Positions 1 through 57,764 of a stretch of DNA of 57,764 nt are shown piece after piece. The stretch lies in assembly GCA_016218825.1 (NCBI GenBank), contig JACRCV010000024.1, positions 1 to 57,764 on the forward strand, given 5' to 3'. Source of the stretch: Deltaproteobacteria bacterium. GTDB lineage: Bacteria; Myxococcota; XYA12-FULL-58-9. The notes under the pieces were generated by a model that was not told the DNA's origin, made no database searches, and worked only from the letters and a program-made list of their open reading frames with translations. How positions within the stretch are numbered: position 1 is the stretch's first letter; every line of letters begins with the position of its first letter. The translations under genes and the position numbers were made by a program.

Positions 1-208
1 AGCGGCTGCGCACGAGAAGGTGGAAGTGGTTGGAGACGAAGACGAACGCGAAGACGTCGACGTCAAACTCGTCGATGGCGCGAGCGAGGACGCCGCCGAC
101 GATGTCGTTGACCGCCTTTGACGGCCGGAGAAGAAGTCGAGCTTGGAGACAGCGACCGGTGATGAAGTACACCCCGTCCGGCTCGAAGAGTCGCAAGGGT
201 CCGGGCAT
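1..208 (-). CDS. IS200-like Y1 transposase (REP-associated type), 5' part, cut by window edge
   Basis: Translating the minus strand from the ATG at 208-206 gives 69 codons without a stop to the window edge. The protein begins MPGPLRLFEPDGVYFITGRC and reaches SNHFHLLVRS. The start YFITGR and the HFH (HUH-type) metal-binding motif followed by LLV are the signature of the Y1_Tnp transposase domain of REP-associated tyrosine transposases (RAYTs). The catalytic Tyr would lie beyond the edge and cannot be checked. The gene's 5' side faces the repeat field at 324-620, the arrangement expected when a RAYT sits beside its target repeats. No strong ribosome binding site is visible. The family call is firm; the subtype is inferred. 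Confidence 0.8.
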   Translation of the reverse strand, partial: MPGPLRLFEPDGVYFITGRCLQARLLLRPSKAVNDIVGGVLARAIDEFDVDVFAFVFVSNHFHLLVRSR

Positions 209-323
209 GGCGACCCAAGGAGCAAACGATGTGCCACGCCGAGCTTACGGGAATTCGGGGATGTCGGCGGTTAGACGTGAGGAAGGAGTCGCAACGTGTC
301 GCAGAATCGGACGGCGTGGTCGC

Positions 324-620
324 GTGTGGCACCGTCGCTTCGGGTCGACCGGGCGTGTGGCACCGTCGACCGGCACCGTCGACCCGGGCACCGTCGCTTC
401 GGGCGTGTGGCACCGTCGCCGTGTGGCACCGTCGCCGTGCACCGTCGCCGTGTGGCACCGTCGCCCGCACCGTCGCCCGTCGCCGTGTGGCACCACCGTC
501 GGCACCGTCGCTGCCGCTGCCGGCGTGTGGCACCGTCGCTTCGGGCGTGTGGCACCGTCGCTGGCACCGTCGCTGCCGTGTGGCACCGTCGCTGCAGGCA
601 CCGTCGCTTGACACCGTCGC
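324..620. repeat. Degenerate repeat field based on GTGTGGCACCGTCGC
   Basis: About 17 copies of CACCGTCG lie in about 300 bp. Many sit within the longer unit GTGTGGCACCGTCGC, followed variably by TTCGGGC, CGT or TGC. Spacing is irregular (roughly 10-35 bp), so this is neither a CRISPR nor a clean minisatellite. All copies are in one orientation. Several reading frames stay open here only because the repeat is stop-free; the predicted peptides are low-complexity and I do not call them genes. This field, with its flanks at 209-323 and 621-643, accounts for the only stretch over 300 bp without a gene. Confidence 0.85.
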
Positions 621-643
621 TTCGGCCGGACCGCGGGACTACG

Positions 644-1147
644 TCACCCCTTGGCGGCTTTGAGCGCCGCGTCGGGGAGGAGGATCATCGCGAACATCAT
701 CGCCAGACCACCCTCGATGCCGTCCTTCGGCTGCTTGATCGCCTTGAGGTGGCCCTCCCACACCTGGCGCACCGCGGCCTGCAGCACCTTGACCGGCACG
801 GTGTCGGCGGTGCTGTCGCCGAGGTTGCCGGCGGCTTGCGCGATCGCCATGTCGTAGCGCGTCGCATCGGTCATCTTCTTGCGCGACTCGGCGAACGCCT
901 TCTGCATCGAGTCCTTGTTGGCGCTGCCGCTCATCGCGCCGGAAACCGTCTGCTCCATCTTGCGCGTCGTGGTCTCGAGGCGCTTCATGAACACCTTGAT
1001 CTCGCGCTCGTCGAGCAGGCCGTCCTTGTTCTTGTCGAGCTTGGCGATCGCCTGGTCGGTGACCTTGCATAGGTCGTCGACGATCTTGTTGCGCTCGGCC
1101 TTGCCGATCACCTTGGGACGGACGCCTGAGAGCGGTTGCAGCGGCAT
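644..1147 (-). CDS. Small EF-hand-like protein
   Basis: This encodes 167 residues starting MPLQPLSGVRPK. The start is chosen because AAGGAGAA lies just upstream of this ATG; an in-frame extension to 1285 has no such support. Residues about 42-55 read DKNKDGLLDEREI, a canonical EF-hand loop with Asp/Asn at positions 1, 3 and 5 and Glu at 12, so calcium binding is likely. The rest is helical, with a hydrophobic C-terminus (GGLAMMFAMILL). There is no signal peptide. It is divergently oriented from the cysteine-rich lipoprotein gene. A second small protein with a degenerate EF-hand-like loop is at 42551-42964. The function is unknown. Confidence 0.7.
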   Translation of the reverse strand: MPLQPLSGVRPKVIGKAERNKIVDDLCKVTDQAIAKLDKNKDGLLDEREIKVFMKRLETTTRKMEQTVSGAMSGSANKDSMQKAFAESRKKMTDATRYDMAIAQAAGNLGDSTADTVPVKVLQAAVRQVWEGHLKAIKQPKDGIEGGLAMMFAMILLPDAALKAAKG

Positions 1148-1306
1148 CGTATTCTCCTTGGGTTGGGTGAGAATGGCATTGAACCACAAGGGCAACCGGT
1201 CAGGCAACGACCAGAGTGGCGCCGGAAGAGTCGGCCTTCGCGATCGGCCCTTCGCGAGGTCGATCGCACCCGACACGGGCCCCAACCTGCGGAGCCGCGA
1301 GGCGTC

Positions 1307-1315
1307 TGTTATAGT
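1307..1315 (+). promoter_or_regulatory. Extended -10 promoter candidate for the cysteine-rich lipoprotein gene
   Basis: TGtTATAGT matches an extended -10 element (five of six to TATAAT plus TG). It lies about 60 bp before the ATG at 1376 in the 228-bp divergent intergenic region. No convincing -35 is present 17 bp upstream. The same hexamer TATAGT recurs in the promoter proposed at 12191-12219. Confidence 0.4.
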
Positions 1316-1375
1316 CGGAAGGTTAGGAGCTCACACAACGTCGCGGGCCTTCCACCCGAGGAAGCTGGCGCTGCC

Positions 1376-4300
1376 ATGAACCTTCGCCACACTGTTTGCT
1401 CGGTCGCCCGCGGCGGCGCGTGCTTGTGGCTCGCGACCGCGGCCGGGTGCGGCGCAGGAAAAGTCTTCATGCAGACCGCTCCCCCCACCGCGGTCGGCGT
1501 GTGCGGCGACGGCGTGCCGGACAGCGGCGAGACTTGTGACGACGGCAATCAGCTCCCCGGGGACGGCTGCTCCGCGAGCTGCAGCGTCGAGGCCGGCTGG
1601 AGCTGTGAGCCGGTCTGCCAGATGAACGTCGGCTGCGGCGACCGGGTGCTGGCGATCGACGAAGCCTGCGACGACGGCAACCGCCAAGACGACGACGGCT
1701 GCGCCGCGGACTGCGGCGTCATCGAGTCGGGCTTCGGCTGTCCGCACGTCGGCGCCCCTTGCGTCCTGCTGCAGGTGTGCGGCAACGGCCTCGAAGAGCT
1801 CGGCGAGGCCTGCGACGACGGCAACACCCAGGAGAGCGACGGCTGTGGCGCGACCTGCGTCGTGGAGGCCGGCTGGGCCTGCCCACACGCCGGCGCGGCG
1901 TGCATCCCACTGAACCAGTGCGGCAACGGACTCGCCGAGGCGGGGGAGGCCTGCGACGACGGCAACACCGCCGCGGCCGACGGCTGCGCCGCCGACTGCA
2001 CCGTGATCGAGACCGGCTTCGTGTGTCCGCGGCCGGGCCGGGCGTGCGTCCTCGCGGACGCGTGCGGCAACGGGCTCATCGACGCCGCTGAGGACTGTGA
2101 CGACGGCAACCTCGACGCGGGTGACGGCTGCAGCGGCAGTTGCACGATCGAGAGCGGCTCGACGTGTCCGATCCCGGGCGAGCCGTGCGTGCCGAACGAC
2201 GTCTGCGGCAACGGCCGCGTCGAGACCGGCGAGCTCTGCGACGACGGCAACACTGACGCCGCCGACGGCTGTGACACCGCCTGCCAGGTCGAGAACGGCT
2301 ACGTGTGTCCGAGCCCCGGGGCCCGGTGTGTGCTGGCCGATCGCTGCGGCAACGGCCTCGTCGAGGGCGGTGAGGGCTGCGACGACGGCAACCGCAGCCC
2401 GGGCGACGGCTGCGACGACGGCTGCGCCGTGGAGGCCGGGTGGACCTGCCCAGACAGCGCCGGCTGCGTGCCACTCGAGGTCTGCGGCAACGGCATCCTC
2501 GACCCTCTCGAGGTCTGCGACGACGCCAACGCCTGGGGCGGCGACGGTTGCCGCGCCGACTGCGGGCAGGTCGAGACCGGCTACGCCTGCACGGTCGCCG
2601 GCACCCCGTGCACGATCCTCTGCGGCAACGGGGTCGCGGACGACGGCGAGGCCTGCGACGACCACAACCGCTCGAGCCTCGACGGCTGCAGCGCCCGTTG
2701 CGCGCTCGAGGCCGGCTACGAGTGCCCGAGCGTCGGCGCCCCGTGCCGCCTCGTCTGCGGCAACCACCTCGTCGACCCCGGCGAGGACTGCGACGACGGC
2801 GGCGCCGGCAACGACGGCGCCTACGGCGGCTGCGACCCGGACTGCAGCTTCGCGGCGCGCTGTGGAGACGGCGGCCTCGACACCGCGGCGGGCGAGGACT
2901 GCGACGACCGCAACACCACCCCGGGCGACGGCTGTGCCGCGGACTGCCGCGCCACCGAGAGCGGCTACGAGTGCTTGGTGGCCGGGGCTGCCTGCACGCT
3001 GTTGTGCGGCAACGGCCTCCTCGACGACGGCAGCGCCGGCCGCCCGGACAACGGCGAGACCTGCGACCTCGGCGCCGCCAACAACACCGGCGCCTACGGC
3101 GGCTGCAACAGCGACTGCTCCAAGGCCGCGGCCTGTGACGACGGCCGGGTCGACGGCGGCGACGGCGAGGCCTGTGACGACGGCAACGCCGCCGGCGGCG
3201 ACGGCTGCGGCGTGGATTGTCGGAGCATCGAGACCGGCTACGGGTGCCCGAAGACCGGCGGCGGCGCGCCCGCGGGCGGCGCCTGCACCTACCTGTGCGG
3301 CAACGGCGTGCTCGGTGACGGCGCGCGCGAGTTCTGTGACGACGGCGATCTCGTCGACGGCGACGGCTGCAGCGCCCTGTGCACCATCGAGACCGACTAC
3401 CTATGCCCCCTGCCCGGCGCGCCCTGCGAGCTGTGCGGGGACGGTGCCACCGACTTCTTCGAGACCTGCGACGACGGCGGACGCATCTCCGGCGACGGTT
3501 GCAGCGGCCGCTGCCAGATCGAGCCTGGCTGGGACTGCGGCGGCAATAGCTGCGGCGCAGCCCGGTGCGGTGACGGCTTGGTCGCGGGCGTCGAGGCCTG
3601 CGACGACGGCAACCGCCAGGCGGGCGACGGCTGCAGCTTCTTGTGCCGGCGCGAGCTCGGCTACACCTGCCCGAGCCTCGGGGGCGGGTGTCGGCAGACG
3701 GTGTGCGGCGACAGCGCCGTCGAGGGCGACGAGGACTGCGATGATGGCAACACCGCGATCGGGGACGGCTGTGATGAGAGCTGCGCCTTCGAGATCGGCT
3801 ATGTCTGCCCGGTCCCCGGCTCGGCGTGCGTGGCGAGCACCTGCGGCAACGGCGTCCTCGAGGGGCTCGAGCAGTGTGACGACGGCCAGGCCGTCCCCGC
3901 GAGCGGCGACGGCTGTGACATCGACTGCCAACTGGAGCCCGGCTACGTGTGCACGCCGGTCGGGGTCGGCTGCACCCCGGCGGTGTGCGGCAACGGCGGC
4001 GTCGAGGGCCTCGAGGAGTGCGACGACGGGAACGCCGCCGGCACCGATGGCTGCTCGGCGACCTGCACGGTCGAGGCGTTGTACCGCTGCAGCGGCCAGC
4101 CGAGCGCCTGCGCGCCGGTCATCAAGTACGTGCAGATCAGTCAGTTCGCCGCGCCGATGTCGCAACCACAGGCGGTGCACTACGACCCGACGACGCGCTC
4201 CTTCGTCGCCTACGGCTGGAACGTCAACCAGGGCAACCGCGAGTTCTGCCTCGACGGCACGCGCCGCGACAACGTGGTCAGCGACGCCGACTGTGGCACC

Positions 4301-5893
4301 AACGGTGCGTTGTGCGATCGGCCGCGCTACGGGATCGGCGACCAACTCGACGGCGCCGCCTACGACTTCTTCTTCGATCGCTTTCTCTTCATCCAGCAGT
4401 CCCGGCGCCTGACCGCCGTCGACCGCGCCACCCAGACCGTGGTCGGCGTCCTCAACATGGTCGGCTTGGGCACCGCGGGCGGCATCTCCGTCGGCAACGA
4501 CGGCAACATCTACGCCTGCAATCACTTCGACGACGCCCCCGGCACCCCGAGCGCCTCCACGACCGAGGGCTATATCCGGGTCTACACGCGCGCCGATTTC
4601 GAGGCGGCCCTCGCGGGGACGCCGCAGGCCGGGTGCGCCCAGGCCGGCGGCGCGCCGCTCGAGCTGTGCTCGAGCTACGTCATCGACGCGCCCACCGCGG
4701 GCCCCTACCTCGACAACCTGTTCACCATCCCCGGCGACTCGCTGATCGGCTACTACAACGTCCCGCCCGGCGGCGGCGCGGCGCGCTTCGCGTTCCACGA
4801 CTACGCCGCAGTACAGCTCACGAGCCAGAGCGGCACCCTGGTCGACTTCTCCAGCCTCGAGGGGCGCTCGTTCTTGCCCGGGTTATTGTTCGCGTCGACC
4901 GACAAGAACGGCAACGCCGTCACGGCCTTCCCGGCGAACGCCGACGGCGGCGAGGCCGCGGCCGACGGCGGCTACTTCCTGGTGTGCAGCGAATACCTGA
5001 CCAACGGCGGCGTCGACAACGGCGTCTGCAAGCTGTTCGCCACCGCCTGCACCACCGACCCCGACTGCTACAGCCGGGTGCCGGGCACCGCCTGTAACCT
5101 GACCGCGACCACCCCCTACTGCTACCTGCCGGAGCGCGCCCGCGTCGACACCTACGCGGTCGATCGCGACAGCGGCGTCAACGTCCTCGACGTCCTCGCC
5201 AACGACTCGTTCGGCGACGGCATCTGCACCGGCGACGACACCGGCGTCATCAGCGTCACCGCGTCGTTTTACGGCGGCACCGTCGCGGTCAGCGCCTCGG
5301 GCCGCAGCGTCGACTACACGCCGCCGCCGGGCATCTGCGGGGTCACCGACCTGTTCAGCTACACTGCCGACCTCGGCGCCGACGCCCGCAGCGGCGACCC
5401 GGACCACACCGCCGACGTCTTCGTGTTCATCGCCTGCGTCTGCGGCAACGGCGTCGTGAACCCCGGCGAGGACTGCGACGACGGCGGCACCACCCCCGGC
5501 GACGGCTGCGACGCGCGCTGCCACTTCGAGCCGGTGTGCGGCAACTCGCGCCTCGACCCCGGCGAGCAGTGCGACGACGGCAACACCAGCCCCGGCGACG
5601 GTTGCAGCCCCACCTGCCAGTCGGAGAGCCGCTGCGGGGATGGCCAGGTGGGCGGCGCCGAGACTTGCGACGACGGCAACACCGTGAGCGGCGACGGCTG
5701 TCGCGGCAACTGCACCCTGGAGAACGTCTGCGGCGACGGCCTGGTCGACTCGCAAGAACAGTGTGACGACGGCAACACCAGCCCCGGCGACGGCTGCGAC
5801 GGCAGCTGTCGCATCGAGGCCGCCGGCTGCGTGACCGACAGCGACTGCCAGATGCCGCTGGTGTGCTTCTTCGGGACCTGCGTGCTGTTCTAG
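1376..5893 (+). CDS. Giant cysteine-rich lipoprotein with 23 DUF4215 (myxo disulfide) repeats
   Basis: This encodes 1505 residues. The N-terminus has a hydrophobic stretch ending LATAAGC, a plausible though weak lipobox, so an outer-membrane or surface lipoprotein is likely. From about residue 42 to 914 there are 19 tandem repeats of about 45 residues with the pattern CGNG-x(4-6)-E-x-CDDGN-x(4-6)-DGC-x(3)-C-x(4)-GY-x-CP, the DUF4215/myxobacterial cysteine-rich repeat. A cysteine-poorer module (about 915-1250) follows, then an Ig/cadherin-like domain around [13 protein letters not shown] (about 1270-1345), then four shorter C-terminal repeats. Acidic CDDGN-DGC loops suggest metal binding and disulfides outside the cytoplasm. 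The ATG at 1376 is preferred because the signal peptide begins there; the frame is open further upstream. The product probably has an adhesive or matrix role, but no enzyme motif is visible. Confidence 0.85.
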
Positions 5894-5910
5894 AGCGCCC
5901 GCTGGCGCTC
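5893..5910. terminator. Hairpin between convergent genes
   Basis: A perfect 7-bp stem GAGCGCC/GGCGCTC with a CGCT loop overlaps the last base of the lipoprotein stop codon and the stop codon of the convergent ROK kinase. There is no T-tract. It could serve both genes as a terminator. Confidence 0.5.
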
Positions 5911-6811
5911 ACGCCCCCGGCCACAACCACGCGGCGCCGCGCACCCCGCTCGAGTCACCGAAGCGGTTCTGCACCACCACGGTGTCCACCCGGTCGGAGA
6001 ACACCCAGCGCCCGAGCGCCGCCGGCAAACCGGCGTAGAGCGCCTCGACGTTCGACATCCCGCCGCCCAACACCACGACGTCGGGATCGAGGATGTTGAT
6101 CACGTGCGCGAGCCCCCGCGCCAAGCGCTCGCGATAACGGCTCAGGCTCGCGGCCGCACCGCGATTCCCGGCGCACGCCGCGGCGACGATCGCCTTGGGC
6201 TCGAGCGCCTCGCCGGTCGCCTCGGCGTGGTCGCGGGCGAAGCCCGGACCCGACAGGTAGGTCTCGATACAGCCGTGCTTGCCGCAGTAGCACGAAGGCC
6301 CGGGTCGCTCGCCGTCGGCCGGCCAGGGGAGCGGGTTGTGGCCCCACTCGCCCGCGATCCCGTTCTTGCCGGCCAGCACCTGGCCGTGGACCACGATCCC
6401 GGCGCCGACGCCGGTGCCGAGGATGACGCCGAACACCACCGCCGCCCCCGCTGCCGCGCCGTCGGTCGCCTCCGAGAGCGCGAAGCAGTTGGCGTCGTTC
6501 TCGATGCGCACCGCTCGCGCCAACAGCGCCTCGAGGTCGGCGACCAGCGGCTTGCCGTTCAACACCACCGAGTTCGAGTTCTTCAGCCCGCCCAGCGCTC
6601 GCGACACCGCGCCCGGCGTTCCGACCCCCACGGTCGCCTGCTGTCCACCGCGGGTCTCGAGGTGCGAGACGATCGTCCGGATGGCGTCGAGGGTGCCGCG
6701 GTAGTCGCCGTTCGGGGTCGGCAGGCGCTCCCGGGCGAGCTCGGCGCCGTCGGCGCCGAGCAACACGCCCTCGATCTTGGTGCCGCCGAGATCAACGCCA
6801 ATCCTGAACAC
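5909..6811 (-). CDS. mak: ROK-family fructokinase/mannokinase (Mak)
   Basis: This cytoplasmic sugar kinase phosphorylates fructose, and less well mannose, with ATP. I place the start at the GTG at 6811 (300 residues), because GGGGAGG lies just upstream and the protein then begins MFRIGVDLGGTK, matching the E. coli Mak start and its 302-residue length. The frame is open to a further GTG at 6841. Visible features are the phosphate loop DLGGTK, the ROK catalytic and zinc region with GEWGHNPLP and CYCGKHGCIE, NILDPDVVVLGGGMSNV near the end and GDSSGVRGAAWLWP at the C-terminus, all close to E. coli Mak. Its product would feed fructose-6-phosphate metabolism; zwf, gnd and pgl are in the same window but not adjacent. 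Confidence 0.88.
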   Translation of the reverse strand: MFRIGVDLGGTKIEGVLLGADGAELARERLPTPNGDYRGTLDAIRTIVSHLETRGGQQATVGVGTPGAVSRALGGLKNSNSVVLNGKPLVADLEALLARAVRIENDANCFALSEATDGAAAGAAVVFGVILGTGVGAGIVVHGQVLAGKNGIAGEWGHNPLPWPADGERPGPSCYCGKHGCIETYLSGPGFARDHAEATGEALEPKAIVAAACAGNRGAAASLSRYRERLARGLAHVINILDPDVVVLGGGMSNVEALYAGLPAALGRWVFSDRVDTVVVQNRFGDSSGVRGAAWLWPGA

Positions 6812-6845
6812 CGGACCTCCCCGACCGTTCGCGGCCGTCACGCCG

Positions 6846-8888
6846 TCAGAAGGGGTCAGCGCAGGGACAGAAGCAGCCGCCGTCGCCGGCGAAGGCGCCG
6901 CCGTCGTCGGCCGATTCGCCCTCGGCGTCGAGGGCGCGAAAAGCCGCTTTGGTCGCCTCGGCGAGCGGCGCGCTCTCGAGCCAGGCGCTCGCGGTCTCGG
7001 GGTTCAGGCTCTGCCAACCCTCGAACACCACGCGGATCGCGGCGTCCTTCGCGTGCGGCTCGCGGATCGCGAGCGCCCACTGCATCGACAGCCGCGGATC
7101 CTCCACCGCCAGGCTGCGACACAACGCCTCGTAGCCCAAGTCCCGCATCCCGCCCTGCGGCAGCGACTCCACCCACAGCCCGGCGGCGGCGGCGTCGGTG
7201 CTCGACCACTGCGCGACCAGTCCGCGAATCGCCTGCGCCTGGGTGTCGCCGCTCAGGCTGTCCCTGACGTAGCTCGCCGCGGCCACCGGGTCGTACAGGC
7301 TCCAGCGCGGCACCAGCTGGTCGATGGCGTCGCTCTTGGTCGCGCCGTCCGGGAGCCGCTCCAAGTAGCGCGCCGCCTCCCAGGGCTCGGTCTCGCCCCA
7401 GGTCCGGCAGATGGTGCTGATGGCGTCGGCGCGCATCCGATCGTTCGTGAGGCTGTCGGCCCAGGCGGTCGCGGCCGCCGGATCCTGGCGCGCCCAGCTC
7501 TCGGCGACCGAGTCGACGAGCACCGCCACCGAGTCGCCGGGCGGCAGTTGATCCACGGTCGACGCCGCGGCCTTGGGGTCGGTGTAGGCCCACTCCCGCG
7601 CCAGCGCCGTCATCGCCGTCGCCCGGTCCGGGGCCGACTTCAACCCGCTGGCCCACAGGAGCGCCTTGTGGATGTCGAGCTCGGCGTAGCGCATCGCCAC
7701 CATCGACACCGCCTGCTCCTTCGCCGGCCCCGGGGTCATGTCGTCGAGCAGCACCGCGCTCTTTGCCGGGTCTTGATCTGCGGCCCCGGTGGCGACTGCA
7801 CCGAGCGCGTCCTGGCGGTCGCGCCCCTGGGGCAGCGCCCGCGCCCAGGCGAGCGCCGCCTCCGGATCGGTCCCCGACCAGGTCGACAGCGCCGTCGACA
7901 AGAGGCCGCCGCCGGCGCTGAGGCTGTCGGCCTCGCGCGCCAGATCTGCCGCCGCCGCCGGATCGTGCTCGCCGACCGTGGTGACCAGCCGCTCGGCCGC
8001 GATCCGCGCCAGCCGCCCGCGCGGTAGACCCTTGACGAAGGCCGCGGCCCCCGCGGCGTCAGCCCGCGCCCAGGCCTCGACCAGCGGGCTGACCGCGGCG
8101 AAGCGTGACACCGGGTCGCTCACATCGGCGAAGCGCGCTGCCGCGGTCTCCGGATCTTCGTCGGCCCACTGCTCGAAGACCCGACCGATGATCCCGTCCT
8201 TCTGCTCCGGGCTGACCTCGCCGGCGAGCGCCAACGCCCGCTCCGGGCTCTCCTCGGCGAGCGCGCCGGCGAGCACCGCGAGGGCCTCGCCGCGCAACGC
8301 CCCCTTCGGCTGCGCCATCGCCCAGGCGGTCGCCGCCTCGGGGTCCTCCTCGACCCAGGCATGGAACACCATCGTCGAGGCGCCGAGCGCCCAAGCGCGG
8401 TTCGGGAGCCGCTCGGCGTGGAGGATGGCCGCCTGCGGATCGACGTCGGCCAAGTGCCGCAACAGACAGTCGGCGAACAGCTCGCGCTGCGAGTTGGTCG
8501 GCAGCTGATCGGTCCAGGTGAGCGCCGTCGCGGTGTCCTCGGGCGCGATTCGCACGCACAGGTCGGCGAGCAGCTCGTGACGCTTGCTGCGTGCGGTCGC
8601 CGCCAACGCCTCGTCGAGCTTGTGCCGCGCGGTCTCGAGATCGAACGGCTCGAGCGCGTCGCCGTCGTCGGTCGCCTCCGACCCGGTGTCAGTGGCCGAC
8701 TCCAGATCGCCCGGGCTCGCGACGAGCCGTGAGGCGTCCGCCCGGCCGACCGGGGTCACGAGGCCGTAGAATTGCCGCGCCGGCGTCCTGGCAGCGAGCA
8801 GCCCGGCCGCGACCCCCGCCGCGAACAGCGTGATCCCCAGCCCGACCACCGACCACCGCCCTGTTCTCGAGGTCATCTTCGCGATCAT
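6846..8888 (-). CDS. Membrane-anchored protein of about 34-residue helical repeats
   Basis: This encodes 680 residues from the first ATG; MTSRTGRW, four codons later, is an alternative start. One transmembrane segment (about residues 12-32) would leave the rest in the periplasm. From about residue 80 to 650 there are roughly 16 repeats of 33-35 residues with the pattern DPxAAxxWAxxLPxGxxRxxAxxxLxxxWA, an alpha-solenoid like TPR/HEAT/Sel1 arrays but matching no family I can name. The tail is acidic and ends in a short cysteine-rich motif, CFCPC. Such solenoids are usually scaffolds; no catalytic motif is visible. The gene lies directly upstream of mak (35 bp), probably in one transcript. Molecular function is unknown. 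Confidence 0.75.
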   Translation of the reverse strand: MIAKMTSRTGRWSVVGLGITLFAAGVAAGLLAARTPARQFYGLVTPVGRADASRLVASPGDLESATDTGSEATDDGDALEPFDLETARHKLDEALAATARSKRHELLADLCVRIAPEDTATALTWTDQLPTNSQRELFADCLLRHLADVDPQAAILHAERLPNRAWALGASTMVFHAWVEEDPEAATAWAMAQPKGALRGEALAVLAGALAEESPERALALAGEVSPEQKDGIIGRVFEQWADEDPETAAARFADVSDPVSRFAAVSPLVEAWARADAAGAAAFVKGLPRGRLARIAAERLVTTVGEHDPAAAADLAREADSLSAGGGLLSTALSTWSGTDPEAALAWARALPQGRDRQDALGAVATGAADQDPAKSAVLLDDMTPGPAKEQAVSMVAMRYAELDIHKALLWASGLKSAPDRATAMTALAREWAYTDPKAAASTVDQLPPGDSVAVLVDSVAESWARQDPAAATAWADSLTNDRMRADAISTICRTWGETEPWEAARYLERLPDGATKSDAIDQLVPRWSLYDPVAAASYVRDSLSGDTQAQAIRGLVAQWSSTDAAAAGLWVESLPQGGMRDLGYEALCRSLAVEDPRLSMQWALAIREPHAKDAAIRVVFEGWQSLNPETASAWLESAPLAEATKAAFRALDAEGESADDGGAFAGDGGCFCPCADPF

Positions 8889-9044
8889 AGCCAGATCTAC
8901 AGGCTATTTGCGAGCCGCCCGCCACCGCCGCCACAGGGCGACGATGAGCCCGGTCGCCGCCGCCTCGTCCAAGTTGCCGCCACTCATTGCTAAAGCCTCG
9001 CTCGTTTGCTGTGCTCGCCTCGAACCACCCGAGGGTTGCGACCA

Positions 9045-11003
9045 ATGCCGTCGTTCTCCGTGTCGTTGGTGCAGCTGCCGGTGCCGCGGGCCGCGGCGCT
9101 GTCCCCCTCCGGCAACGTGCCGCTCGCGATCGCCTGTCTGCAGACCGCGGTGGCGGTGCACGGAGTCCCGGACGTCACGACCCACCTGCTGCCGGCGACG
9201 CTTGTGGACGGCGCCGGAGACCACGCGCTCGCCGAGGCCGTCATCGACCAGAAACCCGACGTGCTCGGCCTGTCCCTCTACCTCTGGAACATCGAGCGCA
9301 GCCTGCACTTGGCACGCGCGGTCAAAGAGCGCTCGCCGTCCATCACCGTGGTCGTCGGAGGACCGGAGGTGTCGGCCGACAACCCGCTGGTCAAAGGGGC
9401 AACGGAGATCGACTACGCGATCGCCGGCGAAGGCGAGGTCGCGTTCGCGACGCTGCTCCGAGCGCTTGGCGACGGCCGCGAGGCGGCGGCCATCCCTGGG
9501 GTCGCGGCCAAAACCGGCCACGGCCTCGGCGAGTTTGCGCCACCCGGGGCGGACGTGCCTTTCGACCGCTACCCGTCGCCCTACCTCTCGGGCGCGCTCT
9601 CGGTCAGCCCCGGTCGCTCGTGTCACCTCGAGAGCACCCGCGGCTGCAAAGCCCGGTGCTCGTTCTGCTTCTATCCGCGCCGGAGCCGGCGCCTGCGGGT
9701 GGTTTCGGTCGACGACACCCTGCGAACGCTCGCGCGGCTGCGCCAGGCCGGCGCCACCGACGTCGCGTTTCTCGATCCGACCTTCAACCAGCGCCCCGAC
9801 TTCGAAGCGCTGCTCGACGGCTTGGCCGAGATCAACCACGACCACGCGCTGACGCTGTTCGCCGAGATCCGGGCCGAGGGCATGACCCCGCGCCACGCCA
9901 AGAAGCTCGCCCGCGCCGGCTTCGCGCGCCTCGAGCTCGGGCTGCAGTCGGTGAGCGCCGCCACTCGGCGCCTGAGCCGCTGCGGCGGCGACCCCGATCG
10001 GATCGCCGCGGTCGCGAACGAGCTCCAAGACGCCGGCATCACCGCGGTGGTCGACTTGATCGTCGGTCTCCCCGGCGACCACGCGGCCGACATCGAGCGC
10101 GGCACCGAGTTCCTGCGCGCCCACGGGCTCGCCGCCGACGCCCAGGTCTTCCTGCTCGCGGTGCTCCCGGGAACGACGCTGCGCACCGACGCCGCCCGGT
10201 TGGGCTTGGAGTTCGATCCTCGGCCCCCCTACCGCGTGCGGCGCACCGCGACCCTGACGGCAGACGAGCTCGAGCGCGCCTGGGGAGACGCCGAGACCCG
10301 TCTCGGCCGCCCCCTCGACGAAGCGCTGCGTCCCTACCTCGCGGACACCCCCGCCTACGACCACGGCATCGACCGCTTTGAGGTCGACCTCGACCGGGGC
10401 ACCGAGGACCTGACACCCTTGGACCGCGCCGGCAGCGCCCATCAAGCCATCGTCGTGACCGGCACCGACTTGTGGCGAGACCGGGCGCGCTTCGACCAGA
10501 TCCGCGCCCGCCGCCAGGCCTTTGACCCGTTCGCGGTGGTCGACCTGGTGCTGTCCCCCAAACGCCCGTTTCCCCTGGACTTGTTGGACGTGCTCGACGG
10601 CGTCGCCGGCCGCTGGAGCATGAACGGCTACGCCGCGCATCGCCAGGGCCCGGGTGGGGCGAACGGCCAGTGCCGGGTGGTCGTGCAGCTCGGCCGCGAC
10701 CTGGGGTTCGACGACGATTGGCTGCAGGCGCTCGGCGAGCGGCTGCCGGTCTATCTCGACCAGTCGGCCGCCCGAGCGGCCGAGAACGCCTCGCGCCTGG
10801 GGCGTGACCTGCCGGCGGCGCGCATCGTCGACCGGGCGCTCGCCGCGGACGACCCCGCGTGGCGAACGCTCGCGACGACCGCGGACCCGGAGGCCGTCAC
10901 CTTCGCGGCGCTCACGCTCGAGCGGCGCTTCACCGCCGAGGCGCTCAGCTACGCCGAGCCCGAGCGCCGTCGCCGTCTTGCGCCTCGGAACGAAACGGGC
11001 TGA
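9045..11003 (+). CDS. B12-binding radical SAM protein
   Basis: This encodes 652 residues. The start MPSFSVSLVQLPVP is chosen because the family begins with this strand; an upstream in-frame ATG at 9006 is less likely. Residues about 1-150 form a cobalamin-binding-like Rossmann domain (VVVGGPEVSADN, IAGEGEVAF). The radical SAM core follows, with the cluster motif Cys201-KAR-Cys205-SF-Cys208 and the later FLDPTFNQRPDF and LQSVS elements typical of class B/BchE-like enzymes. A C-terminal extension of about 200 residues has no domain I recognise. The substrate is unknown; relatives methylate or rearrange carbon skeletons or modify peptides. The last 59 bp overlap the convergent transporter gene. 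Confidence 0.85.
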   Translation: MPSFSVSLVQLPVPRAAALSPSGNVPLAIACLQTAVAVHGVPDVTTHLLPATLVDGAGDHALAEAVIDQKPDVLGLSLYLWNIERSLHLARAVKERSPSITVVVGGPEVSADNPLVKGATEIDYAIAGEGEVAFATLLRALGDGREAAAIPGVAAKTGHGLGEFAPPGADVPFDRYPSPYLSGALSVSPGRSCHLESTRGCKARCSFCFYPRRSRRLRVVSVDDTLRTLARLRQAGATDVAFLDPTFNQRPDFEALLDGLAEINHDHALTLFAEIRAEGMTPRHAKKLARAGFARLELGLQSVSAATRRLSRCGGDPDRIAAVANELQDAGITAVVDLIVGLPGDHAADIERGTEFLRAHGLAADAQVFLLAVLPGTTLRTDAARLGLEFDPRPPYRVRRTATLTADELERAWGDAETRLGRPLDEALRPYLADTPAYDHGIDRFEVDLDRGTEDLTPLDRAGSAHQAIVVTGTDLWRDRARFDQIRARRQAFDPFAVVDLVLSPKRPFPLDLLDVLDGVAGRWSMNGYAAHRQGPGGANGQCRVVVQLGRDLGFDDDWLQALGERLPVYLDQSAARAAENASRLGRDLPAARIVDRALAADDPAWRTLATTADPEAVTFAALTLERRFTAEALSYAEPERRRRLAPRNETG

Positions 11004-12144
11004 GCCGGAGGCAGAGGGACAGCCCGAGCCCGAGCCCGAAGCCCACTGCGATGTTGCCGAGCCCGAGGCAGGCGCCGGCGGTGAGGAGCATCACCAGCGC
11101 GTCGGGGCGGCGGGTCTGGTCGCGGGTCACGATCGCGAGCTCGAGGCCGGAGAACGCCAGCATCGCGCCGAGGATGCTCTGCGGAAACGCCCGGCACAGC
11201 GTCATCAACGACGCGCCGAACAGGACGCCGACCGCGAGCTTGGCGGCGCCGAGCAGCAGGATCGAGCCGTTGGTCCGCGCCCCGAAGCGATACTGTCCCG
11301 CGAGGCCCCCGGCGCCGTGACACATCGGCATGCCGCCGAACCACGCGGCGACCAGGTTCATCGCCCCGACCGACAGCGCCACCTTGCGCGGGCTCGCGGC
11401 CCGGTCGGGAAACAGGTCGACCGACAGCGCGCACACCGCGACCACCGAGTTCAACGCGGTGAGGGGGATCTGCGGCAGCGCCGCCCTCGGAAACGCGCTG
11501 ACGAAGTCGCCGATCGAGAGCGGCGTGAGCCGCGGCAGGCTGAGGTGGAGCGAGAGCGACCCGAGGACGTCGGGGTGCGTCCACACCGCGAGCCCGAGCC
11601 CGGCGCCGAAGAGCACCAGGGCGGCCGGCACCCGGGACGAGAAGAACAGCGCCAGCACCACCAGGGCCGAGAGGATCCCGGTCAGGTAGCTGTCGGGCCC
11701 GATGCCCACCTGGGTGTCGGCCACCATCTGCAGCGCCTTCATCACCAAGGACAGGCCGAGCGCCAGCTGCAGGCCGCGGACGACGCTCATCGGCACCAGG
11801 CGGTTGAGCCAGTCGATGAGCCCGGTCGCGCCGAGGGCGAGGATGACGGCGCTGACGATGACGCCGGCGGCCAAGATCTGGGGCACCGTGAGCCCTTCGG
11901 TGATCGCCACCGCGGCGATCGCCTTCATCGGTTGCACCGCCATCGGGATCGCGAAGGTCAACCCGGTCACCAGGTTGAACACGCCGGAGAAGAACAGCGC
12001 CGCGGCGAAGTCGAGGCCGTTGTGCGCGCTCATGCCGACGACGAGCGGCAGGAACGTCCCGAGGTCGCCGAGCGAGCCCGCAACCTCGTGGCGGTCGAGG
12101 CGCGCCTGCCGTAGGTTTGCCCGGATGTGCGCCAGCCAGCTCAT
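10945..12144 (-). CDS. MOT1-type molybdate/sulfate transporter
   Basis: This encodes 399 residues from MSWLAHIRANLR. This ATG is chosen because GGGGAAG lies 6 nt upstream, whereas an extension to 12237 adds an unlikely arginine/proline-rich leader. The protein has about 10-11 hydrophobic segments. Family motifs are SLGDLGTFLPL near the N-terminus, QPMKAIAAVA in the second helix pair and PMCHGAGGLAGQYRFGART in the middle, all characteristic of the MFS_MOT1/SulP-like oxyanion transporters of molybdate in plants and bacteria. It lacks the STAS domain of ordinary SulP permeases. The final 59 bp overlap the 3' end of the radical SAM gene on the other strand. Molybdate is more likely than sulfate, but this is not proven. 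Confidence 0.85.
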   Translation of the reverse strand: MSWLAHIRANLRQARLDRHEVAGSLGDLGTFLPLVVGMSAHNGLDFAAALFFSGVFNLVTGLTFAIPMAVQPMKAIAAVAITEGLTVPQILAAGVIVSAVILALGATGLIDWLNRLVPMSVVRGLQLALGLSLVMKALQMVADTQVGIGPDSYLTGILSALVVLALFFSSRVPAALVLFGAGLGLAVWTHPDVLGSLSLHLSLPRLTPLSIGDFVSAFPRAALPQIPLTALNSVVAVCALSVDLFPDRAASPRKVALSVGAMNLVAAWFGGMPMCHGAGGLAGQYRFGARTNGSILLLGAAKLAVGVLFGASLMTLCRAFPQSILGAMLAFSGLELAIVTRDQTRRPDALVMLLTAGACLGLGNIAVGFGLGLGLSLCLRLSPFRSEAQDGDGARARRS

Positions 12145-12190
12145 GATCTTCCCCAAAGCGCCGAATTTGGAGGCCCGCGCTCCGGGCGCT

Positions 12191-12219
12191 ACTATAGGGG
12201 CCGGATCTCTAGGAACCAA
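12191..12219 (-). promoter_or_regulatory. Sigma70-like promoter for the MOT1 transporter
   Basis: Reading the minus strand: TTGGTT (12219-12214), a 17-bp spacer, then TATAGT (12196-12191), about 47 nt before the ATG at 12144. The -10 matches five of six consensus bases and the spacing is ideal; the -35 is weak (TTG only). Confidence 0.45.
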
Positions 12220-12239
12220 GGCGTGGCGGTCAAGCACCG

Positions 12240-12857
12240 ATGAGCAACGTAGCAGCGGACCTCGCCCTGCACCTCGCGTTCGCAGAGCACCAGAAGCTGA
12301 CCGTCCAGGTCGACGTCTCGCTCGGGGTCATGGACATCGGCTGCATCCGGGTCCAAGACGGCGCGGTGGTGCACGCCGAGCTGCCGGGGGCCGCGGGCCT
12401 CGACGCGCTCGCCCTCATGGGCCGGCTGCCGGGCATGCACCTCGCGATCTCGACCAAGAACCCGAGCGCGGCGCAAGAGACCGTGGTCGGCTCGTGGCGC
12501 TCCGTGCTGCCGGCGCAAGCGGAGCTGAGCGCCGAGGCCATGAGCGCGCTCAGCGCGACCTTCAGCCGCGGCAGCGCCGATCTCGGAAGGGCGGCGCCGC
12601 TGACACCGACGGTCCGAGCCCCGACGCCGCCGGCGCCGATCCCCTCGCCGGCCCCGAGCCCGGAGACCTCGGCCGCCGCCGACGCGGCCTACGAGAAGCA
12701 GTTCGCCGAGGCGATGGCGGCCTACCTGCGGCGCGACTACGTCGAGGCGCTGGAGCTGTTCGCGGCGTGCCTGAACGCCCGCCCCGACGACCGGCGGGTG
12801 CTCCACAACATCGAGCGCCTGCAGGCCCGTGACCGCCCGGCGAAGGGGAGCGGCTGA
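12240..12857 (+). CDS. DUF4388-like protein with C-terminal TPR-like segment
   Basis: This encodes 205 residues. The N-terminal half (HLAFAEHQKLTVQVDV, LGVMDIGCIRVQDGAVVHAE, GLDALALM) resembles the PatA/DUF4388 fold found in many myxobacterial signalling proteins, in which a short beta-sheet domain is followed by partner-binding modules. A Pro/Ala-rich linker (about 120-140) leads to a TPR-like helix pair with YLRRDYVEALELF and NARPDDRRVLHNIERL. The gene is divergent from the transporter and heads a run of related genes; the next begins 3 bp after its stop. A near-copy of its C-terminus survives as a relic at 15404-15505. It probably assembles cytoplasmic signalling complexes; the exact role is unknown. 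Confidence 0.6.
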   Translation: MSNVAADLALHLAFAEHQKLTVQVDVSLGVMDIGCIRVQDGAVVHAELPGAAGLDALALMGRLPGMHLAISTKNPSAAQETVVGSWRSVLPAQAELSAEAMSALSATFSRGSADLGRAAPLTPTVRAPTPPAPIPSPAPSPETSAAADAAYEKQFAEAMAAYLRRDYVEALELFAACLNARPDDRRVLHNIERLQARDRPAKGSG

Positions 12858-12860
12858 CCG

Positions 12861-13307
12861 ATGCCATCCTCGAACCCCGGGCTCACGTCGACGCTCAACC
12901 TGGCGGTGGGCCTGATCAGCGTGCAGACCGAAGCCACCACCGAGCCCGCCGAGGTCACCTCGATCGCGGTGTTTCGCGGCCGCGTGGTCCACGAGAAGAC
13001 CCGCTCCCTCGCCGACCTGCGCCGCGAGCTCGGCACCGACGACGTCCTGACCTGCGTCAAGAAGGCGCACCACCAATTCGAGACCGGCCTGCACGAGCTG
13101 CTGTTGAACGCGATGCGCGCCAAACGCGCCGCGCAGACCCAGGTGTCCGAGGTCGCGCAGATGTTCATGGTCGCGGTCGACACCTACGCCGGCGGTGACT
13201 TCGCCTCGGCCTTGGAGGTCATCGAGGCGCTGGTGTCGGCAAACCGCGACTCGGCGCGCCTACAGAAGTGCCTCGCCGGGCTGCGGACGGCGCTCGGCCG
13301 CGGGTGA
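12861..13307 (+). CDS. Paralogue of the C-terminal domain of the DUF4388 protein at 14162
   Basis: This encodes 148 residues starting MPSSNPGLTSTLNLAVGLIS. Along its whole length it parallels residues about 265-400 of the product of 14162-15367: both have a LNLAVGxISV/ICLAVGSIGV opening strand, a VFRGRVVHE/HFGDRVVAEE turn, a helix with HHQFE/HRRFE, and an end with VDTYAGGDFASALEVIEALV versus TDAYGRGDTQTTSELMAALV. It is therefore a stand-alone version of a domain that is fused elsewhere in the same cluster. The gene is 3 bp behind its upstream neighbour and surely co-transcribed. No catalytic residues are evident; the ending is TPR-like. Confidence 0.65.
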   Translation: MPSSNPGLTSTLNLAVGLISVQTEATTEPAEVTSIAVFRGRVVHEKTRSLADLRRELGTDDVLTCVKKAHHQFETGLHELLLNAMRAKRAAQTQVSEVAQMFMVAVDTYAGGDFASALEVIEALVSANRDSARLQKCLAGLRTALGRG

Positions 13308-13376
13308 CACCTTCGTCGACGTGGCCAAGGAAGGGCACCGAGCAGCTGGCTTTGCCAGTGCGAGGTGCGGGGGCAC

Positions 13377-13445
13377 GGGGGGACGCAGAGCCGGCGCTCC
13401 AGACCCGGGTGGTCCTCGGCTGTCGCGCCGGCGGGCGGTCCCCCC
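13377..13445. terminator. Composite inverted repeat between convergent genes
   Basis: Outer arms GGGGGGAC (13377-13384) and GTCCCCCC (13438-13445) enclose inner arms CCGGCGC (13391-13397) and GCGCCGG (13425-13431). This makes a long, interrupted GC-rich hairpin in the 140-bp gap between two convergent genes. There is no U-tract on either strand. It is probably a bidirectional terminator or transcript-end stabiliser. Confidence 0.5.
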
Positions 13446-13447
13446 GC

Positions 13448-14122
13448 TCATGCGAAGACGCTCTCGATCCAGGCCTGCTCGACCCGACCGACGATGGTCC
13501 GGAGCAGGGTCGGGGTGTTGGCGTCCAACGCCGTGTCCCAGGTGACGAACTGCAGGCCGAAGACCGCGCCGGCGCGGCGCACCACGGAGGCCGCGGTCTC
13601 CAGCTGCTGGTCGCCGAGGGCGAGATGGACGCGGACGTCGGCGCCGATCAGCAGGTCGTCGTCGCCCCCTTTGACGAGGCTGAACCCCACGCCGCCGAGC
13701 GAGATGTCGACCGGCAGCGCGATGCGCCAGCGGTCGGCAGAGGTCTGCACCTTGACCAGCAGGCGGACGCTCGCCGGCACCGGGACCCGGAAGAACTGCC
13801 GCGCCTGGGCGATCGCGATTTGTTTCGGCATTCCGACCTTGACGCTCCGAACCGCGGCGTCTTGCGCCCGCTCGACCTCGGCGCGGGAGATGAAGATCAG
13901 GGTCCGCGTCGTCCGCTGAAACGACACCGAACAGGCGGCGTCGTTGTCCAACGCCGGCAGGCTCGCCGGATCGACGCGGCCCACCTCGATCACCACCTTG
14001 CCGTCCGCGACCCCTGAGAATCGACCGTGACAAGGCTCGGTGGCACCCTCGAACAGAATCTGCGCTGGAATGCTCTGTTGGCAGCAAACATCAATGAGAT
14101 CGAGCATTTCCTGAAGCGTCAT
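13448..14122 (-). CDS. PilZ-domain protein, probable c-di-GMP receptor
   Basis: This encodes 224 residues from MTLQEMLDLIDVCC. The start is set by AGGAAA 6-7 nt upstream; the frame is open much further but that part is the shadow of the neighbouring gene. Residues about 1-110 form a YcgR-like N-terminal barrel. The PilZ domain begins at the hinge RQFFRVPVPASVRL (about 120), which supplies an Arg of the RxxxR c-di-GMP motif, and continues with the second motif DISLGGVGFSL, matching DxSxxG. Both ligand-binding motifs thus look nearly intact. It is divergent from the DUF4388 gene with only 39 bp between the starts, so the two probably share control. The output partner is unknown. Confidence 0.8.
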   Translation of the reverse strand: MTLQEMLDLIDVCCQQSIPAQILFEGATEPCHGRFSGVADGKVVIEVGRVDPASLPALDNDAACSVSFQRTTRTLIFISRAEVERAQDAAVRSVKVGMPKQIAIAQARQFFRVPVPASVRLLVKVQTSADRWRIALPVDISLGGVGFSLVKGGDDDLLIGADVRVHLALGDQQLETAASVVRRAGAVFGLQFVTWDTALDANTPTLLRTIVGRVEQAWIESVFA

Positions 14123-14161
14123 AGATTTCCTCGCATCCCGATGGGATTCGAGTAAGACGTT

Positions 14162-15367
14162 ATGGTACGATCGCAAAGTCGCATGGGGATTCAAGGAACG
14201 CTCGACGACTTCACGACCCCGGAGCTCCTGCAGCTCATTGGTCTGCAGGGGAAAACCGGCGTGCTGATGCTGCAGAAGGACGACTTGAATGTCAAGGTGG
14301 AGTTCAGCCAGGGGCACGTGGTGCGGGCGTCGCCGTCGTCCCGCAACCACCGCTATTTGCTCGGCAACATGTTGGTGCGCGCCGGGCTCGTGACCGAGGC
14401 CGAGATCGAGGTGGCGCTCGCGATCCACAAGGAGACCGGGGTCCGTTTGGGCGACGTGCTGATCAACCAGGGCAAGCTCGATCGGCATCGCTTGGATCAG
14501 ATCTTGAAGCTGCAGACCACCGAGACCCTCTACGAGCTGTTCCTGTGGCAGTCGGGCACCTTCGAGTTCACCGCCACCGAGGTCGAGGCGCCCGACGAGA
14601 AGGCCCGCCTGCGGGCGCAGAGCATCCTGCTCGAGGGCTTTCGGCAGCTCGACGAGTGGCCGGCGATCCGCGCCGTGATCCCCCACAACACCACGACCTT
14701 CGTCAGGCTCGAGGACACCCGCGCCGACCTCAAGGGCGACATCACCCCGGAGGCGCGGATGATCTTCGACTTCGTCGCGACCGGGGTCAGCGTGCAACAG
14801 ATTGTCGACAAGAGCCACTTCGGCGAGTTCGACACCTGCGCCGCGCTGGTGCGCCTGGTGCAAGCCGGCCTCATTCAGCCGGTGGCCGACCCCGGCGCCG
14901 CCCGCCTCCCACCACCGGCGGCGACCCCCACCGACCTGCCGCGGCTGCGGGCGACCATCTGCCTCGCGGTCGGCTCGATCGGCGTGCACTCCGAGTACCA
15001 ACTCGATCCGCCACGGATCCGCTCGGTGGCGCACTTCGGCGACCGCGTCGTCGCCGAGGAGGTGGTGCCGATCGAGGAAGCGGGCGAGGACAGCCGTGAC
15101 ATCCCCACCGCCCTCGAGCGCGCCCACCGCCGCTTCGAGATGCGGCTGAACCTGAAGCTCTTGTCCGCCTCCGGCGGCTACGGCGAGGTCGTCGCCGACG
15201 TGGAGTCGGCTCGGATCTTCCTGCTCGCCACCGACGCCTACGGCCGCGGCGACACCCAGACCACGAGCGAGCTGATGGCGGCGCTGGTCGCCAAAGATCC
15301 CGACAACGAGAACCTGGCGCAGTCGGTGCGCCGCCTGCAGGCCCAGCTCCGGAGCGCCGACAACTGA
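14162..15367 (+). CDS. DUF4388 (PatA-like) protein with unique C-terminal domain
   Basis: This encodes 401 residues. The start GIQGTLDDFTTPELLQLIGL is the classic DUF4388 opening (xGxLxxxxxxxllqllxxxxKTGxLxl), continuing KTGVLMLQKDDLNVKVEFSQGHVV. Residues about 65-125 (LLGNMLVRAGLVTEAEIEVAL to GVRLGDVLINQGKL) resemble the GspE/PilB N-terminal helical module. The C-terminal domain (about 265-400) is paralogous to the separate protein at 12861-13307. DUF4388 proteins are common in myxobacteria and act as scaffolds in motility and two-component pathways. The in-frame ATG at 14183 is an alternative start. The reading frame continues past the stop into the relic at 15404. Confidence 0.75.
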   Translation: MVRSQSRMGIQGTLDDFTTPELLQLIGLQGKTGVLMLQKDDLNVKVEFSQGHVVRASPSSRNHRYLLGNMLVRAGLVTEAEIEVALAIHKETGVRLGDVLINQGKLDRHRLDQILKLQTTETLYELFLWQSGTFEFTATEVEAPDEKARLRAQSILLEGFRQLDEWPAIRAVIPHNTTTFVRLEDTRADLKGDITPEARMIFDFVATGVSVQQIVDKSHFGEFDTCAALVRLVQAGLIQPVADPGAARLPPPAATPTDLPRLRATICLAVGSIGVHSEYQLDPPRIRSVAHFGDRVVAEEVVPIEEAGEDSRDIPTALERAHRRFEMRLNLKLLSASGGYGEVVADVESARIFLLATDAYGRGDTQTTSELMAALVAKDPDNENLAQSVRRLQAQLRSADN

Positions 15368-15403
15368 CCGCGGGCAGAGAACGCCTGCGCCCGCCCGCGC
15401 CGC

Positions 15404-15505
15404 GCCGCCGGCGAAGCGTTGCAACTCTTCGAGGCTTGCGCCAAGATGCGCCCCGACGATCCGCGCGTGCGCCACGCTCTCGAGCGGTTGAAGGGACTCG
15501 AGTGA
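15404..15505 (+). pseudogene. Relic: C-terminal end of a DUF4388/TPR-type protein
   Basis: In the same frame as the preceding gene but after its stop codon, the DNA reads AAGEALQLFEACAKMRPDDP, then VRHALERLKGLE and a stop at 15503-15505. This matches the end of the product of 12240-12857 (EALELFAACLNARPDDRR, NIERL). No start codon or N-terminal part precedes it, so it looks like the tail of a deleted paralogous gene. The remaining few dozen bases between 15368 and 15404 show nothing else. Confidence 0.6.
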
Positions 15506-15509
15506 TTCG

Positions 15510-15551
15510 ATGAAGGTGCTCGCGGTTGTCAGCCAGAAAGGCGGCGTCTGA
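15510..15551 (+). pseudogene. ParA-type ATPase stub ending inside the Walker A motif
   Basis: The ATG at 15510 opens a 13-codon frame encoding MKVLAVVSQKGGV followed by TGA (15549-15551). This is the exact N-terminus of ParA/MinD-family ATPases, whose next residues would be GKTT. The frame stops at the point where the P-loop should continue, and its TGA overlaps the next gene's ATG (TGATG). It is therefore either the 5' remnant of a deleted parA gene or, now, a leader peptide that couples translation to the downstream roadblock gene. The match to KGGV(GKT) is too specific to dismiss, although it is only 13 residues long. Confidence 0.6.
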
Positions 15552-16126
15552 TGGGACAGCTCTCACTCCAGCAGGCGGTCGAAGACGTGCCGTCGTTGCG
15601 CGCCGTCTTCGTGACGGCGATGCCGGACTGCCTGTTGTACGACTCCTGGGTGCGGTCGGGCGAAGACTGGATCCCGGAGAACATCGCCTCGTACTTCGGC
15701 GACCTGGTGCGCGCCAATCGTGAAGGCTTGAAGGGCCTGCACGCCTGGTCGGCGGAGATGCAGGTCACCATCGAGTCCGCAGACTTGTTGCTGGTGCTGC
15801 GCGAGCTGCGCGACTTCGTGATCGCCTTGGCCTTCGAGCGCAGCGCGCCGCTCGGCATGGTGCGGGTGCACATCAATCGGATCCTGGCGCGGCTCTCCGA
15901 CCTGTTGCCCCCGCTCGCGCCCGAGGAGCGGCCGCGGGCGCTGTTGGTGGTGGAGTTCCTCGAGAAGTACGCCCCGGATCCGCACGCGGTGATGCAGCGG
16001 GTGGCGCTGCGCACCGGGATCTCGATCGAGGAGCTGCGGCAGCCGGAGCGCCTGGACGCCGGCCAGCTGGAGCGCCTCGAAGGGTCGGTGAAGGAAATCC
16101 TCGGCCTCGACGCCCTGGCGATGTAG
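15551..16126 (+). CDS. Roadblock/LC7 (MglB-like) domain protein
   Basis: This encodes 191 residues. The first part (MGQLSLQQAVEDVPSLRAVF, then VTAMPDCLLYDSW) and the pattern helix-strand-helix-strands-helix up to about residue 125 (MQVTIESADLLLVLRELRDF, SAPLGMVRVHINRIL) fit the roadblock/LC7 fold of MglB, which regulates small Ras-like GTPases at cell poles. The C-terminal 65 residues are helical and specific to this protein. No GTPase gene is adjacent. The start codon overlaps the stop of the ParA stub (TGATG), implying translational coupling, and the next gene follows after 14 bp. Assignment rests on pattern recognition of the fold. Confidence 0.6.
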   Translation: MGQLSLQQAVEDVPSLRAVFVTAMPDCLLYDSWVRSGEDWIPENIASYFGDLVRANREGLKGLHAWSAEMQVTIESADLLLVLRELRDFVIALAFERSAPLGMVRVHINRILARLSDLLPPLAPEERPRALLVVEFLEKYAPDPHAVMQRVALRTGISIEELRQPERLDAGQLERLEGSVKEILGLDALAM

Positions 16127-16140
16127 AAGGACCGACCCCG

Positions 16141-17409
16141 ATGAGTGCGCCACAACCAGCGCTGCGTGAGTACCTCGCCGAGCATGACCTGATGCTCTTC
16201 GGCGGCGCGCCGGCCGTCTACCACTGCCACCACTTCAACCTCTTCCTCGACCAGACCATCGACGACGCCCTGGGGCAGGTCGCCGGCGAGCGCCTGCGCT
16301 TCTCTGCGGCGCGCGAGTTCGCCCACGACTTCTTGGTCACCGCTTGCGCCAGAGAGGGCGCGACGACGCCGGTGGAGCGCATCAGCGTCGCGCAGACGCT
16401 GTTCGCCGCGATGGGTCAAGGCAAGCTGCAGCTCAGCGTCGACCCGGCCGGCGGCCAGGGACGCGGCGAGTTCCTGCACTACGGCTACTCCTGGTTCGAG
16501 AAGTACGGCACCAAGGTCAAGCGCCTGCGGCCCGCGGACGCGTTCGCCGCCGGTTTTGCCGCCGCCGCCAACGAGGTCGCCTTCGGGCTGCCGCTCGGGT
16601 CGACGAACGCGGTCGAGGGCTTCTGCATCGCCCGCCGCGATCCGCACTGCGCCTTCACCCTCACCGCCGGCTCCCCCACCCCGGCCGGCCCGAAGGTCGG
16701 GGCCGCGGAGATCCGCGCCAACGTCCGCCCGGCGTTCACCGGCAAGAGCGAAGACGAGGTCGTGAAGATCGCGGCCGGCCTACGCGACTTCACCGCGTCG
16801 GTGCGGGGCGACCACCGCGGCCTGGTGCAGGCGTTCGGGGTCTACGTGACCTTGCACCTGTCGGGCTACTACAACCGCATCTCCTTCGACGCCGTTCGCC
16901 ACATCGAAGCGACGACACCGCAGTCGGTCGGCGTGCTCGAAGAGCTGTTGCGCGAGTCCGGCCACGTGTGCGTGTTCAACACCTTCGGCGGCATCCTGCT
17001 GTCCCCGGAGTGGGAGGGCATGGTCGGCAAGCTCTCCGGCGATCCGACCCAGGTGGTGTTGGGCTGCGCCGCGATCGCGCGCGCCCTCGGCTTCGGCCAC
17101 TGGACCATCGCCGACCTCCAGCCCGGCAGGAGGCTGGTGATGCGCTCGCCGGCGACCTACGAGAGCGCCTACTTCATCGCCCGCCACGGCCGCGCCGCGC
17201 GCGGCAACGACTACTTCTTCCAGGGCGCGGTGCTCGCGGTAGCCCAGCTCGCGCATCGGGTCGACTGGAAGAGCAAGCCGAAGCTGACCCAGGAGTTCTA
17301 CCAGTCGCTGTTCCGCGGCGGCATCCCGTGGCGGGCCGAGCAGACCCGCGGCATCGCCAAGGGCGACGAGATGAGCGAGATCGTCGTCAGCTCCACCAAC
17401 TCGACGTGA
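16141..17409 (+). CDS. V4R-like sensory protein of unknown role
   Basis: This encodes 422 residues with an AAGGA ribosome binding site 11 nt before the ATG. Residues about 20-185 have features of the V4R (4-vinyl reductase/XylR-N) ligand-binding fold: a start with VYHCHHFNLFLDQ, a middle FLHYGYSWFEKYG, and an ending EGFCIARRDPHCAFTL, in which the two spaced Cys residues match the family's C-terminal EPCxxxGxxxCxF pattern. A second half (about 220-410) contains another helical module with YFFQGAVLAVAQLAH. There is no signal peptide. It lies in a signalling operon and overlaps the next gene by 4 bp (GTGA). A role as a small-molecule or lipid sensor is inferred. Confidence 0.55.
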   Translation: MSAPQPALREYLAEHDLMLFGGAPAVYHCHHFNLFLDQTIDDALGQVAGERLRFSAAREFAHDFLVTACAREGATTPVERISVAQTLFAAMGQGKLQLSVDPAGGQGRGEFLHYGYSWFEKYGTKVKRLRPADAFAAGFAAAANEVAFGLPLGSTNAVEGFCIARRDPHCAFTLTAGSPTPAGPKVGAAEIRANVRPAFTGKSEDEVVKIAAGLRDFTASVRGDHRGLVQAFGVYVTLHLSGYYNRISFDAVRHIEATTPQSVGVLEELLRESGHVCVFNTFGGILLSPEWEGMVGKLSGDPTQVVLGCAAIARALGFGHWTIADLQPGRRLVMRSPATYESAYFIARHGRAARGNDYFFQGAVLAVAQLAHRVDWKSKPKLTQEFYQSLFRGGIPWRAEQTRGIAKGDEMSEIVVSSTNST

Positions 17410-17756
17410 CCCGCCCCCCACCGGCCGCCCCCGAATCGCCCGCGCCCGCCGGGTTCCGAAACCTCACCCTCGAGCTCGACCACGGCTGCTTTCACGACCT
17501 CACCTGGCGCCTGACCCTGACCACGCCCGACCCCGACGTCTCCACCCTGGTGCAACGCCTGGTCGCCGGCGGCTGGAACACCGAAACCCGCCTGCAAACA
17601 GTCGTCTACGTCGAGAGCCCGCACGGCCACGTGCTCGTCGTCATCCCCGCCACCGGCCGCCTGCAGCTCCGCCTGCACTACACCACCCCCGGAGAAGCAC
17701 GCGCCCGCACCGCCCATGCCGTCGCCGCCGACATCGACCGCCTGGCCTCCCGCTAG
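17406..17756 (+). CDS. Hypothetical protein, last gene of signalling operon
   Basis: This encodes 116 residues starting at a GTG (17406) that overlaps the upstream stop codon as GTGA, a typical coupled start. A Pro-rich N-terminus (about 1-17) is followed by a small alpha/beta domain: FRNLTLELDHG, STLVQRLVAGGW, TRLQTVVYVESPHGHVLVVI, RLQLRLHY and a closing helix. It resembles no family I can name; it might be a small adaptor for the preceding V4R-like protein. The frame and the coupled start support it as real. Confidence 0.6.
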   Translation: MTRPPPAAPESPAPAGFRNLTLELDHGCFHDLTWRLTLTTPDPDVSTLVQRLVAGGWNTETRLQTVVYVESPHGHVLVVIPATGRLQLRLHYTTPGEARARTAHAVAADIDRLASR

Positions 17757-17837
17757 CTATCCCACATGCCCCCACCATGTAGGCGGATGGAGGGCGTGCG
17801 ACCACACATAACTACATGATTTGATTGACATTTTCTG

Positions 17838-17866
17838 TTGACATCGGGTGTGACGTCTACTACGAC
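17838..17866 (+). promoter_or_regulatory. Sigma70-like promoter for the choice-of-anchor lipoprotein
   Basis: TTGACA (17838-17843) with a 17-bp spacer to TACGAC (17861-17866), in an unusually AT-rich patch. A second TTGACA lies at 17825-17830. The -35 is perfect; the -10 is weak. It sits about 40 nt before the ATG at 17906. The rest of 17757-17905 holds a 7-bp inverted repeat (CATGTAG at 17776, CTACATG at 17812). Confidence 0.45.
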
Positions 17867-17905
17867 ATTGGCGTCCGTTGGGGGACGTTGTGGTCGGAGG
17901 TAGTC

Positions 17906-19108
17906 ATGTTCACGCAGACCTCTTTCCGGTTTAGCCTCGATGTTCTGGTTCGCGACGCGCGCGTGTGGCGCACTGCGGCAACGCTCTTTGCGGTGGTGTT
18001 GGTGCTTTCCGGTTGCGGTCAGGACGAGCTGCGGCAGGTGGTGAGCCCGCCGGCCGCGATCGCGGCGTTGGCGCCCCGGATCTTCGTGGAGCCCGCGGCC
18101 TACGAGTTCGCGAACACCGAGGTCGGCGCGCTGCAGACCCAGCAGTTCCAGATCGGCAACGTCGGCAACGCGACCCTGACGATCTCCGAGCTCACGCTCT
18201 CCGGCGCCGGCGCCACCTCGTACGCGATCGGCAACGACCACGTGTCGGGCCGGTCGATCGAGCCGAACTCGCTCGCGGCCTTCAGCGTCACCTTCGCGCC
18301 CCGCGCGCCCGGCAGCGCCGCCGCGGTGGTCGAGGTCAGCAGCAACGACCCGACCGAGAACCCGCTGCAAGTCGAGCTCTTGGGCCAGAGCATCGTCAGC
18401 GACGGCCCGGTGGCGCGCTGCTCGGTCAGCCCCGGCACCGTGCATCCGCCGTTCGAGGCCGCGACCTTCAGCGGCGCCGGCTCCACCGATCCGAACGGCT
18501 ACGCGATCGTCTCCTACAGCTGGCGCCTGCAGACCAAGCCCGCGGGCTCGGCGGCGGTGATGCCGGCCTGCTCTGCCACCGCCGACTGCGGCCCCTTCAT
18601 CGCCGACCTCGCCGGCACCTATGTCGGCGAGCTGACGGTCACGAACGAGATCGGGCTCACCGGCACCTGCATCGCCACCCTGCAAGCAGTGCCGACCGAG
18701 AACCTCTGGGTCGAGATGTACTGGACCCAGGCCAACGACGACATGGACCTGCACCTCGTCGCCCCCGGCGGCACGCTGCGCTCGGGCACTGACTGTTACT
18801 TCATGAACTGCGTGGGCGGGCTCTCCTGGGGGCAGGCGGGCGCCGGCGACGACCCGGCCCTCGACCTCGACGACATCAACGGCACCGGCCCGGAGAACAT
18901 CAACATCACCGCCCCCGCCGCCGGCACCTACACCGTCTACGTGCACGACTACCCCGAGAGCCCCTACACCGGCGCCAACAGCGTCACCGTCAAGGTCTAC
19001 GTCGCCGGCGCCGTGGTATTCACCGACGTCCGTAGCATCAGCGGCGAAGACACCACGACCCCGTTCTGCAGCATCTCCTGGCCTTCGGGCGTCGTCACGC
19101 GGCTGTAG
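17906..19108 (+). CDS. Lipoprotein with choice-of-anchor and Ig-like domains
   Basis: This encodes 400 residues. The start MFTQTSFRF is preceded by GGAGG; the frame opens 81 bp earlier without a ribosome binding site. The signal peptide ends in the lipobox LVLSGCG. Residues about 60-155 form an ASPM/SPD-2/Hydin-like (choice-of-anchor D) beta-domain (FVEPAAYEFANTEVG, TFAPRAPGSAAAVVEVSSND). An Ig/PKD-like domain follows (about 165-265, FSGAGSTDPNGYAIVSYSW). The C-terminal domain begins WVEMYWTQANDDMDLHLVAP and resembles YfaP/DUF2135 beta-sandwiches; the DxDLHL motif is typical. It is probably displayed on the outer membrane. Its partners are unknown. Confidence 0.75.
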   Translation: MFTQTSFRFSLDVLVRDARVWRTAATLFAVVLVLSGCGQDELRQVVSPPAAIAALAPRIFVEPAAYEFANTEVGALQTQQFQIGNVGNATLTISELTLSGAGATSYAIGNDHVSGRSIEPNSLAAFSVTFAPRAPGSAAAVVEVSSNDPTENPLQVELLGQSIVSDGPVARCSVSPGTVHPPFEAATFSGAGSTDPNGYAIVSYSWRLQTKPAGSAAVMPACSATADCGPFIADLAGTYVGELTVTNEIGLTGTCIATLQAVPTENLWVEMYWTQANDDMDLHLVAPGGTLRSGTDCYFMNCVGGLSWGQAGAGDDPALDLDDINGTGPENINITAPAAGTYTVYVHDYPESPYTGANSVTVKVYVAGAVVFTDVRSISGEDTTTPFCSISWPSGVVTRL

Positions 19109-19174
19109 CGACCTCCGGCAGACCTCCGCAACCCGGCAATCGGCAAGCAGTGCCTTGCGTGCTCGCGGGTTCAT

Positions 19175-19197
19175 GCCCAGTCTTGGGTCGGGCTTTT
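19175..19197 (+). terminator. Possible Rho-independent terminator
   Basis: GCCC (19175-19178) can pair with GGGC (19190-19193), followed directly by TTTT. The alternative inner stem CCCA/TGGG overlaps it. The stem is short, so this is weak; it would end the transcript of the upstream lipoprotein gene. Confidence 0.25.
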
Positions 19198-19230
19198 CAG
19201 TTGAAGATCATCCAGAACCGGGAGGGTTCC

Positions 19231-19497
19231 ATGCAGCACAAGAAGGAAACGAGAGCGGTCGCGACCAGCATCAGGCAGCAAGAAGACAACCAGGTCGGCA
19301 ACTACCACACCGGGCCGAGGAATCGGGCAGTGACAGCCGCCCAACGGTCGTCGATGATCCAAGCAGCCGCATACCTTCGTGCGGAGAAGCGTGGCTTCCG
19401 GGACGGCGATCCGATGCAGGACTGGTTGGACGCGGAGCGCGAGGTGGACGCGATCCTCGCGAAGGATGGTCGTCTCGCCGAGGTCGCCGCCGACTGA
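19231..19497 (+). CDS. DUF2934 domain protein
   Basis: This encodes 88 residues from MQHKKETRAVATSI, with GGAGG 5 nt upstream. The C-terminal half carries the DUF2934 signature: an IQAAAYLRAEKRGFRDG helix followed by DWLDAEREV. Such small basic/helical proteins occur widely in soil bacteria; their function is not known. The first half is polar and probably unstructured. It stands alone 120 bp after a lipoprotein gene and 62 bp before the EamA permease. Confidence 0.75.
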   Translation: MQHKKETRAVATSIRQQEDNQVGNYHTGPRNRAVTAAQRSSMIQAAAYLRAEKRGFRDGDPMQDWLDAEREVDAILAKDGRLAEVAAD

Positions 19498-19559
19498 GTC
19501 CTACTGCAGCACCACCGCCCGGGGCGCGAACCAATGTGGTCTGTGCTCGGGCGAGCACC

Positions 19560-20441
19560 ATGCCCACAGGCCCCAAGCTCGGACTCGTGCTCGCCTGTGT
19601 CTTTTGGGCGATCTCGTTCATCGCCACCAAGAAGGCGCTCGAGGTCATCCCGCCGTTGACGGTGGTGGCGGCGCGCCTCTCGGTCTCGGCCGCGTGCTTC
19701 GCCGTCTACCTCGGCGTTCGCCGCCCGGTGTTGCCGCGTGCTGGGGCGCGCTCGTTGTTGCAGCTCTTCGTGTTGAGCCTGTTCGGCACCGGCCTGCACT
19801 ACGGCCTGCAGACCGTGGGGCTCCAGTACACCAGCGCCTCGAACGCCTCGATCTACGCGGTGACCGGTCCGATCACCATCATCGCCATCGCGGTGCTGTT
19901 CTTGGGCGAGCGCCTGACCACGGTCAAGGCGGTCGGCGTCGGCGTCGCGCTCGGCGGCGTGCTCACGGTCATGGGCCTCGACACGCTGCTGGCGTTCGAC
20001 CTGCAAGGTCACCTGCTCGGCGACGCGCTGGTGCTCTTGAGCATCGTGCTGTGGGGGGGGTTCACGGTCTACGGCAAGAAGCTCAGCGCCACGATGGGTG
20101 CCTTGCCGATGACCGCGCTCACCACCATCATCGGCGCCCTGTCGATGCTGCCGGTGGCCGCGCTCGAGCTGCGCGTGACCGCCTTCGACCTCGCGTCGTC
20201 TACGGCGGAGGCCTGGGTCGCGGTCGCCTTCCTCGGCGTCACCTGCTCGTTTCTGGCGACCCTGCTCTACGTCAACGCCCTGGCGCACGCCGAGTCGCAG
20301 AAGGTCGGCGCTTATCTGTACGCCATCCCGCCGATGACCTACCTGGCGGCCGGCGTCTACCTCCACGAGCCCATCACCGCGCGGCTCCTCGTCGGCTCGC
20401 TCCTGGTCCTCGGTGGCGTCGCCTTGACCGAGCGCGGCTGA
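19560..20441 (+). CDS. EamA/DMT-superfamily permease
   Basis: This encodes 293 residues with ten predicted transmembrane helices, arranged as two five-helix EamA repeats. The N-terminus CVFWAISFIATKKALE and the segment GLQYTSASNASIYAVTGPI, followed by FLGERLT, are hallmark EamA motifs; the second repeat has a matching YLHEPIT. The family exports or imports small metabolites (amino acids, nucleosides, drugs), and the substrate cannot be read from sequence. The chosen ATG follows a weak purine stretch; an upstream in-frame extension is the shadow of the DUF2934 gene. A run of eight G at 20053-20060 lies inside the coding region and the frame is intact. Confidence 0.85.
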   Translation: MPTGPKLGLVLACVFWAISFIATKKALEVIPPLTVVAARLSVSAACFAVYLGVRRPVLPRAGARSLLQLFVLSLFGTGLHYGLQTVGLQYTSASNASIYAVTGPITIIAIAVLFLGERLTTVKAVGVGVALGGVLTVMGLDTLLAFDLQGHLLGDALVLLSIVLWGGFTVYGKKLSATMGALPMTALTTIIGALSMLPVAALELRVTAFDLASSTAEAWVAVAFLGVTCSFLATLLYVNALAHAESQKVGAYLYAIPPMTYLAAGVYLHEPITARLLVGSLLVLGGVALTERG

Positions 20442-20528
20442 GTTTCTGCGACGATGGTTTTGGCTCGTGCGACCTCCGGCGCGACGCCTCGGTCGACAAC
20501 CCGTCGCCGCCGGGAGTACAGTCGAGGG

Positions 20529-20774
20529 ATGAGTCCGACGCCGTTCTCGATCGTCCGCCGTACCGACGCCGAGGACGTCGCCCGCGACGTCGCCGGGGCA
20601 GCCGGCACGACCATGGACGATCGGGCCCGCATCCTCGAGGAGCTTTGCCGGATGGCCGCCGAGCAGATCGCCCAACACCCAGATCCGAAGAAAGCGCTCG
20701 CCTGGCGCGATCCGCTACCGCCGGGGAGCGAAGCCCTTCTCGCCCGGCTCCGCGCCCGTTTTCGCCATGGCTGA
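20529..20774 (+). CDS. Small partner of the nucleotidyltransferase; possible antitoxin
   Basis: This encodes 81 residues from MSPTPFSIVRRTD. It overlaps the next gene by 8 bp, so the two are translationally coupled. The middle part (TTMDDRARILEELCRMAAEQ) is helical; the end is basic (LLARLRARFRHG). No known DNA-binding motif is visible. In many genomes a short helical protein like this precedes an AbiE-like or DUF6036-like nucleotidyltransferase. A toxin-antitoxin role rests on this neighbourhood only. Confidence 0.5.
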   Translation: MSPTPFSIVRRTDAEDVARDVAGAAGTTMDDRARILEELCRMAAEQIAQHPDPKKALAWRDPLPPGSEALLARLRARFRHG

Positions 20775-21324
20775 CGTCCCCGCTGCACCCCAGGTGGCGC
20801 GGAGGCTGGCGGACGCCTTCGAAGCGGCGTCCATCCCCTATGCGCTCGGCGGCGCTCTCGCCTACGGCTTCCACGCCCCGCCACGGGCCACCAACGACGT
20901 CGACATCAACTTGTTCGTGCCGCAAAGTGGGCTCGTTGCAGTGCTCGACGTGCTCGAGGCGGCGGGCGCAAAGGTCAGTCGTGAGCGCGCGCTGGTCTCA
21001 GCCGCCGAGCGCGGCGACTTCGAGGCCTGGGTCGACGGCATGCGGGTTGATCTGTTCACCCCATCCATCGAGCTGTCGCTCGAGGCCGCAGGTCGCGTCC
21101 GCCGCGCCCAGCTGATGGGGCGGCCGATCACGATCTTGTCGGCGGAAGATCTCGTGCTCTTCAAGCTCCTGTTCTTCCGCACCAAAGACGTCCTCGACGT
21201 CGAGCGCCTCGTGGCCTTCCAGGGTCCGGCCCTCGACCGCGCCTATGTCGAGCGGTGGCTCGCGCGATTGCTCGGGCCGGCCGACATGCGCCTCGCGGAG
21301 TGGAGGCGACTGGCCGGCGTCTAG
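20767..21324 (+). CDS. Nucleotidyltransferase-fold protein (AbiEii-like)
   Basis: This encodes 185 residues. The N-terminal part has the minimal nucleotidyltransferase pattern: IPYALGGALAYGFHAPPRATNDVDINLF, where GG(A)x..Rx(T)xDxD supplies the two metal-binding acidic residues. A third acid is probably in RVDLFTPS. The C-terminal segment ILSAEDLVLFKLLFFRTKD is shared with AbiEii/AbiGii toxins and related DUF6036-type proteins, followed by a helical tail. These enzymes transfer nucleotides to tRNA or proteins and block growth when not restrained. It overlaps its small partner by 8 bp. The enzyme fold is clear; toxicity is inferred. Confidence 0.7.
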   Translation: MADVPAAPQVARRLADAFEAASIPYALGGALAYGFHAPPRATNDVDINLFVPQSGLVAVLDVLEAAGAKVSRERALVSAAERGDFEAWVDGMRVDLFTPSIELSLEAAGRVRRAQLMGRPITILSAEDLVLFKLLFFRTKDVLDVERLVAFQGPALDRAYVERWLARLLGPADMRLAEWRRLAGV

Positions 21325-21357
21325 AGCGCCGATGGGGTTGCCGGCGCCCGCCGCTCG

Positions 21358-22899
21358 CTACTCGCCGTTGACCCAGCGCCGGCCGTCCTTCGCCAGGAGC
21401 TCGTCGGCGGCGGCCGGGCCCCACGAGCCGGCGGCGTAGTTCGGGAAGTCGCGCGGCGGCAACGACGCCCAGAGGTCCAGGATCGGGGTCGCGATGCGCC
21501 ACGCGGCCTCGACGATGTCGGCGCGGTGGAACAGGGTGCTGTCGCCGGTCATGCAGTCGTAGAGCAGGCGCTCGTAGCCGGTGGCCGGAGACTGCTCGCC
21601 GAAGTCCTTGTAGCTGAACTCGAGCTTGACGTTCTCGAGGCGGATGGTGGGCCCGGGGAGCTTCGCCTTCATGCTGATGCGGATCGCCTCTTCGGGCTGG
21701 ATGCGGATGTCGAGGCGGTTCGGATCGATCCTGTCGACCCCCGCTTCGCGGAACAACAACAGCGGCGGCCGCCGGAACTGGATCGAGATGCCGGTATCGC
21801 GCTCGGCCAGGCGCTTGCCCGACCGGAGATAGAACGGCACCCCGGAGAAGCGCCAGTTCTCGATGAAGAGCTTCATCGCCGCGTAGGTCTCGGTCTTCGA
21901 CGCCGGCGAGACGTTGGCCTCGGCGCGGTACGCCGGGACCTTGGCGCCGCCGACGAAGCCGTCGCCGTACTGGCCGCGGACCGTCTGCTGCAAGATCTCC
22001 TCCGCGGACGGCAGCCGCACCGCCTCGAGGACCTTCACCTTCTCGTTGCGCACCGCCTCCGCCGAGAGCGTCGACGGCGGCTCCATCGCGATCAGGCACA
22101 GGAGCTGGAAGATGTGGTTCTGGATGATGTCGCGCACCACCCCGGCGGCCTCGTAGAACGCGCCCCGGCCCTCGACCCCCAGGTCTTCGGCGACCGTGAT
22201 CTGGACATGGTCGATGTAGCGCCGGTTCCAGATCGGCTCGAAGATGCCGTTGGCGAAGCGGAACACCAGGAGGTTCTGGACGGTCTCTTTGCCGAGGTAG
22301 TGATCGATGCGGAAGATCTGGTTCTCGTGCAGCACGCCGCGGATCTCGGTGTTGAGGCCGAGCGCCGATTCCAGATCGCGCCCGAAGGGTTTCTCGACCA
22401 CCACCCGCACCCACCGGCCCGGGCCCTGCTTCGCGAGCCCGGCGGCGCCGAGCTGCCGCACCACGGTCGCGAAGGTGTCGGGGGGCGACGCGAGATAGGC
22501 GAGCAGGTTGCCGCCGGTGTGGTGGCGCAGGGCGATCTCTTCCAGGTCGTGGCCGAGCTTGGCGAACGCGGCGGCGTCACCGAAGTCGCCTTTGGCGTAA
22601 TAGATCCGGGCCTCGAAGTCGGCCCAGATCTGATCGTCGACCGGCCGGGTCGCGAACTGCCGGATCGCGGCGGTCATCTCGGCGCGAAAACGTGCGTGAT
22701 CCAAGTCGCGGCGCGCGAAGCCGACGATCGCGAAGTCTTTGGGCAAGAGGCCGTGGCAGCGCAGGTTGTAGAGCGACGGCAACAGCTTGCGCTTCGTCAG
22801 GTCGCCCATCGCTCCGAAGATCAGGATGGTGCAAGGGTCGCCGGGCCGCTCGAGCCCGGCGCCGGTGCCCATCGCGCCGTTGCCCGCGTGCCCGGTCAT
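21358..22899 (-). CDS. zwf: Glucose-6-phosphate 1-dehydrogenase
   Basis: This enzyme oxidises glucose-6-phosphate to 6-phosphogluconolactone with NADP/NAD, the first step of the oxidative pentose phosphate pathway. It has 513 residues, slightly longer than usual because of an N-terminal extension of about 20. Visible motifs are the nucleotide-binding [19 protein letters not shown] (about 25-43), VVEKPFGRD, the active-site RIDHYLGKE and, later, the substrate-binding [19 protein letters not shown] region. The gene is the second of an operon; its ATG overlaps the stop of gnd as ATGA. The lactonase pgl lies at 33155 on the other strand. Identification is secure. Confidence 0.95.
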
Positions 22900-23870
22900 T
22901 TCGTCTCCACGTGGCCGCCGAAGCCGTGGCGCATCGCCGACAGCAGCTTCTCACCGAAGGTGTGCTCGGCGCGGGAACGAAAGCGGGTGAACAGCGACGC
23001 CGTCAGTACCGGCAGCGACACCCCCTCTTCGATGGCGGTCATCACCGTCCAGCGCCCCTCGCCCGAGTCGTCGACCCTGCCGGTGAAGCCTTCGAGCGCC
23101 TGATCGTCGGCGAGCGCCGCGGCCGCGAGGTCCAGGAGCCACGAGGGGATGACGCTGCCGCGCCGCCAGAGCTCGGCGATGTCGGCCAGATCGAGGTCGT
23201 AGCGCGTGACCTCGGGGACGTTGACGCCGGCCGCGCCCCGCATCAGCTCGAAGCCTTCGGCGTAGGCCTGCATCATGCCGTACTCGATGCCGTTGTGGAC
23301 CATCTTCACGAAGTGGCCGGCGCCCACCGGCCCGCAGTGAAGGAACCCGTCCTCGGCGGTGCCGCCCTTGCCCTCTCTGCCGGCGACCGGCGCGGTGTCG
23401 CCCTTGCCGGGGGCGAGGCTGCGGAACACCGGCTCGAGCCGGGCGACCGCGACCTTCGGGCCGCCGATCATCAGACAGTAGCCGCGCGTCAGGCCCCAGA
23501 CGCCGCCGCTGGTGCCGACGTCGACGTAGTGGATGCCCTTGCTCGCGAGCGCCGCGGCGCGGCGGACGTCGTCTTTGAAGTAGGTGTTACCGCCGTCGAT
23601 CAAGATGTCGTCTTTGGCGAGCAGCTTGCCGAAGACCTCGACGCTCTCTTCGGTGGCGGCCCCGGCGGGCACCATCAGCCAGACGGCGCGCGGCGGCGCG
23701 AGCGCGGCGACCAGCGCCTCCGGAGACTGGACGCCGACGCCGCCCTGGGCCTGGTGCAGGGCGACTGCGGCCGCGGAGTGCGCGAAGCCGACCACTTTGT
23801 GACCACCGTGGATCAAGCGACGCGCCATGTTGCCGCCCATCCGTCCCAGTCCAACGATGCCGAGCTCCAT
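22896..23870 (-). CDS. gnd: 6-phosphogluconate dehydrogenase, short (GntZ/YqeC) type
   Basis: This enzyme oxidatively decarboxylates 6-phosphogluconate to ribulose-5-phosphate. It has 324 residues from [18 protein letters not shown], with AGGAGG ahead of the ATG. The Rossmann motif [10 protein letters not shown] is at the N-terminus; the active-site segment [19 protein letters not shown] and the catalytic helix [17 protein letters not shown] are present. The short length and N-terminal sequence place it in the about 300-residue group, which is often NAD-dependent, rather than the about 470-residue NADP form. It is the first gene of the gnd-zwf operon, with a 4-bp overlap. The 272 bp upstream are shared with the divergent ATPase gene. 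Confidence 0.93.
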
Positions 23871-24142
23871 GTCGTCCTCCTGCCGCCCTCGAGCGAGATG
23901 CGGGATGGTCGCTCGCCGGCCGCCGCGAAACAAGGGGCCGGCTCTTGAGCGAGGACCTGCAACAAGTACCGGCGGGCACCACCCCGGCTCGACTTCTGCG
24001 ACGGAGGTGCGCGGCTGATCGCCACAACCTGGACCTTGTGTTAGCTATCCACTGTGGTTCAGGTGCCAAAAGGCGCGGCTCGGTCGCATGGTCGCGCAGA
24101 GCCCAGGACGCCCCGCTCGACCTCCTTGGCCAGGAGTCCGCG

Positions 24143-25324
24143 ATGGACATGCAGATAGAGGGCATCGAGATCCGCAACTACCGTGTCTTCAAGCACGCCA
24201 GCCTGACGTCACTTCCGCGCCTGACCGTGCTCGTCGGGGAGAACGGCTGCGGCAAGTCCACGCTGTTCGACGTGTTCTCCTTTCTCAAGGACGCCTTGAC
24301 CCAGAACGTCGCCAAAGCCGTGAGCAAGCGCGGCGGGTTTCGAGAGCTGATCAGCCGTGGCGAAAAAGGTCCGATCGGGATCTCGCTCAAGTTCCGTGAG
24401 ACCGGCGGTCGACTGGCTACCTACGAGCTGTCCGTGGCACAGAAGGGAGGAGCCGCCGTTGTCGACCGCGAGGTGCTCAAGTTCCGCCGCGGGCAGCACG
24501 GCAAGCCGTGGCATTTTGTGAACTTCTCGCGCGGTCACGGCACGGCCGTAACCAACGAGGCGATGTACGGCAAGCCGGGCGCGACCCAGCAGCGGAAGGA
24601 ATACGTCCTCGACGAGCCCACGGTGTTGGCGATCAAGGGCCTGGGGCAGTTCAGGGAATTCCGGGTCGTGTCCGAGTTCCGGAATCTAATCGAGAACTGG
24701 CACATCTCTGATTTTCACATAGCAGACGCGCGGCCGAGCGCCGAGGAAGGCTATGCCGAGCATTTGTCGACACGCGGGGACAACGTTGCCCAGGTCGCCC
24801 AATTCCTCTGGGAGCATCACCGGGACCGCTTCGCCAAGATCCTAGAGGCGATGAAGCGTCGGGTTCCAGGTGTGGATAGCGTCGAGGCGAAGCCGACGGA
24901 GGACGGACGGCTGGTGCTTCGATTCCAAGACGGCGCGTTCAAGGATCCCTTCATCGCCCGCTACGTGTCGGACGGCACGATCAAGATGTTTGCCTACCTG
25001 GTGCTCCTCAACGATCCGAAGCCCTTTCCGCTGCTCGCGATCGAAGAACCAGAGAACCAGCTCTACCCTGAGCTGCTGCCGGAGCTGGGCGAGGAGTTTC
25101 GAGACTATGCGCGCCGAGGAGGCCAGGTCTTCGTGTCGACCCACTCACCGGACTTCCTGAACGGACTAGGACTGGAGGAGATCTACTGGCTGGGCAAACA
25201 GGACGGCTTTACGACGATTCACAAGACGTCGGAGAATAGGCTCCTGAAGTCGTTGGTGGCCGAGGGAGACCTCCCTGGATCATTGTGGAAGCAGGGCCTG
25301 TTCCGGAACGCGAGGTCCACGTGA
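24143..25324 (+). CDS. AAA-family (AAA_15/OLD-like) ATPase, candidate defence gene
   Basis: This encodes 393 residues from MDMQIEGIEIRNYRVFKHAS; CAGGAG precedes the ATG, and the open frame further upstream has no family support. The N-terminus is that of RecF/OLD-like ATPases. Walker A is VGENGCGKST (about 31-40); a signature region YVSDGTIKMFAYL precedes Walker B, LLAIEEPENQLYPELL (about 297-312), with the STHSPDFL switch motif after it. These single-domain ATPases commonly partner with a nuclease or TOPRIM-like effector. Here the partner is the DUF4276 gene, coupled by a 4-bp GTGA overlap. By eye the pair has lower G+C and more varied codons than its neighbours, suggesting acquisition. Confidence 0.8.
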   Translation: MDMQIEGIEIRNYRVFKHASLTSLPRLTVLVGENGCGKSTLFDVFSFLKDALTQNVAKAVSKRGGFRELISRGEKGPIGISLKFRETGGRLATYELSVAQKGGAAVVDREVLKFRRGQHGKPWHFVNFSRGHGTAVTNEAMYGKPGATQQRKEYVLDEPTVLAIKGLGQFREFRVVSEFRNLIENWHISDFHIADARPSAEEGYAEHLSTRGDNVAQVAQFLWEHHRDRFAKILEAMKRRVPGVDSVEAKPTEDGRLVLRFQDGAFKDPFIARYVSDGTIKMFAYLVLLNDPKPFPLLAIEEPENQLYPELLPELGEEFRDYARRGGQVFVSTHSPDFLNGLGLEEIYWLGKQDGFTTIHKTSENRLLKSLVAEGDLPGSLWKQGLFRNARST

Positions 25325-25881
25325 GGCGCCTCGTGTTCCTGCTCGAGGAGCGATCGATGATGATGTTCCTCGAGGGATTCTTGCCGCGTGCCATCCCCGA
25401 CCTGGCATTCCAATGCGTACCCCACGAAGGCAAACACGATCTCGAGAAGAGCGTCCCGAGAAAGTTGCGGGCCTGGAAGGAACCCGGCGTCCGGTTTGTC
25501 GTCGTAATCGACAACGACGGCGCGCCGTGCAAGAGAACCAAGACGAAACTCGAGAAGCTGTGCGAGCGAGCTGGGCGGGCAGACACGCTGGTACGGATCG
25601 CATGCCAGGAGCTCGAGGCGTGGTACCTGGGAGACTGCGACGCGCTCGCACGGGTTTTCGAAGATGATGCGCTCAGGGAGCTGGCCGGCAAACCGACATA
25701 TGCCAATCCTGATGCGGTTGTCGGTCCGTCAGATCATCTCCGGCAGCGAATCCCCCGGTTCCAGAAGATATCGAGCGCGCGGCAGATGGGCGGGTCGATG
25801 GCCGTGGATGAGGCCCGCAATCGCTCTCGAAGCTTTCAGGTATTCGTCTCGGGCGTGCGTGCCCTGGCGGCGATCTCGTAG
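25321..25881 (+). CDS. DUF4276 family protein, TOPRIM-like partner of the ATPase
   Basis: This encodes 186 residues starting at the GTG that overlaps the ATPase stop (GTGA). The layout RRLVFLLEERSMMMFLEGFLP near residue 1, then VVVIDNDG (about 59-65) and IACQELEAWYLGD (about 93-105), matches DUF4276. In that family an N-terminal Glu and a DxD-type motif recall the TOPRIM/RloB metal site. The C-terminal part includes KPTYANPDAV and PRFQKISSARQMG, also conserved in DUF4276. It is always likely to act with its ATPase; together they resemble two-gene OLD- or AbiL-like systems. The nuclease activity is inferred, not shown. Confidence 0.78.
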   Translation: MRRLVFLLEERSMMMFLEGFLPRAIPDLAFQCVPHEGKHDLEKSVPRKLRAWKEPGVRFVVVIDNDGAPCKRTKTKLEKLCERAGRADTLVRIACQELEAWYLGDCDALARVFEDDALRELAGKPTYANPDAVVGPSDHLRQRIPRFQKISSARQMGGSMAVDEARNRSRSFQVFVSGVRALAAIS

Positions 25882-25958
25882 GCATCGGCTGTGGAACTAG
25901 GCCTGGTGCGAACGCGGCAGGGTTGATAGGGATGTGAGACTCAAGCGAGGAGAGTCCG

Positions 25959-26222
25959 ATGGCGCTGTTGGAGCAGTTCGAGCTGTCGCAAGACCGGGTC
26001 AAGGCGTTGAAGAAGTCGCCGTCGAACGACCAGCTGCTGCAGCTCTACTCCCTCTACAAACAGGCGACCATCGGCGACGTGACCGGCCACCGCCCGGGCA
26101 TGCTCGACGTCAAAGGCCGGGCGAAATACGACTCCTGGGCCAAGATCCGCGGCACCGGCAAAGACGACGCGATGACCAAGTACGTCGCCCTGGTCGCCGA
26201 GCTGCAAAAGACCCTCGGCTGA
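25959..26222 (+). CDS. Acyl-CoA-binding protein
   Basis: This encodes 87 residues, the standard size for ACBP, and binds medium- and long-chain acyl-CoA in the cytoplasm. The four-helix fold is visible with the family motifs NDQLLQLYSLYKQATIGDV (helix 2, including the ligand-binding Tyr and Lys), KGRAKYDSWAKIRGTGKDDAM (helix 3) and the final Tyr-containing helix KYVALVAELQKTL. A strong ribosome binding site GAGGAGAG precedes the ATG. Bacterial ACBPs are scattered, more frequent in Myxococcota-type genomes. It is convergent with dnaE, 12 bp apart. Confidence 0.92.
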   Translation: MALLEQFELSQDRVKALKKSPSNDQLLQLYSLYKQATIGDVTGHRPGMLDVKGRAKYDSWAKIRGTGKDDAMTKYVALVAELQKTLG

Positions 26223-26234
26223 CCCAAGGGCGCC

Positions 26235-29200
26235 TCACGCCAGGCGCACCACCTTCTGCCCGAAGAGGCGCTCGACCCGCACCAACAAGTCGTCGGTCGG
26301 GTTGACCTTGAGAGTCTCGGGGAGCGCGATCACGGTCTCGAAGACATTCGGCTCGGTGATCGTCAGCCGCGTCGGCACCTCGCCCTTGTTCGCGACCAAC
26401 AGCTCCCGCAAGCGCACCAGCCGGTCGTCGTCCAACGCATAGACCGGCACCGCCATCTCGAAACGCCGGGTCTTCTTCGCCCGCGCCTCCGACAACAGCT
26501 CCAAATGCGTGGCGCGCAGCTTCACCGACAGCTGGCCTTCCTCTTCACCCTCGACGAGCGGCACGCCGCGCACCAACACCGGCTCGTCGGCCTTCAACAC
26601 CCGCTCGCACTCGGCGAACACCTTCGCGAACACCAGGACCTCTAAGCGGCCCTGCAAGTCTTCGACGGTCGCGAACGCCATCCGGCCGTTGCCGCTCTTC
26701 AGCGGCCGCTCCTTGAGCGCGGTGATCACCCCCGCGAGGGTCACCTCTTCGTAGCGCTGCCCCGGCAGGTCGGCGAGCGCCGCCACCGCCTTGGTCGTGG
26801 CGCTGCACAGGCGCGGCAGGTCTTGGGCGTAGGCGTCGAGCGGGTGCCCGGAGACGTAGAAGCCGAGCGCCTCCTTCTCCGCCGCCAGCCGCTCCTTCAC
26901 CGTCCACTCCTCGACCGCGTTGTAGCTCTCCGGCATCGCCGCGGCCTCTGCCCCCGCGCCCGCCTTGCCGAGCAGCCCGAACAGGCTCGTCTGGCCGCTC
27001 GCCCGGTCGCGCTGCGCGCCGTGGCCGACCTCGAGCGCCTTCTCCAGGCTCGCGAACAAGGTCGCGCGCTCGGCGCCGAGAGCGTCGAAGGCGCCGGCCT
27101 TCACCAACACCTCGAGGATCTTGCGATTGATCTTGCGATGGTCGACGCGCTCGCTGAAGTCGAACAACGAGCGGAACGCCGCCTCTTTCCGCGCCTCCAA
27201 CATGCCGTCGATCGCCGCGTCGCCGACCCCCTTGACCGCGCCCAACCCGAACAAGATCCGGCCCGCCTGGTCTTCGTCCCGCACCACCGAGAAGTCGCGC
27301 TCCGAGCGGTTGACGTCGGGCGGCAAGATCTTGATGCCGCGCTCCCGCGCCGAGTGGATGTACTTCACCACCTCGTCCTGGTCGCGCATCTCGGTGGACA
27401 AGAGCGCCGCCATGAACTCCACCGGGTAGTAGGTCTTCAAGAACGCGGTCTGATAGCTGATGACGGCATACGCCGCGGAGTGGCTCTTGTTGAAGGCGTA
27501 GCCGGCGAACTTCTCAATTTGGGTGAAGAGCTCGTCGCCGTCCTTCTCCGGCATGCCGTTCTTGGTGAAGGCGCCCTTGACGAACTGCGCCTTCATCTTC
27601 GCCATCACCTCGGCCTTCTTCTTGCCCATCGCCTTGCGCAGCACGTCGGCCTCGCCCATCGTGAAGCCGGCGAGCGCCACCGCGATCTGCATGACCTGCT
27701 CTTGATAGACGATGACGCCGTAGGTCTTGCCGAGGATCGGCGCGCACACCGGATGCGGATAGACCACCTTCTTGCGGCCGTGCTTGCGGGCGATGTAGTC
27801 CTCGACCATGCCGGCGTCGAGCGGCCCGGGGCGATACAACGCCACCCCGGCGACGATGTCCTCGAAGCGGTCGGGCTCGAGCCGCTTCAACATCTCCTTG
27901 AACCCGGACGACTCGAGCTGGAACACGCCGTCGGTGTCGGCGGTGGCGATGAGGTTGTAGACCCGCGGGTCGTCGAAGGTGAGAAGGCGCAGATCGAAGG
28001 CGGCGTTCGCGCCGAGCGGCCCGTCGTCGGTGCGCTTGCGGATGTGGTGCACCGCCTTGGCGATGACCGTCAGGGTCTTCAGGCCCAAGAAGTCGAACTT
28101 CACCAGCCCCGCGGCCTCGACCTCGTCCTTGGCGAACTGGGTGACGAGCTCGCCGTCCTTGCCGCGACAGACCGGGACGTACTCCCACAGCGGTTGGTCG
28201 CCGATGACGACGCCGGCGGCGTGCATGCCGGTCTGGCGGTTCAGGCCCTCGAGGGCGCGGGCGATGCCGATGACCTCTTTGTAGATCGGCTTCTGCTCCT
28301 GGATCTCCTTGAGCTTGGGCTCGAGCTCCAGCGCCCTGTCGATGGTGACCTTCTTGCCCTCGACCAGGCCGTTGGGGATCAGCTTCGTCAGCTCGTTGAC
28401 CTCGGCGAACGGCAGCTCCATCACCCGGCCGACGTCCTTGATGACGCTCTTCGCCGACAGCTGCGAGTAGGTCACGATCTGGCCGACGTTGTTGCTGCCG
28501 TACTTCTTGCTGACGTAGTCGATGACCTCGCCGCGCCGGTCCTGACAAAAGTCGATGTCGAAGTCGGGCATCGACACCCGATCCGGATTCAAGAAGCGCT
28601 CGAAGAGCAGGTCGTTGGGGATGGGGTCCAGGTCGGTGATCGCCAGCGACCAGGCGACGAGCGAGCCGGCCCCCGAGCCACGCCCCGGCCCCACCGGCAC
28701 CCCGGTCTGTTTCGCGTAGCGAATGAAGTCCCAGACGATGAGGAAGTAGCCGGCGAAGCCCATGCGGTTGATGACCCCGAGCTCGTACTCGAGCCGCGCG
28801 CCGTACGCCTGCGCCTCGATGGGGTGGCGGCTCGTCTCGATGCGCGCCTTGAGGCCCTGGCTCGCCACCTGCTCCAGGTAGCTCTCGAGGGTCATGCCCT
28901 GCGGCACCTGGTAGCGGGGGAGATAGACCTTGTCGAGCTCGAGCTCGACGTTGCAGTCGGCAGCGATCTTGACCGTGTTCTCGAGCGCCTCCGGCACCGT
29001 GCCGCCGAACGACTTCCACATCTCCTCGGGGCTCTTCACGTAGAGCATCCCCGAGTGCTGGCCGCGCTCGCGATACTCCTTCAGCGAGCGGTTCTGTTGG
29101 ATGCACACCAAGATCTCGTGCGCCGCCGCGTCCGCCGGCTTGAGGTAATGGGCGTCGGCGGTGGCCACCAGCGGGATCCCGAGCGTGCGACTCATCTCGA

Positions 29201-29768
29201 TGAGCGCCGCGTTCGCCGCCGGTTGCTCCTTGTAGCCGTTGTCCTGCAGCTCGAGGAAGAAGTGCCCGGGCGCGAACAAGTCCTTGAACGCCAGCGCCGC
29301 GGCCTCGGCCTTGGCGCGGCCCTCGCGCAACAACGGCTTGTTCACCACCCCGCCCAGACACGCCGACAGCGCGTACAAACCCTCGGTGCGGCCCTTCAAC
29401 AGCTCCACGTCGATGCGCGGGTGGTAGTAGAACCCCTCCAAGAACCCCATCGAGATCAGGTACTTGAGGTTGCGGTAGCCGGTGTTGTCCTTGGCGAGCA
29501 AAACGAGATGGGAGGCGTCCCGCAGCGTGCGGTCTTTGCGCCCGAGCGCGCCGGCGACGTAGGCCTCGCAGCCGATGATCGGCTTGACCTTCTCTTTGGT
29601 GGCGGCGCGAAAGAAGTCGACCGCGCCGTACATGTTGCCGTGGTCGGTGACCGCGACCGTGGACATCCCGAGCTCTTTGACCCGCGGGATCAGATCCTTG
29701 ATCCGAATCGCCCCGTCGAGCAACGAGTACTGCGAGTGCAGGTGAAGATGAACGAAGCTCTGGTCCAC
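26235..29768 (-). CDS. dnaE: DNA polymerase III subunit alpha
   Basis: This is the catalytic subunit of the replicative polymerase, with 1177 residues from the GTG at 29768. That start has GAGGGG 8 nt upstream and begins VDQSFVHLHLHSQYSLLDG, the usual PHP-domain opening; the frame is open to 29816. The PHP domain (about 1-205) is followed by the palm with GPGRGSGAGSLVAW and the catalytic acidic stretch PDFDIDFCQDRRGEVIDY (about 400-415). The finger and tau-binding regions come next, then a helix-hairpin-helix segment and an OB-fold (about 945-1060) containing VTLAGVITALKER. The length is normal for DnaE1. There is no sign of frameshift. Confidence 0.96.
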   Translation of the reverse strand: MDQSFVHLHLHSQYSLLDGAIRIKDLIPRVKELGMSTVAVTDHGNMYGAVDFFRAATKEKVKPIIGCEAYVAGALGRKDRTLRDASHLVLLAKDNTGYRNLKYLISMGFLEGFYYHPRIDVELLKGRTEGLYALSACLGGVVNKPLLREGRAKAEAAALAFKDLFAPGHFFLELQDNGYKEQPAANAALIEMSRTLGIPLVATADAHYLKPADAAAHEILVCIQQNRSLKEYRERGQHSGMLYVKSPEEMWKSFGGTVPEALENTVKIAADCNVELELDKVYLPRYQVPQGMTLESYLEQVASQGLKARIETSRHPIEAQAYGARLEYELGVINRMGFAGYFLIVWDFIRYAKQTGVPVGPGRGSGAGSLVAWSLAITDLDPIPNDLLFERFLNPDRVSMPDFDIDFCQDRRGEVIDYVSKKYGSNNVGQIVTYSQLSAKSVIKDVGRVMELPFAEVNELTKLIPNGLVEGKKVTIDRALELEPKLKEIQEQKPIYKEVIGIARALEGLNRQTGMHAAGVVIGDQPLWEYVPVCRGKDGELVTQFAKDEVEAAGLVKFDFLGLKTLTVIAKAVHHIRKRTDDGPLGANAAFDLRLLTFDDPRVYNLIATADTDGVFQLESSGFKEMLKRLEPDRFEDIVAGVALYRPGPLDAGMVEDYIARKHGRKKVVYPHPVCAPILGKTYGVIVYQEQVMQIAVALAGFTMGEADVLRKAMGKKKAEVMAKMKAQFVKGAFTKNGMPEKDGDELFTQIEKFAGYAFNKSHSAAYAVISYQTAFLKTYYPVEFMAALLSTEMRDQDEVVKYIHSARERGIKILPPDVNRSERDFSVVRDEDQAGRILFGLGAVKGVGDAAIDGMLEARKEAAFRSLFDFSERVDHRKINRKILEVLVKAGAFDALGAERATLFASLEKALEVGHGAQRDRASGQTSLFGLLGKAGAGAEAAAMPESYNAVEEWTVKERLAAEKEALGFYVSGHPLDAYAQDLPRLCSATTKAVAALADLPGQRYEEVTLAGVITALKERPLKSGNGRMAFATVEDLQGRLEVLVFAKVFAECERVLKADEPVLVRGVPLVEGEEEGQLSVKLRATHLELLSEARAKKTRRFEMAVPVYALDDDRLVRLRELLVANKGEVPTRLTITEPNVFETVIALPETLKVNPTDDLLVRVERLFGQKVVRLA

Positions 29769-29806
29769 AGCTACGACCCCTCGAGCCTGGTACACAATTG
29801 AGCGTG

Positions 29807-29823
29807 CCGGGGGCAAGCCCCGG
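29807..29823. other. GC hairpin just upstream of dnaE
   Basis: CCGGGG and CCCCGG pair around GGCAA (29807-29823), about 40 bp before the dnaE GTG. It could be an upstream regulatory or 5' leader structure of dnaE. The rest of 29769-29915 shows only a second small inverted repeat, GCCGG/CCGGC, around the stop codon of the next gene. Confidence 0.3.
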
Positions 29824-29915
29824 AAACACGCGTCGGAACGCTAAGGGATTGATTTTGTGCCACGAGGGTCTGACAGGACGGAGAAAAAGGATCGTTTTCG
29901 CCTACTTGCCGGCTC

Positions 29916-32207
29916 TCACCGGCCCTGCACCTGCAGCCGATCGAAGCGCACGTACGAGACGTCGCGCCAATATATCCGCGCCTCCATCCGATGCCCGGCG
30001 CGGCCGGCGAGATCGGCGCTGAGCGTGAAGCCCTGATACGCGAACGTCCCGGTCCATTCCTGTCGCCGCGGCGTCCGCGACGCGAGCACCTGGTCGCTCG
30101 TGGCGTCGTAGAGATCGAGGGTCAGCACGTTGAGGTTGTCGGCGCTGTTGTTGTCCACCATCAAGTAGAACGTCGCGTCCACCGTGCCGCTCCCCCAGTC
30201 GGTCGCGTACGGGCCGAACGACAGGTGCCCCGCGCCATCGAGCCCGGTCGCCGCGGACCAACCGTCGGCATCCACGCGACCGATGCCGTGCGCGAGGTCG
30301 CGCTCGGCTTGATAGGTCTTGTTGAGCGTCGTGGTGGGCGGCGGGTTGGTCGGCGGTGGCGTGGTCGGCGGCGTCGTGGTCGGCGGCGTCGAGTCCGAGG
30401 CGCCGCCGGCGGTCACCACGATCTTGTCGAGCCGCACGTACGACATGTCACGCCAGTAGACCCGCGCCTCCAACCGATGCCCGGCGCGCCCCGCGAGGTC
30501 GGCGTTGACCGCGAACGCCTGGTACGAGAACGCCTGCGCCCACTGGCGACGGGCCACGGTGCGCGTCGCCAGGACCACACCCGCGGTGGCGTCGAAGACA
30601 TCCAGCGTCACGACGTTGCTGTTGTCGGCGCTGTTGTTGTCCAAGAGCAGGTAGAAGCTCGCGCCCACCGTGCCCGCGCCCCAATCGGTCGCGTACGGTC
30701 CGTACGACAGGTACCCGGCGGCGTCGAGCGCGGTCGCCGCGGACCAGCCGTCGGCGTCGGCGCGGCCCATGCCATGCGGGAGATCGCGCTCGGCTTGATA
30801 CGTCTTGCTGCCGGTGAAGGTCGTGGGGGGCGTCGTGGTCGGCGGCGGCGCGGGTGGCGGCGTCGTAGGCGGCGGCGGCGTGGGCGGTGTCGCCGCGACG
30901 TCACCCGACAGCGTCAGGCGCCGGCGAGCTTCGGCCGAGGATCGCCCGGCGGCGACCGGCAGCGAGATCCCACCGTGCAAGAGACCACCGCCCATCTCCA
31001 GGCCGCCGTGCACCTTGCAGAAGCAGATGCCGACGTCGTCGTTGTCCGAGCCGCCGACGTGCGACAGCGTCACGGTCTTGCCGGCGACGTAACCGGCGGT
31101 AGTGCTCAACGTGATCGGTTGGCCGAGCCAAGCCATGACCTCGTCGCCCGAGGTCTCGGCGTAGTTGTGGGCGTTGAAGCGGCCACCGTAGAGCGTCACG
31201 CCGTGGTCGCGGTCGGGGATGTCGCGCACTTCGGGGCGGATGAACTGGTCGATGGTCTTCAGGGGATGCGGGCTCGGCCACGCGGTGATCACGAAGCCGC
31301 CGATGAAGCTCATCGGGCCGTCGAACGCCGGGTTGCCCGCGGGGTTCCGCACTTGCATCACGCGATCGACGTGGTCGGCGTTGGCGAACAGCTCGAGGCC
31401 GACTCGCAGGTACACGCGGCGGCGCACACCGTCGGCGAACAGGTAGTCGGCGTGACACTCGTCGCCGTCCCACCGCCCGTCGCCGTCGGCCTCTTTGACG
31501 AGCGGGCCCTCGTAGACCAGGCGCAGGCCGCCGGAGATCGCCCGCTCCTCGACCGGCAGGAAGCGATCCTGGAACGACGGGCTGCCGTTGTTGCACGCCC
31601 GCCACCACGGGATGTCGCCGTCGGTGAACTGCCCGGCCTCGTTCAAGCCGAACTGGTTGCACCAGTCCCCTTGGGCGCAGTCCTGCTTGTCGTTCGGCTC
31701 CGGGGTGCGGTTCGGGAACTCGATGTGCTCGGCGCCCGGATAACCGGCGGGCCAGCGGCCGTCGCCGTCTTCGCCCGGGACGAAGAAGTTGACCGGCCGG
31801 CCGTCGTCGCGAACGACGATGTCGAGGGCGTCGCCGGCGGCGCCGTTCAAGCGCCACAGGCCGTTCATCTTGCCGTAGAAGCCGGTCTCGTCGATCCACG
31901 CCATGTAGCGCTTGCCGACGAAGAAGCGATCCGAGGCGTTCGGCCCCTCGCTGCTCGAGAACCCGAGACCGGCGCTCGCCTCGCTCACGAGCTCGCGCAC
32001 GCGCGCGTCCGAGGCCCCGGAGTAGTTGTAAATGAGCGGCGTGTTGCTGGCCGGGTCGGGGGCGAGCGTCGTCGGGTCCTCGCTGACCTCGGCACCCAGG
32101 TCATCGATGTCGACGTCGCCTTCGACGCCGCAACTGCACAACAATGCCGGTCCGAGCACCGACACGACCACTCCCACTTGCCACCTTCGAGCCGCGTCGC
32201 GCGTCAT
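29916..32207 (-). CDS. Large lipoprotein with two tandem C-terminal carbohydrate-binding-like modules
   Basis: This encodes 763 residues from MTRDAARRWQ, with AGGAGG upstream. The signal peptide ends in the lipobox LLCSC. Residues about 60-440 form a large beta-rich domain of unknown family (many Trp and acidic loops, SPSFQDRFLPVEERA, DRDHGVTLYGGRFNAHNYAE), which could be an enzyme or sugar-binding domain. Then come two near-identical modules of about 130 residues, each starting KTYQAERDL and ending YWRD(M/V)SYVR(L/F)D, separated by Pro/Thr-rich linkers (TPPTTTPPTTPPP). The Q-A-E start and jelly-roll-like strands recall CBM6/35-type modules that hold polysaccharide. The two modules correspond to about 30417-30809 and 29919-30322. 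Confidence 0.75.
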   Translation of the reverse strand: MTRDAARRWQVGVVVSVLGPALLCSCGVEGDVDIDDLGAEVSEDPTTLAPDPASNTPLIYNYSGASDARVRELVSEASAGLGFSSSEGPNASDRFFVGKRYMAWIDETGFYGKMNGLWRLNGAAGDALDIVVRDDGRPVNFFVPGEDGDGRWPAGYPGAEHIEFPNRTPEPNDKQDCAQGDWCNQFGLNEAGQFTDGDIPWWRACNNGSPSFQDRFLPVEERAISGGLRLVYEGPLVKEADGDGRWDGDECHADYLFADGVRRRVYLRVGLELFANADHVDRVMQVRNPAGNPAFDGPMSFIGGFVITAWPSPHPLKTIDQFIRPEVRDIPDRDHGVTLYGGRFNAHNYAETSGDEVMAWLGQPITLSTTAGYVAGKTVTLSHVGGSDNDDVGICFCKVHGGLEMGGGLLHGGISLPVAAGRSSAEARRRLTLSGDVAATPPTPPPPTTPPPAPPPTTTPPTTFTGSKTYQAERDLPHGMGRADADGWSAATALDAAGYLSYGPYATDWGAGTVGASFYLLLDNNSADNSNVVTLDVFDATAGVVLATRTVARRQWAQAFSYQAFAVNADLAGRAGHRLEARVYWRDMSYVRLDKIVVTAGGASDSTPPTTTPPTTPPPTNPPPTTTLNKTYQAERDLAHGIGRVDADGWSAATGLDGAGHLSFGPYATDWGSGTVDATFYLMVDNNSADNLNVLTLDLYDATSDQVLASRTPRRQEWTGTFAYQGFTLSADLAGRAGHRMEARIYWRDVSYVRFDRLQVQGR

Positions 32208-32395
32208 GAACCGCCTCCTGTCACGCTCGGCACACCGATCTCGCAGGTGACCCCATGCAAGGCCGGTGCCGCACTCGTCTAGCGCAGAGAACGCAGTCAA
32301 ATCAGGACGATGCGCCGGCGACCGATCGCACGCCCCGGGCGCGAGGCTCTTGGTGGTTCCGGTTGGGGAACGGCGGCGCTCCCGAAGGGATGCGG

Positions 32396-32878
32396 TCAGC
32401 GCCGCCCGAGCTCGCGCGGCAGCTTCTGAAGCCAGCCGACCGCGAGCACGCCCCACAGGCCGATGAGGATGGCCTCCGCCGCGTCATCCCTGAGGCTCGT
32501 TGGCTCGGGGGCGTTGGACCAGGAGATCACCTGCCGGCTGAGCCGCAGTGCGTGGCGCTTGGCCTCGACGCCGCTGTGCTGCTCGCGGGGCAGCAACAAC
32601 ACCGGCCGCCAGACCTCGGCAGACACGTGAAGGGTCTGGGCTCCGACTCGAAGAGCTGCTCTCCCCCACCAGGCGCCCATGGTCCGATCGCCCTCGACGA
32701 CGATGAAGCGGAGGTCGGGGACCTCGGCGAGCACATGGGCGATCGCGGTCTTCAAGCGCGTCCGCGTCCCGAAGTTGCGGGACGCATAAGATTGCAGCCG
32801 GCCGTTGTCGGCGTAGACCGCGAGCCCGGCCTTGAGCCCCAGGTCGACCGCGAGCAGCCTTCCCATGACGAGCGGCAT
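32396..32878 (-). CDS. RNase H-fold (RuvC-like) protein of unknown function
   Basis: This encodes 160 residues; MGRLLAVDLG, four residues into the sequence, is an alternative start. The elements of an RNase H/RuvC-like nuclease are in order: beta-1 with the first acid, LLAVDLGLKAGLAVY (about 8-22); the conserved strand with Glu, FIVVEGDRTMGAWW (about 58-71); and the closing helix with paired Asp, LRDDAAEAILIGLWGV (about 128-143). Those three positions are the typical catalytic D-E-D/D set. The length (160) is like RuvC, but the sequence is distant from RuvC and YqgF. It overlaps a possible small lipoprotein frame at its 5' end. A Holliday-junction or replication/repair role is inferred. Confidence 0.7.
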   Translation of the reverse strand: MPLVMGRLLAVDLGLKAGLAVYADNGRLQSYASRNFGTRTRLKTAIAHVLAEVPDLRFIVVEGDRTMGAWWGRAALRVGAQTLHVSAEVWRPVLLLPREQHSGVEAKRHALRLSRQVISWSNAPEPTSLRDDAAEAILIGLWGVLAVGWLQKLPRELGRR

Positions 32879-33060
32879 AGCGCACCAACGCGTGCCCTGA
32901 GAAGCAGCGCCGGCCTCGTTTCGCGCGCCGGCTCGGTACTTCCGGGTCGCACATCAAAGCTAGAGAAGTAGACCGCCTTGTCGGTCCCCAGAAAGTCGCC
33001 CAGATAGCAGCCGCAAAGAGCCACCGCCAACGCGGACCCACCGATGAGTCGCCGCCGCAC
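32752..33060 (-). CDS. Possible small lipoprotein, overlapping the RNase H-fold gene
   Basis: A frame of 102 codons starts at GTG 33060 with GGGGG upstream and begins VRRRLIGGSALAVALCGCYL, a short but proper lipoprotein signal with lipobox ALCGC. After about 35 residues the sequence becomes arginine/serine-rich, and from 32878 it overlaps the RNase H-fold gene in another frame (127 bp). A TATACT element lies 28 nt upstream. The first half looks real; the second may be a by-product of a missing stop codon. Confidence is therefore low. Confidence 0.35.
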   Translation of the reverse strand: MRRRLIGGSALAVALCGCYLGDFLGTDKAVYFSSFDVRPGSTEPARETRPALLLRARVGALCRSSWEGCSRSTWGSRPGSRSTPTTAGCNLMRPATSGRGRA

Positions 33061-33087
33061 GAGAGCCCCCTGATGAGTGCCTGGCGT

Positions 33088-33096
33088 AGTATACCA
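33088..33096 (-). promoter_or_regulatory. Extended -10 promoter candidate
   Basis: On the minus strand TGgTATACT (33096-33088) matches an extended -10 element (five of six plus TG) about 28 nt before the GTG at 33060. There is no clear -35. It would drive the small lipoprotein and the RNase H-fold gene, away from the divergent pgl. Confidence 0.4.
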
Positions 33097-33154
33097 CCAG
33101 CCCCATGCTATCCTTCCGCACGATGACCACCGCCGACCGCGCCCGGACCCGAAC

Positions 33155-33907
33155 ATGACCGCGACCCCCGAGCCCCGTGACCTGCGCGTCCTCCCCGACC
33201 CCGCCGCCGTGGCCGAGGCGGCCGCCCGTGAGCTCTTCGCCGCCGCCCACCACGCCGTGCGCGAGCGCGGCACCTTCACCCTCGCCCTCTCCGGCGGCTC
33301 GACCCCGAAGAGGCTGTACAGCCTCCTCGCCCAGCAAGACCGGCCGTTCTTCGCCGAGTTTCCATGGGCAAAGACGGAGGTCTACTTCGGCGACGAGCGC
33401 TTCGTGTTGCCCGACCACGCCGACAGCAACTACCGCATGGCCCACGAGGCGCTCCTCGCGCACGTGCCCGTTCCCCCCGCGTCGATCCACCGCGTGCGCA
33501 CCGAGCTCGCGACCCCTGAGGCCTCCGCGCACGACTACGAAGGCCGCTTGCCGCGGCCCGCGTTCGCGGCCCATCCCCCGATCCCCGCTCTCGACCTCGT
33601 GCTCCTCGGCATGGGCAAAGACGCCCACACCGCGTCGCTGTTCCCGGACACCACCGCGCTCGCCGAGACCACGCGCCTCGTGGTCGCCAACTTCGTACCG
33701 AAGCTCGACGCCCACCGCGTCACGTTCACGTTGCCCCTCATCAACCACGCCCAGGCCGTGCTCTTCCTGGTCACCGGCGCCGACAAAGCCGCGCCGCTGT
33801 CGTGCGTGCTCGCCGGCCCGTCCCCGTCCCTGCCGGCGTCGCTGGTGCAACCGGTCTCCGGCCGCCTCACCTGGCTCGTCGATGCGGCGGCGGCGAAGGC
33901 GCTATAA
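33155..33907 (+). CDS. pgl: 6-phosphogluconolactonase
   Basis: This cytoplasmic enzyme hydrolyses 6-phosphogluconolactone to 6-phosphogluconate, between the reactions of zwf and gnd. It has 250 residues from MTATPEPRDLRV; the upstream in-frame ATG at 33077 adds an unlike leader. Motifs are GTFTLALSGGSTPKRLYSLL (phosphate-binding SGGxTP), WAKTEVYFGDERFV with the DER triad and ALDLVLLGMGKDAHTASLFP with the catalytic GxGxDGHTASLFP pattern, here KDAHTAS. All match the Pgl/DevB family. It stands apart from zwf-gnd by about 10 kb and on the opposite strand. Its stop overlaps the convergent reductase gene by 6 bp. Confidence 0.93.
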   Translation: MTATPEPRDLRVLPDPAAVAEAAARELFAAAHHAVRERGTFTLALSGGSTPKRLYSLLAQQDRPFFAEFPWAKTEVYFGDERFVLPDHADSNYRMAHEALLAHVPVPPASIHRVRTELATPEASAHDYEGRLPRPAFAAHPPIPALDLVLLGMGKDAHTASLFPDTTALAETTRLVVANFVPKLDAHRVTFTLPLINHAQAVLFLVTGADKAAPLSCVLAGPSPSLPASLVQPVSGRLTWLVDAAAAKAL

Positions 33908-34660
33908 GATGTACGGCAGGATCGCGCGCCGGCCGGCTGGATAGTCGGGGAAGGTCCGCCGATACCAGCGGTGGTTGGCGACCGCGCGCGGCACCAGGTT
34001 CGCGGCCGTGAAGATCGCGAACGCCGCCCCCGCGCACGACCAGGTCGCGATCGCAAAACCCGCCCACTCGATGAGCTCGCCGAGGTAGTTCGGACATGAC
34101 ACCAAGCGATACAACCCGCCGTGCGGGATCTGATAGCCGCCGTCCTTCCCGTCGCGCAGCCCCAAGAGCACCGCGTCCGCCTGCTGGTTGACGGCGAAGC
34201 CGGCGACGAACATCAGCGCCCCGACGACGAAGCGCGGGTCGATGAGCCACAGGAGCGGGTAGACGCCGAGCTCCGAGATCTGACGGGCGTTCAAGTAGGT
34301 GTTCAAAGCGTTGAACAGCAGCGCCAGCAACACGATGACGTAGGGCATGCGCCGCTGCGCTTCTTTGAGCCGCAGCGGATAGATGAAGGTGCGATGCAGG
34401 TAGTGCGCCTCCCAGAGCGCCAGAAAGACCAGGGGCACGAGCTCGGCCCGTTTGGCGCCGCCGAGATAGAGCAGCAGAAACCCCACCGCCGACGGGCTCT
34501 CCATCAGCATCCAGCCCCACCGACTCGCGATCGCCGGCCCCCAACCGCGGCGCACGTGCCGGCCGTAGGGCGCGGTGACGAACCACAACGCCACGAAGAC
34601 CGCGAGCCCGATCCCGATGACCACGAAGCTCAACACCCGGTGCAGCGCGACCTCGCTCAT
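33902..34660 (-). CDS. Steroid 5-alpha-reductase family membrane protein
   Basis: This encodes 252 residues with about six hydrophobic segments. The C-terminal half contains the family signature: YQIPHGGLYRLVSCPNYLGE, then WAGFAIATWS, then ANLVPRAVANHRWYRRTFPDYP with the conserved basic/Arg residues that bind NADPH in the 3-oxo-5-alpha-steroid 4-dehydrogenase (SRD5A) and DUF1295 families. Human-like SRD5A1 is 259 residues, so length fits well. It would reduce a double bond in a steroid or polyprenoid-like substrate at the membrane. It is the last gene of the operon with the epimerase and thioesterase (14 bp gap). Confidence 0.82.
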   Translation of the reverse strand: MSEVALHRVLSFVVIGIGLAVFVALWFVTAPYGRHVRRGWGPAIASRWGWMLMESPSAVGFLLLYLGGAKRAELVPLVFLALWEAHYLHRTFIYPLRLKEAQRRMPYVIVLLALLFNALNTYLNARQISELGVYPLLWLIDPRFVVGALMFVAGFAVNQQADAVLLGLRDGKDGGYQIPHGGLYRLVSCPNYLGELIEWAGFAIATWSCAGAAFAIFTAANLVPRAVANHRWYRRTFPDYPAGRRAILPYIL

Positions 34661-34673
34661 CGACCGCCGTCTC

Positions 34674-35675
34674 TCATGACCCGGCGCCGCTCGCGGCGGT
34701 CAGCGCACCCGCCTCTTCGAGCCACGCGTAAGTGTCGCGGATCGTCTCGACCAGCGGCCGGCTGTCGTACCCCAGCTCGGCACGCGCCTTGTGCGACGAG
34801 ATCGAAGGGTTGCCGCCAAGCGCCCGCAGCGACTCGCTGGTGTAGAGCGGCTCGTCGCCGCGGAGGCGGTTGTAACCGAGGACAAAGGGCGCCCCGAACC
34901 TCGCCAGCCACGACGGCACCACCTGGCGAGGCGCGGCAACGCCGGTCACGCTTTCGGCAGCCGCCGCGAGCGCGCCCACGGTGAGGTAGTGCCCCGACAA
35001 CAGGTAGCTCTCGCCTCTGCGACCCTGCGCCGCCGCGGCGAGCATCCCGGCGACGACGTCGCGCACGTCCACCCAGTCGAAGCCGCCGGGGACCAGCGCC
35101 ACGAACCGCCGGCGATAGAGGTCCAAGAGCACTTGCCCCATCCGCGACGGCTTGAAGTCGAAGGGCCCGAGCACCGCGGTCGGGTGGACGATCACCGCGT
35201 CGAGGCCGCGCGCGATCACCTCGCGCACCGCCCGTTCGCCGTGCGCCTTGGAGCGGTCGTAGGCCGGAAACGAGACGGCGAGCGCCCGCGCCGTGCGCTC
35301 GTCGACCGGCGCGCCGCTCCGCCGCTGGTCGAAGGCGTGGATCGAGCTGCAGTGCACCAGGCGGCGGACGCCTTGGGCGAGCGCGACCTCGGCGACGTTT
35401 CGCGCTCCTTCGATGTTGGTCCTTTCGACCAGGCCGCCGAGGCTGCCTTGGATCGAGATCTTGGCCGCGAGATGAAACACCACGTCGGCGCCCACGAACG
35501 CGCGCCCCAGCGCCTCGCGGTCGTTCACCTCACCTTCGACCAGCTCGACGTCGAGCCCGGCGAGCGCCCGGCGATCTTTGCGAACCAGACAGCGCACCGA
35601 CTCGCCCCGGGCGAGGAGCGCCCGAACCAGGTTGGCGCCCACATGGCCGGAGGCGCCGGTGACGGCGACGGTCAT
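34674..35675 (-). CDS. NAD-dependent epimerase/dehydratase, 3-beta-HSD-like
   Basis: This encodes 333 residues from MTVAVTGASGHVGANLVRAL; this ATG overlaps the stop of the upstream gene as ATGA. The Rossmann motif TGASGHVG, the FHLAAKISI strand, the Ser of HCSSIHAF and the catalytic YDRSKAHGE (YxxxK) identify an extended SDR. Motifs such as AVIVHPTAVLGPFDF, then VPGGFDWVDVRDV are shared with dihydroflavonol reductase/HpnA/3-beta-hydroxysteroid dehydrogenase-like members. With a 5-alpha-reductase-family gene next to it, a sterol, hopanoid or lipid alcohol is a plausible substrate; a sugar nucleotide is less likely. Confidence 0.83.
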   Translation of the reverse strand: MTVAVTGASGHVGANLVRALLARGESVRCLVRKDRRALAGLDVELVEGEVNDREALGRAFVGADVVFHLAAKISIQGSLGGLVERTNIEGARNVAEVALAQGVRRLVHCSSIHAFDQRRSGAPVDERTARALAVSFPAYDRSKAHGERAVREVIARGLDAVIVHPTAVLGPFDFKPSRMGQVLLDLYRRRFVALVPGGFDWVDVRDVVAGMLAAAAQGRRGESYLLSGHYLTVGALAAAAESVTGVAAPRQVVPSWLARFGAPFVLGYNRLRGDEPLYTSESLRALGGNPSISSHKARAELGYDSRPLVETIRDTYAWLEEAGALTAASGAGS

Positions 35676-36238
35676 TTGCGGCGTCGGGCCGCGAGCTCGT
35701 TGCTGCGCTCGAACAGGCGGTGCATGCGCTCGTCCATCGCCGACACCTGCTCGGGCTTGATCACGATGAAGAGGCCGTCGGCGTCGGCGAAGGTGTCGGT
35801 CGCGTGCGCGCTGGTGAGCACACCCTTGGCGGTCACCTTGCGGCCGTGCACCGCCTCGACCCAGGCGCGAAACCAGGCGACGGTGCCGAGAGGCACGATC
35901 TTGCGGAAGTTGACCGTCACCCGCGCCGCGACCACCGGGTGGCCGAGCATCCAGGCCGAGCCGCCCATCGCCTCGTCCATCAGCGCGCAGATGCTGCCGC
36001 CGTGCGCGTGGCCGGGCGGGCCCTCGGTGCCCGGGCCGAACCAGACCTTGCCGAGCATCGCGTCGTCGCCGTCCCGATGGTAGTAGCGCACCCGCAGCCG
36101 CTGGCCGTCGGGCTCGCCCGAGGCGTAGGAGCGGCCGGGCTCGTAGATCGCGGGCACCTCGAGGCGGGCCCAGCCGGGCTCGCCGGCGAGATCGGGGGCT
36201 CTGGCCTCGGACTCCAGGTGTTTGCTGCGGTGACTCAC
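35672..36238 (-). CDS. Hotdog-fold thioesterase (PaaI-like)
   Basis: This encodes 188 residues from the GTG at 36238; a TTG at 36259 would add seven residues. The hotdog core is clear: GKVWFGPGTEGPPGHAHGGSICALMDEAMGG contains the HGG motif and the helix with the acidic catalytic residue (DEAMG) typical of PaaI/THEM4-type acyl-CoA thioesterases. Next come the beta-strands AARVTVNFRKIVPLG and FRAWVEAVHGRKVTAKG. The C-terminus is an extra helix with FERSNELAARRRK. It is the first gene of an operon and its stop overlaps the epimerase start (ATGA). It probably hydrolyses an aryl- or acyl-CoA. Confidence 0.83.
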   Translation of the reverse strand: MSHRSKHLESEARAPDLAGEPGWARLEVPAIYEPGRSYASGEPDGQRLRVRYYHRDGDDAMLGKVWFGPGTEGPPGHAHGGSICALMDEAMGGSAWMLGHPVVAARVTVNFRKIVPLGTVAWFRAWVEAVHGRKVTAKGVLTSAHATDTFADADGLFIVIKPEQVSAMDERMHRLFERSNELAARRRK

Positions 36239-36321
36239 GACCGGCGCCCGTTGTAGCAAGCCCGCCGACGAGCGTCAAAGCGGCTTGCTTGGCGCACGGA
36301 TCTGACGCTAGACCAAGAGCC

Positions 36322-37509
36322 ATGCCGGTGGCGAGCACGATCAAAGAGGCGATGACCCGCTCGTCCTGGATCCGCAGGATGTTCGAGAAAGGCGCCGAGC
36401 TCAAACGCATCCACGGCGCCGCCGGGGTGTTCGACTTCACCCTCGGCAATCCGTTCCCCGAGCCCCCACCGGCCTTCTTCGACGGCCTCGAGGAGCTCGC
36501 GGCGCGCCGCCACGACGGCGTGCATCGCTACATGCCGAACGCCGGCTTCCCCGAGGTCCGCGCCCGCATCGCCCACAAGCTCGACCAGGACGGCGTCTTT
36601 CCCGGCATCGGCGAGCGCCACATCGTGATGTCGGTGGGCGCCGCCGGCGGCATGAACGTGACTTTGAAGACCATCCTCAACCCCGGCGACGAGGTCATCG
36701 TCTTCGTGCCCTACTTCGCCGAGTACCTGTTCTACATCACCAACCACGGCGGCGTGCCGGTGTTGGCCGAGACCGACGGGAGCTTCGACATCGACCTCGA
36801 CAAGGTCGCGGCCCTCATCAACCCCAAGACCCGCGCCATCGTCGTCAACTCGCCCAACAACCCCACCGGCCGCATCTACCCCGAGGCGTCGCTTCGTGGC
36901 CTCGCGGCGCTGCTCGCGGCTTGCGAGAAGCGGGTCGGCCATCCGATCTACTTGATCGCCGACGAGCCCTACCGCGAGGTGGCCTTCATCCCAAAGCTGC
37001 CGCCGACCCCCGCAGCGCTGCACCCCAATTCGTTCCTCTGCTACTCGTGGTCGAAGTCGCTGTCGTTGCCGGGCGACCGCATCGGCTACGTCGCGGTGAA
37101 CCCGCAGATCGACGACGCCCCGAGCATCGTCGACGGCCTGACCTTCACCACCCGCACCCTCGGCTTCGTCAACGCCCCGGCAGTGATGCAGCTCATCGTC
37201 ACCAAGCTGTTGGACGTGACCGTCGACATGGGCTGGTATCGCTCCCGCCGCGACCGGGTCCTCGCGGGCTTGCGCCAGGCCGGCTACGACGTCATGACCC
37301 CGGAGGGCACGTTCTACGTGTTCCCGCGCGCCCCGGGGCAAGACGACGTCGCGTTCGTAAACCACGCGCTCAGCGAGCGGGTGCTCGTCGTCCCCGGCAG
37401 CGGCTTTGGCCGCTCGGGCTACTTCCGCATCTCTTACTCGGTCGACGACCGGACGATCGACGGCGGCCTCGAGGCGCTGGCGCGGGTGCGACGCTCGGGA
37501 TCAGCCTAG
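36322..37509 (+). CDS. Class I/II pyridoxal-phosphate aminotransferase
   Basis: This encodes 395 residues from MPVASTIKEAMTRSSWIRR; an in-frame ATG 33 bp earlier is less likely. It has the fold-type I layout: a substrate loop FDFTLGNPFPEPP near the N-terminus, NSPNNPTGRIYPE (about 175-187), YLIADEPYREVAFI (Asp and Tyr that contact PLP), and the Schiff-base lysine in CYSWSKSLSLPGDRIGY. It is similar to bacterial aspartate/alanine-type aminotransferases whose N-terminus reads ...GKPxF..., here FTLGNPF. The specific amino acid cannot be read. Its TAG and the TAG of the convergent GH92 gene share the palindrome CTAG. Confidence 0.85.
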   Translation: MPVASTIKEAMTRSSWIRRMFEKGAELKRIHGAAGVFDFTLGNPFPEPPPAFFDGLEELAARRHDGVHRYMPNAGFPEVRARIAHKLDQDGVFPGIGERHIVMSVGAAGGMNVTLKTILNPGDEVIVFVPYFAEYLFYITNHGGVPVLAETDGSFDIDLDKVAALINPKTRAIVVNSPNNPTGRIYPEASLRGLAALLAACEKRVGHPIYLIADEPYREVAFIPKLPPTPAALHPNSFLCYSWSKSLSLPGDRIGYVAVNPQIDDAPSIVDGLTFTTRTLGFVNAPAVMQLIVTKLLDVTVDMGWYRSRRDRVLAGLRQAGYDVMTPEGTFYVFPRAPGQDDVAFVNHALSERVLVVPGSGFGRSGYFRISYSVDDRTIDGGLEALARVRRSGSA

Positions 37510-39866
37510 GGCTCGCCGCCCCACGCCGACGGCTCGGGTCCCATCCACAAGCGCAGCGTGCCCCCTTTGATGATGTCGGCGTGCGCGATCGACGCCCGGC
37601 CCCACGGCTTGCCGTTCAGGGTCGCCGACTGGATGTAGCGATTCGCGGCGCTGTTGTTCTCGGCCTCGATCACGAACGCGAGGCCGCCGGCATAGCTCGG
37701 ATGGAGCGCGAGGGTGGCGCGGGTGAACCACGGGCTCGACAGTTGGTAGACGCCGTCCCCGGGGGCGACCGGGTAGATGCCGAGCGCCGCGAGCACGATC
37801 CAAGCAGAGGTGGCGCCGGCGTCGTCGTTGCCCGGCAGCCCGTCCGGGCGGTCGGTGAACACGGTGTCGAGGATGGTGCGCACCCGCGCTTGCGTCTGCC
37901 ACGGCGCGCCGACGAGGTTGTAGAGGAAGGGGGTGTGGAAGCTCGGCTCGTTCGACGGGTCGTAGTGGCCGGCGGCGAAGAACTCGTCGAGGCGCGCGGT
38001 AAACGGCGCGACGCCACCCAAGAGCGCCGTGAGGCCGGGGACGTCGTGGGGCACGAACCACGAGTAGATCCAACTGTTCGCCTCGCAGAAGTCGTGGTTG
38101 CCGGCGGGGTCCGCGGGATCGAAGGGCGTCACGAAGGTGCCGTCGAGGTTGCGCCCCTGCATGAACTGGGTCTCCGGGTTCCACTGGTTGCGATAGCTCA
38201 GCGACCGCGCGCGGAAGTAGGTCGCGGCGCGCGCCTCGCCCACGACGTCGGCGATCTGCGCAGTGCACCAGTCGTCGTAGGCGTACTCCAGCGTCATCGA
38301 CGCCGACTGCAGCAGGTCGCACTCGTGCGAGACGTAGCCGTTGTCGATGTACTCGGGCGGCGTCCCGAGGTTCAGGTAGCCGCACAGGCCATGGTACAGG
38401 CTGTCCTCGTCCTCGACGGTCGCCACCTTGGTCACCGCCTCCCAGGCGAGGCGCAGGCTGAAGCCGCGCAAGCCTTTGACGATGGCGTCGGCGATGGTCG
38501 CGACCTCGCCGTTGGCGATCATGATGCGGGAGTTGCCGGTGGCGCTCCAGGCGCACTTCGGCAGCCAGCCGCCCTCGCGGTACTGCTGCAGGTAGGAGGC
38601 GATCATGTCGTCGCTGACCTCGGGCTCGACGAGGGTCCCGAGCGGCCGCGCGGTGCGAAACGTGTCCCAGGCGCACCAGTCGTCGCTGTAGTAGTGGGTG
38701 TCGCCCCACACCAAGGTCGTGCCGACGCCGCCGGCCCCCGACCAGGTCTCGCCGCCGGTCTCGGTCACGTCGGTGGGCTGCAGCATCGTGTGGTAGAGCG
38801 CGGTGTAGAACACCCGGCGCTTCGCCGCGGCGCCGCCGTCCACCTGCACGCGGTTCAGCTGACAGTTCCACAGGGCGCGGGCCTCGCGCTGCACGTCGTC
38901 GAAGCTCTTCGCCAGCGCCTCGGCCTCGAGGTTCGCCCGCGCGCGCAGGACGCTGACATAGGAGATCCCGACGCGGACCTCGACCTCCGAGGCGGCGAAA
39001 TCCAGATAGGCGCCGCTCCACGCTCCGGCCTCGTGCGCCCCGCCCGGCGTCACCAGAGTCTGGTCGTCGACGGTCTTGAAGGTGCCGGAGGCGGCGAACG
39101 GCTCGCTGAAGACCGCGTAGAAGTAGACCGTGGCGCGCCCGGTGGTCTTGTCGTCTTTGGACAGCAGCAGGTCCAAGAGCGGGTGGATGCTGTAGCTGCC
39201 GAAGCCTTGCACCGTGGTGGCGTCGACGATCGTGACCTCGCCGCCCACCGAGGTGCCGCGCGAGTGGCCGGCGTCGATGAGCACGTGGCGCTCGCCGTCC
39301 TCCGGGAAGGTGTAGCGATGCACGCCGACGTGCGCGGTCGCGGTCAGCTCGGCGTAGACGCCGTAGTCGTCGAGGCTGACGGCGTAGTAGCCGGGCGCGG
39401 CGGTCTCGCTCGTGTGCGAGAAGGTCGACGGGGTCTTCGCCGGCGCCACCTCGAGCGGCCCGGTGGTCGGCAGGAGCAAGATCTGGCTGTAGCCGTTGTT
39501 GCCGCCGCCCGGCCCCTCGAGGTGGGTGTGGCTGAAGCCCTCGATGCGGTCGTTGCCGTACTCGTAGGCGTCGACGCTCCCCTCCCCGGCGTTGGTGTCC
39601 GGACTGAGCTTCACCATCCCATGGGGGACAGCGGCGCCCGGGATGACGTTTCCCGGGCCTTCGGTGCCGATGAACGGGTCCACCTCGGCGGCGAGATCGG
39701 CGCCGGTGGCGCAAAAGGCCACCCGCCGCGGCAGGACGGGCTCGGCCTCGCAGGCAGAGAGGCACAGGACCGCGAGCGTCGGCAACCGAAGCCCGTGGCC
39801 GACGGGCGCAAAGCTCACGCGGTTGGCGCGCCGGCCTCCAGGGGCCGCGTATTTCTGCCGGTGCAC
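37506..39866 (-). CDS. GH92 alpha-mannosidase lipoprotein
   Basis: This encodes 786 residues, taking GTG 39866 as start because the signal peptide (LAVLCLSAC lipobox at about 30) follows it directly; the upstream open frame is arginine-rich and unlikely. The family-defining sequence PFIGTEGPGNVIPGAAVPHG opens the mature part. Other GH92 motifs are RIEGFSHTHLEGPGGG, WDTFRTARPL, SFHTPFLYN, and GNDDAGATSAWIV near the end, which holds the catalytic Asp/Glu and Ca-binding residues. GH92 enzymes release mannose from alpha-mannans or N-glycans, usually outside the cell or in the periplasm. Mak in this window can act on the monosaccharide, but is not co-located. Confidence 0.9.
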   Translation of the reverse strand: MHRQKYAAPGGRRANRVSFAPVGHGLRLPTLAVLCLSACEAEPVLPRRVAFCATGADLAAEVDPFIGTEGPGNVIPGAAVPHGMVKLSPDTNAGEGSVDAYEYGNDRIEGFSHTHLEGPGGGNNGYSQILLLPTTGPLEVAPAKTPSTFSHTSETAAPGYYAVSLDDYGVYAELTATAHVGVHRYTFPEDGERHVLIDAGHSRGTSVGGEVTIVDATTVQGFGSYSIHPLLDLLLSKDDKTTGRATVYFYAVFSEPFAASGTFKTVDDQTLVTPGGAHEAGAWSGAYLDFAASEVEVRVGISYVSVLRARANLEAEALAKSFDDVQREARALWNCQLNRVQVDGGAAAKRRVFYTALYHTMLQPTDVTETGGETWSGAGGVGTTLVWGDTHYYSDDWCAWDTFRTARPLGTLVEPEVSDDMIASYLQQYREGGWLPKCAWSATGNSRIMIANGEVATIADAIVKGLRGFSLRLAWEAVTKVATVEDEDSLYHGLCGYLNLGTPPEYIDNGYVSHECDLLQSASMTLEYAYDDWCTAQIADVVGEARAATYFRARSLSYRNQWNPETQFMQGRNLDGTFVTPFDPADPAGNHDFCEANSWIYSWFVPHDVPGLTALLGGVAPFTARLDEFFAAGHYDPSNEPSFHTPFLYNLVGAPWQTQARVRTILDTVFTDRPDGLPGNDDAGATSAWIVLAALGIYPVAPGDGVYQLSSPWFTRATLALHPSYAGGLAFVIEAENNSAANRYIQSATLNGKPWGRASIAHADIIKGGTLRLWMGPEPSAWGGEP

Positions 39867-39927
39867 GATCCCACGGAGCCTAGCCAAGAATCCCTCCCGG
39901 GTAAACGCGCCCGGCCTCGCCCACCCG

Positions 39928-42057
39928 TTACCGTTCACGGGGGACCGCCCGCCGCGAGAAGATCCTGCGACCTCGACCCCACCCCGACGACATCCGGCGC
40001 TGCCAGACACCGAAGTCCTCGGGCCGCGAACGGCCGTAACACAGGTCGGCGAGGCGCTCGAGCTCCATGAACGGCCGCAGCACCTGCGACCACCGACGCG
40101 GGCGGAGCCGCGCCAGATCGCGTTTCGGCACCCACTCCCGAAACACCGCGAGCCACCGCGACGCGACCCGCGCCGCCGGCCGCGAGACGTCGGTGGCATA
40201 GGGAGACAACAGCGCGCGCCACGGCTCCGGCTGCCGGGCCCGAAGGGCGCGAACCAGCGCCGGGACTCGACCCTCGAGATCGAACAGCGGCGCCGGGCAG
40301 CGCTGCTGCCAATAGCCGAACGTCACCTGCGCCTCGGCCCGCAGACCGCGCAGCGCCACGGTGCGGGCAACGAGGCGGCGCTTCTGCCGTGGGCTCTGGG
40401 CGCGAACCGTCTCGGGCCGCAGACCAAGGAAGGCGGCGACACCGTCGACGTAGCCCTCGACATAGGCGCGATCGAAGCGCGCCAAAGCGCGTCGCTCCAG
40501 AGGGCCGGCCTCGGCGCCGCCGAGGAGACGGCCGGTCGCGAGCACGGCCACGAGTCGCTTCACCTGCAGGCGCCAGACCTGACGGTGCGCCCGCACCCGG
40601 CGCTTGCCGTTCAGGAACTCGTAGTCGGGGACGTAGTGCCGGAAGAAGCGCACGGTCGAGTAGTCGACGAAGTGGCCGTCGAGGCGGACATTGCCGAGGG
40701 TCGGGTTGAAGCCGTGAATGTTGAGGGCATCGCTGCGACCGACGTCGTGGCCGAGGTTGGTCGCAAAGTTGCGCACCAGGCGGGGCAGGGTCCGCGGGTT
40801 TTGGAGATCGTAGCGCGGTGCGAGCAACAGCGGCGCGACGTGGTTCACGAGCGACGCGAGCGCCCGGGGTTGCGACTCCCAGAGCTTGAGATGGGCGAGA
40901 CGGAAGTGGGTGTCCGCGACCCGCAGCGCCGCCGCCGCCGGCCAGCGCCGGTGGGTGTTGTCGAGGGTCGTCTTGCCGGTGCTGAGGATCGCCAGCACCT
41001 CCGGGGTCACGAAGCCCAAGCGCGCGAGCTCGTCGGCGACCGCGACCTCCCAGAGGGTCCGCGGAAACGACACGAAGCCGTCGCGGTGGAAGGCGCGCGC
41101 CGCCCAGCGCAGCGGGGTGCGGCCGCAACCCTTGAGCATCAACTCGCGGCGGCCGTACGGCCCGCCGGCGATCTCGCCGAGGTAGATGGCCCGACCGTCG
41201 CCTCTGGCACCGGCGGCGTCGGTGGTCGGGGAGTCCTGGTAGCGCGAGCACAGGCCGAGCTCGGTCTTGCGGCGCGCATGGGTCGCGAGGTTCGCCACCC
41301 GCAACAGGGTCCGCAAGGACCAGTCGAGCCCGAGCCGACGCCGGAGGCGCTCGTTCACCCACAACAGCCGCGCGCCCGGCACCGGCCCGACCGCGGTGAG
41401 CTCGTAGAAGCGCGCCTCGGGCGGCCAGAACGACGGGCGCAGGAAGCCCGGGCCGTCGAAGCGCTGCCGCCAGCGCAGGTAGCGGCGCAGCGCCCGCGGC
41501 AGGGTGGCACGGGTGACCGCGGCGAACGGGTCGTAGCCGTGACGAACACCGGCGTCGACGAGCACCGCGCGCTTCAGGACGGCGTCGTAGATCAGGTTTC
41601 CGGGCGACACCTCGAGACCGAGCCCGGTGGCGCGCCGCAGCGCCTCCGCGGCGGCCCACGTCTGCCAAAGGGCGTTCGACACCGGCGCCGGCAGTCGGCC
41701 CCGGCCCTGGCGCAGGAGCTCCAAGACGCTGACGCCGTCGACCCAGTCCCGCACCAACGCCGCGCGGTCGCGATCCCAAGCGTAGAGCCGCGGCAGCGGC
41801 AGCGCGTGCGAGACGGTCTGCAGCGCCAGGAGGACGTCGAGCTCCTCGCAAAGACGGCGCCGACTGGCAGCGGTGGGATGCGCGAGCTTGATCGCCAGTC
41901 GACCGCAGACCCGGACTTGGGCGGTGAACCCGAGCCCCCCGAGCGGCAGCCCGCCGAGCCGGTCGGAGCAGAGCAGACGCTCGGCGGACGTGATGGCGCG
42001 CGCCTTGACGATGGTCGCCTCCCTCGAGATGGCCTCGAGATCGCGGTCGCTTTGCAA
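39928..42057 (-). CDS. Fusion of a kinase-like domain to a divergent SelO-like domain
   Basis: This encodes 709 residues from a TTG at 42057. Residues about 1-200 look like a kinase fold: GRLAIKLAHP (beta-3 Lys), EELDVLLAL, RDWVDGVSVLELL, then LEVSPGNLIYD and AVLVDAGVRHG (DFG-like). The HRD/HGD Asp is replaced by LEV. Residues about 200-600 parallel SelO (YdiU): ARLLWVNERLRRRLGLD, ELMLKGCGRTPLRWAAR (lysine), TLWEVAVADELARLG, LRVADTHFRLAHLKLWES, DALNIHGFNPTLGNVRL and FVDYSTVRFF. SelO proteins AMPylate other proteins; their HGVxNTDN loop is altered here. SelO alone is about 480-550 residues, so this is longer and has an added N-terminal domain. The start is not fixed by a ribosome binding site. 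Confidence 0.65.
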   Translation of the reverse strand: MQSDRDLEAISREATIVKARAITSAERLLCSDRLGGLPLGGLGFTAQVRVCGRLAIKLAHPTAASRRRLCEELDVLLALQTVSHALPLPRLYAWDRDRAALVRDWVDGVSVLELLRQGRGRLPAPVSNALWQTWAAAEALRRATGLGLEVSPGNLIYDAVLKRAVLVDAGVRHGYDPFAAVTRATLPRALRRYLRWRQRFDGPGFLRPSFWPPEARFYELTAVGPVPGARLLWVNERLRRRLGLDWSLRTLLRVANLATHARRKTELGLCSRYQDSPTTDAAGARGDGRAIYLGEIAGGPYGRRELMLKGCGRTPLRWAARAFHRDGFVSFPRTLWEVAVADELARLGFVTPEVLAILSTGKTTLDNTHRRWPAAAALRVADTHFRLAHLKLWESQPRALASLVNHVAPLLLAPRYDLQNPRTLPRLVRNFATNLGHDVGRSDALNIHGFNPTLGNVRLDGHFVDYSTVRFFRHYVPDYEFLNGKRRVRAHRQVWRLQVKRLVAVLATGRLLGGAEAGPLERRALARFDRAYVEGYVDGVAAFLGLRPETVRAQSPRQKRRLVARTVALRGLRAEAQVTFGYWQQRCPAPLFDLEGRVPALVRALRARQPEPWRALLSPYATDVSRPAARVASRWLAVFREWVPKRDLARLRPRRWSQVLRPFMELERLADLCYGRSRPEDFGVWQRRMSSGWGRGRRIFSRRAVPRER

Positions 42058-42089
42058 TCTACAGGAGAACGGAATAGGAAGGGAAACCC

Positions 42090-42461
42090 ATGACCGTCGC
42101 CGAGGCTATGGCGAAGCTCGAGAGCGCCTTGGCGTCGAGACCGGTGGCCCTGTTCCAGCGGGTCGGAGGCTCCATCCAGTTCACCGTGGTGACGCCGACC
42201 GAGCGGCAGCGCTGGGTCGCGCGGCTGGCGCACGGCCGCGTGGTCGCCCTTCGCGGCGAGGCCGAGGACGCGGTGCTGCACATCGGCATCATCGACCGCA
42301 GCCTGCTCAAGTGGCTCACGGGGCGGCTCGACGTCGAGGAGGCATTCAAGAAGCGTCGGCTCGCGGTCGAGGGAGATCTCGACGCCTTCGACCGACTGAT
42401 CGACTGCCTCTCGGGGGGCGGCTCGGCGGTGACGGTGCGCGCCGGCGGCAAGAAGACTTGA
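42090..42461 (+). CDS. SCP2-like sterol/lipid carrier domain protein
   Basis: This encodes 123 residues and is preceded by AGGAAGGGA. It consists almost entirely of an SCP2-like fold: a helix at the start, then strands VGGSIQFTVV, QRWVARLAHGRVVAL and DAVLHIGIIDRSLLKWLTGR, and a helix with VEEAFKKRRLAVEGDLDAFDRL, the segment typical of SCP2 (gxlkxxGdxxxaxxL). SCP2 proteins bind sterols, fatty acids or acyl-CoA in the cytoplasm. The gene diverges from the kinase/SelO-like fusion with 32 bp between them. A lipid-handling role fits other genes here but is not demonstrated. Confidence 0.8.
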   Translation: MTVAEAMAKLESALASRPVALFQRVGGSIQFTVVTPTERQRWVARLAHGRVVALRGEAEDAVLHIGIIDRSLLKWLTGRLDVEEAFKKRRLAVEGDLDAFDRLIDCLSGGGSAVTVRAGGKKT

Positions 42462-42550
42462 CCGCGCAGACCGGCCTGAATAGGCTCCGCTCACCCGCGA
42501 GGGACGGGCGCGGGAATACCGATACCACCACCCGTTGAGGAGAGACCCGA

Positions 42551-42964
42551 ATGCCATCGCAACCCATCAACGACATCCGCGCCGGTACCCAGCTGATCTC
42601 TGGCCTCATGAAAGAGGTCCGCGACGGCTACTCCGACGGCAACACCATCGCCGCCAAAGACGTGAAGGCCTTCTGCCGAGACTACAGCCCGGGCACCAAG
42701 ACCTTTGACGACACCCTGATGAAGGTGTGGAAGTACGCCTACAACGTGAACGACAAGGCCGACCCGGACATCCGCGCGGTCAACAAGGCGCTGGCGAACG
42801 GCATGAAGATGATCGCCCGCGCCGACAACAACGGCAACGTCAACCAGAAGCTGGATCCGTCGGAGTTCAGCGACCTCGCCGCCACCTGGAAGGCGATGGC
42901 CCGCTTCTCCCGGCAGTACAAAGACTACGCCGTCAGCGACATCGTCTACCCCGTCGAGTCCTGA
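42551..42964 (+). CDS. Small protein with degenerate EF-hand-like loop
   Basis: This encodes 137 residues with a good ribosome binding site (GAGGAGAG). It is all-helical, with a segment ARADNNGNVNQKLDPSEF (about 90-107) that has Asp/Asn at positions 1, 3 and 5 and Glu near position 12, so it could bind calcium; a second loop near YSDGNTIAAKDVKAF (about 28-42) is similar. It resembles the protein at 644-1147 in size and theme, but the sequences are not obviously homologous. There is no signal peptide. It lies alone between the SCP2-like gene and convergent wecB. Confidence 0.6.
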   Translation: MPSQPINDIRAGTQLISGLMKEVRDGYSDGNTIAAKDVKAFCRDYSPGTKTFDDTLMKVWKYAYNVNDKADPDIRAVNKALANGMKMIARADNNGNVNQKLDPSEFSDLAATWKAMARFSRQYKDYAVSDIVYPVES

Positions 42965-43034
42965 GCCGAGCGGACCTCCCCGCGACGGTCGCTTCAGAAC
43001 CGCAACCCCCTGAGCCGAACCGCGCTCCCGCGCG

Positions 43035-43054
43035 CGACCGACGCCTCTCGGTCG
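43035..43054. terminator. Hairpin between convergent genes
   Basis: A 7-bp perfect stem, CGACCGA (43035-43041) and TCGGTCG (43048-43054), with a 6-nt loop and possible wobble extension. It lies in the 123-bp gap between the convergent EF-hand-like gene and wecB. No T-tract. Probably a bidirectional terminator. Confidence 0.5.
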
Positions 43055-43087
43055 TGGGTCACGGTCCTGCCGTCTTGAGCGCGGCGC

Positions 43088-44188
43088 CTACGGCTCCTTT
43101 GCGAGGATGTCGGCGATCCGGGTCGCGGTGTGCCCGTCCCAGAGCTCCGGGACCTGACGCGGCGCTACCCCACCGGCGAGGATTCTATCGGCGACGCCGA
43201 GCACGCCGATAGGCTCGGTCCCCGCCAGGACGTTCGTGCCGACCTCGACCGTGACCGGTCGGTCGGTGCGCTCGGCCAACGTCAGGCACGGCACGCCGAG
43301 GACGGTGGTCTCCTCCTGGACGCCGCACGAATCGGTCACCGCCAGGCGGCAGTGGGCCTCGAGCGCCAGAAAGTCGACGTACCCCTGCGGCTCGACCTTC
43401 CGCACCCGGTCGGTCGGCGGCCACTCGATGCCGGCGCGCAGGAGCTCGCGGGCGGTCCGCGGATGACAGGGAAAGACCACCGGCAAGCGCTCGCTCAGGC
43501 GCAGGGCGAGCTGCAGCCAGCCGGCGAGGCGGCGGTGGTCATCGACGTTCGGCGGTTTGTGCACCGTCATCAGGATGTAGCGCCCCGGGGTCACGCCGAG
43601 CCGCCCGAGAACGGCGGAGCGCGCCGCCCGATCGCGACAGCGGACCAGGGAGTCGATCATGATGTTACCGACCATGAAGATCCGCGGCGCCGGCAGGCCC
43701 TCGGCGGCCAGGTTCTGGACCGCGGCGCGCTCGGTCGCGAACCACGAGCTCGCCAGGTGGTCGACGACGACGCGGTTCGTCTCTTCGGGCATGCTGCGAT
43801 CGAAGCTCCGGAGACCGGCCTCGACGTGCGCGACCGGGATGCCGAGCTTGCACGCCGCGAGGGCGCCGGCGAGCGTCGAGTTGACGTCGCCGAAGACCAC
43901 GACCCAATCCGGCCGGTCGGCGACCAGGCGGCGCTCGTAGGCCTCGAGAACACGCGCGGTCTGCTGGGCGTGGCTGCCGGAGCCGGCTTCGAGGTCGGCG
44001 GCCGGCGTCCCGAGGTCGAGATCTTCGAAGAACACCCGGCTCATCCGTGGATCGTAGTGCTGACCGGTGTGCACCAGGCGCGGCGCGAATGCCTCGGGTC
44101 GCCGCTCGAGCTCCGCCAGGAGCGGCGCGGCCTTCACGAAGTTGGGCCGCGCGCCCACCACCAGGTCGATCTTCTTCGGTAGCGGCAC
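43088..44188 (-). CDS. wecB: UDP-N-acetylglucosamine 2-epimerase
   Basis: This enzyme interconverts UDP-GlcNAc and UDP-ManNAc for surface polysaccharide synthesis. It has 366 residues from a GTG. Motifs are VVGARPNFVKAAPLL (substrate loop), LVHTGQHYDPRMS, GDVNSTLAGALAACKLGIPVAHVEAGLRS and PEETNRVVVDHLA. The usual DSGGxQEE triad is DSCGVQEE here (Cys for the second Gly), and the canonical HRxEN is HKPPN. These changes are in the active-site area, so activity should not be assumed. It follows hisC-like by 86 bp on the same strand and may belong to that operon or be separately expressed. Confidence 0.85.
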   Translation of the reverse strand: MPLPKKIDLVVGARPNFVKAAPLLAELERRPEAFAPRLVHTGQHYDPRMSRVFFEDLDLGTPAADLEAGSGSHAQQTARVLEAYERRLVADRPDWVVVFGDVNSTLAGALAACKLGIPVAHVEAGLRSFDRSMPEETNRVVVDHLASSWFATERAAVQNLAAEGLPAPRIFMVGNIMIDSLVRCRDRAARSAVLGRLGVTPGRYILMTVHKPPNVDDHRRLAGWLQLALRLSERLPVVFPCHPRTARELLRAGIEWPPTDRVRKVEPQGYVDFLALEAHCRLAVTDSCGVQEETTVLGVPCLTLAERTDRPVTVEVGTNVLAGTEPIGVLGVADRILAGGVAPRQVPELWDGHTATRIADILAKEP

Positions 44189-44274
44189 GCCGGCCTCCGC
44201 GTCGATCGGGCCATTGTCGTGGACCGCTCACCGGGAGGCAATGGCAAGCACCGCCTGGATTGCCGCAGGAAACT

Positions 44275-45552
44275 CTACAGGGACGATCGCGCTGCCGGCG
44301 CCGATGTGGACCGCCGAGCCTGCCGCCGGTCATGGCGTGGACGAATCGTCCCGACTCCCGGCCCCGAAGGCGCCGAGCACGTGCGGCGCTCCCTGGTTGC
44401 TTCGGAGGTCACGACCGCGGCCAGGCGCGCACACAAGAGCTGCGTCTCCTCCAGCGTGCCGCTCGTGATCCGCACCCAGGTCGCGAGGCGCGGGTGGCGC
44501 ATCGGCCGAACGATGATCCCCCGGCGGAGCAACGCCTGGAACACGGTCTCCGAGTCGATGCCGACGTCGACCAGCAGGAAGTTGGCCGCCGACGGCACGA
44601 CCCGACAGCCGAGCGCGCCGAGCTCGGTCGCCATCCAGTCGAGAGCTTGGCGATTGAGATCGACCGAGCGCCTGACGTGGTCGCGGTCGGCGAGGCTCGC
44701 TCGCGCCGCCAGTTGCGCGATGTGGCTGGTGCAAAACGGCACCTGGGCGCGCTCGAGCCAGCGGCTGACGTCGAGGTGGGCGAGCGCGTAGCCGATGCGC
44801 AGCGCCGCCAGGCCATAGACCTTCGAGAAGGTGTGGAGGATGACCACGTTCGAATGCCGGCGCCAGAGCTCCATCAGCGCTCGGCCGGCGTCCGGCGAGC
44901 CGTACTCGAGGTACGCCAGATCCAGGACACAGAGCACCCTGGGCGGCAGCGCCGCCAAGAAGCGCTCGAGCGCCGCGGCGCGGATCTCCTTGCCGGTCGG
45001 GTTGTTCGGCGACGCCAAGAACACCACCCGCGTCGCCGGCGTCACCGCGGCGAGCATCCGCTCCAGGTCGTGGTCGAAGTCCGGGTCGAGCGGCACGCTG
45101 ACCGGGGTGGCGCCCGCGAGGCGCGTGCTGCTCGCGTACATCGGAAAACACAGATCGGCCATCAGCGCCTCGGTCTGCGGCTCGAGGTAGGCCGAGGCAA
45201 TCACCCGCATCAGCTCCGCCGAGCCCGCGCCGAGAATGACGTTCTCGGCCTGCACCGCGTGCTTCTCGGCGAGCGCCGCGACGAGCAGCCGGCCGCAGGG
45301 GTCCGGGTAGCGTCCGAGGCTCTGCGCCGCCGCGGCGACCGCGGTGCACGCGGCGGGCGACGCCCCGAGCGGGTTTTCGTTGGAGGCGAGCTTCACGACC
45401 CGATCGAGCCCGAGCTCGCGCCGCACGGCGTCGATCGAGCGTCCGGGCTCGAACGGCGAGATCAGCGCCAGCGCCGCGCGCGGCACCACTCCCCCGGCTG
45501 CCGCGGCAACGGCCTCGCCCGCACGTTCCGGCACCGCTCCCATAGCCGCCAT
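44275..45552 (-). CDS. hisC: HisC-like PLP aminotransferase in the signalling operon
   Basis: This encodes 425 residues. The core is HisC-like: VKLASNENPLGASPA, then GRYPDPCGRLLVAALAEKH, ILGAGSAELM, then VFLASPNNPTGKEI, LCVLDLAYLEYG, the Schiff-base Lys in HTFSKVYGLAALRIGYA, and the end with RPMRHPRLATWVRITSGT. After residue 380 comes a polar, arginine-rich tail of about 40 residues that is not part of the family; it may be a late stop due to drift. No other his gene is near. It starts 21 bp after the REC-kinase, inside an operon with a ThDP enzyme and a KAS III-like enzyme, so it probably modifies a pathway product rather than making histidine. Confidence 0.78.
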   Translation of the reverse strand: MAAMGAVPERAGEAVAAAAGGVVPRAALALISPFEPGRSIDAVRRELGLDRVVKLASNENPLGASPAACTAVAAAAQSLGRYPDPCGRLLVAALAEKHAVQAENVILGAGSAELMRVIASAYLEPQTEALMADLCFPMYASSTRLAGATPVSVPLDPDFDHDLERMLAAVTPATRVVFLASPNNPTGKEIRAAALERFLAALPPRVLCVLDLAYLEYGSPDAGRALMELWRRHSNVVILHTFSKVYGLAALRIGYALAHLDVSRWLERAQVPFCTSHIAQLAARASLADRDHVRRSVDLNRQALDWMATELGALGCRVVPSAANFLLVDVGIDSETVFQALLRRGIIVRPMRHPRLATWVRITSGTLEETQLLCARLAAVVTSEATRERRTCSAPSGPGVGTIRPRHDRRQARRSTSAPAARSSL

Positions 45553-45573
45553 CCCGCACTCCCCCGACCCTGC

Positions 45574-46752
45574 TCAGCCAGTCTTGCGCACCGTGAAGGT
45601 CACGGTGGTGCCGACGCCTTCGCGACTCTCGATCTGGATCTTGCCGCCCGCCCCCTCCACCAGCCGCTTGCACTGACTCACCCCGATCCCGGTCCCATCG
45701 GTGCGGGTGGTGAAGAACGGCGTCCCGACCTTCTGCTGGGTCTCCGCCGACATGCCCGGACCATTGTCGCTCACCACGAACTCCAGGAAGTCGCCGACGT
45801 CCCTCCACCGACACTCCACCCGCCCGGCGCCTGTGCGTTGCCGGCCCAGCGCTTGCGCCGCGTTCGTCAGCAGGTTGATCAGCACCTGCGCCAGCTCGGC
45901 GTTGCCGAGCGCACAGCGCGGCAGCTGCAGCACCTCGTCGAACACCGGCTCGCCGTTGACCGCGAGGATCGAGCGCCGGCACACCGCGAGCGCGAAGCTC
46001 ACGCCGACGGTCGGATCGGAGCCGACCTGGCCCTCGAACGCCGGGCGCGGCCGCAGCAGGTACTCCACCCCGCGCACCAGGGTGGTGATCATCTGCGCGC
46101 CGTGCGTCAAGGTCTCGACGATCTCCGGCAGCTCGGCCGCGAGCTCGGTGATTCGATGCCGGTCCTCCGGCTGCAACGAATCGCCGCCGTACCGGACCAG
46201 GCGCGCGAGCGCGGCGCTGGACTTCGCGAGCTCGGCGAGGTGGTCGACGTTATACTGAATGTACGATAGCGGCTGGCTGAGGTCGTGGATCATCGCGGCG
46301 TTGATCGAGCCCAAGGTCGCCAACCGCTCCATCGCCAACAGCCGCAGCTGGGTCTCGGCGTGCAGGCTGCCGAGCTCGTAGGTCTCGAGCCCCCACGCCA
46401 GCATCTCTTCGATCTGCGTCCGATCCCAGGGCTTGATGACATAGCGCGCCACCAGGCCGTCGTTCACCGAGCGCAAGATCGGATCCAGATCCGAGTAGGC
46501 GGTGATCACCATCCGCACGATCTCCGGGTGCCGCTGCCGAGCGATCTCCAAGAGCTCGTTCCCCGAGAGCTCCGGCATCCGCTGGTCGGTGATCAGCACC
46601 GCGACCTTCTGCGACCCCAAGATCTTCAGCGCCTCGGCCCCGGAGCTCGCGGTCTGCACCCAGAACGCCTCACCGAAGGTGTGCTCGAACACCAGGCGGT
46701 TGCCGGAATCGTCGTCGACGTAGACAATCAGCGCAGCCTTGCGGTCGATCAT
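45574..46752 (-). CDS. Response regulator-histidine kinase hybrid
   Basis: This encodes 392 residues. An N-terminal REC domain (about 5-125) has the phospho-acceptor in VLITDQRMPELSGN (about 56) and the YVIKPWD lysine. A histidine kinase follows: H-box AAMIHDLSQPLSYIQYN (about 155) and HATPase with LAQVLINLLTNAAQALG (N-box), DNGPGMS and TPFFTTRTDGTGIGV, ending TVTFTVRKTG. There is no sensor domain, so the protein is presumably driven through its REC domain. It overlaps the preceding hybrid kinase (ATGA). The REC-HK order resembles kinases that receive a phosphoryl group from another kinase. Confidence 0.88.
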   Translation of the reverse strand: MIDRKAALIVYVDDDSGNRLVFEHTFGEAFWVQTASSGAEALKILGSQKVAVLITDQRMPELSGNELLEIARQRHPEIVRMVITAYSDLDPILRSVNDGLVARYVIKPWDRTQIEEMLAWGLETYELGSLHAETQLRLLAMERLATLGSINAAMIHDLSQPLSYIQYNVDHLAELAKSSAALARLVRYGGDSLQPEDRHRITELAAELPEIVETLTHGAQMITTLVRGVEYLLRPRPAFEGQVGSDPTVGVSFALAVCRRSILAVNGEPVFDEVLQLPRCALGNAELAQVLINLLTNAAQALGRQRTGAGRVECRWRDVGDFLEFVVSDNGPGMSAETQQKVGTPFFTTRTDGTGIGVSQCKRLVEGAGGKIQIESREGVGTTVTFTVRKTG

Positions 46753-49700
46753 GACACCTCCGTGCGTTTCCTCTGCGACTGCGGCGAGCTCGGCGTCGGC
46801 ACCCAGCCGGCGGTGCGCGGCTGCTCGAGAGGCAGCTCGACCCGAAAACGAGCGCCCCGCGATTGAGTGACGAGGGAGAGATTGCCGCCATGCCTCTCGA
46901 CGTAGGCCCGCGCCATCGTCAGGCCGAGGCCGGTGCCGACGCCCGGCGGCTTCGTGGTGAAGAACGGGTCGAAGATCTTGTCCCGCAGCTCGACCGGCAC
47001 CCCCGGACCGCTGTCGGCGACGTCGATCACCAAGACGCCCTCCCGACAGAACGCGTGAATCGCAATCTCCCCGGCGTCGCCCACCGCGTGCACCGCGTTC
47101 GTGAGCAGGTTCGTCAGCACCTGCACCACCAACGGCTGGGCGCAGAGGACCTTGCCGTCGTACTCGACTCTCCGGACCAGCTCCACGCCGGGCGGTCGCG
47201 GGATCATGCCCTGGATCGCGTGGTCGATGATCTCCACGACCGGCGTCTCGACGAGCGTGATCTGCTTGCCCGACCTCAATCCCAACAGCTCCCGCGCCAG
47301 GTTCGCCATCTGCGCCGCGTTGCGCTCGACCGCCGCCAAGATCTCACCCGCCGGCGTCCCCGCGGCCACCGAGCCGTTGGGCAACAACCGCCGCAGCGGC
47401 CCGATGGCGTTGACGACCACGTTCGCCGGGTTGCGGATCTCGTGCGCCAGCCCCGCCGCCAACACCCCCACCGAGGTCATCGTCTCGGCGTCGTGAAGCT
47501 TGAGCGCCAGGCGCCTGAGCTCGAGCTGCGCCCGAACCCGCGCCACCAACTCCGCGGGCACGAACGGCTTCGCCACGTAGTCCACCGCGCCGGCCTCGAA
47601 GCTCTTCAGCCGGGTGCCGACGTCGCCGTAGGCGGTCAGCACGATCACCGGCGCCAAGCGATTGCCGGGCAGCTCGCGGAACCGCTTCGCGAGCTCGATG
47701 CCGTCCATGTTCGGCATCGCGATGTCGGTCACCAAGAGGTCGGGCCGGTGCTCCTTCGCCAGCGCCAGCGCGCTGACGCCGTCTTTGGCCGGGATCGTTC
47801 GATACGTTCGCCCCAAGATCCCGACAATGCCCTCGAGCAGGCGCGCGTCGTCCTCGGCGCAAAGCACCGTCGCGTCGGCGGCGACTTCCGGCTCGACGAT
47901 CCCCAGAACCGGAGACACCGGCACCGGCACCGGGGCGAACGCCGCCGCGAGCTTCGTCTGCCGGAGCCCGGCCACGTCGCCCGGGGTCGCTTCGCCGCGG
48001 CGCGGCAGGACGAAAGAGAAACACGAGCCGCCGCCCGGATTGTCGGCGTGGAACACCCGGCCGCCGTGCGCGATCGCCAGCTCCTTGACGATGGCGAGGC
48101 CGACGCCGCTGGTGCGAAACCCGGGGTGCACCGCCGGCCGGCCGGGCATGAAGCGCTCGAAGAGGTGCTCCTTGCTCGTCGGGTCGAGGCCGATGCCGGT
48201 GTCTTTGACCTCGACCCGGACGTGCGCCTCGTCCGGCTCCGTGAGGCTCACCTCGATGCGGCCGCCCTTGGGCGTGAACTTGACCGCGTTCGAGAGCAGA
48301 TTGGTGACCATACGGCCGAGCCCTTCCGGGTCGACCTCGGCCTCGAGCCGCTCCGGCCCGACGAAGGACAGGGCGCTGCCGTTGGCCTCGGCCACCGGCC
48401 GCCAGGCGCTTGCTTGCCGGCGGAGAATGCCGGCGACGTCGGCTTCGACTCGGTGCAGGCGCAGGTCGGACTCTTCCGCGGCGGCGAGCAGTAACAGATC
48501 GTCCACCAGGCCCAAGAGCTGCGCGGCGCTGGCCTCGATGTCGTGCAGCCGCCGGCCGATCTCCGGGTCGGTCGCGGTCGCCGGCCGTTCCCTGAGGGCA
48601 TCGACCGCGACGCTGACCAGTGCCAGCGGTGTGCGGATCTCGTGGTTGATGTTCGCGAAGATCCGATCGCGCACCTTCTGGGCCTCGTTGAGGCGAAGGA
48701 CGGTCGCCTGGAGCTTGTCGCGGGCGTGCTCCAATTCGGTCGTGCGCTCGATGACCTTGCGCTCGAGGTTGTCGCGGTAGTCGACGACGGAGGTGAAGGC
48801 CACGGCGTCGTCGATCGCCATGTGAATCGTGGGGACCACGACCTCGAGGAGCTCGCCGCGCTCGGTCCGGTCGGCGCCGGCCGTCAGCCAGAGCTGCACC
48901 TCGCCGATCTGTCGCGCCCGCACGACAACCGGCGCGTGGATCGGTTCGGTGCCGGAGCCAACGTCGCCGTGCTGCGCGTGGCGAGACAGCGGCCTGCCTT
49001 CGGTGTCGGTCTCGATGGCGACCTTGGCGCCAGCGAAGCCGGCCTGCTCGACAAGCGCCACCGCGACCGCCTTCAGGGTGCGCTCGACGTCGAGCCCCTG
49101 GTGCACCGCCTGCGCGATGCTGTACGCGGTGTTGAGCTGCATCGCTTGCCGCGCCAGCTTGATGCGCGCCTCGTCGAGCTCGGCGTAGCGCTGCTGGAGG
49201 ATCTCGTGGGCCTCCTTGACCTCCCTGGCCGCGCTTCTGGCGGTGAAAGGCCACGTGACGGCTTTGCGGAGCCAGGCCAGCGTGCCGCCGCCTGGCGGAT
49301 AGACGATGTCGTAGGTCGCGCCGTCGCTGTGCAAGCTCATCTCCACCTGGGCATGCGGCAATCCCAGGAACCGCGGAAAGCCGGCCAACGATCCTTTGGT
49401 GGTCACGAAGAACTCCTCAAACATCTCATGCCCGGGTTGCAGACGGAGCGCGACGCGGACGCGGTTGGTGCCCGCGTCCTCGATGGCAGGTGAGACACAC
49501 GTGAACATCTGGTTGCCCGGCCCCTTGCCAGGTTGGTTGTGCCAAAAGTAGAACTCCCGCGGCGTGAACAGCAGCCCGGCAACCACGGCCATGAAGCGAA
49601 ACTGCGGCGACTCCGCCAGCGACCGGCCGAAGGCCTCGAAGTCTCCGAGACTCCACACTCTCGAGGCATTCCTGTTGATTTGCCGCCACACCGACCATTC

Positions 49701-49832
49701 GATCCGCTCGTGTTTGTTTCGCAGATGGTCGAGCGGGTAGGGCACGTCGAGGACGAGGGTGTCGCTTCCCCGTCCCTGTTTGCGAAATGCAGCGTCCAAG
49801 GCAATGAACGCGTTGCAGGATACTTCCTTCAC
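46749..49832 (-). CDS. Large hybrid histidine kinase (sensor-GAF-HK-REC-HK)
   Basis: This encodes 1027 residues from a GTG that directly follows the stop of the KAS III gene. Residues about 1-190 form a novel-looking sensory domain. A GAF-like domain (about 215-350) and coiled coil lead to kinase 1: H-box [12 protein letters not shown] (about 395) and HATPase with [23 protein letters not shown] domain (about 652-770) has [10 protein letters not shown] and VAKPF. A second complete kinase follows: H-box [13 protein letters not shown] (about 797), [27 protein letters not shown]. It has no transmembrane segments, so it is cytosolic. Two kinase cores in one chain allow an internal relay. The next gene overlaps by ATGA. 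Confidence 0.88.
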
Positions 49833-50909
49833 CTAGTGCCCCCAGCGCAGCACCACGCTCGACCAGGTCATGCCACTCCCGCCGGAAAACGTCGCAACGA
49901 CGTCGCGGTCCTTCAACAGATGCTCCCTCTCCGCCGTTGCCAGGACCAGCGGGACATTCGCCGCGCTGAGGCTCCCCGCCCAGGGGAACGTGCTCAGTGT
50001 CCGAGCGTTCCCTAGACCGATGAAGTCCTTGGTGACCCTCGAAAACCACTCGGTGGCTTGATGACAGGCGTAGAAATCCACGTCCGCGACCGTCAAGCTG
50101 GCGTCATTCAACGCTTCGCTGACGACCTCCCGGGCGAGATCCGCGATACCGACGATCACCGTGCGCGAGCGCTCACGGTCGCGCGGGTACCACCAGATCC
50201 GTCCGTCCTCGTACCAGCGACGACCGGGGACGCTCGCAACCAGGGTATCTTGGGTGGCGCCGTCGGTCCCGTGCGCTCTTCCGAGAATACCGCAGCCATC
50301 GGCAACCGGACCCACGACGACCGCAGTGGCACCCTCTCCGAACCAAGCTGATGAAGGCACCTGGGGGTCGATGAGCCGTCCGACTTGAGTGGACTGTGTC
50401 AACAGGCCGTATCGGACATTGCCGCCTCGAATCAGCTGCTCCGCGAGAGTCAGCTGCTGCAGGAACGTGTTGCACGCCCCGTCGATGTCGGTCGTAAAGC
50501 ATGCACGACTCAGGCCCAGGTTCTTGTGGACTGCGCAGGAATTCGGCGTCGTCAGGTAGTCGGGAACCTGGCTGTATCCGAGCACGAAGCCAATCTGCGC
50601 CGGATCAATCCCAGAACGCTCGATGGCCTCCCGCGCGGCCGCGGTTTCCATTTCCGAAGCGAGGCCGCTCTCCGGTGCAACACGGCGTTCCTTGGCCCCG
50701 CAAAACGGCTCACGACGTGCGGCCGCGATGGCCTCCATACAGCGCCGTTCACCCTCGGAGAGGTGGGGCGGCGGGCCGCCTTCTGGCAGCAATTCCGAGT
50801 TCTTCTTCGCCCATTTCTCCACCACCGCCTTCGGCCACCACTCATTGGTCCGAATCTCGTCCGGGAGATAGACGCCAATGCCGAGAATACCCACGTTCAT
50901 GTCTGCCAT
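49833..50909 (-). CDS. 3-oxoacyl-ACP synthase III-like enzyme with unusual active site
   Basis: This encodes 358 residues from MADMNVGILGIGVYLPDE; AGGAG precedes this ATG. It has the thiolase fold of FabH. The nucleophile is the Cys in DIDGACNTFLQQLTLAE (about 145), the His is in FYACHQATEW (about 283). The canonical Asn of the NTSAAS motif is missing: the sequence reads AGSLSAANVPL (about 311), placing Ser there. Such C-H-x enzymes (for example CerJ-type) transfer acyl groups to alcohols, amines or keto-acids rather than extend fatty acids. It has an extra loop EGGPPPHLSEGERR near residues 40-53. It lies between the ThDP enzyme and hybrid kinase genes in one operon. Confidence 0.83.
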   Translation of the reverse strand: MADMNVGILGIGVYLPDEIRTNEWWPKAVVEKWAKKNSELLPEGGPPPHLSEGERRCMEAIAAARREPFCGAKERRVAPESGLASEMETAAAREAIERSGIDPAQIGFVLGYSQVPDYLTTPNSCAVHKNLGLSRACFTTDIDGACNTFLQQLTLAEQLIRGGNVRYGLLTQSTQVGRLIDPQVPSSAWFGEGATAVVVGPVADGCGILGRAHGTDGATQDTLVASVPGRRWYEDGRIWWYPRDRERSRTVIVGIADLAREVVSEALNDASLTVADVDFYACHQATEWFSRVTKDFIGLGNARTLSTFPWAGSLSAANVPLVLATAEREHLLKDRDVVATFSGGSGMTWSSVVLRWGH

Positions 50910-50945
50910 TTGCCTGCTCCTCATTAACCTCGTTGCCCAAGGGTA

Positions 50946-52682
50946 CTAGTTGAGTTCCGCAACTCGCGCGCTCTTCTTCACCTTATCGACCCGCCGGTTG
51001 CCGGGGATCGTCGCGCGCGGGTCGAGGTGCACGTCCAATACCATCGGCCGGACACGCCGCGCCTTGAGCACCGCCGCGACCTGATTCGGCCCGTCGATCG
51101 TCGTACCGTCGCAGCCGACGGCGCGCGCTAGGTCGGTGACCGACATCGGCGCGGTCTCGAAGCGCGGCGTCCGCCCATAGACCGCCGCCTGGCCGTACTC
51201 GACCATGCCGAGGCCGCCGTTGTTCAGCACCGCGACGACGATCGGCAGCTCGTAGGCAGCCGCGGTGAGCAGCTCGCCGGCGGTCATCGCCAAGCCGCCG
51301 TCGCCCAACACCGCGACCACGCTGCGCTCAGGGTTGCCGACCTGCGCGCCGATGGCGGTGCCGATCGCGGTGCCCATCGAGCCGAGCCCCATCAAACAGA
51401 CGAAGGCGTCCGGGTGGTCGATCTTCAGGTAGTGGATCGCAAAGAACAGGTTCGTGCCGCTGTCGGTGGTGTAGATGGTGTCGGGCGGCAACACCTGCTG
51501 TAGCTCCCACAAGGCGCGCGGCGCGCCGATGCCGGGGCCGACGCCGTCGGGGACCTCCTGCGGATCGCGATCGTAGAGGATGCGACAAGGGGACATCGCC
51601 GCCGCCTGGGGCGCGAGCTGGAGCAGTTGTGCGAAGAAGATCTCGGCGGGCGCGACGATCGCCAGATCGGTCTCGTACACCCGGCCGACCCGCGCCGCGT
51701 CGACGTCCACGTGGATCAAGGTCCGCCCGCCTTTGAGCAACGGGCTCCAGCCATCGGTCGCCACCTCGTTGAGGCTGCTGCCGACCACGAGGATGGTCTC
51801 GACGCCGGCTTCGAGGTACGCCGTCGTCGACGGATGCCCGCCCATGCCGAACACGCCGAGCGACAGCGGGTGACTCTCGGGGAACACGCCCTTGGCCTTC
51901 GGCGTCGTCATCACCGGGCACTGCAGGCGCTCCGCGACCTCGCGGAGCAACGCCGGCCCGTGTCCGAAGCGCGTCCCGGCGCCGGCGAGCAGCACCTTGC
52001 GGCCTGCGCCTGACAAGGCGCGAAGCGCCTGCTCGATCGGCGCCTGCGACAGCCCCGATTCGGAGGTGGCGCTGAAGACGACGGCGGGAGCCGGGATCGC
52101 GACGCCGAGCACGTTCAGCGGCAAGCTTACGAACACCGGCCCCCGCTTGCCCGTCATCGCGACGCCGACCGCGCGCCGCAGCATGCTCGGCAGCGCCGCG
52201 GCCTCGGGGACCTCGAACGCCAGCTTCGACACCTTCGCGGCCATGCCCACCAGGTTGAGGGCGTAGACGCTCCCCTCCTGAACGGCGCCGCGCCCGAAGC
52301 CGTCTCGCGCCGCTTCGCCGGCCAGCAGCAGCACCGGCAGGCCGTCGCTGAAGGCGCAGGCGAGGCCGTTCATCGCGTTCAGCGCCCCAGGGCCGGACGT
52401 GACCAGCGCCACGCCGAGCCGACCGGTGGTCTGAGCGTAGCCGGCGGCAGCGAACACGGCGTTGGCCTCGTGCTTGACGGTGACCATCCGCACCTGCGGT
52501 CGGTCCATGAGCGCGTCATAGATCGGCGCCACCGCCGCCCCCGGCAGCCCGAACACCGTGTCGACACCGACGGCGATGAGCTGGTCGACGAGCAGATCTG
52601 CCGCCCGCCGCGGCAGATCCCGGTTGCGGCGGCTGTGACGCCCTGGAACGGAGGAGACGGCCGGAATTCTATCGTGCTGCAT
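50946..52682 (-). CDS. ThDP-dependent acetolactate synthase-like enzyme
   Basis: This encodes 578 residues. The ThDP-activating Glu is in VKHEANAVFAAAGYA (about 70), the pyrimidine domain has DTVFGLPGAAVAP and TSGPGALNAMNGLACAFSD, the central domain has KVLLAGAGTRFGHGPALL (FAD/nucleotide-like), and the pyrophosphate domain has the motif GDGGLAMTAGELLTAAAYEL followed by VVAVLNNGGLGM (GDG...NN). Such enzymes decarboxylate a 2-keto-acid and join it to a second carbonyl, making acyloins or acetolactate. No regulatory IlvN partner or ilvC is nearby, so branched-chain amino acid synthesis is unlikely. It lies directly after the response regulator gene (22 bp). Confidence 0.87.
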   Translation of the reverse strand: MQHDRIPAVSSVPGRHSRRNRDLPRRAADLLVDQLIAVGVDTVFGLPGAAVAPIYDALMDRPQVRMVTVKHEANAVFAAAGYAQTTGRLGVALVTSGPGALNAMNGLACAFSDGLPVLLLAGEAARDGFGRGAVQEGSVYALNLVGMAAKVSKLAFEVPEAAALPSMLRRAVGVAMTGKRGPVFVSLPLNVLGVAIPAPAVVFSATSESGLSQAPIEQALRALSGAGRKVLLAGAGTRFGHGPALLREVAERLQCPVMTTPKAKGVFPESHPLSLGVFGMGGHPSTTAYLEAGVETILVVGSSLNEVATDGWSPLLKGGRTLIHVDVDAARVGRVYETDLAIVAPAEIFFAQLLQLAPQAAAMSPCRILYDRDPQEVPDGVGPGIGAPRALWELQQVLPPDTIYTTDSGTNLFFAIHYLKIDHPDAFVCLMGLGSMGTAIGTAIGAQVGNPERSVVAVLGDGGLAMTAGELLTAAAYELPIVVAVLNNGGLGMVEYGQAAVYGRTPRFETAPMSVTDLARAVGCDGTTIDGPNQVAAVLKARRVRPMVLDVHLDPRATIPGNRRVDKVKKSARVAELN

Positions 52683-52704
52683 GACTACCCACCTGCTCTC
52701 GATG

Positions 52705-53325
52705 TCAGAGGTCGATGGGCGACCGTGATTCGCCGATGACCTGTGGATCGATGTCGAGGGCCTGCAACAACAACGACAGCTTGATGGGCTTGGCGAAACA
52801 ACGCACGGCGCCGGCGTCCTTGGCCTGGGCCTCGACGTCCGCGGTCAGATGCGCGGTGGAGATGATCACCTTGACGCGCTTGGTCTCGTCCATCGCCCGC
52901 AGGCGGCGGCAGACCTCGATGCCGTTCAGCCCCGGCATGATCACGTCGAGCAACACCACGTCCGGCGCGAAGAGGCCCACCATCACGAGGGCGTCGATGC
53001 CGCGACTGGCGGTGCGCACCTCGACCCGGTCGCGATACGGCTTCAGCATCCGCTCGATGGCCTTGAGCTCGCGAGGCTCGTCGTCGACGACCAAGAGCCG
53101 GCGCTCGTTGACGCGCGACAGCTCGCGGGGCAGCGCCATCTCGTGGACACGGATGAAGGTGACGAGATCGGCGACGCGGATGCGGTGATGGCCCCCCGGG
53201 GTCTTGAACGCCACCAGGCCACCCTTCTTCACCCAGTTGTTGATCGAGCTCGGGTCCACCTGCAGCAAGTCGCTGACCTCATAGGAGGTGAGAAGGGTGT
53301 CTGGACCTAGTTCTGTTGCTTTCAC
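52705..53325 (-). CDS. Response regulator with N-terminal MerR/excisionase-type HTH
   Basis: This encodes 206 residues from a GTG with GAGGAAAA 4 nt upstream. Residues about 11-50 are a MerR/excisionase-type helix-turn-helix (LTSYEVSDLLQVDPSSINNW, then TPGGHHRIRVADL). A REC domain follows (about 75-190), with phospho-acceptor in DVVLLDVIMPGLNG (about 120), RRLLVVDDEP at the acidic pocket and FAKPIKLSLLLQAL at the end. DNA-binding N-terminal to REC is the reverse of the usual OmpR/NarL order; this layout is known in a small set of actinobacterial/deltaproteobacterial regulators. It is the first gene of the operon and may autoregulate it. Confidence 0.83.
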   Translation of the reverse strand: MKATELGPDTLLTSYEVSDLLQVDPSSINNWVKKGGLVAFKTPGGHHRIRVADLVTFIRVHEMALPRELSRVNERRLLVVDDEPRELKAIERMLKPYRDRVEVRTASRGIDALVMVGLFAPDVVLLDVIMPGLNGIEVCRRLRAMDETKRVKVIISTAHLTADVEAQAKDAGAVRCFAKPIKLSLLLQALDIDPQVIGESRSPIDL

Positions 53326-53361
53326 GATTTTCCTCTCTGTCTGTGATTGCTCAGGTTGAGG

Positions 53362-53390
53362 CTTATACCGATCTGAAACCCGTTTGGCAA
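53362..53390 (-). promoter_or_regulatory. Sigma70-type promoter of the signalling/biosynthesis operon
   Basis: Reading the minus strand: TTGCCA (53390-53385), 17-bp spacer, TATAAG (53367-53362), each five of six to consensus, the best promoter in this window. It gives a leader of about 30 nt before the GTG at 53325. The interval up to 53461 is AT-richer than its surroundings; an incomplete inverted repeat CTCA-ACC-TGAG lies just downstream. Confidence 0.65.
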
Positions 53391-53461
53391 GCCGAAGCCA
53401 GACGGGCGCTGTAACTGGTTGTTTTGACTGAAGGACGAGGCGGGACCGGCCTCGACCATCA

Positions 53462-55801
53462 CTAGAAGCTCGGCTCGTCGAGGGTGGCGGTCGGCAGGCG
53501 CGGCGGCAGCTGCAGGGTCTTGTCGCCGTAGAGCGCGCTGTAGACCGCGAGGTTGCCGATGACGTGTCGCACGTAGCCGCGGGTCTCCTTGAACGGGATC
53601 TCTTCGACGAACTCATCGGTCAGCACGCCACCGCCGGTCTTGACCCACTCGGTGACCGCCCTGGGCCCGGCGTTGTAGGCCGACACCGTCAGCACCGGGT
53701 TGCCCTCGAACTTCGCCATCAGCTGCGCGAGGTACCAGGCGCCGAAGCGCACGTTGACGCCGGGGGAGTTGAGCATCTCGCTCGCGAACGGTTGGACCTC
53801 GAGGGCGTCGGCGATGCGCTCGGCGGTCGTCGGCAAGATCTGCATCAGGCCGCGCGCGTTCATCGGCGAGCGCACCTCCGGCCGGAAGGCGCTCTCCTGG
53901 CGCATCACCGCCAAGATCAACCACGGCGAGGTGCCGAACTCGGTGGCCGCGGCCTCGACCAGATCTGCGTGCGCCGCAGGGTACGCCAGATGAAAGAACG
54001 GCCGGCCGCCGGCGCGCGGTTCACCTCTGAGCTTGCCTGCAAACGCCGCGCTCGCGAGGCGGGACGCCCGGTCGTAGGCGCCGAGCGCGTGGTAGAGCCG
54101 CGCCCGACCGAGGATCGCCGAGCTGCCCTCAGCCACCGGCAAGTCCGGCAGTGCCGCGACCAGGTCGACCGCCTCGCGCCGCAACCCGAGTCGCACCAGC
54201 GTCAGCGCCCGCTGCCCGGTGGCCGAGCTCCAGTCGACGACTCCCGCTCCCCACGGCACCTCGGCGGGCTCGGGCGCGGTGTAGCTGCCGTCCGCCGGCA
54301 GCTCGTCCATCTCCGGCCCCGCCGCCGCGGCCGGCACGTCGCTGATCTCGCCCTCGATCGCCGGCGCCGCCTGCAACGCGGCCAACAGCGGCGGGGTCGA
54401 GAGCGCCAGGGTCTCGCCGGCGCCGAGCTCCTGCAGGCGCTGCCGGCTGAGCACACCATAATAGGACAGCGGCTCGAGGCGCGCCGCCTCGCTGAAGGCC
54501 GCCACCGCGTCGGCCTCGCGCGCCAGCGTCACCAAGACCCGGCCTTCCCAGTAGTGGGTGCGCTGCACCAGCTCGGAGCCGGCGTACTCGCGCCGCAGGC
54601 GGGCGAAGAGCGCCAGCAACGTCGGCAGGTCGCCCATCCGGTAGGTGTTCCAGGCCACGTACCACAGCGCCTCGTCCGCGCGTCGGTCCCGGGAATAGCG
54701 GCTCAAGAACTCGCCGAACAGCGCCACCGACTGGTCGTAGCGCCGGCTGTTGAACAGCAGCCACGCCGCCTTGAACAGCGCCTCGCGCGCCTCGCGCCGC
54801 GCCGGGTGCCGCGCCGCCAGGTCACGATAGGTAGCGATCGCGTGCTCGATGTCGCCGGAGGCCGACTGGGCGCGTGCCAGCCAGGACTGGTAGGTGAGCT
54901 GCTTGGGGCCAAGAGGCGCCCGCGCCAGCGCCTCGAGCACGGGGATGGCGGTCGCGAAGTCTCGCTCGTAGTAGGCGAGCTGCGCCTCGCGGAAGGTGGT
55001 GGCCTCACCCTGGAGCGCGCTGGCAACCGCGGCGCGCGCCTCGGCGAGCGCCACCCGGGCGGCTGTGAGCTGCCGCGCCTGCAACAGCCGCTCGGCCCGT
55101 TGCAGCAACACCTTGTGCGGCGCAGGCGGCACCAAGCCCTGGGCCTTGAGCACGGCGAGTCGGGCCAGCGCCGCCTCGCTGATCATCGTCGTCGGGCGGC
55201 TGAACGCCAGCGCGACGTAAGTCGCCACCGCGCTCACCGTTTGGCCGCTGACCTCGTCGATGCGCGCCAGGTTGTAGCGCGCGATCGCCGCCGATGGTGT
55301 CGTCGACCCACGACGCAGCGCCGTGCGATAGCCGCTCTGGGCCCGCGCCAGGTCGTTCGCGGCGAACGCGGCGTCGGCGAGTCCCAGCCACGCTTCGGTC
55401 ACGTAGGGCGAGGCCGGGAACTGGCGCAGCAGATGCTCCCAGACTTGCACCGCGCCGCCCCAATCGCCCGCCTGGCGCACCGCCCGGGCCCGCAGCGCGA
55501 CGACGACGTCGGCGACCTCGGGGAGGAAGGCCTCGAGCCCGTTCAGATACGTTCGCGCGGCCTCGGGGTCGCCGAGGTTCAGCGCGGCGCGGGCCGCGGT
55601 GAAGCGCGCCGTGGCGAGCGTGCCGTCGGCGGGCTCGCGCCCCAGAATCGCCGCCGCTGTAGCCAGCGCCTCGGGGTCGCGGCCGCGGTCCAGCGCCCCG
55701 ATCGCCTGCAGCGTCGTCCTGTCGTCGCCGATCGCGGCGAAGCCTGGGGCACAGGGCAGCCACACCCCCAAGATCACCGACAAAATCGACCGCCGACGCA
55801 T
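53462..55801 (-). CDS. slt: Soluble lytic murein transglycosylase with TPR-like domain
   Basis: This encodes 779 residues from MRRRSILSVILGVWL; the signal peptide ends near PGFAA. Residues about 30-560 are a helical TPR-like supercoil (VTEAWLGLADAAFAANDLARAQSGY, ATYRDLAARHPARREAREAL), as in Slt70's U-domain. The C-terminal lysozyme-like domain begins near 610: ILAVMRQESAFRPEVRSPM (catalytic Glu), GLMQILPTTA, VRFGAWYLAQL, LTVSAYNAGP and FKETRGYVRHVIGN. The enzyme cleaves peptidoglycan glycan strands in the periplasm to make 1,6-anhydro ends. The ATG at 55801 is chosen because the signal begins there. Confidence 0.9.
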   Translation of the reverse strand: MRRRSILSVILGVWLPCAPGFAAIGDDRTTLQAIGALDRGRDPEALATAAAILGREPADGTLATARFTAARAALNLGDPEAARTYLNGLEAFLPEVADVVVALRARAVRQAGDWGGAVQVWEHLLRQFPASPYVTEAWLGLADAAFAANDLARAQSGYRTALRRGSTTPSAAIARYNLARIDEVSGQTVSAVATYVALAFSRPTTMISEAALARLAVLKAQGLVPPAPHKVLLQRAERLLQARQLTAARVALAEARAAVASALQGEATTFREAQLAYYERDFATAIPVLEALARAPLGPKQLTYQSWLARAQSASGDIEHAIATYRDLAARHPARREAREALFKAAWLLFNSRRYDQSVALFGEFLSRYSRDRRADEALWYVAWNTYRMGDLPTLLALFARLRREYAGSELVQRTHYWEGRVLVTLAREADAVAAFSEAARLEPLSYYGVLSRQRLQELGAGETLALSTPPLLAALQAAPAIEGEISDVPAAAAGPEMDELPADGSYTAPEPAEVPWGAGVVDWSSATGQRALTLVRLGLRREAVDLVAALPDLPVAEGSSAILGRARLYHALGAYDRASRLASAAFAGKLRGEPRAGGRPFFHLAYPAAHADLVEAAATEFGTSPWLILAVMRQESAFRPEVRSPMNARGLMQILPTTAERIADALEVQPFASEMLNSPGVNVRFGAWYLAQLMAKFEGNPVLTVSAYNAGPRAVTEWVKTGGGVLTDEFVEEIPFKETRGYVRHVIGNLAVYSALYGDKTLQLPPRLPTATLDEPSF

Positions 55802-55926
55802 GAGCGTTAGCTTAGCCGGGTGGGGGTGGTTGCGCAAAAAATGGGAGACCGCCCTGCGCGCCGAGGGAGAGACGCGGACGCGTGGCGCCCAGCCGTGGGC
55901 GTCGCTCACTCAGCCGACTTGTCGGG

Positions 55927-57600
55927 CTAGAAACAGAACATGCTGCACACGGTCGTCCACGCGCCGCCGCTTCTTGCCGCTAGCTGATAGGTACTACCCG
56001 ACTTAGTGATCGAACAGGCCTGGAAAGTTCCGGCCGGCGAGCCGTTCGAGTTCACAGTTGAGAGCGCGCAGAACCGGGCCGCGACCGGGGTCGCAGGGCA
56101 AAGGACCGAGACGTCGGAGGTTGCAGTGCACGAATAGCTCGCAACGCCCAGATCGCCGCCAAGAATAGAGCCGTCCACGGTCAGGTTCCCCGTCACGTGC
56201 GCGCTCGACATCGTCGCCGCACCCATCGTGGCCGCGCCGTCGATGCGGAAGCCCGCGGTCTGAACCTGGACGGTTTGGTTTTGGATGTAGTTGGCGCTGT
56301 TCGCGGTCGGGGCGCGGGCGTCGGAGAGGCGCGCGTCGTTGCCCTGACAGATGGTGCCCGCGACAGTACCGTACGCCGGCAGCACGCTCTGAACGCGCGT
56401 CGTGGGATCGAACGGCGACACGGTGATGCCGTTGCCGCCGCTGATGCTCACGAGCGTCTCCGAGGTGTAGCCGCCGTCGGCCGCGCCGACGCCGTGGTCC
56501 CCGAAGCCTACGACCGCGTCGTCGACGACGATGGTCGACAGCGCGACGGCGTTGGTCTCGCCGCGGCTGACGAGCCCGTTGCCGGCCCCGAGCCCGAGCT
56601 GGCCGATGAACGCCACTGCGTCCGACGTCGACACCGTCGTCAGGGAGGGCCGGCCGCCGAGGGGCGCGAGGTCGGCGGCGACCTGATCGGTCCAGAATTG
56701 GCTCGTGTCGCCCGCCGTCGCGAGGATCAAGACGTCAGTCGGAGTGAGCAACAACACCAGGCCGTGCAGCGCTGTCGCGCCGGTCCCGGAGTTTGCCAGC
56801 TCCCGGGCGTCGGTCACCGTGTGGGTCGTGAGGTCGAAGATCACCGCGGCGACGCCGCCCACTACGCCGACCGACTCCTCGACCCCGTTGACCTTGATGC
56901 TGCGGCCGCCAACGCCGGTGGCGTCGGCGCGCACCGTGATCGTCGAGCTCAGCCCGCTCAACGTGCCGTTCAAGCGCAGCGTCGAATCCGCCGCGGTCGC
57001 GGTGTTCATCTCTCCGATCAATGTCGGAATGGAGACGCTCAAGCTGCCCGGATCACCCTTCTCGCCCTGAACCACCTGGATCTCCTGCGAGCACGTCCCG
57101 GCCTGGTTGGCTACTGCGAGCGTGTACTGGCCAGGCACGATCCCGGTCGCGGGTAGCTCGACCTCCATCGCGGTGTCAGAGGCGGTGCCGGCGCACAGAA
57201 CCACTGGAATGCTGTCCCCGGCGCCGGCGCTGGACCGCAGCGACACCTGCGCGCCGCTGAGCTGCCTGCCCTCGATGCGCAAACGCTGCAGCAAGTGTTG
57301 GCCGGCGTGCGCGGCGTCGGCCGTGCCGGTGCCGGTCACGCGATCGATCTCGGGCGCCGAGCACGGCTCGGTCGTGCACGGCTGACACACGCCCTCGACG
57401 CACAGGAATCCCGGGCTGCAGCTGCCCTGACAAATGGCGGCGCAGAACGAGTCGACGCAAACCTCGCCGCCGGCGCAGTCACTCGCAGATGAGCATCGAC
57501 CGGTCGGTACAACGGGCGCCGATGCCGGACAGCCGGTGAATGCGACGAACCCTACCGCCAGAGCTACGAGTTGCACCATCGCCCGAGAATGCGTCGTCAT
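55927..57600 (-). CDS. Lipoprotein with ILEI/PANDER-like and collagen-like segments
   Basis: This encodes 557 residues. The signal peptide has the lipobox FTGC. A cysteine-rich stretch (about 30-80, CSSASDCAGGEVCVDS, CQGSCSPGFLCVEGVCQPC) resembles EGF-like Dickkopf repeats. An Ig/IPT-like domain (about 85-175) and a collagen-like EKGDPGS follow. Residues about 220-330 (GGRSIKVNGVEESVGVVGG, VIFDLTTHTVTDAREL, GLVLLLTPTDVLILATAGD) fit the ILEI/PANDER domain otherwise known from FAM3 and glycosyltransferase-linked proteins. The later motif GTICQGNDARLSDARAPTA is that of phage tail-fibre proteins. Overall this looks like a surface fibre protein. A 15-nt C/G tract lies about 58 bp upstream. Confidence 0.68.
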   Translation of the reverse strand: MTTHSRAMVQLVALAVGFVAFTGCPASAPVVPTGRCSSASDCAGGEVCVDSFCAAICQGSCSPGFLCVEGVCQPCTTEPCSAPEIDRVTGTGTADAAHAGQHLLQRLRIEGRQLSGAQVSLRSSAGAGDSIPVVLCAGTASDTAMEVELPATGIVPGQYTLAVANQAGTCSQEIQVVQGEKGDPGSLSVSIPTLIGEMNTATAADSTLRLNGTLSGLSSTITVRADATGVGGRSIKVNGVEESVGVVGGVAAVIFDLTTHTVTDARELANSGTGATALHGLVLLLTPTDVLILATAGDTSQFWTDQVAADLAPLGGRPSLTTVSTSDAVAFIGQLGLGAGNGLVSRGETNAVALSTIVVDDAVVGFGDHGVGAADGGYTSETLVSISGGNGITVSPFDPTTRVQSVLPAYGTVAGTICQGNDARLSDARAPTANSANYIQNQTVQVQTAGFRIDGAATMGAATMSSAHVTGNLTVDGSILGGDLGVASYSCTATSDVSVLCPATPVAARFCALSTVNSNGSPAGTFQACSITKSGSTYQLAARSGGAWTTVCSMFCF

Positions 57601-57657
57601 GTTTCTCCCCTGGAGTCGTCAGTTGAGTTTGGCCACAGCCTGGGCCTTTCCTAGCGC

Positions 57658-57672
57658 GGGGGGGGGGGGGGG
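57658..57672. repeat. Poly-G tract, 15 nt
   Basis: Fifteen consecutive G (C on the coding strand) about 58 bp upstream of the ATG of the lipoprotein gene at 55927-57600, within the likely promoter region. Homopolymers of this length slip in replication and can switch expression, but are also where assemblies err. The rest of 57601-57764 shows nothing else. Confidence 0.75.
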
Positions 57673-57764
57673 TCGCGGCAACTGAATCAACCAAAGCAAC
57701 GAAACAAGATGAAGCGACCGAATCCACACACGGCAGCGCGGCAGGGCCGCGGCGGGGCGACCGG

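Follow-up and report, generated by a model that had tools for sequence, protein, structure and literature searches.

A Conserved ThDP Enzyme, KAS III, and Hybrid Kinase Cassette as a Candidate Small-Molecule Synthesis-and-Sensing Unit

A six-gene operon of enzymes and two-component proteins

The window, that is, the whole stretch of 57,764 nucleotides that was analyzed, comes from a 6.5-Mb draft genome in 121 contigs (labeled G000). Six minus-strand genes in it form one operon (53325-44275) behind a promoter at 53390-53362. In operon order, these genes encode a response regulator in which Pfam identifies an HTH_17 and a receiver domain (HTH-REC; positions 52705-53325) and which probably provides the output; a ThDP enzyme resembling BbmA, CsmA, and CybE (50946-52682); a KAS III-like enzyme (49833-50924); a soluble hybrid kinase (46749-49832), consisting of an N-terminal sensor domain, HisKA-HATPase, REC, and a second kinase module; a REC-kinase, assigned by Pfam (45574-46752); and a HisC-like aminotransferase (44275-45552). 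The intergenic gaps are 22, 21, 0, -4, and 21 bp, the third being a direct TAG-GTG abutment and the fourth an ATGA overlap. The HTH-REC gene starts with GTG and is preceded by AGAGG. This packing of six genes, with starts that overlap or abut stops, had been described with correct coordinates by the first-pass annotation of the sequence, whose term "hybrid kinase" needs one correction, in that the HisKA-HATPase-REC part is followed by a second kinase module. The promoter that it had proposed, TTGCCA-17-TATAAG, is the sole sequence with a 10/12 match and a spacing of 16 to 18 bp when both strands of the window are scanned; it is missing from a stricter promoter scan because position 6 of its -10 hexamer is not the customary T.

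The catalytic and phospho-acceptor residues that were examined are in place. The ThDP enzyme possesses Glu72 and the GDG motif, the KAS III-like enzyme keeps Cys151 and His288 but has lost the Asn of FabH, and the aminotransferase contains the SK motif. Both kinase H-boxes and N-boxes are intact, as are the receiver aspartates. No obvious membrane helix was found in any of the six proteins, and no transporter, resistance, or tailoring gene lies within the operon. The downstream wecB gene (44188-43088) was left out of the unit, being 86 bp away and having no homologs seen beside the other cassettes described below.

Conservation of the cassette within one phylum

A KAS III profile was searched against 195 genomes of one phylum. 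Seventeen proteins scored at ~250 bits or more, followed by a drop to 230 bits and below, where most matches cover the FabH core only. Fifteen of the 17 form one clade in the tree (support 94/95), and in 12 of these 15, the next same-strand gene encodes the same hybrid kinase, complete with its N-terminal domain, at a distance of at most ~28 bp and often abutting or overlapping. The 12 kinase-linked loci represent 12 genomes from seven families of the phylum. HTH-REC is present in 8 and the REC-kinase in 10 of the 12, some of the contigs being cut. At one locus (L039), the KAS III and kinase genes are still together, and the ThDP and HTH-REC genes have moved elsewhere. The other three clade members (L033, L035, and L037) consist of a ThDP-KAS III pair without an adjacent kinase.

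The reverse search, with the first 230 residues of the kinase as the query against 195 genomes, yielded 14 strong matches (above 120 bits), 13 of which adjoin a ThDP gene, a KAS III gene, or both. One locus (L161) lacks KAS III but has the ThDP enzyme, REC-kinase, and hybrid kinase. The single exception, L158, comes from a genome (G029) that also possesses a kinase-less ThDP-KAS III pair. None of the weaker matches (118 bits or less) that were fetched adjoin ThDP or KAS III genes. The conserved unit is the ThDP enzyme, the KAS III-like enzyme, and the hybrid kinase, usually accompanied by the REC-kinase and HTH-REC. A shared gene order in other genomes, which had been suggested as a check on the operon, is thus borne out in 12 genomes for the three central genes. 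The separation of enzymes from kinases in relatives, named at the same time as grounds for rejecting the idea, is seen in 3 of the 15 clade members, the two being together in the other 12. The grouping of three biosynthetic enzymes applies to the window operon itself and does not extend to the conserved set, the aminotransferase being a local addition that is absent from all other cassettes.

Outside these genomes, the plasmid records contained no match to the sensor domain and no KAS III protein above 29% identity. Samples of three other groups, reached via a cyanobacterium, Desulfobulbus, and an acidobacterium (244, 297, and 297 genomes, respectively), contained no KAS III in the score range of the cassette, which is weak evidence of absence given that few candidates were scored per genome. 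A contig scan with the KAS III alignment, in which one generic motif served as the pattern, returned ordinary FabH and no cassette.

Relationships of the enzymes and the sensor domain

The solved structures nearest to the ThDP enzyme are BbmA and CsmA, which rank before acetolactate synthases and which the literature (PMC12395478, PMC13307353) classes as homologs of CybE or as alpha-hydroxy-beta-keto acid synthases. CybE couples a pair of alpha-keto acids, and CybF, annotated as a 3-oxoacyl-ACP synthase, performs O-acylation followed by cyclization to a butenolide (PMC12395478, PMC8777810, PMC13288894). A furanolide-type cluster from a cyanobacterial sample (L219), which encodes an aromatic amino acid lyase, a CoA ligase, a ThDP enzyme, KAS III, and a chorismate mutase, served as the reference in the trees and defines the CybF-type clade. 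In the KAS III tree, this clade, with L219 (100/100), is separate from the cassette clade next to it, and both are separate from FabH (100/100). In the ThDP tree, acetolactate synthases are separate (100/100) from both the cassette enzymes and the L219 type; a few rows are unresolved. The segment before the GAxERR motif comprises 41 to 53 residues in both KAS III clades versus ~20 in FabH, so that the cassette enzymes and CybF have in common an extra segment of about 30 residues. The clades differ in their catalytic residues: in the CybF-type clade, Asn or Thr takes the place of the catalytic His and the Asn is retained, whereas the cassette clade has kept the His and mostly lost the Asn. Two kinase-linked KAS III proteins (L032 and L036) have Ser instead of the catalytic Cys. 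Judging by sequence, the ThDP-KAS III pair are relatives of CybE and CybF, which build furanolide (butenolide) cores; here too the two genes are adjacent, and the catalytic motifs of the cassette enzymes are intact. The cassette enzymes probably work like this pair even though they fall outside the CybF clade. The cassette operon differs in having no lyase or CoA ligase and in its attached kinases, and its product may differ as well.

The window operon also resembles the carbazole pathway, in which an aminotransferase, a ThDP enzyme, and a KAS III-like enzyme (CqsB7, CqsB3, and CqsB1, with NzsH and NzsJ as counterparts) act in series (PMC7466098). Unlike that pathway, the operon has attached kinases and lacks a gene for a CqsB2-type cyclase, and the carbazole reading was set aside for want of the cyclase. 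The simple acyloin or aminated ketone that had been suggested as the product needs correction: the nearest characterized logic is the furanolide chemistry of CybE/CybF or the carbazole chemistry of CqsB3/CqsB1. For the aminotransferase, the supply of an alpha-keto acid is the likelier role. HisC-like enzymes include aromatic aminotransferases, so the supply of an aryl keto acid is plausible; with a putative phenylalanine aminotransferase as the second PDB match, this is a fair guess as to its role.

The sensor domain of the hybrid kinase (residues 4-186; 49275-49823) left only a weak PF12625 trace in Pfam and PDB sequence searches, in three of nine members (best E value, 0.0089). Its AlphaFold model (pLDDT, 91.4) is more informative: residues 4 to 180 match the H-NOX fold (Z = 14.3, rmsd 3.1 over 165 residues), followed by VirS (Z = 11.7) and TRAPP Bet3-type proteins (Z ~10), which include one chain solved with palmitate. 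The fold, which accommodates hydrophobic ligands, is thus common to the cassette sensor, H-NOX, the N-terminal domain of VirS, and Bet3. The cassette sensor differs from all of these in being fused to a hybrid histidine kinase, in a sequence identity of 8 to 14%, and in the absence of heme ligands: a conserved His at the proximal, heme-binding position and the YxSxR motif are absent in all 21 aligned members. Going by the model, the domain is probably a soluble pocket for a hydrophobic ligand.

Pairwise identities compared over 11 or 12 loci revealed parallel divergence of the sensor domain and the KAS III-like enzyme (r = 0.73; Mantel P = 0.0002). The correlation persists with the kinase core held fixed (partial, 0.69), exceeds that of the sensor with its own kinase core (0.57 to 0.59), and remains at 0.65 to 0.82 when any single genome is dropped. 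KAS III correlates with the kinase core at 0.36 to 0.44, falling to -0.12 with the sensor held fixed, and with the ThDP enzyme at 0.20, which is not significant. Without the four most diverged loci, the values are 0.51 for KAS III and sensor and 0.15 for sensor and core. This pattern would be expected of a final enzyme and a receptor pocket that evolve in step; recombination could contribute as well, because the stretches coding for KAS III and the sensor are physical neighbors.

A candidate synthase-sensor pair and its alternatives

The best reading of the cassette, by analogy, is a synthase-sensor pair that would operate as CqsA/CqsS does, although its components are unrelated. In the alpha-hydroxyketone systems CqsA/CqsS of Vibrio and LqsA/LqsS of Legionella, the signal synthase gene adjoins that of a sensor kinase, with a hybrid kinase and a response regulator downstream (PMC3376566). 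The cassette likewise places candidate synthase genes beside a sensor kinase gene, in 12 genomes. However, CqsA and LqsA are single PLP enzymes, whereas the candidate synthase here is a ThDP-KAS III pair, the sole PLP enzyme being HisC-like and not conserved; and CqsS and LqsS sense through six membrane helices, whereas the cassette sensor is a soluble H-NOX-fold domain with no membrane helix. The cassette was not assigned to the CqsA/CqsS family because neither a PLP synthase nor a six-helix sensor was found when both were tested. In the papers searched, no ThDP- or furanolide-derived signal coupled to a histidine kinase was found.

As a self-contained signaling unit, the operon would function as follows. 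Cys151 of the KAS III-like enzyme would accept the acyl group of a CoA or ACP thioester, and the enzyme would join this group to the acid derived from the ThDP reaction; the hydrophobic product would be a hydroxy-diketone, an acyloin ester, or a butenolide. At the window locus only, the aminotransferase would probably convert an amino acid into one of the keto acids. The hydrophobic product would diffuse between cells and be bound in the cytosol by the heme-less H-NOX-fold domain of the hybrid kinase. Binding would alter the flow of phosphoryl groups through the receiver and second kinase module of the hybrid kinase, the REC-kinase, and then HTH-REC, which probably controls its own operon and others. 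We consider it reasonably probable that the operon makes and senses a small molecule in this way. The broader proposal, namely, a new class of bacterial chemical communication, spread through one phylum, in which a butenolide- or hydroxydiketone-type signal made by ThDP and KAS III enzymes is read by a heme-less H-NOX-fold hybrid kinase and each synthase diverges with its matching receptor toward a specificity of its own, is put forward tentatively, at somewhat less than an even chance. Several points weigh against signaling: 3 of the 15 clade members are kinase-less, Ser replaces Cys at two loci, the co-divergence involves neighboring stretches from 11 or 12 loci, and a kinase co-regulated with a biosynthetic operon need not bind the product of that operon.

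One rival is pathway-specific control, in which the ThDP and KAS III product is a furanolide or acyloin resembling an antibiotic, and the kinases do no more than turn its production on or off in response to another cue, such as a precursor, a fatty acid, or stress. Furanolides are antibacterial (PMC12395478), deoxyenhygrolide-producing myxobacteria contain homologs of CybE and CybF, no kinase being mentioned for them (PMC8777810), and the kinase-less enzyme pairs (L033, L035, and L037) fit as well. We nonetheless regard this alternative as unlikely, in that the sensor tracks KAS III better than it tracks the kinase core of the same protein, the operon contains no transporter, resistance, or tailoring gene, and four other regulators or chemotaxis genes adjoin cassettes. 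Alternatively, the product, a lipid or a metabolite, might stay inside the cell, its level being monitored by the cytosolic kinase, as the soluble sensor kinase without membrane helices would allow; such internal feedback is considered improbable, since genes of the chemotaxis type adjoin two cassettes and point to control of behavior. The H-NOX fold itself, with its high Z score, raises the prospect that the kinase is an ordinary heme sensor that regulates the enzymes in response to NO or oxygen, but the missing heme-position His and YxSxR motif make this very improbable, and gas sensing was set aside.

A role in primary metabolism had been named by the first-pass annotation as a possible refutation. 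Such a role, with the ThDP enzyme as acetolactate synthase, the KAS III-like enzyme as FabH, and the aminotransferase as HisC, is now hardly credible. The aminotransferase does exceed the TIGR01141 (hisC) cutoff (302.9 versus 276.55 bits), hisC is its best model, and no second HisC-like gene was found in G000, which also has no other acetolactate synthase. However, the operon ThDP enzyme, the sole match in G000 to the acetolactate synthase model TIGR00118, scores 338 of the 538 bits required, 200 bits under the cutoff; ilvC is absent from all three genomes of the family (G000, G001, and G002) but present in 14 of 14 control genomes; hisD is absent from the same three and present in G004 and G008; a separate FabH-like gene lies at G000:C8; and the kinase would be left unexplained. 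The absence of ilvC, hisD, and any above-cutoff acetolactate synthase from the three family genomes argues strongly against BCAA or histidine roles. Together with the conservation of the cassette, this strengthens the original suggestion that one operon makes and senses a small molecule, the chemistry of which had to be corrected.

If the signaling reading is correct, it would link furanolide-type natural product enzymes and two-component signaling, so far separate fields, identify, in a group of bacteria with large genomes, a candidate signal synthase encoded next to its receptor, and give the heme-less H-NOX fold a role as the receptor of a self-made molecule. An in vitro test would need no more than the two enzymes and the soluble domain, and cognate and noncognate combinations are at hand in the 12 diverged pairs.

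Other genes lie beside some of the cassettes. At L030, from the same genus, MCP and CheA genes follow the cassette, and at L039, an MCP gene and a CheA-CheW-REC gene are found downstream. The cassette at L032 is located near genes for an H-NOX-domain protein, an NtrC-type regulator, and a GGDEF-EAL response regulator. These neighbors hint that the output of the cassette could be the control of motility or lifestyle.

Other associations of ThDP and KAS III-like enzymes

The cyanobacterial sample includes two genomes in which a KAS III-like enzyme of the CybF-type clade is grouped with a ThDP enzyme and a GAF histidine kinase (L213, 6986-14743; L215, 6355-14001). These kinases are large (1345-1354 aa) and differ in type from the cassette kinase, a soluble hybrid kinase with an N-terminal haem-less H-NOX-fold sensor domain; because of that, the enzyme-kinase association may have two separate origins. 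Within the window's phylum, four loci (L178, L179, L180 and L181) harbor pairs of a ThDP enzyme and a CybF-type-clade KAS III without a kinase, and these are candidate furanolide gene pairs.

Variation in the cassette enzyme and the sensor domain

Two kinase-linked KAS III proteins carry Ser in place of the catalytic Cys (L032, 9407-10483; L036, 9308-10396), with the remaining motifs intact. Other proteins (L162, L164, L166, L168 and L171-L173) contain more distantly related forms of the haem-less H-NOX-fold domain, and their genes do not adjoin ThDP or KAS III genes. Together these forms make up a wider family of putative receptor domains.

Amino acid pathways and other genes of the window

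Neither ilvC nor hisD, nor any acetolactate synthase over the cut-off, was found in the window's family (the source genome G000 and its relatives G001 and G002), which therefore appears unable to make its own branched amino acids or histidine. Such auxotrophy might fit a predator. Elsewhere in the window, a 3-oxo-5-alpha-steroid 4-dehydrogenase-type gene adjoins a 3-beta-HSD/epimerase-type gene (33902-36449), and a 709-aa frame that partially matches the protein adenylyltransferase SelO (39928-42057) adjoins a GH92 glycosidase gene.
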